This document shows, in pieces, positions 1-46,342 of a stretch of DNA of 46,342 nt. The stretch is from Bacteroidales bacterium (GTDB lineage Bacteria; Bacteroidota; Bacteroidia; Bacteroidales; Tenuifilaceae), in NCBI GenBank assembly GCA_025361485.1, contig JANYLA010000046.1, positions 1 through 46,342 on the forward strand. The letters run 5' to 3'. The notes under the pieces are model-generated. The model had not been told where the DNA came from, searched no databases, and saw only the letters and a list, made by a program, of their open reading frames with translations. A program made the translations under genes and the position numbers. The first letter of the stretch is position 1. Each line of letters begins with the position of its first letter.

Positions 1-126
1 GAAATATTACAGATTTTAAGCATTAACATATTTGACAAAGAGCCTATTAATCAATTGTTTAACAAATCCGATTTACAAGATTTCAAAGAACCAAATTATA
101 ACCAATTGAAATTGTTTGACTTATAA
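1..126 (+). CDS. IS4-type transposase, C-terminal end (partial)
   Basis: Frame 1 is open from the first base and stops at TAA 124-126, giving 41 residues that begin EILQILSINIFDKEP and end QLKLFDL. This ending resembles, from memory, the C-termini of the Bacteroidota IS4-family transposases that carry a DUF4372 domain. Only the tail lies in the window, so the DDE catalytic residues cannot be seen and it is unknown whether the element is intact. The next gene starts about 45 bases further on, so the right end of the element should lie close to the kinase start. A non-transposase origin is possible because the call rests on a short tail. Confidence 0.55.
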   Translation, partial: EILQILSINIFDKEPINQLFNKSDLQDFKEPNYNQLKLFDL

Positions 127-170
127 CGAAACGCTAGTGAGATAAGGATAATAATGAATTACCAAAGATT

Positions 171-3100
171 TTGAACATTTATAAAAATTCTGATTTTGCT
201 ATTCAGCAAAAAGCCCGATTCTTGTATTATCTATGTATTTCTATTATTGTATGTCTAGTTCTAATGATAATTTATACTGGCTATATTGAAATTATTAGTT
301 CCTTCTATAATGGTCTATACTTACCTGTTATTCTTCCTGAAATAGCTGTTTTACTGATTATGTCAGCCTGCCTTTTTTTTGTCATAAAAGGTTTTATTAG
401 TTTATCTGCACATATACTTGTCATTAGCACTCAAGCAATACTATGGATTGTTATTTGGATGGATAATGGTGATACTATCGTTCGTCTAGATTCTATCGTT
501 TTTATATTAGCCATTCTGTCAATGCTTCCCATTTTAATAAGCAAGAGACAAATCACTATTATCCTCTATGTTCTTTTTAACATCTTAATGCTTTCTATAT
601 TCCTAGTTTTTAATATTAAGGAACTTAACCTATCAACCTCTTCTGCGCTTGACTATTTTTCAGATAATACCATTGCTTTTATATTTATTGGAATAGTTGG
701 GTATAGTATATACAATATAAACAAACGAGCATTGGCAAGAGCTATAAAGGATACTAAGGAGCGTTTATTGGCCGAAGAAAAGTTAAAAGAATCGGATGAG
801 GGGTATCGATATATGTTCGAAAGGAACCCTCAGCCCATGTTTATTTTCGACTTTGAAACCTTATCAATACTCGAAGCAAATACTGCTATAACTGACCATT
901 ATGGGTATTCGAATGAAGAATTCCTATCTCTAACGCTAAAGGACATTCGACCAGCTGAAGATATTCCTAATTTCCTAAATGGTATCCGTCAAATGAACAG
1001 TGCATACTCTAGCAAAGGGATTAGCCGACATCTAAAGAAAAACGGAGAATTAATTTATGTTGAGATTGCAGCGCATTCAATCACCTATAAAGGCCGAATA
1101 GCTACGCATATCATGATAAACGACATAACCGAAAGAATTCAAACCGAACTTGCTCTAGCCGAAAGCGAGAAGAAATTTCGTGAAATGGCCGACCTGCTCC
1201 CGCAAATTGTTTTTGAATCGGATAAAAACGGCTTGCTAACCTATGCGAATAAGAAAGGTTATGAACAATTTGGCTTTACCGAAAAGGAATTTCAAAATGG
1301 TATCAACATTATTTCTACCCTTTGTGAAAAAGATAGAACCCGAGCAATAGAAAATATCAGGTTAACACTTAATGACAGTTCAACACAAGGAAATCAATAT
1401 ACTGCGTTAAGGAAAGATGGCACAGCATTTCCAATTCAAATCTTCTCAAATGCAATCAAGAATAATCAGACAGTAGTTGGGTTGCGAGGTATTGCAATCG
1501 ATAGCACTGAGCGAATTAAGGCTGAAGAGGAGTTAAAACAAAGCAGGGATCAGTTTCATTCTTTAGTATCGAATATACCAGGGATAACCTACCGATGCCT
1601 TAACGATGACGAGTGGACCATGCTTTACATCAGCTCTGAGATTGATAAAATAAGCGGCTATAAATCCGAAGATTTTATCAATAATAAAACAAGAGCCTAT
1701 GGCAGCATAATTCATTCGGATGATTCGCCATTCATCTCAAAAGCCGTTGAAAAAGCAATTAACGAATTGCAATCATGGGAGGTTGAGTATCGCATACTTC
1801 ATAAGGACGGAAGCATTCGCTGGGCATATGAAAAGGGGCGAGCAATTAGAAATAGCGATGATATTATTGAGTATCTCGATGGCTTTATTCTGGATATCAC
1901 AGAGCGTAAAAAGATGGATGAATTGCTCAAGGAAAGTGAATTACTTTATAAAACCTTGATAGAAACATCCCAAGATGGAATCTCTTTAATGGATCTGAAC
2001 GGCACAATGCTTTTTGCAAACAAGCGTAAGGCGGAGATGTTGAGAGCCTCAAGCGAGAATAGTTTAGTTGGAATAAGTGCGTTTAATCTATTAACAAAAA
2101 GCAGCCAATTGGCTATCGCGAGGATAATGCCAACTCTTCTGCAACAAGGGTATATGGATAACCTTGAAGCAGATGTTTTACGATTAGATGGGACATCTTT
2201 TAATGCTGAATTCAATGTTACTGTACTTAAAGATGACGATGGTAATCCTATTAAGTTAATGGATACCATGCGAGATATAACCGAACGCAAAGTTGCTGAG
2301 GAGAAACTAAAACAAAGCGAACTATTTCGACGAAGGGTATTTGACAGCTCAAAAATACCAATCATTGTAATGGATGCAACTACATATCAATTCATTGACA
2401 TCAATACCGCAGGAATAAATATTTATGGATTTAACTCTTATGAAGACGCTATAGGCAAAACGCCGGTTGATGTATCTGCAGTTTTTCAATATGATGGCAC
2501 GCCATCGCCTCAAAAAGCAACATTTTATGTTGAACAAGCATTAATGAACGGGAGTGCAACTTTTGAGTGGCTTCATCGCCGAAACAATGAAGAATTATGG
2601 GATGCAGAAGTACACCTATTATCCTTCCAGTCAAATAATAAAACGCTGCTACAGTTCTCATTAATTGATATTACTGAACAAAAAAAGGCAGTTAAAGAGC
2701 TGATTGAAAGCGAGGAGAAATACAGAAATCTCATGGAGAGCATGAATGAGGTTGTAATGATGGTTGATAACGAGGATAAAGTTCGATATGTTAATAAGAG
2801 ATTTACTGAAAAACTTGGTTACAAACCTGAAGAAATAATTGGCGAAATAGGATTTAAGTTACTTTTTGACCCAAATGATCAGAATATCATTATTAATAAA
2901 AACCACAATGATGAAAATAATTTAGTTAATCAATATGAAATATCATTTGCAGCAAAGGATGGACATAAGATTTATTTTCTTGTAAGCACAGCACCAATCA
3001 ACAACTCCGATAGAAAAACCTTAGGATCCATAATAACGATGGTTGATATTACCGAAAAGAAGATCATTGAAAAAGAGCTTGAACAGTATCGGAATAATCT

Positions 3101-3932
3101 TGAAATGCTTGTTAAGGAGCGCACAGAAGAACTTGAGGCCTCGAATGAGGAACTTACTGCAACCAACGAAGAACTATACAATCAAAGAAAAGAACTAGAG
3201 GCAGTATTAATTAATTTAAGAGATGCTCAAAACAAGCTGGTGCAATCAGAAAAAATGGCTTCGCTAGGTGTGCTTGCAGCAGGCGTAGCACATGAAATAA
3301 ACAATCCGTTAAACTTTATCTACGGAGGAATAGCAGGTATAGAAACCTACTTCAACGAAAATCTAAAAGAACATATCGAGGAGGTTGCTCCATTAATCGA
3401 AGGCATCCATGTTGGAGTAAAACGAGCTGCAGATATCGTGCTAAGCCTTAACCACTTTAGCAGAAGAGATGATTTGCCAAGTACGGTTTGCAATGTCCAC
3501 GAAATTATGGACAACTGTTTGGTAATGCTTAACAATACGTTGAAAAACAAAATTGAGGTCATAAAGAAATATACCTCTAAGCCCTATTCGGTCATATGCA
3601 ATGAAGGAAGAATGCATCAAGTTTTTTTAAATATTATTGCAAATTCAGTTCAAGCCATTGATGAGAATGGAACAATTACTATATTTACTAAAATTGAAAA
3701 AAATCGAATCAAAATCACCATTTCTGATACAGGTTGTGGAGTTGCGGCTGAAATTCTACACAAAATCACCGATCCTTTCTTCACCACTAAGGATCCGGGC
3801 AAAGGAACAGGATTAGGCTTATCCATTACCTACAATATCATTAAAGAGTACAACGGAACGCTGGAGTATGAGTCTAAAATCGGAGCAGGAACAAAGGCAA
3901 TAATAACATTACCAATTAATAAGAAAGAATGA
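171..3932 (+). CDS. Membrane-bound hybrid-less sensor histidine kinase with six PAS domains
   Basis: Sensor kinase of 1253 residues. Six hydrophobic helices (about 17-37, 50-72, 78-98, 106-122, 127-147, 163-182) form an integral membrane sensor. Six PAS domains follow, starting near 210, 334, 460, 591, 718 and 849, most ending in the D-I/M-T-E-R/K motif. A coiled coil (about 963-1030) leads to the HisKA-type core with H1041 in AGVAHEINNPLNF, an N box (NIIANSVQAI), G1 box DTGCGV and G2 box GTGLGL. There is no receiver domain; the receiver is the next gene, which overlaps by ATGA. The frame is open only from base 141 and has no ATG before the first helix, so TTG at 171 is the best start. An ATG at 154 is in another frame and closes after six codons. 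The ligand is unknown. The IS tail just upstream could have altered the promoter or N-terminus. Confidence 0.9.
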   Translation: MNIYKNSDFAIQQKARFLYYLCISIIVCLVLMIIYTGYIEIISSFYNGLYLPVILPEIAVLLIMSACLFFVIKGFISLSAHILVISTQAILWIVIWMDNGDTIVRLDSIVFILAILSMLPILISKRQITIILYVLFNILMLSIFLVFNIKELNLSTSSALDYFSDNTIAFIFIGIVGYSIYNINKRALARAIKDTKERLLAEEKLKESDEGYRYMFERNPQPMFIFDFETLSILEANTAITDHYGYSNEEFLSLTLKDIRPAEDIPNFLNGIRQMNSAYSSKGISRHLKKNGELIYVEIAAHSITYKGRIATHIMINDITERIQTELALAESEKKFREMADLLPQIVFESDKNGLLTYANKKGYEQFGFTEKEFQNGINIISTLCEKDRTRAIENIRLTLNDSSTQGNQYTALRKDGTAFPIQIFSNAIKNNQTVVGLRGIAIDSTERIKAEEELKQSRDQFHSLVSNIPGITYRCLNDDEWTMLYISSEIDKISGYKSEDFINNKTRAYGSIIHSDDSPFISKAVEKAINELQSWEVEYRILHKDGSIRWAYEKGRAIRNSDDIIEYLDGFILDITERKKMDELLKESELLYKTLIETSQDGISLMDLNGTMLFANKRKAEMLRASSENSLVGISAFNLLTKSSQLAIARIMPTLLQQGYMDNLEADVLRLDGTSFNAEFNVTVLKDDDGNPIKLMDTMRDITERKVAEEKLKQSELFRRRVFDSSKIPIIVMDATTYQFIDINTAGINIYGFNSYEDAIGKTPVDVSAVFQYDGTPSPQKATFYVEQALMNGSATFEWLHRRNNEELWDAEVHLLSFQSNNKTLLQFSLIDITEQKKAVKELIESEEKYRNLMESMNEVVMMVDNEDKVRYVNKRFTEKLGYKPEEIIGEIGFKLLFDPNDQNIIINKNHNDENNLVNQYEISFAAKDGHKIYFLVSTAPINNSDRKTLGSIITMVDITEKKIIEKELEQYRNNLEMLVKERTEELEASNEELTATNEELYNQRKELEAVLINLRDAQNKLVQSEKMASLGVLAAGVAHEINNPLNFIYGGIAGIETYFNENLKEHIEEVAPLIEGIHVGVKRAADIVLSLNHFSRRDDLPSTVCNVHEIMDNCLVMLNNTLKNKIEVIKKYTSKPYSVICNEGRMHQVFLNIIANSVQAIDENGTITIFTKIEKNRIKITISDTGCGVAAEILHKITDPFFTTKDPGKGTGLGLSITYNIIKEYNGTLEYESKIGAGTKAIITLPINKKE

Positions 3933-4294
3933 ACAAAACCAAAACAGTTCTTTACGTTGATGACGAACCCATCAACCTAATGTTATTCAGAGCAAATTTT
4001 AAGAATAAATTTAATATTATTACTGCAGAATCAGGAACTCAAGGACTTCTGAAGCTGAAAGATAATCCAGAAACGATTGTTGTGATTAGTGATATGAAAA
4101 TGCCAGGAATGAGCGGTATTGAGTTCATTCGTTTAGCCAAGTTAGATTATCCAAATATATCTTTTTACATCCTTACTGGATTTGATATCACAGAAGAAAT
4201 CTCGCAAGCCCTTGACGAAAAAGTAATACACAAATATTTCCAAAAGCCATTCAATATCAATGAAATTGAAAATGCCATACTAGAGGCTGTTTAA
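3929..4294 (+). CDS. Single-domain response regulator (receiver only)
   Basis: CheY-like receiver of 121 residues and no output domain. The acidic pair is D11-D12, the phospho-acceptor is D55 in SDMKMPGMSG, the switch threonine is T83 and the conserved lysine is K106 in QKPF. Its ATG overlaps the TGA of the kinase gene (ATGA), indicating translational coupling and that it is the partner of that kinase. With no DNA-binding or enzymatic domain, it must act by protein contact, as a phosphorelay intermediate, or as a phosphate sink; the sequence does not say which. The following 180 bases contain no gene. Confidence 0.93.
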   Translation: MNKTKTVLYVDDEPINLMLFRANFKNKFNIITAESGTQGLLKLKDNPETIVVISDMKMPGMSGIEFIRLAKLDYPNISFYILTGFDITEEISQALDEKVIHKYFQKPFNINEIENAILEAV

Positions 4295-4478
4295 AAGTAA
4301 AAAAACTTACAAACCCATAATAATCAGAAAATTAAAAAATAGCGCAACAAGTATAACTCCATACAAGTAATGAATCAAAATAAACCAATTATAAATTCCT
4401 TAATTACATTCATCGCTTATTAGCCCTACCATTTAAACATTAAAAAGAAACAGCTGTTTATCCAAGCAAATCCGTTTT

Positions 4479-5408
4479 ATGTCTACTCCAATTCTAGAAG
4501 TTATTGAAGTTTATAAATACTTTAAAAATGTAAAAGCTGTCGATGGCATTAGTTTTTCCGTTAACCCAGGGGAGTTTATTGCGCTTTTAGGACCCAACGG
4601 AGCTGGAAAAACAACTACCGTTGAGATGATTGAAGGAATTCAAAAGCAAAACAAAGGAACTATTAATATTTCTGGATTAAACTGGGCTGCCAATGAGAGC
4701 AAACTTCATCAAATAATAAGCCTATCGTTGCAAGAGACAAGATTTATTGATAAACTTACCGTTAACGAAACCGTTCAACTTTTTGCCAGTTTCTACAAAC
4801 TCCCCCGAACGCGTGTTGATGAGGTTATTGAAATTGTTGCCCTACAGGAGAAAAAAAAGAGTTATGTTGAAAATTTATCTGGTGGTCAAAGACAAAAACT
4901 CGCACTGGCAATAGCCCTATTGAATAAGGCTCCGCTACTTCTTCTCGACGAACCAACTACCGGCTTAGATCCCACAGCACGGCGCGAGATATGGAATATA
5001 CTAATGAGCCTTAAAAAGAGCCTTAACACATCGATAATTCTAACCACTCACTACATGGAAGAGGCGGAATATCTTTGTGATAGGATAATAATAATGGATA
5101 AAGGAAAAATTCTTGCACAGGGAACTCTCGAAGAACTCCTATCAGCAAACAATAGCAAGGAGATAATTGAATTCGCAACAATCGATAATATTTCCGAACA
5201 ATTCTTTTGTGGTGATGGTATTTACAAGCTAATATGGGACGAGAATGCATTTACCGGAAAACTAATTGTAAAAAGCATCATCGAGCAGCTCCCAATTTTT
5301 CTTCAAAAAATTAAAGAGAATGGCATTAAACTTACTAAACTGGAGTGTCGCAAGCTAACCCTTGATGATCTTTTTATTTCCATGACAGGGAAACATCTAG
5401 GCGATTGA
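4479..5408 (+). CDS. ABC-2 type exporter, ATP-binding protein
   Basis: ATPase of 309 residues. Walker A is GPNGAGKTT, the signature is LSGGQRQKLALA and Walker B is LLLLDEPTTGLDP; the switch histidine lies in TTHYMEEAEYLCD. After about residue 215 comes a C-terminal extension typical of CcmA/DrrA-type exporters. The permease follows directly, so the two genes form an exporter of the drug/lipid/antibiotic class, acting from the cytoplasmic face of the inner membrane. Substrate cannot be deduced. The ATG at 4479 gives the expected N-terminus (start of the first beta strand at residue 6). Confidence 0.92.
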   Translation: MSTPILEVIEVYKYFKNVKAVDGISFSVNPGEFIALLGPNGAGKTTTVEMIEGIQKQNKGTINISGLNWAANESKLHQIISLSLQETRFIDKLTVNETVQLFASFYKLPRTRVDEVIEIVALQEKKKSYVENLSGGQRQKLALAIALLNKAPLLLLDEPTTGLDPTARREIWNILMSLKKSLNTSIILTTHYMEEAEYLCDRIIIMDKGKILAQGTLEELLSANNSKEIIEFATIDNISEQFFCGDGIYKLIWDENAFTGKLIVKSIIEQLPIFLQKIKENGIKLTKLECRKLTLDDLFISMTGKHLGD

Positions 5409-5489
5409 AATCAAATAACTGTTTATAACTTACAGTTGACAAAATGTTCTATCAATGAATTATTAAAAACAGATATTAATAGCAACTCT

Positions 5490-6602
5490 ATGCTAAACCG
5501 TTCATTTTTACAGCTAATACTTGTTCAAATAAGAGATTTTTACCGAGAACCAGCTGTGCTTTTCTGGGCTTTTCTATTTCCAATACTGATGGCTTGGGGG
5601 CTTGGTATTGCTTTCAATAAAAAACCTGAGGTTACTAAGACTATAGCACTTGTTATTAACGAAAAAGAATCAACATTAGATTTTGAAAAACTATTCAAAA
5701 ACACCCAATATGATAAAAAGTTAGATTCACTCAATGACACATATTACTATAACATCACCTATGGGAATGAGAATCTTGGGCTCACCCATTTTAGGCTTAA
5801 ACCGGTTAGCTGGCAACAAGCAGAGCTGTTGGTTAAACGAGGAAGTGCCTCGTTAATCCTAGCAACCAACGAGGGTAAATTAGAATATCACTTCGACAAA
5901 TTCAGCGCCGAGGCGCAGTTGGCATATCTACAGCTAACATCGCTATTCAATGGTGAAAACCTGTACGAACAGCAAGCTGTAATAAAACCGATGACCGAGA
6001 AAGGAACACGTTACATTGACTTCTTAATTCCTGGACTAATCGCCATGAACGTGATGATGTCGACTATGTGGGGAATTAGCTATACGCTAATTGAGGCGAG
6101 ATCGAAGAAACTGCTTCGCAGAATGGTCGCTACCCCAATGCCTAGATGGGAGTACATACTATCGCATATAGTCACACGAATTGTACTTTGTTTTGCCGAA
6201 GCTTCTATAATCTTCGCCTTTGCATACTACTACTTTGATATCAAGATTGAGGGAAGCATTTTTGCTTTCATCATCCTTTTTATTTCGGGAATAATAGGTT
6301 TTTCAGGCCTAGCTGTGCTCATCGCCTCAAGGACAGCAAAAACTCAAATTGGCAATGGCTTGATTAACCTAATAATCATGCCGATGATGCTTCTTTCAGG
6401 AATTTATTTTAGCTACCATAATTTCCCTGATACGGTAATTCCGTTTATTCAAGCGCTTCCTCTCACCATGCTTGCTGATGGTATTAAAGCAATATTCAAT
6501 GAAAGCGCTGGATTTGCAGAGGTATGGAAATACATTGTAATCCTCAATGCTTTTGGGCTAATTACCTTTGTAATCGGATTGAAATATTATAAATGGTATT
6601 AA
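5490..6602 (+). CDS. ABC-2 type transporter permease
   Basis: Inner-membrane subunit pairing with the preceding ATPase. The first helix contains FWAFLFPILMAWGLG, followed by a long extracytoplasmic loop (about 130 residues) and then five further helices, the ABC-2 membrane layout. The motif LLRRMVATPMPRWEY before the third helix is typical of the family. I chose the ATG at 5490, which gives a 370-residue protein beginning MLNRSFLQL. The frame extends upstream to a TTG at 5436, adding 18 mostly polar residues, which is less likely but not excluded. The intergenic gap to the ATPase gene is about 80 bases. Confidence 0.88.
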   Translation: MLNRSFLQLILVQIRDFYREPAVLFWAFLFPILMAWGLGIAFNKKPEVTKTIALVINEKESTLDFEKLFKNTQYDKKLDSLNDTYYYNITYGNENLGLTHFRLKPVSWQQAELLVKRGSASLILATNEGKLEYHFDKFSAEAQLAYLQLTSLFNGENLYEQQAVIKPMTEKGTRYIDFLIPGLIAMNVMMSTMWGISYTLIEARSKKLLRRMVATPMPRWEYILSHIVTRIVLCFAEASIIFAFAYYYFDIKIEGSIFAFIILFISGIIGFSGLAVLIASRTAKTQIGNGLINLIIMPMMLLSGIYFSYHNFPDTVIPFIQALPLTMLADGIKAIFNESAGFAEVWKYIVILNAFGLITFVIGLKYYKWY

Positions 6603-6609
6603 CTAATAA

Positions 6610-6963
6610 TTAGAATGCTAAAACTTTATCACTTGTAATTACCCATTCCGAGAGTTCGGCAAGATTACTTCTTACAGCGCCATCTACAAATCTAATATCT
6701 GTCAATCCACGAGCATCAATACAGGTTCCACAAAGCTTAATAGCACATCCTTTAACAGCTAGCCCCTTCAAAAATCTTTCAATATTGTAGTATCCATCCG
6801 GTGTTTTTTGATTTGGGATAGCACAGGTAACCGCATCGGCCATTAAGAAAATCCGAACCTCTGTTTCGGGTGAATCCTTCTTCACCTGATTCGCCAACCT
6901 TAAAGCATTATATGCCTTTTCGGTGCCATAGGGAGCGTCATTGATAATAAAAAGCATTGTCAT
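6610..6963 (-). CDS. DsrE/DsrF-like family protein
   Basis: Small cytoplasmic protein of 117 residues. The opening beta strand MTMLFIINDAPYGTEKAYNALRL and the later LMADAV strand are those of the DsrE/YchN fold. Cysteines are at 47, 73, 78 and 81; C78 and C81 lie in LCGTCIDARG, the place where DsrE-type sulfur carriers bear their reactive cysteine. Family members take part in sulfur relay or oxidation, but many Bacteroidota homologues have no assigned role and no dsr/tus genes are present here. It lies about 47 bases after the epimerase gene on the same strand, and may be the last gene of the TonB receptor unit. Confidence 0.82.
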   Translation of the reverse strand: MTMLFIINDAPYGTEKAYNALRLANQVKKDSPETEVRIFLMADAVTCAIPNQKTPDGYYNIERFLKGLAVKGCAIKLCGTCIDARGLTDIRFVDGAVRSNLAELSEWVITSDKVLAF

Positions 6964-7010
6964 AGTTATTGGTTATTAAATTGCTGAAAGTTATACAATT
7001 CCTATCGCTT

Positions 7011-7934
7011 TTAGATCAATAAATCCTCCAATGCAGTTTTTGCATTATCGAATTCAAATTTGAACCCTGATTGAATTAACCTTTCTGGAATAATATTTTG
7101 ATTTGCAAGAATAACCTCATCCGCCATCTTACCAAATATCAACTTTAAAACAAATGCAGGGATTGGAAGCCAAACAGGGCGTTTGAGAATTAAACCTACT
7201 CGCCTTACAAATAATTTAATATTTATTGGGTTAGGTGAAACAAGATTATACACCCCACTACAATTATCGTTTTCTAGCAAAAAACAAACAGCTTTTACAT
7301 GGTCTTTAATGTGAATCCACGATAATTCCTGACTTCCATCACCAAACCATCCTCCAATAAATAATTTTATAGGTGTAATTATTTTCCTCAAAAATCCACC
7401 TTCAGCCGAAATAACCACTCCCGTTCTGATAATAATCAAACGGCTTTTCCGCTCAACCTTTACAGCAGCCTGCTCCCATTGCTTGACAACATCAGAAAGG
7501 AATCCAGCCCCTTGCAGTCCATTCTCATCTGTTGGCAAAAAACTATTACACGAGTAAAAGCCAATTGCTGAAGATTGAATAAATACTTTAGGCGGAATCG
7601 TGCATTGCTGAATTGCTAAAACAATCGCATTAGTAGTAAGCACACGACTTTTGAGTATTGCATCTTTTTTTGTAGCTGTCCACCTAGATGCGATAGATTC
7701 CCCAGCAAGATTAATAATTGCGGCAGATCCGTTAATAAGCAACTTCAAAGCATCTACATCGTTACTATTCCAATGCTCAACATTAACGTCAGAAGTAAAA
7801 GTTTTTTTTACCTTGGACAAATTCCTAGATAGCACCAAAGGAATATATCCTTTATCAATCAACGCCTTCAAAATCTGCCTACCAATTAGCCCTGTAGCGC
7901 CAATTAAAACAATTGTTTTTTTACGATCAATCAT
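7011..7934 (-). CDS. TIGR01777-type NAD-dependent epimerase (SDR superfamily)
   Basis: Protein of 307 residues with an N-terminal Rossmann motif GATGLIGRQI and the family landmarks INLAGESIASRWT and SSAIGFY. The C-terminal 45 residues (about 255-300) match the DUF1731 tail, with the P-x-W-x-P-x-P-x-F-x-L pattern. The YfcH/SulA-like family is usually annotated as a nucleoside-diphosphate sugar epimerase, but the reaction is not established. The gene starts 12 bases after the TonB receptor stop on the same strand, so the two are probably co-transcribed. Confidence 0.9.
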   Translation of the reverse strand: MIDRKKTIVLIGATGLIGRQILKALIDKGYIPLVLSRNLSKVKKTFTSDVNVEHWNSNDVDALKLLINGSAAIINLAGESIASRWTATKKDAILKSRVLTTNAIVLAIQQCTIPPKVFIQSSAIGFYSCNSFLPTDENGLQGAGFLSDVVKQWEQAAVKVERKSRLIIIRTGVVISAEGGFLRKIITPIKLFIGGWFGDGSQELSWIHIKDHVKAVCFLLENDNCSGVYNLVSPNPINIKLFVRRVGLILKRPVWLPIPAFVLKLIFGKMADEVILANQNIIPERLIQSGFKFEFDNAKTALEDLLI

Positions 7935-7946
7935 TTCTGATAAATG

Positions 7947-10361
7947 TTAGAACTCAATGATAATTCCGATTGTTGGAAGAATACTTGTTGATCCTTGATT
8001 ATCGACATTCTTTAGTAGATATCTTGTTGGATCGGAGGGGTCGATTACAGGGTTCTGGTTTTGATCTACCACTGCGACTAAACGGTTAATCTCCTGTGCT
8101 TTAAAATTATATACATTCTGAATATCGATATAAAAGTTTAAAGTCCACTTCTTTCGGTAAAACATCTTATCTACCCGAATATCTAACTGGTGATATGGGT
8201 TTAACCGTTTACTATTGTATTTAGCAAAATCTAAATATCCACTTGGCTGAACATCCCAAGCAGCAATCAAACTTGATTTATTAATATCATAAGGAGTATA
8301 AGGAGCTCCTCCAACATAACGCCATTTGAAGCCAACATTCCAATTCCTCTTTATAACCCTAGTTGCCGTTAGGGTAAAAAGATTTCGATTATCCCATGCG
8401 GTAGGAATATACGCATTGGTAACCCTTAGGGTTGCATCAGATTTATTGGCTTGGCTCCAAACCAGAGTATATGATGCAATTACATTAAACCCGGCAAGGT
8501 CTTTATTTCGATATAAAAATTCAAGTCCATACGATCTTCCTTTACCAATGGATAAAACCTCCTCGTCGCCAAAAGTTCCGAAGTCGGCACCCTTACTTGC
8601 CAATGAAACAGAATCGTTAACAGAGAATGGGTATCGATTATAAATCTTATAAAAACCCTCAAGGGTTAGTTTGCTTTTCTGATTTGGCAACCACTCAAAA
8701 CCTGCCACCAAATGGTTACTTCTTATATAAGTTAATTTATTCTGTTTATTTACTAAAACTCCCGTTGAGTTTCCAAATCCAAGCGTTGTATAAGAAGGCT
8801 GTTGATAATAAATGCCAGCATTAAAGTTGAAGAAGTAATCAGGAGTAAACTCGTAGGCAAGTGAGAAACGTGGGCTAATCTGTTTAAAAAGATTATTCAT
8901 TTGCGATGAATAGCTGTTCGCATCAGCCCTAACACCCAACGACAAGTTAAGGGTTTGCTTAAAGTATGATTTACTAACCTGTCCGAATGCGCTCCATTTA
9001 AAGAGTTCAAGATCAGTATCGTATGAGATTGGTGATAATACACCATTGATAAAGGATGCTCTATACGTACTATTGGTATAATGAGCATATTCAAGCCCTG
9101 CTCCAAAACTAATATTGAAGTTATTCCGTGCTTTTATATCCCTCTCTAAACGAAATTTATTCTCAGCCTCCTGTGAAGTATAATCAAGTAGTTTTGGATT
9201 ACTTTGAATATTATCTTGATATTTATACTGTCGATTATTCAACATATTCCTACTAACAACCCAAGTATCATTGCCATTATCGCGAAAGTGCTTATAAACA
9301 GCTCCTAGAGTATAATTCCATTGAGTATTAACAGGAACATTACTTAAAATATAGCGTTGATCTTCCGTAGGATTCTTTAGCCCTGTGTTTAGCGTGAACT
9401 GATCAATAGCACCTAGCCCGATTATTGTCAACTCATTTCGTTTTCCAAAATTAGTGTGAGTTTTAAATTGGAAATCGTTATAGGTTGGGAGGAAAGGAAG
9501 TCCTAAAGCGCTAAAAAGGTATTGAAGGTAAGAGCGCCTTGCCGAGAAAATAAAATTTGAGTTCTTGCTCATAGGGCCGTCAAGTGTAAGCGCAAGATCC
9601 GATGCGCCAAGCGCTGCTTTAACTTTTAATCGCTCTTCGTTTCCCTCAATCTGCCTAAAATCTAGAATTGAACTTAAAGCATTTCCCCTATTTGCGGGAA
9701 ATGCACCCGAATAAAAATTCACCTCACGAATAAAATCAACATTGATAATCCCTACAGGTCCTCCGGAAGCTCCTTGTGTAGCAAAATGGTTGATATTAGG
9801 AATCTCTACCCCATCGAGATAAAATTTATTTTCGCTGGAGCCGCCGCCCCTAACTATAACATCATTTCGATAAGCAGGAGTAGATGCTACACCGGGCAAC
9901 GACTGAATTATTTTGCTGATATCTCGATTTCCACCCGGATTCTTCTCAATCTCATCTATATTTATACGCCTTAAGGAGACTGGGCTTTCCTGGCTTTTTC
10001 TAAATGGTGAAGCTTTAACCACAACCTCTTCAATTTCAATAGAAGATTCTTCCATTTGGATTTCAAGATATGCAATTCGCGAATTCGTAATAAGAATTGC
10101 TTCTGAAATAAAGGTTTTAAAACCAACGGAGGACACTCTTAGCTCAACATACCCTAGTTTTAGTCCCTTAATTTCGTAATTACCATCAATATCGGTGGTA
10201 GTTCCAATTGATGTATTCCAAACAACAACATTGGCAAAGGGTACTGGTTCGTTATTTTTTTTATCAAATATTTTTCCATGAATAACACCATTCTCCTGGG
10301 AGTGTGCATCAAAAAACCATACCAATAATACGAGAATCAATAAATAGCGACTCATTTTCAT
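7947..10361 (-). CDS. TonB-dependent outer-membrane receptor with CarboxypepD_reg-like domain
   Basis: Outer-membrane transporter of 804 residues. A signal peptide ends at the A-H-S-Q near residue 22. A carboxypeptidase-regulatory-like beta domain follows (about 25-110; GKIFDKKNNEPVPFANV), then a plug (about 125-240; IIQSLPGVAS, VIVRGGGSSENKFYLDGVEIP) and a 22-strand barrel ending in an aromatic residue (IIIEF). It is shorter than SusC proteins (around 1000 residues) and no SusD gene is adjacent, so a siderophore, cofactor or metal-complex ligand is as likely as a glycan. Two ATGs are close together (10361 and 10355). The epimerase and DsrE genes follow. No TAnnTTTG box is visible upstream. 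Confidence 0.92.
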   Translation of the reverse strand: MKMSRYLLILVLLVWFFDAHSQENGVIHGKIFDKKNNEPVPFANVVVWNTSIGTTTDIDGNYEIKGLKLGYVELRVSSVGFKTFISEAILITNSRIAYLEIQMEESSIEIEEVVVKASPFRKSQESPVSLRRINIDEIEKNPGGNRDISKIIQSLPGVASTPAYRNDVIVRGGGSSENKFYLDGVEIPNINHFATQGASGGPVGIINVDFIREVNFYSGAFPANRGNALSSILDFRQIEGNEERLKVKAALGASDLALTLDGPMSKNSNFIFSARRSYLQYLFSALGLPFLPTYNDFQFKTHTNFGKRNELTIIGLGAIDQFTLNTGLKNPTEDQRYILSNVPVNTQWNYTLGAVYKHFRDNGNDTWVVSRNMLNNRQYKYQDNIQSNPKLLDYTSQEAENKFRLERDIKARNNFNISFGAGLEYAHYTNSTYRASFINGVLSPISYDTDLELFKWSAFGQVSKSYFKQTLNLSLGVRADANSYSSQMNNLFKQISPRFSLAYEFTPDYFFNFNAGIYYQQPSYTTLGFGNSTGVLVNKQNKLTYIRSNHLVAGFEWLPNQKSKLTLEGFYKIYNRYPFSVNDSVSLASKGADFGTFGDEEVLSIGKGRSYGLEFLYRNKDLAGFNVIASYTLVWSQANKSDATLRVTNAYIPTAWDNRNLFTLTATRVIKRNWNVGFKWRYVGGAPYTPYDINKSSLIAAWDVQPSGYLDFAKYNSKRLNPYHQLDIRVDKMFYRKKWTLNFYIDIQNVYNFKAQEINRLVAVVDQNQNPVIDPSDPTRYLLKNVDNQGSTSILPTIGIIIEF

Positions 10362-10609
10362 AATTATTATATTTCAGAAACATTAAATCGCTATTATTGT
10401 TTATAATATTCTACTATTTATTAAACAATAAAAAACTACAAGGCAAAAAATCAATCTATAATTTATTGTTTTACAAATACATAACTACATCTAAATGCTA
10501 TACAAATAAAAAACTTAACCAACCTCCTTTTTAAAACAAAACAAAATAAATCATTCACCTAATTTTTTACTCTTCAACTCATTCATAACATAGAATTTCA
10601 TCGATACAA

Positions 10610-11560
10610 CTAAAACCCTTGCTTTTCCTTTAGATAAAGACTATCGAGTTTTTCAATACTTTGAGTCCCTAATGGAAGTAAAATATTTGTAGAGTCCGTT
10701 TCCCATTTAAAAAACAGATTACACCTCTGAAAATCAACACACCAATTAAGGTGAGGCTCAACAATCTCTTTGGGTGATTCTAAGCCATTGTGTTTAAGCA
10801 TGCTTGGAATATCGTTACTAATCTTTGAGTTTGTTTTATCGGCAAAGGCTGTCTTAAGCACAAAAACACCATTAAGGGAAAGCGAATTAATAAAAGCATT
10901 CTTCGATATCGCGGATTGTTGAACATCCAAGGGCTTTATTCCTATAGCGCCTCTTAAACCAATAATGTAAATTCCAAGAAACAGAAGAACTGAAAGAGAT
11001 CTCAACCAAGTACTCTGAATATAAACCCACTTCACTTCCTTACGAAAAAGCCACTTCAACAGGAAGAAAAGAAGAACAGCAAAAATCAGCAAGGATAAAA
11101 GAATCAGAATTACAGGAAAGTCGGTCCTAACCGTTTTCAGTACGGTATTAGTATCATTCTCTACAATCCCGAATAACAGAACACTTATCCGAGTATTAAA
11201 AAATTTATAAAAATTAAAGTCGATTACAGAGATCAGTGAAATAATTGTTAACACAAACAATCCGTAATATAGCGACATGCGATAATAAAATCCATAAATA
11301 ATCTTATTGCTGTTATTTAAAAGTTGTAATAAACAAAGAAGACATAAGGGTAGGAATGCAAAGGTCAACACTTTGAAGTCGAATTTCAATCCAAAAACAA
11401 AGGCATAAATAACGTCTGGCCAACTGCTGCTCAAATCATTAAAATCTCCGTAAACAAAAAGAAAAGCCAATCGTGAAATCAAAAACAGGAAGAGGCCAAC
11501 CAGAAAGAGCCATATTAGATATCTCACTGAAGATAGAAAGTTCTTGTATCGTTTATCCAT
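10610..11560 (-). CDS. LTA-synthase-like membrane protein, N-terminal half only (sulfatase domain missing)
   Basis: Protein of 316 residues with five hydrophobic helices in the first 210 residues. The region from RGAIGIKPLDVQQSA through INSLSLNGVFVLKTAF resembles the membrane half of Bacteroidota LtaS/OpgB-type phosphoglycerol transferases. Full-length members are about 600-650 residues and carry an extracytoplasmic sulfatase-like domain with a catalytic Thr and metal ligands. Here the frame stops (TAG) just where that domain should begin, and the 248 bases to the next gene cannot encode it in any frame. The last 35 residues do not resemble the family. It is therefore a truncated, probably inactive gene or a stand-alone membrane remnant. 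A TACCTTTG box lies 23 bases before the ATG, so it may still be transcribed. Confidence 0.75.
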   Translation of the reverse strand: MDKRYKNFLSSVRYLIWLFLVGLFLFLISRLAFLFVYGDFNDLSSSWPDVIYAFVFGLKFDFKVLTFAFLPLCLLCLLQLLNNSNKIIYGFYYRMSLYYGLFVLTIISLISVIDFNFYKFFNTRISVLLFGIVENDTNTVLKTVRTDFPVILILLSLLIFAVLLFFLLKWLFRKEVKWVYIQSTWLRSLSVLLFLGIYIIGLRGAIGIKPLDVQQSAISKNAFINSLSLNGVFVLKTAFADKTNSKISNDIPSMLKHNGLESPKEIVEPHLNWCVDFQRCNLFFKWETDSTNILLPLGTQSIEKLDSLYLKEKQGF

Positions 11561-11583
11561 TTCGATATTTATTTAGGTGGTTA

Positions 11584-11591
11584 CAAAGGTA
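11584..11591 (-). promoter_or_regulatory. Probable -7 promoter element (TACCTTTG)
   Basis: The minus strand reads TACCTTTG, an exact match to the Bacteroidota TAnnTTTG element, 23 bases upstream of the ATG of the LTA-synthase-like gene. No clear TTTG is seen at the -33 position; the nearest TTG is about 23 bases upstream. Confidence 0.4.
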
Positions 11592-11674
11592 AATTTTGAA
11601 AACCACTTTTTAACCAACAACGTATTTTGATTCAAATAAAATCTCATTTTTTCTTGATGGGTTAACAATACAAT

Positions 11675-11714
11675 CAAGAAAGCCTATGAATAAAGATATT
11701 CATAGGCTTTCTTG
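11675..11714 (-). terminator. Hairpin terminator after the sigma-54-type regulator gene
   Basis: Perfect 17-bp inverted repeat (11675-11691 and 11698-11714) with a six-base loop. It starts 18 bases beyond the regulator stop codon and separates that gene from the LTA-synthase-like gene downstream. There is no long T-run after the stem on the minus strand, but stem length and position fit a terminator. Confidence 0.7.
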
Positions 11715-11732
11715 CAGCTAATTATCTACACT

Positions 11733-13631
11733 TTAGAAACCAATCCCATATCTTTTACATTTAAGATATAATGTATTACGGCTAACACCTAATTTTCGGG
11801 CTGCCTTACTCATATTCCCTTTCATTATTCGAAGTGCATCAATTATTGCCTCGTGCTCAATTTCCTCAATGGATCTGATACTTTCAACCGCCTCTCGTTG
11901 CTGGCTAAACAGATACTTTTTCTTAAATTCACGTTCATTCTTAACATCGTTGCCAATATTCCCATCAACACTCACAACATATTCGATGAACTTTGATAGT
12001 TCACGCACATTCTGAGGCCACTCATAACGCGCAAGAATTCGAATTATTTTTTTGGTCAAAACAGGTTCCTGCTTTCCAAGTTCACGAGCCTTAATCTGCA
12101 AATAGTGCTTAATAAATAATGGAACATCGTATCTACGATCTCTCAACGGGGGAATCGAAAGCGGATTCTCCGTTAGTATATAAAATAGGTCGAGTTTGAA
12201 TTTACCTGCCTGAATCAAACCTCTTAAATCCTTACTCGACGATGCAAAAACACGAACATCAACTTTTATCGACTTATTCCCACCAACCCGAGTTATCACA
12301 CCTTTTCTTATTGCAGAAAGTAGTTTATCCTGTAATTCTAAAGGAAGATTACCAACTTCATCAAGATAAAGTGAGCCTCCATGCGCCAGTTCAAACTTTC
12401 CGGGCTGTGCAGCTCGTTTAATACCCGGGAAAGTTCCCTCCTCGAACCCAAATAATTCACATTCAATTTCGTTCTGAGGGATTGATTGCAAAGAAATCTT
12501 TACAAATCCATTCTCACTTCTTACACTTGCGTTGTGAATTGCCTGAGCAAAAACCTCTTTTCCAATCCCAACTTCGCCAGATATAAGCACAGAAGATGTT
12601 TCAGTGGCAATCTTTTTTGCTAATTCAACTGTTTTTTTAAAAGGAGCTGATATGCCAATTAAATCACCAAAATTGTACGATGCCCAATTACCTGTAAAGC
12701 GATTTACTACGTTATTAACCTTTTTTAAATCGCGAAAAGCAAGTATTGCACCATTCACTGTTGCATTAGGAAGAATAACAGGGGCTATGCTAAGCAGATA
12801 GTCTGATATGCCGGGTACGTTGATTAAATCGACATTTATATTCTCAATCTTATTCCCAAGCTTAACCTTTTGCCATATTTCATCCCATCCTGGCAAAATA
12901 TTTTCAATTCGCGAACCAATAATCTCATTCTCAATTACCCCAAAATATATTGCAGCCTGACGGCTTATGTTCTTAATCTCTCCGATATTATCAACCGTTA
13001 AATTTGCAAAAGGATGCTGATTAAATACTACATTCTGATAATCAATGGCAATCTGGAAATCCGATTCTTTTTTGATAAATGCTACGTTTTGATTTATCAA
13101 ATCGGAAGCAATACTGACAAGTTGCAAAGTATGATCGCAAACCGCAGATTTTAAAACCATGCAACACAATGCACCTATTGATTCTCCATTGGTATTACAA
13201 ATAGGAGTGCCAATGGCAGACCATTCATCATTTATAGAAGGAATAATTGATTTACCGTCAACTCTTGTTATTTTATTATCGATTACAGCACCACCGATGG
13301 CTTTGGCTAAAATAGTTTCATCATCGGGATAAGTTCCTGCAAAAATAAAATTCTCTTTCAACTTGATTACAATATTTTCGTCTCCAAATACTTGGACAAT
13401 ACATCCAACCTCATCTGCAATAAAAAAAACCTGATTGGAACGATCTGAATATTTTGCAATTTGATGAATCAAATTATCGGCAATTCTTATAAGGTAAACT
13501 GAACTATCGAGTTTTTCTTGAACCTCCTTGCCAGTAAGAATTTTTTTCGCAAACACCTTTTTTAATTTCTGCTCGAGGCTAAATCTCTCATTCGTCATTT
13601 CAGCCTCAACAACTTTTTTCTTTCGTCCCAT
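11733..13631 (-). CDS. Sigma-54-type AAA+ transcriptional regulator (AcoR-like) with altered GAFTGA loop
   Basis: Regulator of 632 residues: a GAF-like sensor (about 55-190), a PAS domain (about 200-310), a sigma-54 interaction AAA+ domain (about 325-550) and a C-terminal Fis-type helix-turn-helix (about 590-630; MSKAARKLGVSRNTLYLKC). Walker A is GEVGIGKE (352-359) and Walker B includes D424-E425; the arginine region PPLRDRRYDVP is kept. The loop that contacts sigma-54, normally GAFTGA, reads G399-T-F-P-G-I404, and the sensor I motif reads ASSSKDL rather than ATNRDL. These changes suggest either specialised promoter activation or loss of sigma-54 contact. The GAF ligand is unknown. The gene is divergent from mnmD, with a dyad in the 330-base gap, and ends in a strong hairpin. 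Confidence 0.9.
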   Translation of the reverse strand: MGRKKKVVEAEMTNERFSLEQKLKKVFAKKILTGKEVQEKLDSSVYLIRIADNLIHQIAKYSDRSNQVFFIADEVGCIVQVFGDENIVIKLKENFIFAGTYPDDETILAKAIGGAVIDNKITRVDGKSIIPSINDEWSAIGTPICNTNGESIGALCCMVLKSAVCDHTLQLVSIASDLINQNVAFIKKESDFQIAIDYQNVVFNQHPFANLTVDNIGEIKNISRQAAIYFGVIENEIIGSRIENILPGWDEIWQKVKLGNKIENINVDLINVPGISDYLLSIAPVILPNATVNGAILAFRDLKKVNNVVNRFTGNWASYNFGDLIGISAPFKKTVELAKKIATETSSVLISGEVGIGKEVFAQAIHNASVRSENGFVKISLQSIPQNEIECELFGFEEGTFPGIKRAAQPGKFELAHGGSLYLDEVGNLPLELQDKLLSAIRKGVITRVGGNKSIKVDVRVFASSSKDLRGLIQAGKFKLDLFYILTENPLSIPPLRDRRYDVPLFIKHYLQIKARELGKQEPVLTKKIIRILARYEWPQNVRELSKFIEYVVSVDGNIGNDVKNEREFKKKYLFSQQREAVESIRSIEEIEHEAIIDALRIMKGNMSKAARKLGVSRNTLYLKCKRYGIGF

Positions 13632-13961
13632 TTAATCAATCGCTTTATAGAACAATTATTTAACAATATATGAAAATCTTCTTAAAATTACTAGAAGTAT
13701 ATATGTTTATACCACATAAACGATCTAATGTGTCAAACTAGATATTAAATTTGACAAAATGAAGATAAGGCTAGATTAACAATAAATTATTGAAAGCAAA
13801 AAAACAATGCTACATTTTTTCAAAGAAAGATTACAATAAAATTCACATATCCAACAAACATATTTACCGAAACTCGGAAAGGAATTAATATACGTATTTT
13901 TTCTCAGCAAAAATATATAATTTATCAAAGTTTAAGAACCTATTTCAAATTAACTCTTTTC
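13632..13961. other. 330-base intergenic region between divergent genes
   Basis: AT-rich region between the divergent regulator gene and mnmD. It must hold both promoters, but no TAnnTTTG box or -24/-12 element is evident on either strand. The only structured element I see is the dyad at 13731-13756. No RNA gene or credible ORF was recognised. Confidence 0.6.
13731..13756. promoter_or_regulatory. Dyad TGTCAAA-N12-TTTGACA, possible operator
   Basis: Seven-base perfect arms (13731-13737 and 13750-13756) around a 12-base centre; 10 of 13 positions are symmetric across the whole dyad. It lies about 100 bases upstream of the AAA+ regulator start and about 205 bases upstream of mnmD. The position fits an enhancer/operator site for the regulator itself, but a chance match in AT-rich DNA cannot be excluded. 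Confidence 0.3.
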
Positions 13962-14633
13962 ATGAAAACAACATCACCCATTGTAGTTCAAACAGCCGAC
14001 GGTTCACATACACTGTATGCTGAACAATACGAAGCACATTACCATTCATTGAATGGAGCCATACAAGAATCACAGCATATTTATATTAAAAACGGATATG
14101 AGTATTTGCCAATAAATGGGGCAGTTAGCATACTTGAAGTAGGACTTGGCACGTGTCTAAATGCCGCATTAACAGCGATAAAAACAATTGAAAGAAAACA
14201 AAAAACATCCTATATCGGTGTAGAATTGCACCCTTTAGAAGATAATATTTTAGCAAAACTAAATTATTATTCAGTCCTTAGTAAAAAAGAGTCGGAAGCT
14301 TGGGGAAAGATTGTTGATGCAAAATGGGGTGTTGAAAATCCAATAAATGAATTCTTTTATTTGACAAAACTTCATGCCGATATTTGTACACTCAACCTAT
14401 TAGGTACATACGATTTAATTTACTTCGATGCATTTGCTCCTGAAGACCAACCAGAGGTTTGGTCTGAAGAAATATTCGAAAAAATATACAAATCGACAAA
14501 CAAGGACGGAATTCTTGTCACCTACTGCTCAAAAGGAATCGTAAAGCAAGCGCTCAGAAATGTTGGTTACAAAGTGGAAAGATTGGCTGGTCCGCCTGGT
14601 AAAAGGCATATTCTAAGAGCGATTAAACTTTAA
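13962..14633 (+). CDS. mnmD: tRNA 5-aminomethyl-2-thiouridine methyltransferase, MnmD type
   Basis: Methyltransferase of 223 residues matching the stand-alone MnmC-like (DUF752/MnmD) family. It has the AdoMet-binding strand ILEVGLGTCLNAALT (about 58-72), the YFDAFAPEDQPEVWSEEIF motif (about 153-171) and the C-terminal GPPGKRHILRA. It should complete the mnm5s2U34 modification of tRNA wobble uridines by methylating the aminomethyl group. The FAD-dependent MnmC(o) half found in enterobacterial fusions is absent, as expected for this lineage. It appears monocistronic, and about 150 bases separate it from the FKBP gene. Confidence 0.88.
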   Translation: MKTTSPIVVQTADGSHTLYAEQYEAHYHSLNGAIQESQHIYIKNGYEYLPINGAVSILEVGLGTCLNAALTAIKTIERKQKTSYIGVELHPLEDNILAKLNYYSVLSKKESEAWGKIVDAKWGVENPINEFFYLTKLHADICTLNLLGTYDLIYFDAFAPEDQPEVWSEEIFEKIYKSTNKDGILVTYCSKGIVKQALRNVGYKVERLAGPPGKRHILRAIKL

Positions 14634-14782
14634 CTTGCAATATTTCAAGACATCATAAAAAAAGCCAACTCATAATTTGTATTAAATTTTTATTAAAAAG
14701 TGCTAGATTTAATTCAAATAAGTATATTCGCAGCTATTCTAAACCGCATATCATTAAAAACATAAACTTTAACTAACAAATT

Positions 14783-15481
14783 ATGAAATTTTTAAAACCT
14801 ACACTTGCCCTTCTTAGCATGATTGCAATCATGTCGGGCTGTAACAGTAAAATCGGTAAAGTTGACATTAAAACTGACAACGATAGCCTTAGCTACGCAA
14901 TTGGTATTAATATGGGCAACAACCTTAAGAATAGCAAAATTGACAATGTTAACATCTCTGCTATTGCCATTGGCATACAGGATGTGCAAGAGGGAAAGAA
15001 AGATGTTATGACTCCAGAAAAATCAATGGCGCTAATTCAAAAATTTCTAACAAAGCAAAAAGATGCTGAAGGTGCTAAAAACTTTGAGGAAGGAAAGAAA
15101 TTTCTAGAGGAAAACGCTAAAAAAGAAGGTATTATAGTAGACCCAGCAGGTTTTCAATACAAAATTATGCAGGAAGGTACAGGCGCAATGCCAGTTGCAA
15201 CCGATGTTGTTAAAGTTAACTACAAAGGAACTTCTATTGAAGGAGTTGAGTTTGATTCTTCATACAAGAATGGCAAACCAGTAGAGTTCCCTCTTAACGG
15301 TGTAATTCGCGGTTGGACTTTAGGTCTTCAAAAAATGAAAGTAGGTTCAATAATGATGCTTTGGCTTCCTGCAGACTTAGCTTACGGCGCAAATCCAAGA
15401 CCAGGTGGTCCAATAGGCCCTAATCAAGTTCTTATTTTCGAAATTGAACTTCTTGAAATTGTTAAAGAAGTAAAAAAATAG
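14783..15481 (+). CDS. Lipoprotein FKBP-type peptidyl-prolyl isomerase
   Basis: Protein of 232 residues. A lipoprotein signal peptide ends in IMSGC, with lipidated C20. Residues about 25-120 form the helical FKBP_N dimerisation domain (SYAIGINMGNNLK), and about 130-230 form the FKBP catalytic domain (VKVNYKGTSIEGVEFDSSY, GWTLGLQKMKVGS, LAYGANPRPGGPIGPNQVLIFEIELL). It resembles Mip/FkpA proteins that assist folding of periplasmic and outer-membrane proteins. The gene is followed by a strong T-tailed hairpin. Confidence 0.94.
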   Translation: MKFLKPTLALLSMIAIMSGCNSKIGKVDIKTDNDSLSYAIGINMGNNLKNSKIDNVNISAIAIGIQDVQEGKKDVMTPEKSMALIQKFLTKQKDAEGAKNFEEGKKFLEENAKKEGIIVDPAGFQYKIMQEGTGAMPVATDVVKVNYKGTSIEGVEFDSSYKNGKPVEFPLNGVIRGWTLGLQKMKVGSIMMLWLPADLAYGANPRPGGPIGPNQVLIFEIELLEIVKEVKK

Positions 15482-15505
15482 TATAAACTTTTCCTTACAG
15501 CTTAC

Positions 15506-15540
15506 CAGCCAGATGCGCTTTTGCCATCTGGCTGTTTTTT
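15506..15540 (+). terminator. Rho-independent terminator after the FKBP gene
   Basis: Perfect 10-bp stem CAGCCAGATG/CATCTGGCTG (15506-15515 and 15525-15534), a nine-base loop and six T residues (15535-15540). It is 25 bases after the FKBP stop and before the ATG of the DUF3127 gene. Confidence 0.85.
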
Positions 15541-15559
15541 CAAAATCAAAACTACAGCT

Positions 15560-15937
15560 ATGAGCCTAGATATTACTGGAAAACTAATCACCAAACTACC
15601 TCAACAAAGTGGGCAGGGAAAGAACGGAACGTGGACAAAACAAGACTTCGTTATCGAAACCCAAGAGCAGTTCCCAAAGAAAGTTTGCATTGCGGCTTGG
15701 GGTGAAAAAGCTAAGGAACTTGACAACATTGCAATTGGAGACACCTTAAAGATTGGATTCAATGTTGAATCGCGCGAGTTTAACGGAAAATGGTATACCG
15801 ATGTAAAAGCATGGAAGATTGAAAAGCAAGGAGCAGCGCAACGAAGCGATGCATCTCCAATGCCATCGGATGAAACGCTTCCACCATTCCTCGATCCAAC
15901 CAATACATTTGAACCAACAGACGACCTGCCCTTTTAG
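15560..15937 (+). CDS. DUF3127 domain protein (OB-fold-like)
   Basis: Protein of 125 residues matching the Bacteroidota DUF3127 family: ITGKLITKLPQQSGQGKNG, then KQDFVIETQEQFPKKVC and a probable OB-fold through about residue 85. The tail is acidic and proline-rich, ending DDLPF, like the protein-interaction tip of single-stranded DNA-binding proteins. A nucleic-acid role is therefore plausible but unproven. I start at ATG 15560: the frame extends to a TTG at 15521, but that codon is inside the upstream terminator stem. Confidence 0.85.
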   Translation: MSLDITGKLITKLPQQSGQGKNGTWTKQDFVIETQEQFPKKVCIAAWGEKAKELDNIAIGDTLKIGFNVESREFNGKWYTDVKAWKIEKQGAAQRSDASPMPSDETLPPFLDPTNTFEPTDDLPF

Positions 15938-15945
15938 CTAAAACT

Positions 15946-16018
15946 AAACACAGAGGCACAAAAGCACAGAGAAATTACAATTTAAAAACAAACTCTGCGT
16001 CTCTGTGTCTCTGTGTTT
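15946..16018. repeat. Imperfect inverted repeat of CACAGAG units between convergent genes
   Basis: A left arm with AAACACAGAGGCACAAAAGC (15946-15965) and ACAGAGA faces a right arm with TCTCTGTGTCTCTGTGTTT (16000-16018). Together they form a long imperfect hairpin filling the gap between the convergent DUF3127 and M64 peptidase genes. It can act as a bidirectional terminator. CACAGAG-rich intergenic repeats occur elsewhere in Bacteroidota genomes (from memory), so it may be one copy of a dispersed family. Confidence 0.6.
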
Positions 16019-16028
16019 TTAATATTTA

Positions 16029-17306
16029 CTATTTCGTATAGAAACTCAGAACATCTTCAATCGCCTTTACGCAAACTGGGCAAAACCCTTTAGCCTCATT
16101 GGTTCTCATTCTGCAATTAAAGGAAGGTCGATAAACTCCTTTACTAGCATACCCGCCACCTTCAAATACTCCAACTTTAGATTTATAAACATCATCGATA
16201 GGTGTTGGTATAGGAGTTCCAACTTCAATCATCCCCTTCCATTTTGAATCAAAATTCACCAAAGTAGTTAGGTTTGGCTCCCATGGCTCAACTCCTTTTG
16301 GATAAAAATCGGAATAGGCTACTTCGGAACCAAAGTACTCATCGCCAAGACCTGCAAGGCCATGCCCAAACTCATGAACAAATACCTTATCAGATAAACT
16401 ATGATTTGCTGTTGAAACATTATAATGGTTGTAAACACCACCCCCACCATACTCAGTTGAATTTACCAGGATATAAACGATATCACCTGGAGCATTTGCT
16501 GCAACATCCATTACCGATTTGAATTTTAGCGTTGTTAAATACCTGTCGGTTCCAAAGGTGTAAAAAGTGGTTCCAACAGGTGTTCTATTCCAAATATTCT
16601 TTCCGGGATTATCTGGGCCAGCTTGTTCTGATGGTGACTCAACAGCCCAAATATTTATTCTATCCTTAAATCTGTTATAAGGTTCCATCGAAATCATGTA
16701 ATCATACATTCGCTTAACATCCCTGCGAAACGATTCCATTTGAGATGAAGTATACCCTTCTGCAATAAAAGCAATATCAAGCATATGCTCAGAATCACCA
16801 TTATTAACAACCTGTGTAACAGGGTATCTACTCGGCAACTCTCGACTTATATAAATACTCGAAGGATCAATCTCAAGTTTATAGAGCGATGCAAAAACTC
16901 CATCTTTTCGTCTTGCTTCAAACTCGACAGTCACAGTCTTTTTAGGAAATGGGATACGAGTAACCTGCTCAAATGCTTTTGGAGTAATTTTAGCCTCATC
17001 GGTTGTTTGCCACTCCTGAAAAAGAGTACAAAAGCCTTTTGAATAAATCAATTTGCCTGTCTCTTTGTCTTTCACCACAATCTTGTAACTACCATAGTTA
17101 AGGGGATCGATTAAAGTATTGGATGAGCCACTCCAGAATTGTTCCTCGCTTAGCCCATCAAGGTAAATACTTTGCTTCTCTGAATCGCCGGTCAAGAAAT
17201 AATCGATTCGTAACGCTTTGGATAAAAACCAATCATCATAATTCAATTGGCTAAATCCTGATGTTGAATATATTAACACAATGGTTAACAATAGTATCTT
17301 TTTCAT
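16029..17306 (-). CDS. Secreted M64-family metallopeptidase (IgA-peptidase-like)
   Basis: Protein of 425 residues with a cleavable signal peptide (MKKILLLTIVLIYSTSGFSQ). An N-terminal beta-rich domain (about 25-160) precedes the M64 domain with DIAFIAEGYTSSQM. The zinc site is HEFGHGLAGLGDEY, with H311, E312 and H315 and a following D322-E323. M64 includes the IgA protease of Clostridium ramosum, but most Bacteroidota members have unknown substrates, so an IgA-cleaving role should not be assumed. There is no C-terminal sorting domain, so it is probably periplasmic or released. It is transcribed alone, convergent with the DUF3127 gene. Confidence 0.92.
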   Translation of the reverse strand: MKKILLLTIVLIYSTSGFSQLNYDDWFLSKALRIDYFLTGDSEKQSIYLDGLSEEQFWSGSSNTLIDPLNYGSYKIVVKDKETGKLIYSKGFCTLFQEWQTTDEAKITPKAFEQVTRIPFPKKTVTVEFEARRKDGVFASLYKLEIDPSSIYISRELPSRYPVTQVVNNGDSEHMLDIAFIAEGYTSSQMESFRRDVKRMYDYMISMEPYNRFKDRINIWAVESPSEQAGPDNPGKNIWNRTPVGTTFYTFGTDRYLTTLKFKSVMDVAANAPGDIVYILVNSTEYGGGGVYNHYNVSTANHSLSDKVFVHEFGHGLAGLGDEYFGSEVAYSDFYPKGVEPWEPNLTTLVNFDSKWKGMIEVGTPIPTPIDDVYKSKVGVFEGGGYASKGVYRPSFNCRMRTNEAKGFCPVCVKAIEDVLSFYTK

Positions 17307-17449
17307 TTTACAATAAGATTTATTTTTTCAATTAGACCCCTAAAATCAGAATAAGTTGAATGTTTTGCAATAATATGTTTTGTTTAGATTTGAATGTATG
17401 CTAAAAATCATATTTAATGAATCTTATGCAGTTTTAAGTTGGATTTTTT

Positions 17450-17457
17450 TATTTTTG
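17450..17457 (+). promoter_or_regulatory. Probable -7 promoter element (TATTTTTG)
   Basis: Exact TAnnTTTG match 20 bases upstream of the mechanosensitive channel ATG at 17478. No good TTTG is found at -33. Confidence 0.4.
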
Positions 17458-17477
17458 CGCCATAAACAAAAAATTAT

Positions 17478-18746
17478 ATGCTAGCGCAAGTCCAAGAAAT
17501 AGAAGAACAGGTAGTACAAAAGTATCAAATGCTTGAGAACCTAGAGGCATGGTTGATAAATAATGGAATGAATGAATCGTTTGCGCAATTCTTCAAAGTA
17601 GGAATATCTCTCGCAGCTATTGCTCTTTTGGCTTTTATTGCTGATTATATAACCCGAAAAATATTTCTGGTTATTGTTGCAAGAATGGCCAAGAAGACTG
17701 AAACAGAATGGGATGATATCCTCCTTGAACGCAAATTTTTTCATACCCTCGCCCACTTTGCTCCTGCAATAGTTATCTACCTTACAATAAGCGTTGCACT
17801 TTACGATTATTCGCCAAAGCTTACCGTGTTTTTCTATGATCTTACGAAAATATATATGGTATTCGTCTCTCTTTTGGTAGTTAATTCATTCCTTAATGCA
17901 GTACATGACATTTACCAATCCTTACCATTTTCTAAGAGCAGACCAATTAAAGGTTATCTTCAGGTAGTAAAAATCATCATCTACTTCTTTGGTGGAATTG
18001 TTATCATCTCAATATTAATAAATAAAAACCCCGCTAATCTCCTCGTAGGATTAGGTGCATCAGCCGCAATATTATTATTAGTTTTCAAGGATACAATCCT
18101 CGGTTTAGTTGCATCAATACAACTTTCAGCCAACAACCTAGTTAAACCTGGCGATTGGATTGAAATGCCAAGCCGTAAAATTGATGGAACGGTACTTGAA
18201 ATCTCGTTAAATACCGTAAAGGTTCAGAATTACGATAGAACGATAAATACGATTCCAACCTATGCGCTTATTTCGGAGAGCTTTCAGAACTGGCAGGGCA
18301 TGGTTGAATCGGATGGTCGATTAATAAAACGATCGATCCTTATTGACATGAAGAGCATCAAGTTCTGCCAAAAAGAAGATCTCGAAAAGTATAGCAAAAT
18401 CAAATATTTAAAAGATTATATTGATTCGAAAAACAAAGGCAGTGAAAATGCCTTTACGATCAATAACGGTCAAAGCATTACAAACTTTGGCATTTTCAGA
18501 AAGTATGTAGAATATTTTCTCAAGAACAATCCAAATATCAATCAAGATTCAACAGTAGTTGCCCGTCATCGTCAACCTTCGGAGAATGGTATGCCTTTGG
18601 AAATTTATTGCTTTTCGAAAGAAAAATCCTTGGCAAATTACGAAGAAGTACAATCCGAAATATTTGAGCATATCCTATCGATTATTCCAGAATTTGGACT
18701 TAAAGTTTTTCAACGTCCAACTGGCGATGATTTTAAAGGAGTTTAA
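17478..18746 (+). CDS. MscS-family mechanosensitive channel, YbdG-like
   Basis: Inner-membrane channel of 422 residues. After a short helical N-terminus, about five hydrophobic helices (starting near 25, 75, 105, 155 and 180) lead into the pore helix ANLLVGLGASAAILLLVFKD and the MscS beta domain (NLVKPGDWIEMP, KVQNYDRTINTIPTYALISE). Length and the SFQNWQGM stretch after the beta domain resemble E. coli YbdG (MscM type, about 415 residues) rather than MscS itself. Its role is release of solutes on hypo-osmotic shock. A -7 element lies upstream and a terminator follows. Confidence 0.92.
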   Translation: MLAQVQEIEEQVVQKYQMLENLEAWLINNGMNESFAQFFKVGISLAAIALLAFIADYITRKIFLVIVARMAKKTETEWDDILLERKFFHTLAHFAPAIVIYLTISVALYDYSPKLTVFFYDLTKIYMVFVSLLVVNSFLNAVHDIYQSLPFSKSRPIKGYLQVVKIIIYFFGGIVIISILINKNPANLLVGLGASAAILLLVFKDTILGLVASIQLSANNLVKPGDWIEMPSRKIDGTVLEISLNTVKVQNYDRTINTIPTYALISESFQNWQGMVESDGRLIKRSILIDMKSIKFCQKEDLEKYSKIKYLKDYIDSKNKGSENAFTINNGQSITNFGIFRKYVEYFLKNNPNINQDSTVVARHRQPSENGMPLEIYCFSKEKSLANYEEVQSEIFEHILSIIPEFGLKVFQRPTGDDFKGV

Positions 18747-18777
18747 TCAAAAAAATATACTAAAATTATCTGTCGCA

Positions 18778-18808
18778 CCCTCAATAGTTTAGGCTATTGA
18801 GGGTTTTT
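18778..18808 (+). terminator. Rho-independent terminator after the MscS-type gene
   Basis: Perfect 10-bp stem CCCTCAATAG/CTATTGAGGG (18778-18787 and 18794-18803), loop TTTAGG, then five T residues. It is 31 bases after the channel stop codon. Confidence 0.85.
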
Positions 18809-18870
18809 AATTTGCAAAAACAGCTTTTTTGAATGAGGTGTTTTCACTATATTTAGTCAAAATATTTTAT

Positions 18871-19344
18871 ATGGAAAAAGACGAGACCTTAATGGAGCAA
18901 GCAATTAATCTTGCCATTGAAGGAGTAACAGGTGGAAAGGGTGGCCCTTTTGGTGCAATTGTAGTTAAGGATGGCGAAATCATTGGCCGTGGAAACAATT
19001 CCGTGACATCGACAGATGATCCAACAGCGCATGCTGAGGTTATGGCAATTAGAGAAGCCTGTAAGAATTTAAAATCGTTTCAGCTGAATGGCTGTGTTCT
19101 TTACACTTCATGCGAACCCTGCCCAATGTGTTTAGGTGCAATTTATTGGTCGCGTTTGGATATCGTTTACTATTCAGCTTCGCGCCATATGGCATCGTAC
19201 CATGGCTTCGACGATAGCTTTATCTACAATGAGGTTAATCTACCTTTCGATCAACGAAAAATTCCTTTCCTGCAGGTTGCTGCCGAAAAGGGGGTTATTC
19301 CTTTCAGAGAATGGGAGAAAAAGGAGAATCGGGTGGATTATTAA
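18871..19344 (+). CDS. guaD: Guanine deaminase (cytidine-deaminase fold)
   Basis: Protein of 157 residues closely resembling Bacillus subtilis GuaD (156 residues). The zinc ligands are H54 (with E56 as proton shuttle in HAEVMAIREA) and C84/C87 in CEPCPMCLGAIYW. The C-terminal FDDSFIYNEV segment and the terminal aromatic residue are also GuaD-like and distinguish it from the tRNA adenosine deaminase TadA. It converts guanine to xanthine and ammonia in the cytosol. I use ATG 18871; the frame extends to a TTG at 18829, which appears to be part of a TTTG element (18828-18831) with a near-match TATATTTA 16 bases later. It may be co-transcribed with the patatin gene 27 bases downstream. Confidence 0.88.
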   Translation: MEKDETLMEQAINLAIEGVTGGKGGPFGAIVVKDGEIIGRGNNSVTSTDDPTAHAEVMAIREACKNLKSFQLNGCVLYTSCEPCPMCLGAIYWSRLDIVYYSASRHMASYHGFDDSFIYNEVNLPFDQRKIPFLQVAAEKGVIPFREWEKKENRVDY

Positions 19345-19371
19345 CAAAAAGCGATAAGTAAAAAGCGTATA

Positions 19372-20295
19372 ATGAAAAAAAAGCCCCCTGCAACAAAAAA
19401 TATTGCGTTAGTTCTATCGAGCGGTGGTGCGAGGGGATTGGCACATATTGGGGTTATCGATGAGCTAACTGAGCGTGGATACAATATCACCTCAATTGCT
19501 GGAAGCTCCATGGGTGCGCTGGTTGGGGGTTTATATGCAACCAATAATCTTGAGAAATTCAGGGGCTGGATTATAACCCTCGATAAAATGGATATTTTCA
19601 ATCTTATCGACTTTACCCTAAGTTCTCAAGGATTTATAAAAGGTGAAAAGATTTTTCACAAGATGCAAGAATTGAAGATGATACCTGATATCAACATTGA
19701 GGATCTTTCTATAAAATATGTCGCAATCGCTACAGATATCATCAAAAATGAAGAGGTAATTTTTGATTCAGGGAATCTTCATAGTGCCATAAGGGCATCT
19801 ATCTCAATACCAAATGTTTTTACTCCAATTGAGCACTCAGATGGAATTCTTGTTGATGGTGGCGTTTTAAATCCTTTGCCAATCGACAGGGTTTCAAGAG
19901 CAAAGAATGATATTTTAATTGCCGTTGATCTTAACTCGCTTGTGCCCTACATCAAACCAATTTTACCAAAGAAGAAGGTTAATGAAGTTTTACATAGCGA
20001 AAAAACTGCGAAGCTAATTAAGAGGTGGGATAAGTTTTTTAGCAGCCACCATAAAGAAATAGTCGAGAAGCCTGTCAATAAGAAGCTAAAGCTAAGTTAC
20101 TTTGATATTTTAGCCCGCTCCGTTCAGCTGATGCAGTCAAAACTGTCGATGCAGACAATAGAAACCTATCCCCCAGATGTTTTAGTGAGTATATCTAAAT
20201 ATTCCTGCTCAGTCTTCGAGTTTTACAAAGGGGAAGAGATGATAGCCTATGGACGCGAAGCGTGCAAAAAAGCCTTGGGCGAGGCTGGACTATAA
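19372..20295 (+). CDS. Patatin-like phospholipase
   Basis: Serine acyl hydrolase of 307 residues. The oxyanion motif is SSGGARGLAHIGV (16-28), the nucleophile is S46 in GSSMGA and the dyad aspartate is D162 in VDGGV. No signal peptide or membrane helix is present, so it is probably cytoplasmic or peripheral. It resembles the bacterial RssA/YchK-like family, with a C-terminal extension of about 100 residues. Lipid substrate is unknown. Its stop codon overlaps the convergent rlmB gene by six bases. Confidence 0.93.
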   Translation: MKKKPPATKNIALVLSSGGARGLAHIGVIDELTERGYNITSIAGSSMGALVGGLYATNNLEKFRGWIITLDKMDIFNLIDFTLSSQGFIKGEKIFHKMQELKMIPDINIEDLSIKYVAIATDIIKNEEVIFDSGNLHSAIRASISIPNVFTPIEHSDGILVDGGVLNPLPIDRVSRAKNDILIAVDLNSLVPYIKPILPKKKVNEVLHSEKTAKLIKRWDKFFSSHHKEIVEKPVNKKLKLSYFDILARSVQLMQSKLSMQTIETYPPDVLVSISKYSCSVFEFYKGEEMIAYGREACKKALGEAGL

Positions 20296-21033
20296 ACCCC
20301 GTTGCCTCAACACTTCATAAATAATAACACCTGCAGCGACCGATACATTTAACGAACCGATTTTCCCATTAATTGGAATGCGTACCAAACCATCGGCAAG
20401 TTTAAACAAATCGGTTGAAACACCCGTATCCTCAGCACCCAAAACAACAGCAAGAGGACCTTTGAAATCGACATCATAGAGTACATCAGAACCTTTGTCG
20501 GCTGTAATGATGGTTTTGAATCCACTATTTTTAAGAAAATTCAAGGTAACTTTCAAACTTCCAACTTTACAAATTGGAATATGATGCAAAGCACCAGCCG
20601 AGGTCTTAACTGAATCGGAGCCAATTTGCGCTGCTCCCTTGGCAGGAACAATTATCGCATCAACCCCTGCGCATTCGGCTGTTCGAACAATAGCGCCGAA
20701 GTTGCGAACATCTGTTATTCTATCGAGAATTAGCAAAAAAGGCTCCTTGCCGCTTTCGAAGAGCATTGGAACCAATGATTCCAATTCAACAAGTTCAATG
20801 GGAGTTACAAATGCAATTACCCCTTGATGGTTACGATTTCCATATTTTGCGAATCGCTCATAAGGAACGAGCTGATAAGGAATTCCTTTCTCCTTGATTA
20901 AACTTAAGAGTTCATTGGCTAAATCACCAACCAACCCCTGCTTTATTAATAGTTTATCTACCTGTTTTCCTGAATTAATCGCCTCAATTACTGGCCTTAT
21001 CCCGTATATTGAATCATCTATTTCTTTTGACAT
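20290..21033 (-). CDS. rlmB: 23S rRNA (guanosine-2'-O-)-methyltransferase RlmB
   Basis: SpoU/TrmH-family protein of 247 residues. An N-terminal substrate-binding domain (about 5-75, IYGIRPVIEAINSGKQVDKL) precedes the trefoil-knot methyltransferase domain. The three family motifs are visible: NFGAIVRTAECAG, LGAEDTGVS and IPINGKIGSLNVSVAAGVIIYE. RlmB methylates G2251 of 23S rRNA; paralogues acting on tRNA are possible but less likely with this N-terminal domain. It overlaps the patatin gene tail to tail and lies about 146 bases after the ABC-F gene, with a heptamer repeat between. Confidence 0.92.
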   Translation of the reverse strand: MSKEIDDSIYGIRPVIEAINSGKQVDKLLIKQGLVGDLANELLSLIKEKGIPYQLVPYERFAKYGNRNHQGVIAFVTPIELVELESLVPMLFESGKEPFLLILDRITDVRNFGAIVRTAECAGVDAIIVPAKGAAQIGSDSVKTSAGALHHIPICKVGSLKVTLNFLKNSGFKTIITADKGSDVLYDVDFKGPLAVVLGAEDTGVSTDLFKLADGLVRIPINGKIGSLNVSVAAGVIIYEVLRQRGL

Positions 21034-21109
21034 AACATTTAGTTGTTAGTTGACGACTGCCTTTAGGCAGCGTTGACAGTTTACATATTAATAAAAGGTT
21101 ATATAGTGC

Positions 21110-21179
21110 TTTTCACTTGTCACTTGTCACTTTTCACTTGTCACTTTTCACTTGTCACTTGTCACTCGTCGCTTTTCAC
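21110..21179. repeat. Ten tandem heptanucleotides, TT(T/G)TCAC
   Basis: Ten contiguous 7-base units run from 21110 to 21179: four TTTTCAC, five TTGTCAC and one degenerate TCGTCGC. The array ends directly against the reverse-complement stop codon of the ABC-F gene (21180-21182). The unit's complement, AAAAGTG, also occurs in the terminator after the SpoIIE-type gene (31284-31315). Tandem heptamers can expand or contract by slippage. Confidence 0.85.
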
Positions 21180-23135
21180 TTACAAATTCCTTTTAGCTTT
21201 TAATTCCTCCACCTCTATAGACAAGGCTTCCCATCTTTTCATAAAATCATTCAATTCATCCTTTAGCTCCTGATACTTCGAGAAAAAAGCATAATCGGGG
21301 TTAGCAGCATCTCCTTCATCGGGATTGGCAAATTTAGCATCAAGTCGGTCAATTTCTGCTTCAATCGCTTCAATCTTACCTTCAACCTCTTCGAGTTGAA
21401 CAACTAATTTTCGAATTTGCTTATCAACCTCCTTGCGTTCAAGCCATGCCTGCTTTTGCTCCGAATCAGATTTTGGTTCTACATCGCGAACCTCCTCGCG
21501 CTTACGCTCAAGCTCCTTAAGATTTGCAAGCTTTCTCCGACGTAGAAAATCGTATATCCCACCAAGATGCTCTTTAACCCTACCATCGCTAAATTCATAT
21601 ACCTTATTAACCAAACCATTTAAAAACTCCCTGTCGTGGGAAACTACGATAAGCGTTCCATCGAACTTGAGCAATGCATCTTTCAAGATATCCTTGGAGC
21701 GCATATCGAGATGGTTGGTTGGCTCATCGAGTACAAGCAAATTATATGGCTGAAGCATTAATTTGGCCATAGCCAAACGGTTACGCTCACCGCCCGAAAG
21801 AACACCCACTTTTTTATCTACATCATCGCCACGGAAAAGGAATGCGCCAAGGATATCGCGCATCTTTAAACGGACATTACCAACAGCTACATTATCAATA
21901 GTTTCAAGCACAGTGAGTGAGTTATTCAAAAGTTCATCCTGATTCTGAGCAAAATAACCAATGCTCACATTATGACCAATTCGGTTATGTCCATCGTAAT
22001 CGAGTTCCCCAATAATAATTCGGCTCATGGTGGTTTTCCCCTCACCGTTACGCCCAACAAAGGCAACCTTCTCGCCTCGCTGAACAGTGAAGTTCGCTCC
22101 GCTAAATATTAAACGACTTCCAAAACTCTTCGACACCTCTTTTGCCTCAACCACAGTATCGCCAGAGCGTGGAGCTGGCGGAAATTTAATATTTAACGAT
22201 GTTAAATCCTCATCGTCTACCTCAATTATATCAAGCTTATCGAGCTGCTTAATGCGCGATTGAACCTGAACTGCCTTAGTTGACTTATACCTAAACCTAT
22301 CGATAAAATCCTGAGTATCCTCAATCATCTTCTGCTGATTACGGTATGCAGCCATCTGCTGCTCCCTGCGTTCACGGTGGAGTTCAACATATTTAGAGTA
22401 TGAAACTCTATAATCATACGCAACTCCAAGCGAAAGCTCAATTGTACGCTGAGTTACATTATCGAGAAAAGCCTTATCGTGCGATATGAGCAGCAATGCT
22501 CCCGAAAAATCGCTCAGATATTCCTCGAGCCATTGAATCGATTCAATATCCAAATGATTGGTTGGCTCATCGAGAAGTAAGGCTTCGGGTTTTCGAAGAA
22601 GCAGCTTTGCGAGTTCAATTCGCATTCGCCAACCACCGCTAAACTCAGAGGTTTGTCGCTCAAAATCGCTGCGTTTAAATCCAAGTCCTGTAAGAGTTTG
22701 CTCAACCTGCGATTCGATATTTCCGCCCCCAATAATATTGTAATGATCGGATTTATCGGTTAGCTGATTAATCAATTTAATATATGAATCGCTTTCATAA
22801 TCGGTCCTCTCAGCAATCGCCTTACCTAAAAGATCAATTTCTTTCTTTAGCTCAATGGTTTCTTTGAAGGCCAATAGCGTTTCGTTTAGAACCGTTCTTC
22901 CATCGGCAATCACCATTTGCTGAGGTAAATATCCAACTCTAACATCATTGGGTATTGAAACGCTACCAGAAGTTGGTTTCATCTCACCCACAATTAATTT
23001 CAACAGCGTTGATTTGCCCGCACCATTCTTACCAACAAGACCTATCCTGTCGCGCGGGGTAATTAGGAAGTTAATATCCTTAAAGAGTTGAAACCCACCA
23101 AAACTTACTGTAACCTGATTAACAGAAATCATCAA
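21180..23135 (-). CDS. ABC-F family ATPase
   Basis: Cytoplasmic protein of 651 residues with two ABC domains and no membrane segment. The first has GKNGAGKSTLLKL, EFSGGWRMRIELAKLL and LLLDEPTNHLDIES; the second has GRNGEGKTTMSRI, LSGGERNRLAMAKLM and LVLDEPTNHLDM. The linker (about 235-315) and a C-terminal coiled coil (about 545-651) match Uup/YheS-type ABC-F proteins acting on the ribosome. The coiled coil is not diagnostic of an antibiotic-resistance subtype. A TATTTTTG box with a TTTG 16 bases upstream precedes the ATG. The stop codon abuts a heptamer repeat array. Confidence 0.93.
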   Translation of the reverse strand: MMISVNQVTVSFGGFQLFKDINFLITPRDRIGLVGKNGAGKSTLLKLIVGEMKPTSGSVSIPNDVRVGYLPQQMVIADGRTVLNETLLAFKETIELKKEIDLLGKAIAERTDYESDSYIKLINQLTDKSDHYNIIGGGNIESQVEQTLTGLGFKRSDFERQTSEFSGGWRMRIELAKLLLRKPEALLLDEPTNHLDIESIQWLEEYLSDFSGALLLISHDKAFLDNVTQRTIELSLGVAYDYRVSYSKYVELHRERREQQMAAYRNQQKMIEDTQDFIDRFRYKSTKAVQVQSRIKQLDKLDIIEVDDEDLTSLNIKFPPAPRSGDTVVEAKEVSKSFGSRLIFSGANFTVQRGEKVAFVGRNGEGKTTMSRIIIGELDYDGHNRIGHNVSIGYFAQNQDELLNNSLTVLETIDNVAVGNVRLKMRDILGAFLFRGDDVDKKVGVLSGGERNRLAMAKLMLQPYNLLVLDEPTNHLDMRSKDILKDALLKFDGTLIVVSHDREFLNGLVNKVYEFSDGRVKEHLGGIYDFLRRRKLANLKELERKREEVRDVEPKSDSEQKQAWLERKEVDKQIRKLVVQLEEVEGKIEAIEAEIDRLDAKFANPDEGDAANPDYAFFSKYQELKDELNDFMKRWEALSIEVEELKAKRNL

Positions 23136-23152
23136 TAGAAATTTTTATGCCG

Positions 23153-23180
23153 CAAAAATATGAAATACAAAGGAATCAAA
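23153..23180 (-). promoter_or_regulatory. Probable promoter of the ABC-F gene
   Basis: On the minus strand TTTG (23180-23177) is followed after 16 bases by TATTTTTG (23160-23153), 17 bases before the ATG at 23135. This fits the Bacteroidota -33/-7 pattern with slightly short spacing. Confidence 0.45.
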
Positions 23181-23404
23181 TCATAAAAGGATTTTATTAT
23201 TTATAAAATCCGTATAAAAGCAAAATATCCAAGCCCATAATTTTAAAAGATTAAAGTCTTGACATTAGCAATTCACTCCATTCAAATACACAATTTACAA
23301 ACTCATCAAATTATCAGGTCGTTGTTTAAATATTTAAAAAAGAATGAACCATAATAATTCATTATTGTTTATATTGCAATTTGATAAATAAAAACAAAAC
23401 CGCT

Positions 23405-23962
23405 ATGCAAGTAAAAGGAACAAGTATTATTACTACAAGAGATTTTGTTAAGGAAACATTCCCGAGTAAGTATAACGATTGGTTAAAATCGTTACCCCCT
23501 GAATCTAAAAAGTTATATGAAGGAGCTGTAAAAGTTGGCGATTGGTATGAAATAAAGCCTGCATACTACGATCCAATGGAAAAGGTTGTTGAGCAATTCT
23601 ATAATTTTAACACCCAAAAGGCTGGTGAAGAACTGGGAAAATTTAGTGCAAAGGTAACTTTAAACGGTATATATAAGGTGTTTCTTTTTGTTGCAACACC
23701 TCAATATCTAATGAAACGAGCCTCACGAATGGTTGAAACCTTCTATGTACCCTCAGATACTGAAGCAATCGAAACAGGGAGTAAATCTGCTGTGTTGAAG
23801 ATAAAAAAATTCGATGGAATTACGAAAACCCTTGAGTATCGATTTGCAGGTTGGATATTCAAAGCCATAGAATTATGCAATTGTAAAAATGTCACATACA
23901 AAATAACTAGCCATATATCATCAGGACAACCCACGACAAATATTGAGTTTAAATGGGAATAG
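23405..23962 (+). CDS. Uncharacterised protein, possibly DUF2378/TIGR02265-like
   Basis: Soluble protein of 185 residues with no signal peptide or membrane helix. The opening (VKGTSIITTRDFVKETFPSK, then W-L-K-S-L-P and a conserved-looking VGDWYEIKP) recalls the TIGR02265/DUF2378 and heme-NO-binding-like helical fold from memory, but I would not assign a function. Cysteines are few (C-N-C near 160). I chose ATG 23405; a TTG at 23381 would add eight residues. The gene stands alone, convergent with lpdA, and shares its terminator. Confidence 0.65.
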   Translation: MQVKGTSIITTRDFVKETFPSKYNDWLKSLPPESKKLYEGAVKVGDWYEIKPAYYDPMEKVVEQFYNFNTQKAGEELGKFSAKVTLNGIYKVFLFVATPQYLMKRASRMVETFYVPSDTEAIETGSKSAVLKIKKFDGITKTLEYRFAGWIFKAIELCNCKNVTYKITSHISSGQPTTNIEFKWE

Positions 23963-23978
23963 GTATTAATTGAGGGTA

Positions 23979-24012
23979 AATAGAAAGAGCCGGAAATCCG
24001 GCTCTTTCTATT
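23979..24012. terminator. Bidirectional hairpin between convergent genes
   Basis: Perfect 15-bp inverted repeat AATAGAAAGAGCCGG/CCGGCTCTTTCTATT with loop AAAT. It lies between the uncharacterised gene (ends 23962) and lpdA (stop at 24029, minus strand), and can terminate both. Confidence 0.8.
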
Positions 24013-24028
24013 ACAATTATTACTTGAT

Positions 24029-25417
24029 TTAGATGTGAATCACCTCGCCATAGGCCGCAGCAGCAGCTTCCATAATTGCTTCGCTCATGGTTGGGTGTGG
24101 ATGAATACTCTTGATTAACTCATGTCCAGTAGTCTCTAAATTACGTGCCACAACAAGTTCTGCAATCATCTCGGTGACGTTCGCTCCAATCATATGAGCA
24201 CCTAGTAGTTCACCATACTTGGCATCGAAAATTAACTTAACAAAGCCATCTCTAGCCCCTGCAGCAGTTGCCTTACCTGATGCGGTAAATGGAAATTTAC
24301 CAACTTTAATTTCATAACCAGCCTCAACAGCAGCTTTTTCACTCAGTCCAACTGATGCAACTTCAGGAGTTGTATAGGTACAACCTGGGATATTCTTATA
24401 GTTTACTGGGTGTGGGTTTTGACCTGCAATCTTCTCAACGCAAACAATGCCTTCAGCAGATGCAACGTGCGCCAAAGCAGGGCCATGAACTATATCGCCA
24501 ATGGCATAAATACCTTCGATGTTTGTTTTGTAGTAATCATCTACCTTAATTTTTCCTTTTTCAACCTCTACGCCAACAGTTTCGAGTCCAATTCCTTCAA
24601 GATTGGTGCTAACACCAACAGCAGATAACACAATTTCGGCCTCAACCTCCTCGAGTCCTTTTTTGGTTTGAATCTTAACTTTGCAAAGTTCTCCTGATGT
24701 ATCAACAGATTCAACTGTTGAATTGGTCATCACGGCAATGCCATTCTTCTTAAATGAGCGCTCAAGCGTTTTGCTTACCTCTTCATCCTCAAGAGGCACT
24801 ATATTGGGTAGAAATTCAACAAGCGTAACCTTGGTTCCAACCGCATTATAGAAATATGCAAACTCACTACCAATGGCACCGGATCCAACAACCACCATTG
24901 ATTTCGGTTGTTTTGGCAATGAGAGTGCCTGACGATATCCAATAACCTTAACGCCATCCTGTTTTAGGTTTGGCAATTCGCGCGAACGTGCGCCCGTTGC
25001 CAGGATAATATGACTTGCAGTATAATCAGTGGTTGTGCCGTCGGCAGCAGTAACTGAAACAGTATGATTATCCTTCAATTTACCAAAGCCACTAATTGCC
25101 TCAACCTTATTCTTCTTGAATAAGAACTGAATCCCTTTGCTCATAGCATCGGCAACTCCACGGCTTCGAGCAATCATCTTTTCAAAATCAGGTTTAACAT
25201 CCGCTACAACTACGCCGTATTCTGCAGCATGTGAAGCGTACTCGAATACCTGTGCGCTTTTAAGTAGAGCCTTTGTAGGAATACATCCCCAATTAAGACA
25301 GATACCCCCGAGATTTTCCTTTTCAACAACGCCAACCTTTAATCCAAGTTGGCTAGCTCTAATCGCTGCAACATAGCCACCCGGGCCACTTCCAATTACT
25401 ATAAGATCAAAATTCAT
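24029..25417 (-). CDS. lpdA: Dihydrolipoyl dehydrogenase (E3)
   Basis: FAD-dependent disulfide oxidoreductase of 462 residues. The FAD motif is GSGPGGYVAAIRA (9-21), the redox pair is C40/C45 in GGICLNWGCIPTKALL, the NAD motif is VVGSGAIGSEFAYF, and the active-site pair is H441/E446 in HPHPTMSEAIMEA. It re-oxidises dihydrolipoamide in 2-oxoacid dehydrogenase complexes or the glycine cleavage system. No E1/E2 or gcv genes are nearby, so it probably serves complexes encoded elsewhere. It is about 30 bases downstream of the metal permease gene on the same strand, so read-through from the metal operon is possible. Confidence 0.96.
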   Translation of the reverse strand: MNFDLIVIGSGPGGYVAAIRASQLGLKVGVVEKENLGGICLNWGCIPTKALLKSAQVFEYASHAAEYGVVVADVKPDFEKMIARSRGVADAMSKGIQFLFKKNKVEAISGFGKLKDNHTVSVTAADGTTTDYTASHIILATGARSRELPNLKQDGVKVIGYRQALSLPKQPKSMVVVGSGAIGSEFAYFYNAVGTKVTLVEFLPNIVPLEDEEVSKTLERSFKKNGIAVMTNSTVESVDTSGELCKVKIQTKKGLEEVEAEIVLSAVGVSTNLEGIGLETVGVEVEKGKIKVDDYYKTNIEGIYAIGDIVHGPALAHVASAEGIVCVEKIAGQNPHPVNYKNIPGCTYTTPEVASVGLSEKAAVEAGYEIKVGKFPFTASGKATAAGARDGFVKLIFDAKYGELLGAHMIGANVTEMIAELVVARNLETTGHELIKSIHPHPTMSEAIMEAAAAAYGEVIHI

Positions 25418-25450
25418 AATATAACAGTATTAACTAAATTAGTATTCCAA

Positions 25451-26302
25451 CTATTTGTTTCGCGCCATTGATGAACGTCTTTTAAGCCAATTATATAAAC
25501 CATGTAACGCTTTAATAATTCCAAACATGAAAACAAGAACAACAACAATTGCTGCGCCGCTAGGTATATTAATTCCGTAGGAAATTAGCAACCCGAAAAA
25601 ACATCCAAGGAAACTCAGTAGGATTGACCAAAAAATAATTTTACCAAAATGATTCGAGAAAATATTTGCTGTAGCGGGAGGAATTGTAAAGAGTGATATT
25701 AATAGGATTATTCCAACAACACGAATACTCAAAACGATGGCAATAGCAATAAAAGTTATTAAAACATAGTTGAGAATTGTTACAGGTATTTTCTGAGTGC
25801 GCGCAAACTCCTGATCGAAAGCGATGTAAAGAATTGGCCTATAAAACAAAACGAAAAAAAGAATTACAGACAAGTTCAATGCAAGCAACGAAAGCAAATC
25901 AGCATTCGTAACAGTCAATATACTACCAAACAAAAAGCTAAGAAGGTTGGGTGCATAACCAGGCGTTAAAAATATAAAAATTATACCGATAGCCATACCA
26001 AATGCCCACAGGATACCAATTGCTGAGTCCTCTCTCATACTCTTTCGATGCGAAAGCGCTTCGATACCGAATGCTGAAAGAATCGAAAAAATAATAGCTC
26101 CAATAACTGGATTAAATCCTAAAAAGTAAGCAATTCCAATTCCACCAAATGAAGCGTGGGTTATCCCCCCACTCAGGAAGACTAATCGTCGTGATGTGAT
26201 ATAAGTACCAATAATTCCTGCGACAATCGAAACTAAAAAAGCAGCAATCACAGCATTCATTAAAAACTGATACTCAAAAATATCTTTAAAAATCGCTATC
26301 AT
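25451..26302 (-). CDS. Zinc/manganese ABC transporter permease (ZnuB-like)
   Basis: Polytopic inner-membrane protein of 283 residues with about eight hydrophobic segments. It has the ABC-3 family features: RRLVFLSGGITHASFGGIGIAYFLG, then REDSAIGILWAFGMAIGI. Its start overlaps the ATPase gene stop by four bases. It forms the channel for a metal delivered by the neighbouring binding protein. Zinc is the more likely substrate, but manganese or iron cannot be excluded. Confidence 0.92.
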   Translation of the reverse strand: MIAIFKDIFEYQFLMNAVIAAFLVSIVAGIIGTYITSRRLVFLSGGITHASFGGIGIAYFLGFNPVIGAIIFSILSAFGIEALSHRKSMREDSAIGILWAFGMAIGIIFIFLTPGYAPNLLSFLFGSILTVTNADLLSLLALNLSVILFFVLFYRPILYIAFDQEFARTQKIPVTILNYVLITFIAIAIVLSIRVVGIILLISLFTIPPATANIFSNHFGKIIFWSILLSFLGCFFGLLISYGINIPSGAAIVVVLVFMFGIIKALHGLYNWLKRRSSMARNK

Positions 26303-27060
26303 ACTTTCGCCTCCTTACGATGATCGAGCAGAACAGTGTGTGGTATCTTACCATGAGATATTATTTGAATTGGACATTCGTAAGCAGCAAGCTGTTCCGG
26401 TGTTATTTTATTTGACCGATGGTAGTGCAAATGCCTATTAACGCAGGCTATTGTTTTTACATAAGATGTTATTGTTCCAACATCGTGTGAGACCATGATG
26501 ATTGCCATACGCTTGTTCAATTCGCGGAGTAATTCGTACAATTCCTTTTCAAACTTATTATCAACGTAGGTATTCGGCTCATCAAGGATAAGGAGGCGTG
26601 GCTGTGAAATTAAAGCACGACAAAGAAAAACTCGTTGAAGTTGGCCTCCCGAAAGCTCACCAACGCTATAATTCCAAAGATGCTCGACCCCTGCTGTCGA
26701 GAGTATTTCAAGCGCTTTTTTTCGATTTATATTTTTATTCCCTCCAAAAAGTCCATTTCGATGCATTAATCCCGACAATACAATATCAATAACCTTAATG
26801 GGAAACTCCCTATCGATTGTTGAAACTTGTGGCAGATATCCAAACAAAGTTTCATCCTTACTTGAAGGATAAAAATTTACATGTCCTTGAAAAGGGTTTA
26901 TTTCACCCAAAAGAAGTTTTAGTAAAGTTGTTTTCCCTCCGCCGTTAGGGCCAATAACTCCAATAAAATCATTATCAATCACCTCAAAATTAATATCTTT
27001 TAAGATAACATCGGAACCATAACCTGCCGTTACATTTACAACATCGAGTATTTTACTCAT
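26299..27060 (-). CDS. Zinc/manganese ABC transporter ATP-binding protein (ZnuC-like)
   Basis: ATPase of 253 residues: Walker A GPNGGGKTTLLKLLLGE, signature LSGGQLQRVFLCRAL, Walker B RLLILDEPNTYVD and switch region MVSHDVGTITSYV. The C-terminal CVNRHLHYHRS is a histidine-rich stretch common in metal-uptake ATPases. The gene overlaps the binding-protein gene by eight bases and the permease gene by four, giving a tightly coupled operon. Confidence 0.94.
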   Translation of the reverse strand: MSKILDVVNVTAGYGSDVILKDINFEVIDNDFIGVIGPNGGGKTTLLKLLLGEINPFQGHVNFYPSSKDETLFGYLPQVSTIDREFPIKVIDIVLSGLMHRNGLFGGNKNINRKKALEILSTAGVEHLWNYSVGELSGGQLQRVFLCRALISQPRLLILDEPNTYVDNKFEKELYELLRELNKRMAIIMVSHDVGTITSYVKTIACVNRHLHYHRSNKITPEQLAAYECPIQIISHGKIPHTVLLDHRKEAKV

Positions 27061-27970
27061 TCTTTTGGATTTTTTTCGACCTCAACGCTTTAGATAACTT
27101 ATTGGTTAGGTCGTACATATTATTTAGCCAATCGTAACCAAGTGGGTCAATAGTCAATACCTCTCCTCCAAGTTCATTGGCCAGTATTTCAGCATTACGA
27201 GAGTCGAACTGCGTTTGAATAAAAACAGCGCTAAGGTTTTCGGATTTTGCTAACCGAACCATTTCGGCTAGCTGATGAGCGGAAGGGTTTTTCCCATCCA
27301 TCTCAATCGCAATTTGGGTAAGTCCGTATTGGCGTGCAAAGTATGATAATGCAGGATGATATATCAAAAATTTCTTTGTTTCGGCAACTTTTATTACCTC
27401 TTTTACTACAGAATCCAACCTATTGATTTCAGCTTCTAGTTTTGCTAAATTCTTCTCGAATTTCTGTTTCTTCGCAGGGAATAGTTTACACAACCCATTA
27501 CATGTTCCAATTGCCATCTGTTTATACTCCAATGAAGATGTCCAGATATGAGGATCATAACAAGTATGATGCTCATCCGCACCCATTATCGCTCTATGTT
27601 TATGACCTTCAATTAAGTTGATTCCTTTTGAAAGATCAGCAAAAAGAATATTTGGATTTAACTCTTTGATTCGAGGCAGAATGGTATTTTCAAACTCCAA
27701 TGGTCCAACAGCAAAATAAATAGCTGATTTAGAAACTCCTTTCATCTGACTGGGAGATGGCTCATACATTTCAGGACTTGTACCCGGAGGAACCATAACA
27801 TTTACTTCAAGAGTGCTATCCGTTAGCCTATCAATTAAATACTTTTGAGGTAGAATGCTAACTGAGACTGTTATCCGACTGCTTTGATCTTTAGGCGTGG
27901 AGGAATTACACCCGAATAATAATAATCCGATTAAAATCAGACCTAAAAACCGATTAAAAATAAAATTCAT
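27053..27970 (-). CDS. Zinc/manganese ABC transporter substrate-binding lipoprotein (ZnuA-like)
   Basis: Protein of 305 residues. A lipoprotein signal peptide ends in LLLFGC with lipidated C21. The cluster A-1 metal-binding fold shows VSILPQKYLIDRL, MVPPGTSPEMYEPSPSQMK, CYDPHIWTS and FLIYHPALSYFARQYGL. A histidine-rich loop (HKHRAIMGADEHHTC) sits before DPHIW, as in zinc-specific members. I set the start at ATG 27970: the frame continues upstream to 28072, but the longer version lacks a sensible signal peptide and would begin upstream of the promoter at 27991-28021. First gene of the metal operon. Confidence 0.93.
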   Translation of the reverse strand: MNFIFNRFLGLILIGLLLFGCNSSTPKDQSSRITVSVSILPQKYLIDRLTDSTLEVNVMVPPGTSPEMYEPSPSQMKGVSKSAIYFAVGPLEFENTILPRIKELNPNILFADLSKGINLIEGHKHRAIMGADEHHTCYDPHIWTSSLEYKQMAIGTCNGLCKLFPAKKQKFEKNLAKLEAEINRLDSVVKEVIKVAETKKFLIYHPALSYFARQYGLTQIAIEMDGKNPSAHQLAEMVRLAKSENLSAVFIQTQFDSRNAEILANELGGEVLTIDPLGYDWLNNMYDLTNKLSKALRSKKIQKNE

Positions 27971-27990
27971 AATAATCATATTTGCCAGTT

Positions 27991-28021
27991 CAAAAATACC
28001 TAAGAAAAGGTAAACACCAAA
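27991..28021 (-). promoter_or_regulatory. Promoter of the metal-uptake operon
   Basis: On the minus strand TTTG (28021-28018) is followed after exactly 19 bases by TATTTTTG (27998-27991), 20 bases before the ATG at 27970. Both elements match the Bacteroidota primary-sigma consensus at normal spacing; this is the best match in the window. No clear Zur or Fur dyad was found around it. Confidence 0.65.
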
Positions 28022-28107
28022 ATATTGGTAAAGTTCCTTGATTTTTATAAATATTGAAAAACTTAAAAGCATACCTTAAAATAATTCATTATCAAATCTT
28101 AAGTTTT

Positions 28108-28115
28108 TAGATTTG
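28108..28115 (+). promoter_or_regulatory. Probable -7 promoter element (TAGATTTG)
   Basis: Exact TAnnTTTG match 22 bases upstream of the ATG at 28138, with only a weak TTCA at the expected -33 position. It is divergent from the metal-operon promoter. Confidence 0.4.
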
Positions 28116-28137
28116 TGTAACTTTTAATATTAAAAAC

Positions 28138-28578
28138 ATGAGTAGACCAATTTCAGCAATAAATAATTTCAAAAATGGAAATAACTGCGCACAAGCAATC
28201 CTTGCAGCATTTGCAGAAAGCGTTAACATCAATTCTGATATTGCATTAAAAATTGGAGCCGGGCTAGGTGGCGGCGTTGGTCGCAAACAACATGTCTGCG
28301 GAGCGGTTAATGCTGGAGCAATCATCCTTGGAATAAGGTATGGAAGCGGGGTCTCAGGAGATAATGAATCGAAGGAGAAGGTGAGCGAGATTGTAGGGAA
28401 TTATGTTGCTGAGTGTGAAAAAATCCTCGGAAATATTCAGTGTAAAGAACTTCTGAAAATCGATCTTTCAAATCCAACCGAACGAATGGCGGCCAAAGAA
28501 AATGGACTCTTTGACAGAGTATGCGATAACGCTGTTCAGCAAGCGGCAATTATTCTTGAAAAATATCTCAGCCTATGA
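28138..28578 (+). CDS. C_GCAxxG_C_C family (putative redox) protein
   Basis: Protein of 146 residues of the family named for its spaced cysteines. Here these are C17 (NNCAQA), C54 (HVCGAVNAGAI, where the motif reads CGAxxAG), C93, C102 and C129. The glycine-rich GAGLGGGVGRKQ before C54 is also typical. Members are thought to be redox-active or metal-binding, but the function is not established. It is divergent from the metal-uptake operon, with about 165 bases between the starts, so shared regulation is possible. It appears monocistronic. Confidence 0.88.
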   Translation: MSRPISAINNFKNGNNCAQAILAAFAESVNINSDIALKIGAGLGGGVGRKQHVCGAVNAGAIILGIRYGSGVSGDNESKEKVSEIVGNYVAECEKILGNIQCKELLKIDLSNPTERMAAKENGLFDRVCDNAVQQAAIILEKYLSL

Positions 28579-28758
28579 AGCATTAAGCAATATGATTTTT
28601 CAACATTACTGATCCTAACTCATCAGCATTCAAACCAATATGAATAAGCAAATTATATAAAAAACCTATCTAATATATTTTGTTTAAAAAAGACTTCAAT
28701 ATTCTTGTTGAATCCTCTAATCTTTTGTTAATTTGCTTTAGTTGTAAAAGAACCCACT

Positions 28759-31281
28759 ATGTCATTGAAAAAATTATCATCCGTATTTATTTTCCTGCTT
28801 ATTTCGCAGCTTACCTTTGCCCAATCCGACAAGGTTGATAGCCTTAGGAATTTAATGAGAGATTCAAAAGGTATAGTCAAACTTCAATTTCTTTTTAAAC
28901 TTTCAGAAATAAAGGTAGATGAACCGGAAGGTTTAGAATATGCAAAAGATGCTGTGGATCTTGCAAAAAAGTTGGACGACAAAGCAAAGGCAGATGCAGA
29001 ATACAACTTAGGTTTTATTTATAATTATCAAGAAAATGATAATCAAGCATTACAATGCTTTAACAAATCCTTAGAAATTAGCAATTCCTCAAATTATATC
29101 TTTGGTAAATTCAGAGCATTAAAAGGAATTTCTCGATCATACTTAGATCTTGATTCTTTATCACTTTCTGAAAAAATAACACGCCAACTTCTCACATTAG
29201 CCTTAGAAAACGACAGCATTAAACCTGAGGCTAATGCATATTTTTTACTTGGAAATATTTCTGATTCAAGGGGGAGAATTGATTCTGCTTTATTTTACAC
29301 AAACAAGGCTCTTGAATTACGTATTACTATTGGCAACCAATCAGATATAGCAATCACCTATAATAAAATAGGAAGATTATACTATGATATAGCAGACTAC
29401 CAAAAATCGATTGATTGCTATACTAAATCCATTAAAATCAGAGAGTCAATAAACGACCCAAGTGCATTGGCAATTGCTTACCTTAACTTTGGCGGAACAT
29501 GCATTAGCATTGGTAATTATCAACTTGCTCTCGAACAGTTTCAAAAAGCACTTCAAACTTTTGAAAAAATTGGCAATAGTGAAGGGATTGCAAAATCATG
29601 CAACGGAATAGGTATGGTTTACGAAAACCTATCGCAAAGCACATTAGCCGTTAAAGATAATGAGGCCAACTACAACAAAGGTCTTGAATACTATAAAAGG
29701 TCATTAGCGATTTTTCAATCATTAAAATCACGATCCGAGGAAGGGCGTTCATTTCAAAATATTGCAAATATTTACTCAAGACTTGCCACCAACCATTTTG
29801 TTGCTCAATACGGCGAGGAGTGGGAAGACTCATTAAAAAAGATTCCTAGCAAAACCATTCTCTCCTCATTCGAAAAATCGATTGAATACTACAATAAATC
29901 TCTTGCAATATTTAAAGACACCAAAGAAGAAGATCAAATATCAACCGTTAGCATTAACATCGGCACTGCCTACAGCTATGTTAGAGACTGGAATAGAGCC
30001 GACAAATTCTTAAACGTGGCGCTAGAACTAGCTCGTAAGTTAAACCTGCCATACGAGAAGGTTAATGCTCTATTTTCACTAGGCGAAAGTAATTACAATC
30101 AAAAAAACACTGCTCAGGCAGAAGCAAACTTCTTAGAGTGTGTAAAACTTTCGAAAGAGCTCGAAATGAAGGATAACGTTCGCTACTGCTACGAAAGATT
30201 AGCAAAACTTTACGAAGAGATTGGCGAAGTTCAAAAAGCATTAATTTACAGTAAGTTGGCTGTAAAAATCAAAGATGAAATTTTTACCGAAAAAAGTCAG
30301 AAGGCAATAACCGAGATGCAAACCAAGTACGAAACTGAGAAGAAAGACTTAGCATTAAACTTGCAAGATTCGGTAATCAAAAGACAAAAACTCACCATAA
30401 TTGGTGCAGTAATTGGTGCAGTGTTAATTCTATTAGTCGCCCTGCTCCTTTTAAAAATGATTAAGGAGAAACAAAAAGCCAATCGGATTCTTGAGGAGAA
30501 GAATGAGCTTATAACACAACAGAAAAAAGAGATAACCGATAGCATTCGCTATGCTAGCCGTATTCAGAGGGCGATTCTTCCATCTGATGAGATTTTACTT
30601 CAAACACTACCGCAACACTTTGTGCTTTATCTTCCAAGAGATATCGTTAGCGGTGACTTCTTTTGGCTAACCCAAAGAGACGGAAAGATTGTTATAGTTG
30701 CTGCAGATTGCACTGGACATGGCGTGCCGGGAGCATTTATGAGCATGCTTGGCGTTTCGTTCCTCTATGAAATTGTGAACAAAGAGGGTATTATGCAGCC
30801 AGCGAGCATCTTAAACTATCTTCGCGACCACGTAAAGCATACCCTTTCCCAAACAGGAAAAAAAGACGAGGCCAAAGATGGTATGGATATTTCATTGTGC
30901 GTTTTCGACCCTAAAGAAATGAAACTGGAATGGGCTGGTGCTTATAATCCACTCTACCTGATACGTAATGGTGAACTCATTGAATACAAAGCCAATAAAA
31001 TGCCTATCGCCATACATATGATTGACCATCTTCCTTTTACCAACCATGAAATAGCAGTACAAAAGGGTGATACTTTCTATATTTCATCCGATGGATATGC
31101 TGACCAATTCGGAGGTGCTGACGGACGTAAATTTATGTCGAAAAAGTATAAAGAGATGCTTTTAGAGATATGGGACAAGCCAATGGATGAGCAAAAAGCA
31201 ATTTTACAAAAAAACCATTTCGAATGGAAAGGGCATCATGAACAGGTTGATGATATTCTTGTAATGGGGGTTAGAGTATAG
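28759..31281 (+). CDS. Membrane-anchored TPR protein with SpoIIE/PP2C phosphatase domain
   Basis: Protein of 840 residues. A signal peptide (about 1-21) is followed by eight to ten tetratricopeptide repeats in the periplasm (about 40-530), one membrane helix (about 545-566), a short coiled coil (about 568-590) and a cytoplasmic SpoIIE/PP2C domain (about 600-840). Phosphatase motifs are SGDFFWL, VAADCTGHGVPGAFMSML and the C-terminal DDILVMGVRV; the RIQRAILPS lead-in is typical. Periplasmic TPR sensing is thus coupled to Ser/Thr dephosphorylation, usually of an anti-sigma-factor antagonist. No such partner is encoded nearby. A TPR lipoprotein follows about 200 bases later. Confidence 0.93.
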   Translation: MSLKKLSSVFIFLLISQLTFAQSDKVDSLRNLMRDSKGIVKLQFLFKLSEIKVDEPEGLEYAKDAVDLAKKLDDKAKADAEYNLGFIYNYQENDNQALQCFNKSLEISNSSNYIFGKFRALKGISRSYLDLDSLSLSEKITRQLLTLALENDSIKPEANAYFLLGNISDSRGRIDSALFYTNKALELRITIGNQSDIAITYNKIGRLYYDIADYQKSIDCYTKSIKIRESINDPSALAIAYLNFGGTCISIGNYQLALEQFQKALQTFEKIGNSEGIAKSCNGIGMVYENLSQSTLAVKDNEANYNKGLEYYKRSLAIFQSLKSRSEEGRSFQNIANIYSRLATNHFVAQYGEEWEDSLKKIPSKTILSSFEKSIEYYNKSLAIFKDTKEEDQISTVSINIGTAYSYVRDWNRADKFLNVALELARKLNLPYEKVNALFSLGESNYNQKNTAQAEANFLECVKLSKELEMKDNVRYCYERLAKLYEEIGEVQKALIYSKLAVKIKDEIFTEKSQKAITEMQTKYETEKKDLALNLQDSVIKRQKLTIIGAVIGAVLILLVALLLLKMIKEKQKANRILEEKNELITQQKKEITDSIRYASRIQRAILPSDEILLQTLPQHFVLYLPRDIVSGDFFWLTQRDGKIVIVAADCTGHGVPGAFMSMLGVSFLYEIVNKEGIMQPASILNYLRDHVKHTLSQTGKKDEAKDGMDISLCVFDPKEMKLEWAGAYNPLYLIRNGELIEYKANKMPIAIHMIDHLPFTNHEIAVQKGDTFYISSDGYADQFGGADGRKFMSKKYKEMLLEIWDKPMDEQKAILQKNHFEWKGHHEQVDDILVMGVRV

Positions 31282-31283
31282 AA

Positions 31284-31315
31284 AAAAGTGAAAAGTGAAA
31301 AATTCTTCACTTTTC
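31284..31315 (+). terminator. Terminator-like hairpin built from AAAAGTG units
   Basis: Two AAAAGTG units are followed by an inverted copy: stem GAAAAGTGAA/TTCACTTTTC (31290-31299 and 31306-31315), six-base loop, starting three bases after the SpoIIE-type gene stop. The unit is the complement of the heptamer at 21110-21179. Confidence 0.6.
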
Positions 31316-31447
31316 TCATTAAACTGATTAATAGAATCATAGACCTCAATGGTGTTAAGTCTTAGAGTTTCCTTATAAATTCGCAAACTCCTTTTTATCA
31401 TTATTTACGTCATGCTCAAAGCATGTTAAGATTTTTGATTTTTATTC

Positions 31448-31455
31448 TACCTTTG
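31448..31455 (+). promoter_or_regulatory. Probable -7 promoter element (TACCTTTG)
   Basis: Exact TAnnTTTG match 26 bases upstream of the ATG at 31482. No good TTTG is seen at 19-base spacing; a TTTG occurs 10 bases upstream. Confidence 0.4.
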
Positions 31456-31481
31456 CCACCTCAAAAAACAGGGAGTTGAAT

Positions 31482-32408
31482 ATGATTAAATCGAACAAGT
31501 TAATTGCGCTAGCAATATTTGCAACAGCGGCTTTTATAAGCTGTACATCAACAAAACAAACCACGAAGGTAAAAACCAATCAAACAACTCAAAAGCAACA
31601 AGATGCTAACTCAGCATACAGCAATGGCGATTTCACAAAAGCTCTTTCTTTATACGATGAAATTATTGAAGTCAAAAAGAGTCTAAACAAAAGAGTTGAT
31701 AGCACAATTTACCAAAATGCAGGGATTGCCGCTTGGGAATTAAAACAAACTGATAAAGCCATTCAATACCTTGAGATAGCAAAACGCTACCCGATTGCTA
31801 CAGATAAAACCTATTCAATTCTTGCAAAGGCTTTTCTTGAAAAAGATAATCTATCGAAAGAGATAACTAACCTTGATGCGTATATAGCTAAGTATCCTCA
31901 GGGTGAAGAAATAAAGGATATGCAAAAGAAAATTTTCTTAGCCTATATCAAAAGCGAAAATTGGGAATCAGCTTACAAACAATGGTCATCATTAGATTTA
32001 GCAGCCCAAGGTGAAGTGATATTCCTCTCAGGTTATTTCAAGGTTTGTCAAAAACTCGAAAATAAAAATCAACTTGATAAAATCGCAGGTCAAATCCTAA
32101 AACTCGACCCTAACAATATCAATGTATTGGAGTATTTTGCTGAGAGATATTACTATATGGCCGAAAATAGCTATGTAAAGGAGATGAAAGCGTACCAAGC
32201 GAACAAAACCGATAAGCAGTACCAACAGCTATTAGCTGCATATAAAATCTACTTCGAGAATTATCGAATTGCAAAGGATTACTTTTTACGCTTATATCAA
32301 ATCGATCCTAAGAACCGATATGCTACATTCCTAGGCAATATTTTTACACGATACGACAATAAGGAGAAGGCTGATTATTACTACAATGTGGCAAAGAAAA
32401 AACAGTAA
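31482..32408 (+). CDS. TPR-containing lipoprotein
   Basis: Protein of 308 residues. A lipoprotein signal peptide ends in AAFISC with lipidated C21, followed by a Thr/Lys/Gln-rich linker and TPR-like helical pairs across the rest (SNGDFTKALSLYDEIIE, GIAAWELKQTDKAIQYLEIA). It is probably an envelope scaffold. I chose ATG 31482, preceded by GGGAG (31471-31475) six bases before it; a TTG at 31476 overlaps that sequence. The proximity to the TPR-SpoIIE protein suggests, without proof, a common process. Confidence 0.85.
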   Translation: MIKSNKLIALAIFATAAFISCTSTKQTTKVKTNQTTQKQQDANSAYSNGDFTKALSLYDEIIEVKKSLNKRVDSTIYQNAGIAAWELKQTDKAIQYLEIAKRYPIATDKTYSILAKAFLEKDNLSKEITNLDAYIAKYPQGEEIKDMQKKIFLAYIKSENWESAYKQWSSLDLAAQGEVIFLSGYFKVCQKLENKNQLDKIAGQILKLDPNNINVLEYFAERYYYMAENSYVKEMKAYQANKTDKQYQQLLAAYKIYFENYRIAKDYFLRLYQIDPKNRYATFLGNIFTRYDNKEKADYYYNVAKKKQ

Positions 32409-32496
32409 AGTTTTAATGGTTAAAAGTTAAAGGATTGATGTCTATTATCTGACGTCTGAAATCTCCATTAATCATTAATCTGGTTTTATTCCTTTT

Positions 32497-33075
32497 CTAC
32501 TTTAATTTATCCTTGAACTCCTTTTCTTCAAACACTATCGCCTCATAAGTATAGATATCAGCATCTTTCCAGCCATACCAACCGATAAAAGCCTTATCCT
32601 GTGCGCAATGACCTAGGAACTCATCGAGTGTCCAGCCAGTGTCTGTTGCAACCTGCGGAAGAAATGTACCCGAACAAATACCCTTTTTTAAATAGATGCC
32701 ATGCCTACCAAGTATAATCTCATCAATAGATTTGATTAACTTCATGGGTGTTAGTACCGATATTTCAATTTCAAGGTTCGAGATATCCGATAATTTAACA
32801 GGAGTAAATCGATAATCCTCGGTTGCTGAAGCTATAGCCATGGATTGAATCACTTTGTAAAGAGGCTTTTCGGGGTTGAAACAACCAATACAACCTCTTA
32901 GTTTGCCATATTCTTTAAGTGTTACAAAAGCACCAGCAGGCAAAAGAAGATTTGAGGATAGTGCCTTCTCATCAGCAAACGAGATTTTTGAACCATTTAC
33001 GAAATCGATGATAACTTGGCGAGCAATCTTAAGTAGTGCCACCCTATCCTCTTTTGTCAAATTATATTCGTCCAA
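32497..33075 (-). CDS. AMMECR1 domain protein (AmmeMemoRadiSam protein A type)
   Basis: Protein of 192 residues matching the AMMECR1 family: GAFVTLKEYGKLRGCIGCFNP-type motif (about 50-70), then SATEDYRFTPV, LEIEISVLTPM and TGWTLDEFLGHCAQDKAF. In many bacteria it is encoded with a MEMO1-like dioxygenase and a radical-SAM enzyme; neither is present here, so it is a solo copy. Biochemical role is unknown. The preceding gene encodes a membrane protein and lies 13 bases upstream on the same strand, probably the same transcript. Confidence 0.92.
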   Translation of the reverse strand: MDEYNLTKEDRVALLKIARQVIIDFVNGSKISFADEKALSSNLLLPAGAFVTLKEYGKLRGCIGCFNPEKPLYKVIQSMAIASATEDYRFTPVKLSDISNLEIEISVLTPMKLIKSIDEIILGRHGIYLKKGICSGTFLPQVATDTGWTLDEFLGHCAQDKAFIGWYGWKDADIYTYEAIVFEEKEFKDKLK

Positions 33076-33088
33076 TTTCGTTTTAGTT

Positions 33089-33835
33089 TTAAGTGCACAT
33101 TGGCTTTCGAAGTTGATTATCGTAACCTCTATTTCTCAAATAGAATAACCCAACACCACCAATAATAAAACCAATACCTACAAAAAAAATAAACCAAGGA
33201 AAGGAAACAGGAACATACGCCAAAGCCTTGCCCATCAACTTTGATGTATTTGCTGGTGAAAAAATTTCCCAAAAACTGAAATACTGTAGCATAAATCTAA
33301 CATAGTCGTATACAAATCCAATAATCAAAACAATTGACCCTGAAATCAACAGTGTCCATTCAATTCTACTTATTCTAGATTCGATATTACAACTTGCTGA
33401 TTTTGAAATTAAAATTGCAAAAACAATCATTACAATAGAAACAATTACTGGCGCTATAACAGGTCCAACCCAGGTTGTTGGTATTAGGAAAAGGATGTCC
33501 CAAGTCAACAAGCTAACAGGCCAATTAAGTATTGCTTTAAGAAAAACGTAGTAGAAAATATCCCAAATGGCAAAGCAATAAAGAAATAGCCCAAATTTTT
33601 CTGTCTTACTCCGCCCTGCAATAAAACCTGCACCAAAAAGCATTATTATCGTTGCAAACTCTCTAAAAACCTCAACAACTGCAATATCCTTATCCAACAT
33701 TTTTAATGGAAAGTTGAAACCCTCAGGGTAATATAGTTTACGCAAATAAACAACCACAGAGGTTTCGAGGAAAGCCATTGCAATGCTGAATATGGTTAAC
33801 CAAATAAATGATTTACGGATTGCTGAATTTGTCAT
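33089..33835 (-). CDS. Polytopic membrane protein of unknown function
   Basis: Protein of 248 residues with about seven hydrophobic segments and no recognised enzymatic motif. Charged positions between helices (EVFREFATI, RSKTEKFG, WDIFYYVFLK) look conserved. It precedes the AMMECR1 gene by 13 bases, suggesting co-transcription. I do not recognise a named family. Confidence 0.75.
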   Translation of the reverse strand: MTNSAIRKSFIWLTIFSIAMAFLETSVVVYLRKLYYPEGFNFPLKMLDKDIAVVEVFREFATIIMLFGAGFIAGRSKTEKFGLFLYCFAIWDIFYYVFLKAILNWPVSLLTWDILFLIPTTWVGPVIAPVIVSIVMIVFAILISKSASCNIESRISRIEWTLLISGSIVLIIGFVYDYVRFMLQYFSFWEIFSPANTSKLMGKALAYVPVSFPWFIFFVGIGFIIGGVGLFYLRNRGYDNQLRKPMCT

Positions 33836-33858
33836 GTTAGTTGTAACTCATTTATACT

Positions 33859-34719
33859 TTACCACTGCCAGTGAATCGCTAAACGCAAATCGAATTGATT
33901 AAGCCAGTGTTTATCGGATGAAATAGATTTACTTGTTATGTTATCATTAGTCCAAAGCATTTCAGTCCTTTTATAATCAATTGCTTTTGAAACGATAAAC
34001 CATTTCAAGACTAAGCCTACACCAAAGATTTTTTTCTTCGAATTCTCGTGATTGTAAGTAACCGAAAGTGTTGGACTAACAAAAAGAGATGGAGTTCCTT
34101 TCGTTTGGTATTTATATGTTCGAAGCAAATTCCCACCCATCAATTTTTGATGAATAAAAACTCGGAATGGAGCAGTTGCGGTCATCCCCCCAACAATTTC
34201 GCCCTCAAACTCGAAGTGATTTACCAAAGTTCGGGTTAATACCCCAAATTGGAAACCACGATCGTGTATGCGAATTTGGCGAAAATTGGAATTTAAATCG
34301 CCATAATAACCTATATCGGTTTGTAAATGAAATAGATTATAGTTTTCGATTGTCTTTGATCGACGGAATATTCCAGCAGTAAAACCCCAGGTTTGGAAAG
34401 GTAGATATGAAACATTAAAATCCATGAAATTAGGGTTAAACGAATCGTCAACGGCTATTCTGGCCTTTACCTCCCAGCCGCCCTTAAACCACAAAGAAGT
34501 GCTTATTCCGACATAAGAATAGTCAACCCAATCGTAACTATGTTGAAGATAATTCATGAAGTCCAGATTCTGCCCATTGGGCAAACTATCGTAAATATCC
34601 TCACTATTCCCAAGGAATAAACCTACTTCATGCTTTATTATCAGCTTTTCAGGAGTTTGGGTAAATGCAAATATCCCGACTCCTATTACAAAAAATATTA
34701 AGAGAGAAAATTTCTTCAT
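33859..34719 (-). CDS. Secreted protein, probable outer-membrane beta-barrel
   Basis: Protein of 286 residues with an N-terminal signal peptide (about 1-20, ending AFTQ). The rest consists of alternating amphipathic strands rich in aromatic residues and ends HWQW, the C-terminal aromatic signature of outer-membrane barrels. No specific family is recognised. The gene starts two bases after the stop of a lipoprotein gene, so the two are probably translated together and may form an envelope pair. Confidence 0.65.
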   Translation of the reverse strand: MKKFSLLIFFVIGVGIFAFTQTPEKLIIKHEVGLFLGNSEDIYDSLPNGQNLDFMNYLQHSYDWVDYSYVGISTSLWFKGGWEVKARIAVDDSFNPNFMDFNVSYLPFQTWGFTAGIFRRSKTIENYNLFHLQTDIGYYGDLNSNFRQIRIHDRGFQFGVLTRTLVNHFEFEGEIVGGMTATAPFRVFIHQKLMGGNLLRTYKYQTKGTPSLFVSPTLSVTYNHENSKKKIFGVGLVLKWFIVSKAIDYKRTEMLWTNDNITSKSISSDKHWLNQFDLRLAIHWQW

Positions 34720-34721
34720 TA

Positions 34722-35342
34722 CTAAAAGATTGTAATCACGCGGGTTTGTGCTAAGATTAATTGTCCATCCGACAACTCAATAGTAATATTAAATTGAGCC
34801 TTAGTGTTTTCAACCTGATCTTTCAGAAAAAATAGAAAAGTGATTTCAGGAATATCAGATACTATTCCGGGATTAATTTTATTCAGTAACGTTTTCTTTG
34901 AAACGTAAAGATCATTGGAAGAAAGGCTGCTCCCAATCGCATAAACAATGTTATTTTCTGACAGTTCAGTGTTAATAGGTATTGAAGGGTTAACGGGGAA
35001 AACATTTGTTATCTTAACATTCTTAATTTCTTGATTGGGCTTAAAGGGAGTAGGACACTCCATTGCATAGGCACTAGCAAATCCAAACCCTTGCAATTGA
35101 AACTTGGCATAGGAGAAAGGACTTTCGATTGAACCAACAGTTATTTTAAATGCAACCGCTTTGCTCAACATGGTATCACTGCTGCTTTCGCCTGCCCATT
35201 CCCCAGAATTTTCAATATTTGTAACTATTGCATGGTCAAGGTTAAATAAAATGGGAGTAGTATTGCAATCGCAGCTGCTAAACAAAATTCGTATAAGGAT
35301 GAAACCAACAAAAAACCATGTAGCCTTTTTAATTCTTTCCAT
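34722..35342 (-). CDS. Lipoprotein of unknown function
   Basis: Protein of 206 residues. The signal peptide ends in ILFSSC with lipidated C24, immediately followed by D-C. The mature part is predicted beta-rich (about 30-205) and resembles small Bacteroidota lipoproteins of the DUF5034 kind, though I am not certain. It is followed two bases later by the barrel-like gene. A TATTTTTG lies only six bases before the ATG, which would leave almost no leader. Confidence 0.7.
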   Translation of the reverse strand: MERIKKATWFFVGFILIRILFSSCDCNTTPILFNLDHAIVTNIENSGEWAGESSSDTMLSKAVAFKITVGSIESPFSYAKFQLQGFGFASAYAMECPTPFKPNQEIKNVKITNVFPVNPSIPINTELSENNIVYAIGSSLSSNDLYVSKKTLLNKINPGIVSDIPEITFLFFLKDQVENTKAQFNITIELSDGQLILAQTRVITIF

Positions 35343-35411
35343 AAGTCCAAAAATATCACAAATTTATATTGCACAACTCATCTAAAACAGAGACTAATTT
35401 ACGATTATAAA

Positions 35412-38400
35412 CTACTCGCTCAAAATCAACAAAAATCCTTTTCCCTTTGGTACAACGAACGAATCAGTTGGATTAATTGCAAATGATTGTTGAAATGACT
35501 TAACATCGGGAGCAACAAGTTTTGCCTTAACAGGATTTAAACCCAAGGCTTTCCAATCAATACTTAATTGAATACTCACATCCTCCTTCGCCCAGCTGGC
35601 GATAGAAATTAATGTTGCTCCTTTTCTTTTATAAACGGTTGCTAAAACATCTGATCGGTTGGTTTTCACTGGACAATTCTCAACCCAGTAGCCAATCATT
35701 TGGCTTTCCTTGATTCCAAAATCATCCCAAGCCTTCCATATTGGACGCGGATCGCTATTCTCGGTCCAAGGCATGCGGTTGGTCATCCCGTAAATCATAC
35801 CTCTCCAAGGATTTCCGCCGCCCTCAAGCATTTCTCCCATTAACCCGAATGGGATTCCGCTAACCTCAGTTAAGAAAAAATCGGGTAATTCGTTGTAATC
35901 GAAATACTCCCCAAACCAAAGTCGATTTAGGTAAGGAAAATGCTCCATGTAAAGCATGCCACTATTGATAAAGCCATCCATTTTATTGTACTGGTTTGCA
36001 GAGTGTAGATCCAAAATTCCCGGGTGACCATTTTGTGTTAGCACTCTTTTAACTCGCTTCATTGTAGTTCGATCGAAAGCCACATCATCTAAATAAAGAC
36101 CATCGATACCAACATTATTGACCAACCAGTTCATCCCCTCAACATAATAGTTATGCCAACGGCTCATACCGCTGTTAATAATTGCAGCATCCTTTAGCTC
36201 AGGTACAAACCAAGCAGCAATGTAATCATCGCCAACATGCTCCTGCAACCAAGAAAATCCTCCTCCTACTCCGGGTGAATAGATCTCATGCCCTAAACTT
36301 CGTAAGGGGAAAGTTTCATATGCTCGGTTTGACAGCTCTCTAACAGTATTGTAAATCTTAACCTTTAACCCTTTGGAATGCGCCTCATCAATGTAATCCT
36401 TCATCTTTTTATGGGCAATAAAAGGATAGTTGATATAAGGGTTGATTTCGTTAGCATGATGTATATTTACTATGGTTGAACCTCGCGCAATAACGGTATC
36501 AATTGGGCTATACTTATGGTAAAACCGATTACTCCACTGAAAATCGGTATTAATTGGGTGAAATGGTGTAATAAGCAGCGTGAAATTGTAGTAAAGGGTT
36601 TCACCCTTTTTTATCGTTCTTGGGCCGCTGTAATTATTGACCATTACCGAGTTTTCTTGCGTAGCTATATTAATACCACCATTTCCATTATTCCCCCATG
36701 ATGGTGGAAGATTAAGCGGTTTCTGTAAATAGAAATTTGTATTTAATGGTCGAACATAGTTCTCTGCTCTAAGCGAGAATTGAAGTCCTGCATTCACATC
36801 ACCAATCCAAGCGCCATCCTGATTTTTATTGGCAACATCCCATTTCCACTCAAACTTTTCGGGTCGATAGCCTCCCTTCAAACCAAGTCCCATTATGTAT
36901 TTGGCTGCATCGGAGTTCATTGGGATGTTCATTCTTATATCTGAAAGCGCAATATCACTTAATGCTGTAATGGCAACTTTATACGAAATAAAACCATCAA
37001 ACTCCAAGGAAGCATTCACTTTCATCTGAATTGCAGGTGATGAATTCACGGCTTCCCACGATACCGTTCCTGCTGTAGTCTCAGTAAATTTCACTCCTCC
37101 GTTTTTCCATACCACAACGCTTGCTTTATCATCTACACAAACAATCTGTAGCGGTTGGTTGATAATACTTTTAGGTTTATCGGAGAAAGAGGTCATTTCA
37201 GGAGTAAAGAATGCCTGAATGCTTTTAGGGAAACCATCATTATTCAGCTCAATTTTCCTTCCGAGAAGGCTAATGGTGTTATTCTTTACAACCAAAGGAG
37301 TGTAAGGGGGTATTACTGAATTATCCTGAGCCAGTGTTGAGTTCAACCACTTCAACCTTGTTTGTTTCCATGGTTCGTCAGCACCACCATCATTAAGCAA
37401 TGTATTATTAACTTTAATTATCAACTCTATATCCTTATAAAAGCTATTATCGATTGATATTGATGCAGTGCCTTTGTACTCTCCTGCCTCAATATCCTTT
37501 GGAACATCAACGCCACACCAGAGGGCTTGTACTAGTCCTGCTGAAATATCAACTTTTTTTGTTAAAGGCTTACCATCCCAATTAATTCCATTGGTGTTAA
37601 TACAGTCTAATCGAACAGCTGAAATTGATTTTCCTGAAAGAGATTTTAAGTCAGAAAACATGACCCGAATGTCTCTAATATCCTGAATAGCATATATCCC
37701 GAATTGAAATGCAAAATATTCCCCTTTGCAGGCCTCTCCTTCAAATGAGTTTTTTGGGCCAACAAACATCCATCGTTGGGGTAAATCCCTTACCATTTTA
37801 ATTGGATGCAATCTATCCTCAGGAAAAACCACAAAAGGTTTATCGAAATACTTATCCGATAAACTCTGAATCTCTGATGATGTTGCAATTACCTCCATGG
37901 GATAAACGCTATTAAACTCATCGATTGATTGTATCTCAACAACCTTTGCCTTACTAATATTTGAAATTTCTTTTGCAGACAACAACCAATTCGCATCGGC
38001 AGTCTCAACAAATTCAGGATAAGTATTCTTTGGATAATTCGATTTGCCTGATGATTTATAGGGCAAATAGTAAATGAAGTAGTTACCTGCTCCTGAAGTA
38101 GGCTCAAAGTAAACTACGCCTACTTCTCTATTAATCTCACCCCTTACAACATTCATAACCCTTTTATGGGTTTGAACATCTTCTACAATAATATTTTTCT
38201 TTTCGGGTTCAAAGTCCCGCCTTCTCCATTCAACCTTAACCTTCGCAACTTTTGTTGAGCCATCAAAATGCACAACCACTCGATGGTTTCCTAACGAGTC
38301 ACAATTCCAATCACCTTTGGCTGCTGTGTACTTAGTTTCTTGGGCTTGTAAAACCGAAAATGGATTAATTATAGTGTAAACTGAAATAAAAAATAAAACC

Positions 38401-38441
38401 ATCAGCTTATTCTTGAATATCTTTACAATTGAGGTTTTCAT
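35412..38441 (-). CDS. Large secreted glycoside-hydrolase-like protein (DUF6067 type)
   Basis: Protein of 1009 residues with a signal peptide (about 1-33). N-terminal beta-sandwich regions (to about 630) precede a TIM-barrel-like region resembling DUF6067/clan-D-like glycoside hydrolases. The candidate active-site segment is GIDGLYLDDVAFDR with D785-D786, followed by HSANQYN, YMEHFPYLNRLWFGE and a C-terminal beta domain ending LILSE. Family members are predicted polysaccharide hydrolases of unknown specificity. No SusC/SusD pair or other CAZyme is adjacent, so it is not in a typical utilisation locus. Its promoter was not recognised in the 160 bases upstream. Confidence 0.72.
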   Translation of the reverse strand: MKTSIVKIFKNKLMVLFFISVYTIINPFSVLQAQETKYTAAKGDWNCDSLGNHRVVVHFDGSTKVAKVKVEWRRRDFEPEKKNIIVEDVQTHKRVMNVVRGEINREVGVVYFEPTSGAGNYFIYYLPYKSSGKSNYPKNTYPEFVETADANWLLSAKEISNISKAKVVEIQSIDEFNSVYPMEVIATSSEIQSLSDKYFDKPFVVFPEDRLHPIKMVRDLPQRWMFVGPKNSFEGEACKGEYFAFQFGIYAIQDIRDIRVMFSDLKSLSGKSISAVRLDCINTNGINWDGKPLTKKVDISAGLVQALWCGVDVPKDIEAGEYKGTASISIDNSFYKDIELIIKVNNTLLNDGGADEPWKQTRLKWLNSTLAQDNSVIPPYTPLVVKNNTISLLGRKIELNNDGFPKSIQAFFTPEMTSFSDKPKSIINQPLQIVCVDDKASVVVWKNGGVKFTETTAGTVSWEAVNSSPAIQMKVNASLEFDGFISYKVAITALSDIALSDIRMNIPMNSDAAKYIMGLGLKGGYRPEKFEWKWDVANKNQDGAWIGDVNAGLQFSLRAENYVRPLNTNFYLQKPLNLPPSWGNNGNGGINIATQENSVMVNNYSGPRTIKKGETLYYNFTLLITPFHPINTDFQWSNRFYHKYSPIDTVIARGSTIVNIHHANEINPYINYPFIAHKKMKDYIDEAHSKGLKVKIYNTVRELSNRAYETFPLRSLGHEIYSPGVGGGFSWLQEHVGDDYIAAWFVPELKDAAIINSGMSRWHNYYVEGMNWLVNNVGIDGLYLDDVAFDRTTMKRVKRVLTQNGHPGILDLHSANQYNKMDGFINSGMLYMEHFPYLNRLWFGEYFDYNELPDFFLTEVSGIPFGLMGEMLEGGGNPWRGMIYGMTNRMPWTENSDPRPIWKAWDDFGIKESQMIGYWVENCPVKTNRSDVLATVYKRKGATLISIASWAKEDVSIQLSIDWKALGLNPVKAKLVAPDVKSFQQSFAINPTDSFVVPKGKGFLLILSE

Positions 38442-38569
38442 TGTTCGTGGGGGTTTGATGTTGAGATCAAATATTATTGTATCAAATCATTATAAATAGT
38501 TGTACAAGATAACTAAAAAGTCCATCGCCTTAAATGACTTTTCGCAATCAATTACAATTACAAATAATC

Positions 38570-38577
38570 TAAATTTG
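38570..38577 (+). promoter_or_regulatory. Probable -7 promoter element (TAAATTTG)
   Basis: Exact TAnnTTTG match 25 bases upstream of the cupin gene ATG at 38603. No -33 TTTG is visible. Confidence 0.35.
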
Positions 38578-38602
38578 AAAATCAACCTAAACTTGACTTA
38601 GT

Positions 38603-38953
38603 ATGATGACAATTCCATTTGAAACCATCGATTGGATTTCAATTCCAAAAACCGAGCACAAAGGCGTTACAGGAACAGCCTATTGGCAAACCATTCAGTT
38701 TGAAGAGTTAAGAATAAGAGTAGTAGAATACTCACCTAATTATCTTGCCGACCATTGGTGTACGAAGGGTCACATTATTTACTGCCTCGAAGGAGAGATG
38801 ATATCTGAACTTAAAGATGGAACCAAAAGTTTGCTCAGAAAAGGCATGTCCTATCATGTTACCGATGATAACATTAATACTCATCGGTCGTTTACTGCAA
38901 ATGGTTGCAAACTATTCATAGTTGATGGCGACTTCCTAAATCCAATTATTTAA
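38603..38953 (+). CDS. DHCW-motif cupin-fold protein
   Basis: Small protein of 116 residues. The sequence ADHWCTKGHIIYCLEGE (about 49-65) carries the DHWC/DHCW-type motif and the first cupin motif; a second cupin segment follows (GMSYHVTDDNINTHRS). Metal binding through the histidines is likely, but no reaction is known. ATGs at 38603 and 38606 are both possible. It may be transcribed alone. Confidence 0.82.
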   Translation: MMTIPFETIDWISIPKTEHKGVTGTAYWQTIQFEELRIRVVEYSPNYLADHWCTKGHIIYCLEGEMISELKDGTKSLLRKGMSYHVTDDNINTHRSFTANGCKLFIVDGDFLNPII

Positions 38954-39022
38954 TATTCACTGAATTATTGCATTTATTTGCAATAATTTTTGTAATTTGT
39001 AATCAACCTAAACCACAAAAAG

Positions 39023-39478
39023 ATGACAAGTAAAATATTTCGCTATCTGCTAATTGCAGTAATTGTATTCTTAGCATTATCAGGGATCTTCGGTGGCGTT
39101 AGTCTTATAGCTGATTCTTCGGGCAGCAATTTACAACTTCAGTTAAACCTTCTTGAAAGCACTTTATTCAGCAGCTATTTAATACCAGGAATAGTTCTTT
39201 TGCTTTTCCTTGGGCTTCTCCCAAGCTTTGTTGCTTTCGGGCTTATCACAAAAAAAAGAATTAAAATCGCAAATCGATTAAATATCTATAAAAGGAAGCA
39301 TTGGGCTTGGACATTCTCACTCTACTGCGGAATAATTCTGGTATTATGGATTGATATTCAGGTAATGCTGCTTGGTGGCGGTTATACCCTACAAACTGTT
39401 TATGCATTAATTGGAGTGCTAATAATCATCCTTACACTTACGCCTTTCGTAACCCGTTTTTACAAAAAAAAGAAATAA
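39023..39478 (+). CDS. Small membrane protein of unknown function
   Basis: Protein of 151 residues with four hydrophobic helices (about 8-28, 50-75, 92-110, 118-140) and a lysine-rich C-terminus. No family is recognised. It lies 70 bases after the cupin gene and about 180 bases before the AOR gene, in the same direction; a weak TTGCAAAG/CTTTGCAA hairpin (39508-39532) follows it. Confidence 0.72.
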   Translation: MTSKIFRYLLIAVIVFLALSGIFGGVSLIADSSGSNLQLQLNLLESTLFSSYLIPGIVLLLFLGLLPSFVAFGLITKKRIKIANRLNIYKRKHWAWTFSLYCGIILVLWIDIQVMLLGGGYTLQTVYALIGVLIIILTLTPFVTRFYKKKK

Positions 39479-39602
39479 TTCTTATTTGAACTTTTACGAT
39501 TTGTAATTTGCAAAGCATTAAATACTTTGCAAGCCTTACTAAACCTCGTTATGTAAACATTTTCATATTGATTAAAATCATTTTATACCGATGTTTTTTT
39601 AG

Positions 39603-39610
39603 TAACTTTG
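39603..39610 (+). promoter_or_regulatory. Probable -7 promoter element of the AOR gene (TAACTTTG)
   Basis: Exact TAnnTTTG match 46 bases upstream of the ATG at 39657, with a TTTT (39581-39584) near the -33 position at 18-base spacing. Confidence 0.45.
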
Positions 39611-39656
39611 TATGCTAAAATATAATTGGATAATAATTAATTAAAATATAACCGAT

Positions 39657-41813
39657 ATGAACATTCAGGAGATGGTAAAGCGGATGAAACTGCTAAATCA
39701 GTTAAATTACGAGTGGAAACCTCTACTAAGAGGCTATACCGACAAAATTCTTTACATTAATGTTGGCACAAAAGAGGTAAAAGAGAAAGCAGTACCAGCC
39801 CAGATGAAAGAAAAATTCGTTGGTGGTAAAGGTTATGGATTACGATTACTCTGGGATGCAACAACCCCAACAACCAAATGGAACGATCCTGAAAATGAAA
39901 TCATCATTAGTTCAGGCCCAATTGGTGGAATAACCCAATACTCAGGAACAGGAAAATCCTTACTTGTTAGCCTATCTCCACAAACTAACTCAGTAATGGA
40001 CTCAAACGTAGGTGGGTTCTTTGGTTCATTTCTTAAATTCTCAGGTTACGATGCGCTTGAACTTCAGGGCAAATCCGATAAAGATGTAATTATTTATATT
40101 GATGGTATTAACCACAAAATAGAAATTTTTGAAAATCCAGGTTTCTCAAAGGATGCTCATTTACTTGCAGAGGAGTTAACCGAAGCATTCTCAACTGACG
40201 AAAAAGATTACAAAAATATTGGAATTGTTTCATGTGGTTCCGCTGCAGAACACTCCCTTATTGGAATGGTAAACTTTACCTTCTACGATTCAAAGCGTAA
40301 AAAAATTAGACTAAAACAAGCTGGTCGCGGAGGCATAGGAACCGTTATGCGCGATAAAAAAATATTGGCAATCGTTGCTCGCATCGAAGGCGTTAAGGGA
40401 AATCTAAATAATGTTGCAAATCTTGAGGCAATAACTGAAAGAGGTCGCAAATATCAGGCTGAAATTCGCGAATTGGACGATCACCAATGCCAAATGCGTA
40501 AAAAGGGAACTGCCAACATCGCAAACGTAATGAACGATTACGACCTACTTCCAACTCACAACTTTAAGTTCGGCAGTTCAGTCGATGCGCTTAAAATTCA
40601 TAGCGATATTTTCAGAGACAAATACTTCACTCAAAATCTACCTGATGGTTGCTGGATTGGCTGCGCCATGAGCTGCTCAAAAGGCGTTGATGATTATGAG
40701 CTTAAAACAGGTCCTCACAAAGGGCAAAAGGTAATTGTTGATGGTCCCGAATACGAAACAGTTGCTGGGCTTGGTTCGAACTTAGGAATCTTCAATCCTG
40801 AGTCAATAATTGAAGCTAACTTCTACTGCGACACCTATGGAATATGCACAATTACCTGGGGTACTTGTATGGCTTTTGTAATGGAATGTTACGAAAATGG
40901 CATATTAAACAAGGAGCATACTGGCGGACTAGATCTTAGCTTTGGTCAGTATGAGAATATGATGGAAGTAATGCATCAACTTGCACGTGGCGAAGGATTT
41001 GGAATGATTGTTGGTCAGGGTGTTCGCAAAATGAAAGAGTACTTCGTTAAACATTTTGGAGCCGATGCTAAATTCCTAAATGATATAGGAATGGAAAACA
41101 AAGGCTTAGAGTATTCACAGTATGTTTCAAAAGAATCATTAGCTCAGCAAGGTGGTTATGCTATGACCAACAAAGGGCCACAGCACGATGAAGCTTGGCT
41201 TATCTTCATGGATATGGTAAATAACCAAATTCCAACATTTGAAGCGAAGGCTGAAGCTTTACACTATTTCCCAATGTTCCGTACTTGGTTTGGTTTAAAT
41301 GGGTTATGCAAACTACCTTGGAACGATGTAACGCCAAAGGGTAATGCTCAAACCAGCGAACCACACAAAATTCCTGAGCACGTTGACAACTATATAACCA
41401 TATACAATGCTGTTACGGGTGGCAATATCGATAAGGATAGCATGATAACCCAGAGCGAGCGTGTTTACAACTTCCAACGTATATTCAATATCCGCCGTGG
41501 CTTTGGTCTTCGCAAACATGATGCTCAACCATATCGTGCTTGCGGTCCTGTTACAAAGGAAGAATACCTTAGCCGTCAGGAGCGTTACGACAAGCAGCTG
41601 AAAGAGCAGGTTGGTGTTGACCCAACAAACATGAGCCTTGAAGAGAAGATGGCAACATTGCGTAAATATCGCGAGGGCAGATATGAACAGTTACTCGATG
41701 CCGTTTATAATCGTCGTGGCTGGACCAGCAACGGTGTGCCTAAAATTGAGCATCTGAAGAAAATAGGAATGGATTTACCTGAACTAATTGAGGTTATTAA
41801 ACCATTACAATAA
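39657..41813 (+). CDS. Aldehyde:ferredoxin oxidoreductase family protein (tungsten-type), long variant
   Basis: Protein of 718 residues, longer than archaeal AORs (about 600-620). It has the N-terminal AOR fold with the tungstopterin-binding GGKGYGLRLLWD (about 58-69) and SSGPIGG (about 87-93), and the family G-R-G-G-I-G segment (AGRGGIGTVMR). Cysteines near the expected [4Fe-4S] site are C332, C336 and C340 in CWIGCAMSC, and C551 in GLNGLCKLPWND. It would oxidise aldehydes to acids (or the reverse) with ferredoxin in the cytosol, using a bis-pterin tungsten cofactor. About 25 extra residues precede the fold. No ferredoxin, tungstate transporter or moa genes are present in the window. Its own -7 box and terminator suggest a single-gene transcript. 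Substrate class is unknown. Confidence 0.9.
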   Translation: MNIQEMVKRMKLLNQLNYEWKPLLRGYTDKILYINVGTKEVKEKAVPAQMKEKFVGGKGYGLRLLWDATTPTTKWNDPENEIIISSGPIGGITQYSGTGKSLLVSLSPQTNSVMDSNVGGFFGSFLKFSGYDALELQGKSDKDVIIYIDGINHKIEIFENPGFSKDAHLLAEELTEAFSTDEKDYKNIGIVSCGSAAEHSLIGMVNFTFYDSKRKKIRLKQAGRGGIGTVMRDKKILAIVARIEGVKGNLNNVANLEAITERGRKYQAEIRELDDHQCQMRKKGTANIANVMNDYDLLPTHNFKFGSSVDALKIHSDIFRDKYFTQNLPDGCWIGCAMSCSKGVDDYELKTGPHKGQKVIVDGPEYETVAGLGSNLGIFNPESIIEANFYCDTYGICTITWGTCMAFVMECYENGILNKEHTGGLDLSFGQYENMMEVMHQLARGEGFGMIVGQGVRKMKEYFVKHFGADAKFLNDIGMENKGLEYSQYVSKESLAQQGGYAMTNKGPQHDEAWLIFMDMVNNQIPTFEAKAEALHYFPMFRTWFGLNGLCKLPWNDVTPKGNAQTSEPHKIPEHVDNYITIYNAVTGGNIDKDSMITQSERVYNFQRIFNIRRGFGLRKHDAQPYRACGPVTKEEYLSRQERYDKQLKEQVGVDPTNMSLEEKMATLRKYREGRYEQLLDAVYNRRGWTSNGVPKIEHLKKIGMDLPELIEVIKPLQ

Positions 41814-41825
41814 AGAGTTTTTCTC

Positions 41826-41864
41826 AATAAAAAACCGTCTCAAAATCTGGGACGGTTTTTTATT
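41826..41864. terminator. Bidirectional terminator between convergent genes
   Basis: Perfect 14-bp stem AATAAAAAACCGTC/GACGGTTTTTTATT (41826-41839 and 41851-41864), extendable inward by two more pairs. It begins 13 bases after the AOR stop and ends six bases before the stop of the minus-strand lipoprotein gene. Its A/T flanks supply a U-run in both directions. Confidence 0.85.
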
Positions 41865-41869
41865 GCGCT

Positions 41870-42913
41870 TCAAATCAATTTCAACTTATACAACTTAATA
41901 TCAGTGGTTGGAGGCCTTGGTGGATTGTTTGAGGACATAATATATCGTTGAGAAATGCACCATACATCCTCCCCATCAATCGCTAAACCATAAAGATTAC
42001 CATTAGTAAACCGAAAGGCTCTAACAGGAACACCCGAAGAATTCATTGAAAAAAGAGTGCCAGGGAAGGTTTGCGAAATGGCCAAATACCCATTACCATA
42101 CTTGCCGAATCCCGAAATATTTAAATAGGCATAGTCATGGCTACCCAGTGATGTACCAACCTTTGAGAAGGAATATATTTTTCGAGAATAGCCAGATGAA
42201 ACTTTTAAATTCTCGCCATCAACCATAATGGCATCGCTATACGAATTAGGCGCTTGAAACTCTGACAACGCATTGCCAAGCGTATCGGTTTCGATAATCT
42301 TACCATAGCTACCATTACAAAACCAAAGATGATTCCCATCGAAACATGGGTTACCCGTTTTCACAACATTAAAAGTTCGAATCAAACCGCCATTATAGCC
42401 ATACACCATTATCTCGTTATTACTTGCTATGTATAGCCTATTCCTTTCGGCATCACAGGCTAAACCATAAATGTATGATTCATTAACATCCAAAGTAAAA
42501 CTATCTGTCGCCAAAATATTAAGCATTGGCATTTTTTTTCCTTGCCATGAACCAGACACCCCTATTCCAGAAACACTAAAGTTTCCACTGGCACTCGAAT
42601 CAGTTACACTACCCTTAACGGTTATGGTTGCTCCTGAGAAATAGTGCTTCAACGATATTTGGCTATCCCTTAAAGTCCCATCGGCAACTAGTCCATGATT
42701 CTCAAGTAAAGGGAAATCGAACCATGCAAAAACGTACCCACCAAAGTTAGTTCCTTCGTTATTCGCATTACACAACCACGTGCCCTCCTGTGTCCCAGCA
42801 GTCCAACGACCCATCCATGTTCCCTTAACTTCACAACCTGGATCGCTATCGTGTTTAACACAAGAAATCATCAAGATAAAACTAAAGGTTATGATTGTTA
42901 ATATACTCTTCAT
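41870..42913 (-). CDS. Lipoprotein with probable beta-propeller
   Basis: Protein of 347 residues. The signal peptide ends in LMISC with lipidated C18. Residues about 27-130 form a compact beta domain (GTWMGRWTAGTQEGTW...GKGS-like repeats), and about 135-345 show repeated four-stranded units (YIYGLACDAERNRLYIAS, NPCFDGNHLWFCNG, NLYGLAIDGEDVWCIS) resembling an NHL/SMP-30-type propeller. It may bind a ligand at the cell surface; no function can be assigned. It is the second gene after a barrel-like protein, three bases downstream. Confidence 0.75.
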   Translation of the reverse strand: MKSILTIITFSFILMISCVKHDSDPGCEVKGTWMGRWTAGTQEGTWLCNANNEGTNFGGYVFAWFDFPLLENHGLVADGTLRDSQISLKHYFSGATITVKGSVTDSSASGNFSVSGIGVSGSWQGKKMPMLNILATDSFTLDVNESYIYGLACDAERNRLYIASNNEIMVYGYNGGLIRTFNVVKTGNPCFDGNHLWFCNGSYGKIIETDTLGNALSEFQAPNSYSDAIMVDGENLKVSSGYSRKIYSFSKVGTSLGSHDYAYLNISGFGKYGNGYLAISQTFPGTLFSMNSSGVPVRAFRFTNGNLYGLAIDGEDVWCISQRYIMSSNNPPRPPTTDIKLYKLKLI

Positions 42914-42916
42914 ATT

Positions 42917-43504
42917 CTAAAGGTTATAGAAAACTTTGAGGTAAACCCTTGGTGCTAAAATATTAGCATTCTCAATTACATCGCCAAAATAGTTGCTAAG
43001 TCCAGCATGTGCATGGAGGGCAATCGAAATCTTCCCAAAGCTATAGCAAGGTCCTACCATTATCCCATAGCTCATCCCTTTAGGAGTTTCGTCCCACAAC
43101 TCATTCGATAGCATGCTAAACCCAAAATATCCTCCTAATTGGGCTTTAAATTTAGATTCTGCAGGGTACTCACCAAGCCATTGCATGCCAAAATCGATTC
43201 GAGAACCTTTCACATCACCCAATAAATCATCGCTCAAAGTTGCCTTTTCGTATTCAAAATATCCCCCAATACGAAAATAGGGAAAAACTCTGTATGCATA
43301 GGATGCGTTAAGGGTAATATCGTTCTTATACTTAAACCAAGAATCATCGATAGATGATTCAACATGAACTATATCTCCTGAAAAAGCTACTTTGCCAATA
43401 CCAAAACCAAAAACATGATTGGACTCTTGGGCTCTTAGTTCAACTTGTAATCCAAGAATGAATACTACTGAAGCAAAAAATGTAATAAAAGTAAACTTTC
43501 TCAT
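42917..43504 (-). CDS. Outer-membrane beta-barrel-like protein
   Basis: Protein of 195 residues with a signal peptide (about 1-25, ending ELRAQ). The mature part is eight or so amphipathic strands with aromatic girdles (YAYRVFPYFRIGGYFEYE, AQLGGYFGFSM) and ends KVFYNL, as in OmpA/OmpW-like small barrels. It has no recognised enzymatic motif. It is three bases upstream of the propeller lipoprotein gene, so the two are co-transcribed and may work as a surface pair. Confidence 0.75.
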   Translation of the reverse strand: MRKFTFITFFASVVFILGLQVELRAQESNHVFGFGIGKVAFSGDIVHVESSIDDSWFKYKNDITLNASYAYRVFPYFRIGGYFEYEKATLSDDLLGDVKGSRIDFGMQWLGEYPAESKFKAQLGGYFGFSMLSNELWDETPKGMSYGIMVGPCYSFGKISIALHAHAGLSNYFGDVIENANILAPRVYLKVFYNL

Positions 43505-43929
43505 AGTGTTTGAGTTTTGTGGTTAATAACATTAGGGATGAACTATAATTATTCTATAATACATACTGTTTTTAATAAGCTATTTAACTGTAATCTTGTA
43601 AGTAAAAATCATTATATCATTAAATTAAAAGATAATAATTTGCTAGAGATTCGTAAAAATAGAAAATATCAAATAAATTTATCATCAATAATGATATTTT
43701 TATTCAATTATTTATCAAAATAAATTTTCAGGTATTTTTATCTAATCAATGCCTATTTGTGAAATTGTTTTTATTAAAATTACGAATACATCATCAAGAG
43801 AACTGCGTTTTTTAGCAAAGAATGATATATTTAATCTATTAATTTTAAATGAACAACCCCGCCGTAATTTGGCAGGGTTGTTTTTTAATTAAGTATATCA
43901 TCCTTAAGCTAAGTCTGTCGAAACATAAT
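43505..43929. other. 425-base intergenic region
   Basis: Very AT-rich gap between the barrel gene (start 43504) and the end of the repeat-rich surface protein gene. It should contain the barrel-gene promoter near 43505-43560, but no TAnnTTTG box is evident. The only structured element is the terminator hairpin at 43852-43886. A 68-codon plus-strand frame (43517-43723) has the composition of non-coding DNA. Confidence 0.6.
43852..43886. terminator. Hairpin terminator after the FISUMP surface-protein gene
   Basis: Twelve-base stem with one mismatch (43852-43863 AACAACCCCGCC and 43871-43882 GGCAGGGTTGTT), a seven-base loop and a T-run on the plus strand. It lies about 45 bases beyond the stop codon of the minus-strand gene. 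Confidence 0.7.
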
Positions 43930-46342
43930 CTATTGATCCTTTAGGCATCGAACAGAAAAACCATTACTCTGAACATCCTCGTATTTGCTAATGCTTGTAG
44001 CACTGTAGTCCAAGTAACTTGCCCATGCGTAAGATGCATCTGGTGTTGCCGACCACCAGATACCAGAATAAAAAATATCACCTCCAAAACCACCATTATA
44101 GCGCTGACCACCTGGGAGTGCAGTGAAACCACTACTATTATCGGCTCCTGTATTTGGGCTAGACCAATGCGTTATGCCGGTTTCTTTTAATCTACCTCCA
44201 GCAACCTTGTCTCCCCCCAAATAATTACTAAGATTTGTCCACTCAACATCGGTAGGTATATGCCAACCAGTAGGGCAAAGGTTATGGCTGTCCACTACAG
44301 AGTAGAAATTGTAAAGTGCACCATAAGTATTTTTATTAGCAACATCATTATCGTACCAACAGTACGCCCCAGTTGTTTGGTTACTCCATTGCGTATCATC
44401 AGTGATATTGGTTATATTGGTACCATCTCGGTACTTTGTAGTCTTAAGATTTTCCTTCATCCAGGTTTGAGTGCCTATTTGCACGGTGTTGTAATTGTTG
44501 CCTTCAACATCAGATACTGTAGTTATTGTTGTAGCGGTATTGAAAACAACTTCAGTTCCATATGTAGTTCCATTGCCATTAGTTGCATAAGCACGAACAT
44601 AATAGGTTGTATTAGCTGTTAATCCAGTAAGGTTGCATGTAAATGTACCCAAGCCCACAACTCCAGGTATTAAATTATTGGCAATCGAGGGATTTGAAGT
44701 TGTACTCCAGCAAACACCTAAGGCTGTAAGAGCTGTGCCTCCAGGTAGAGTAACGTTACCTCCACCAACTGCTGTTGTTTGAGCAATATTTGTAACCGGA
44801 TTGGAAGTTATTGTTGGCAGAGCGCTATACATCGGCGTAGTAAAAGTCATCATATTCCCAAGAGAAGTACCTTGGCTATTCGTTGCAAACGCACGTACAT
44901 AATAAACTCTTTTTTGAATAAGTCCTGTTATTGGAACACTAAAGTCGCCAACTCCTGGGGTTGAATAAAGGGCTACAGATGTTGATGGAATATCAAAAAA
45001 AGGTGAAATACTATAACGAACACCTGATTGAGTAATAGGACCTCCCCCTTGATTTGAAATATTGCAGTTTATTGTACAAGATGATGCCAGGATACTTATT
45101 GGTGGAATGCTAACCGTGGATACGTATGGAGGAGAACTAGCAGTTACGGCTGACAACTTCATCCATTGGGTGCCATTATAGAAGTTAATACAGTGACTGA
45201 TTGCATCGTAAAAGACATCACCTTCAACAGGATTACCAGGGTACGTTGTTTTAGGTTGCAAATTCATTAATTCTTTTAATTTCACAGAACCATTCATCGC
45301 AATTTTACCATTATCAAATTCTCCGTAAATTAATGGTGCTGTAGTGCTTGAGTTAGAAATATATAGCTTGTTGGAGCCCAATTCATAAATACCTGCTTGA
45401 TCTCCTAAAAATACATTTCCGCTACCTTCTACATTAAAGCGTCCAGTTTGTTCTCCAACAAAGACATTATTAGTACCCGTAGTATTACTTAAACCAGAAG
45501 TACGACCAATAAAAACATTACTACTAGAAGTATTAAGATTACCTGCAAAATTTCCAATAAAAACATTATCAAGTCCAGTAGAATTTGAAAAACCTGCTTC
45601 AACTCCAATAAAAATATTCTTTAATCCCGTTGTTAAACTTTGTCCTGCATATGTACCTAATGCTATGTTCGACACACCTGTTGTATTTTTCTCTCCGCTA
45701 TTAGTACCTAAAAAAATATTATTGCCACCAAAGGTGTTATTTTTTCCACTGCCAGTACCTAAAAAAATATTTGAGCCTCCACTAGTATTGCTAAGGCCTG
45801 ATGCATTTCCTATAAAAATATTATCATTCCCATCATTATTCAAATACCCAGCTTGATAACCAATAAAGGCATTTCTAACACCTGTTGTATTTGATTTACC
45901 AGCGTCCTGACCAATGAACGAGTTTTGGGGTGTTAGGTCAAGAAAATTACCTGAAGTTCCTTTCCCTTGATTAGTAAGTCCACCAACTGCAAAACCTCCT
46001 TTGGCTCCTTTGGCTATAGCATTATTAACCCAGATACGAGCACTATCGGGGGCAATGAACATTATATTCCTTGAAAGAGTTGTTTTTGCCTGGTTCGTCA
46101 AACCCCCAACAGCAAATCCTCCCTTTGCCCCTTTTGCTAAAGGGACCTCTTTAACATAGATACGAGCACTATCGGGGGTAATTCGGAAGTACTCCGCCTG
46201 CCCAGCCTTTGATTGATTGGTAAGCCCACCCACAGCAAAACCACCTTTAGCTCCCTTAATCTGCGTATCCTCAACGTAAACCCGAACGCCACCCTGATAA
46301 ACCCCGAAAACAACCAGACCATCCTTGTTCTTCACCTCAAAG
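43930..46342 (-). CDS. Repeat-rich surface protein with FISUMP domain (N-terminus beyond the window)
   Basis: At least 803 residues are present. The frame is open to the window edge and reads FEVKNKDG before the GTG at 46335, which I take as an internal valine, so the true start is outside. Order of parts: three 41-residue units each starting GAKGGFAVGGLTNQ (residues 28, 69, 110 from 46335); ten short glycine-rich units of about 17 residues (about 149-320; pattern NTTG-x-x-N-x-FIG); a linker with a possible trimerisation or pilot segment; two fibronectin-like units (about 410-605; TYYVRAYATN); and a C-terminal FISUMP domain (about 605-801; CPTGWHIPTDVEWTNL, GFTALPGGQRYNGGFGG, GFSVRCLKD). It looks like a cell-surface or secreted adhesin. 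No anchor is visible; signal peptide and start are missing. Confidence 0.85.
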   Translation of the reverse strand, partial: FEVKNKDGLVVFGVYQGGVRVYVEDTQIKGAKGGFAVGGLTNQSKAGQAEYFRITPDSARIYVKEVPLAKGAKGGFAVGGLTNQAKTTLSRNIMFIAPDSARIWVNNAIAKGAKGGFAVGGLTNQGKGTSGNFLDLTPQNSFIGQDAGKSNTTGVRNAFIGYQAGYLNNDGNDNIFIGNASGLSNTSGGSNIFLGTGSGKNNTFGGNNIFLGTNSGEKNTTGVSNIALGTYAGQSLTTGLKNIFIGVEAGFSNSTGLDNVFIGNFAGNLNTSSSNVFIGRTSGLSNTTGTNNVFVGEQTGRFNVEGSGNVFLGDQAGIYELGSNKLYISNSSTTAPLIYGEFDNGKIAMNGSVKLKELMNLQPKTTYPGNPVEGDVFYDAISHCINFYNGTQWMKLSAVTASSPPYVSTVSIPPISILASSCTINCNISNQGGGPITQSGVRYSISPFFDIPSTSVALYSTPGVGDFSVPITGLIQKRVYYVRAFATNSQGTSLGNMMTFTTPMYSALPTITSNPVTNIAQTTAVGGGNVTLPGGTALTALGVCWSTTSNPSIANNLIPGVVGLGTFTCNLTGLTANTTYYVRAYATNGNGTTYGTEVVFNTATTITTVSDVEGNNYNTVQIGTQTWMKENLKTTKYRDGTNITNITDDTQWSNQTTGAYCWYDNDVANKNTYGALYNFYSVVDSHNLCPTGWHIPTDVEWTNLSNYLGGDKVAGGRLKETGITHWSSPNTGADNSSGFTALPGGQRYNGGFGGDIFYSGIWWSATPDASYAWASYLDYSATSISKYEDVQSNGFSVRCLKDQ
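45376..45891 (-). repeat. Ten tandem units of about 17 codons (NTTG-x-x-N-x-FIG)
   Basis: Coding repeats within the surface-protein gene. The N-[A/I/V]-[F/A]-[I/L/V]-G core occurs ten times, spaced 16-18 residues apart, as in YadA-like trimeric adhesin heads. The DNA copies have diverged, so recent expansion is unlikely. Confidence 0.8.
45967..46254 (-). repeat. Three coding repeats with 123-base period (GAKGGFAVGGLTNQ)
   Basis: The 14-residue core is identical in three copies starting at 46254, 46131 and 46008 (minus strand), each 41 codons apart; linker residues vary (TPDSARIYV, APDSARIWV). Codon use differs among copies, so the peptide is under selection rather than being a recent DNA duplication. 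Confidence 0.85.

Follow-up and report, generated by a model that had tools for sequence, protein, structure and literature searches.

The 632-residue AAA+ regulator encoded at 11733..13631 (minus strand) of the window, a 46,342-nucleotide stretch of DNA from a Bacteroidales bacterium of the Tenuifilaceae, has an AcoR/DhaR-like architecture (diverged GAF-PAS, AAA+, and Fis-type helix-turn-helix [HTH]; assigned from the open reading frame [ORF] and Pfam). On sequence comparison it is a paralogue of AcoR/DhaR-like sigma-54 activators, and we show on the same basis that it belongs to a conserved clade that has lost both its sigma-54 loop and its trans-acting arginine finger (R-finger), in which the HTH is conserved and whose sister group is canonical. 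The protein is likely to be a regulator of the same kind as TyrR, DhaR, or VpsR, independent of sigma-54 and probably poor in ATP hydrolysis.

Domain Architecture and Motif States

Pfam searches match the window protein to Sigma54_activat (PF00158, E 4e-50), the AAA lid (PF25601), and the strongly conserved Fis-type HTH (PF02954, HTH_8 1.8e-13; residues 588 through 628, 11748..11870); these and all further features of the protein lie on the minus strand. The best NCBIfam match is DhaR (NF008485) at 304.6 bits, far below the 551 cut-off for a DhaR equivalog. The N-terminal sensor region (residues 1 through 190, 13062..13631) appears to be a diverged GAF domain, which reaches only E 0.05 in the window protein. 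It is followed by a PAS-like region (residues 195 through 318, 12678..13049), for which a Pfam search of the window protein itself returns no PAS match; PAS_9 is matched in the orthologue L072 (E 1.5e-4, under the gathering cut-off). In the canonical relative L079 both GAF and PAS exceed their cut-offs, and the homology extends over the full length.

Within the AAA+ domain, Walker A (GEVGIGKE, residues 352 through 359, 12555..12578) keeps its lysine (K358), and Walker B is intact (D424-E425, 12357..12362). The sequence-only reading had described both as kept, along with the Fis-type HTH, and had read the L1 loop that replaces GAFTGA as G399-T-F-P-G-I404 (12420..12437); the 632-residue translation and the Pfam matches bear this out. 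It had also counted the arginine region as kept, which was wrong. The R-hand (RxDxxxR, as defined in PMC3419264) reads KLDLFYI by alignment (K479-L-D481-L-F-Y-I485, 12177..12197), and the R-finger position, R168 of PspF, is I485. Solved NtrC-family chains (4l4u and 1ny5) read FREDLYYRL where the window protein reads FKLDLFYIL. The sensor I stretch ASSSKDL (residues 463 through 469, 12225..12245) had rightly been called unusual, with S466 aligned to the canonical asparagine. S380 (12492..12494) aligns with N64 of PspF, the switch asparagine, and the GNVREL of canonical proteins is QNVREL here (Q540 for G). An AlphaFold2 model built from a three-sequence alignment was unusable (mean pLDDT 43.8, pTM 0.27).

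The reference set for these motif states comprised 31 canonical AcoR-like relatives. Left out of this set, and of the 37-row tree described below, were L007 and L014 (which duplicate the window gene), the truncated L018, L011 and L012 (whose contigs, judged by length and match, are those of L015 and L016), NtrC-type EBPs (enhancer-binding proteins) below 250 bits, and the long-branched L067, which reads GAFTDA and keeps the R-finger. The R-finger position is arginine in 31/31 canonical relatives and isoleucine in all four full-length proteins of the window genus. At sensor I, the four genus proteins have the serine of S466 against asparagine in 28 and lysine in 3 of the 31, and at the switch position serine (4/4) stands against asparagine (31/31). 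The six other full-strength Sigma54_activat proteins of the window genome, a count that excludes two weak matches inside one 853-residue ORF, all keep the R-finger and the loop threonine at position 4. Three of these six have D or H at the switch position, and serine occurs there in ten GSFPGA EBPs with an intact R-finger (see below), so S380 is weak evidence.

What loss of the R-finger may entail can be gauged from PspF. Substitutions of R168 are reported to leave ∼1% of Vmax or less (0.11 to 0.43 vs. 39.5 per min), and the mutants to be constitutive hexamers; R168K binds sigma-54 with ADP-AlF with no productive remodelling (PMC3419264). PspF R162K retains some remodelling at 1.9 vs. 39.5 per min (PMC3419264), and E108Q, which is defective in hydrolysis, is described as remodelling fully (PMC4132715); loss of ATPase activity thus need not end remodelling.

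The Altered Loop across the Genus

The regulator was found in 5/5 genomes of the genus in a search of 27 genomes of the family. The four full-length proteins read GTFPGI (window), GVFPGI, GVFPGV, and GVFPGV, and the fifth copy (G023) is cut off by a contig end ahead of the loop. Loop length, G1, F3, and G5 are retained in all four, with proline at position 4. The sequence-only reading had asked whether GTFPGI is conserved and had noted that a canonical GAFTGA in close orthologues would point to a single decayed copy; GxFPG recurs in 4/4 full-length genus proteins, and GAFTGA occurs in 0/3 full-length close orthologues. Position 479, lysine in the window protein, is arginine in one of the four. 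The Walker A lysine and the Walker B Asp-Glu are retained throughout the genus proteins, and the AAA+ domain of the window protein is 84 to 85% identical to those of L015 and L016.

For L016 and L017, which are 98 to 100% identical by domain, dN/dS (Nei-Gojobori) is 0.015 for the AAA+ domain and 0.014 for the HTH; this is the one degenerate pair free of saturation, the other clade pairs being saturated or nearly so and left unused. Taken with the four GxFPG loops, these low values indicate that the loop is a stably inherited genus trait and no single decayed copy. The L016/L017 ratios further argue that the AAA+ domain is being kept and is not decaying freely.

Diverged Relatives and a Canonical Sister Group

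Two divergent relatives were found in two other genera: L023 (in genome G003, 36% identity) and L043 (in G022, 28%). The loop of L023 is an unrecognisable NHKPHL, with P at position 4 nonetheless; that of L043 is a shortened, unrecognisable stretch in which the alignment happens to place T at position 4. All six proteins have another residue in place of the R-finger (I in four, T in L023, L in L043). L023 has in addition R for the Walker A lysine and N for the Walker B aspartate, and L043 has E-A in place of the Walker B D-E. The HTH core SRNTLYLK is identical in all six proteins, across the three genera.

With the motif columns removed from the alignment, the six proteins form one clade (support 100/99), which survives removal of either long branch (SH-aLRT 99 each) and is recovered when the tree is built from just the N-terminal (99) or just the C-terminal (89) part. 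Its sister group consists of the canonical EBPs L019 through L022, which belong to the same family (98 in a quick tree; 100/96 for the corresponding motif-free split), which are 38 to 39% identical to the window protein over its full length. No further degenerate full-length member appeared in samples of the order (393 genomes) or the class (395 genomes), in which three candidates were scored per genome, a depth at which weak degenerate members could be missed. A repeat of the order search returned 28 long matches at the same 28 places as the first, and 19 more matches covering the AAA+ part of frames of roughly 460 residues.

Gene order was compared at these loci. In the window the regulator is divergent from a methyltransferase gene (13962..14633, plus strand; PF05430), which we take to be mnmD and which marks the locus. 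L043 likewise adjoins mnmD divergently, followed by an FKBP gene and a gene that we read as SSB-like, as in the window; this shared arrangement supports its membership. In G022, the genome of L043, the divergent regulator/methyltransferase pairing is at L077 (47% identity). L023 does not lie beside mnmD, the mnmD locus of G003 being L125. Elsewhere in the family, 18 further mnmD loci showed no such regulator in the flank available, some flanks being short. L023 and L043 have in common a neighboring gene for a 726-residue protein without a Pfam match, which we read as lysine 2,3-aminomutase-like.

One could suppose that the regulator is a functionless pseudogene in decay. The progressive loss of motifs on the long L023 and L043 branches would fit such a history; the six full-length clade members, on the other hand, have no internal stop, the L016/L017 ratios are low in both AAA+ domain and HTH, and the HTH core is invariant between genera, and we regard decay as highly improbable. 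The same progression can be read as a graded decommissioning of an EBP in the Bacteroidota, in which the loop and the R-finger were lost first (genus g1) and the Walker residues and the whole loop later (L023 and L043), while the AAA+ core and the HTH stayed under selection; the ring would then be a static, ATP-binding or ATP-free scaffold that organises DNA at housekeeping promoters. We put this series forward tentatively, as a possibility that we rate below even chances.

Sigma-54 in the Clade Genomes and Proline Loops Elsewhere

The rpoN gene, whose presence the sequence-only reading had proposed to check, occurs in 7/7 clade genomes: in the window genome with activator-interacting, core-binding, and DNA-binding domains, and in the six others as recognised by the DNA-binding domain. 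The regulator therefore coexists with a sigma-54 system that looks to be in working order. G026 also has a second, partial Sigma54_DBD match (C12:211857-212048; 24 bits, just over the family cut-off) in a 258-residue frame.

To place the proline loop in context, a DNA pattern for FG[FYHL]xxGxFPG was run over 395 genomes of the phylum, its fixed residues making the outcome a sample and no census. It matched 26 places in 25 genomes. With phmmer, 11 of these places prove to be EBPs, namely the window protein and ten from a single other genus (L149 through L158; family f197, genus g417), a group unrelated to the window clade. These ten read GSFPGA and retain the R-finger, the Walker A lysine, and the Walker B Asp-Glu without exception; the sensor I asparagine is present in nine (L151 has S), serine occupies the switch position in all ten, and rpoN is matched in 9/10 of their genomes. 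Two of the ten look like response regulators. Proline at position 4 can thus arise without loss of the R-finger, and the GSFPGA proteins are a candidate for a working proline loop. It is the combination of Pro-4 with R-finger loss that sets the window clade apart.

These data bear on the possibility that GxFPG is itself a working, lineage-specific sigma-54 interface, with the holoenzyme still activated through a co-adapted loop. Such an interface could draw on the rpoN of the window genome with its activator-interacting domain, would account for the retention of loop length, G1, F3, and G5 in all four genus proteins, and gains some plausibility from the GSFPGA proteins, in which intact ATPase residues and rpoN suggest that a proline loop may be tolerated somewhere. 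It has to contend with the absence of the R-finger from all six clade members, and of the sensor I asparagine with it; with L023 and L043, which have no recognisable loop; with the six other full-strength EBPs of the window genome, whose threonine indicates that this genome's sigma-54 has not generally shifted to a proline loop; and with PspF, in which the loop threonine is reported as critical (PMC2941729, citing earlier work). Since a changed interface would by itself leave the loss of ATPase residues unexplained, we consider this reading improbable. The sequence-only reading had left two options, this interface and a regulator that no longer uses sigma-54. The former is disfavoured; the latter is supported by the loss of loop, R-finger, and sensor I asparagine and by the Walker losses of the diverged members.

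Canonical Sisters at Hydrogenase Loci

The sister proteins L019 through L022 keep GAFTGA, the R-finger, and sensor I, and are encoded beside Fe-hydrogenase genes, two in each of three stretches and one in L080, where the stretch ends. Their loci (L078 through L081) also carry genes for a SpoIIE-type phosphatase, a repressor, presumably Rex-like, and an iron alcohol dehydrogenase in 3/4 (Pfam on the L079 members). Downstream of the regulator, all four have a -24/-12 type element, TTGGCAC-N5-TTGG, itself preceded by 17-bp near-palindromes of the type TGTCATAAAATAGTACA, two or three per locus. Such elements usually have TTGC where these loci have TTGG. The -24/-12 pattern was relaxed to admit the TTGG form after the canonical loci had been inspected, so the four matches are not independent of the pattern. 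The adjusted pattern matches 4/26 order-level loci (L044 through L069), the match at L052 lying inside the regulator gene; neither of two AOR-type loci (L041 and L042); and L076 once, inside the regulator gene. We consider an AcoR-like hydrogenase regulon likely in the family at L078 through L081. A further EBP paralogue (GAFTDS and GAFTGS, R-finger kept) lies divergently beside an aldehyde ferredoxin oxidoreductase gene at L082 and L083.

The same elements were sought in the window genus. The -24/-12 element was unmatched in four genus stretches (L072 through L075) and in the 330-bp gap that separates the window gene from mnmD. Best scores for the 17-bp motif were 10.5 in the window and 11.0 to 12.9 in L072 through L074, against 15.4 to 21.3 at the canonical sites, which score high by construction since the matrix was built from them. 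Over the five genus genomes the 17-bp pattern matched 13 places, vs. 12 for the reversed control, and the PAS-hydrogenase of the canonical loci was not found in these five (G023 being 67% complete). Inheritance of the hydrogenase regulon was considered and rejected: of eight genomes searched, only G022 has an orthologue-like PAS-hydrogenase match (64%), the others reaching 38% at most.

A regulator without catalysis of its own could nevertheless tune sigma-54 promoters as a dominant-negative or bridging partner, by entering mixed rings with an intact EBP or by occupying its enhancers. The high AAA+ identity between the window protein and L015/L016 despite the missing catalytic residues would suit such a role, as would an HTH recognition helix that resembles that of the canonical paralogues; G022 and G003, moreover, each hold a degenerate and a GAFTG-type paralogue. 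Against it, no full-length canonical partner is among the matches listed for the five genus genomes (with G023 incomplete as above), the hydrogenase locus of the canonical paralogues was not found in them, and the enhancer pattern exceeds its reversed control there by a single place. We judge a partner role of this kind unlikely.

Comparison with Other GAFTGA-Less Regulators

The window clade combines EBP homology, a disrupted sigma-54 loop, and, to judge from the genus, stable inheritance, which is the combination expected of regulators of the TyrR, DhaR, and VpsR kind. VpsR has a receiver-type N terminus. Among the structure matches it is a distant relative of the window protein (7v2b, E 3e-34), and VpsR of Vibrio cholerae (VspR in PMC10274813) is, like the window protein, an EBP homologue without GAFTGA. 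TyrR and DhaR of Escherichia coli and HupR of Rhodobacter capsulatus likewise pair EBP architecture with a changed GAFTGA and are reported to be sigma-70 dependent (PMC3162934). The resemblance has limits: according to PMC3162934, the loops of DhaR, TyrR, and VpsR carry small deletions, whereas the window protein keeps the loop length, has substitutions within it, and has lost the R-finger.

The NtrC proteins of R. capsulatus and Caulobacter also lack GAFTGA. They are described at sigma-70 promoters, as is VpsR and as we propose for the window protein; unlike the latter, both are response regulators with loop deletions (PMC10274813). Their reported use of ATP varies, R. capsulatus NtrC requiring binding without hydrolysis, Caulobacter NtrC binding and hydrolysis, and VpsR no ATP (PMC10274813). 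A caution comes from Caulobacter NtrC: although it lacks GAFTGA, its mutants without DNA binding are reported to be able to promote expression of sigma-54 genes (PMC12421884). Proline at loop position 4 is by itself not new: a 2011 survey describes ∼110 EBP homologues with minor GAFTGA deviations, in which Thr/Ser-4 to Pro, the change seen in the window loop, is among the preferred ones (PMC3162934). A narrow literature search found no paper on such loop- and R-finger-less proteins in Bacteroidales. The nearest canonical proteins are L019 through L022, which differ from the window protein in their retained GAFTGA, R-finger, and sensor I and in the -24/-12 type element and near-palindromes downstream.

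Because the loop and the arginine are lost and the protein is kept in the genome all the same, it is probably now an ordinary DNA-binding switch. We envisage an AAA+ domain that may bind ATP weakly and oligomerise while hydrolysing little; with so little hydrolysis, the sigma-54 holoenzyme would not be remodelled. The DNA-bound protein would act at housekeeping-sigma promoters, steered by its GAF/PAS-type sensor domains. Our guess leans somewhat towards repression over activation, and includes repression of its own gene through a 26-bp inverted repeat.

If annotated from its domains only, the window protein is called a sigma-54 activator, and its genes would be assigned to the wrong regulon. 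The clade offers a graded comparison between sister groups (intact; loop and R-finger lost; Walker residues lost) for the transition from activator to ordinary regulator, and the GSFPGA group, with its intact R-finger, provides the contrast for the effect of Pro-4 alone.

A Candidate Operator and Neighboring Genes

Upstream of the regulator, at 13731..13756, lies the 26-bp inverted repeat TGTCAAA-N12-TTTGACA, a weak candidate operator that can be aligned in all five genus genomes, ∼100 to 125 bp before the start codon. It is exact in the window and G024, with one change in G023 and G025 and three in G026. The arm columns are invariant at 10/14 positions, compared with 42/138 of the other upstream columns, and 4/138 sliding placements do as well. 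Across ten genomes, with at most one mismatch, the repeat is not enriched (15 places vs. 27 for the reversed control; in G025 alone, 4 vs. 3), and of the 11 copies found elsewhere than at the locus, 8 fall within ORFs. The conservation of the arms is at most a modest signal for a putative self-regulatory operator. An exact second copy in G024 (L128, C44:45056-45081) falls inside a 633-residue ORF that is ATPase-like by eye, and is probably there by chance.

The window also encodes a 316-residue membrane protein without a Pfam match at 10610-11560 (minus strand). Its orthologue in G024 (L072, 4637-6691) has 684 residues and a Sulfatase domain; the window copy has no counterpart to the C-terminal portion, and the gap to the next gene is only ∼250 bp.
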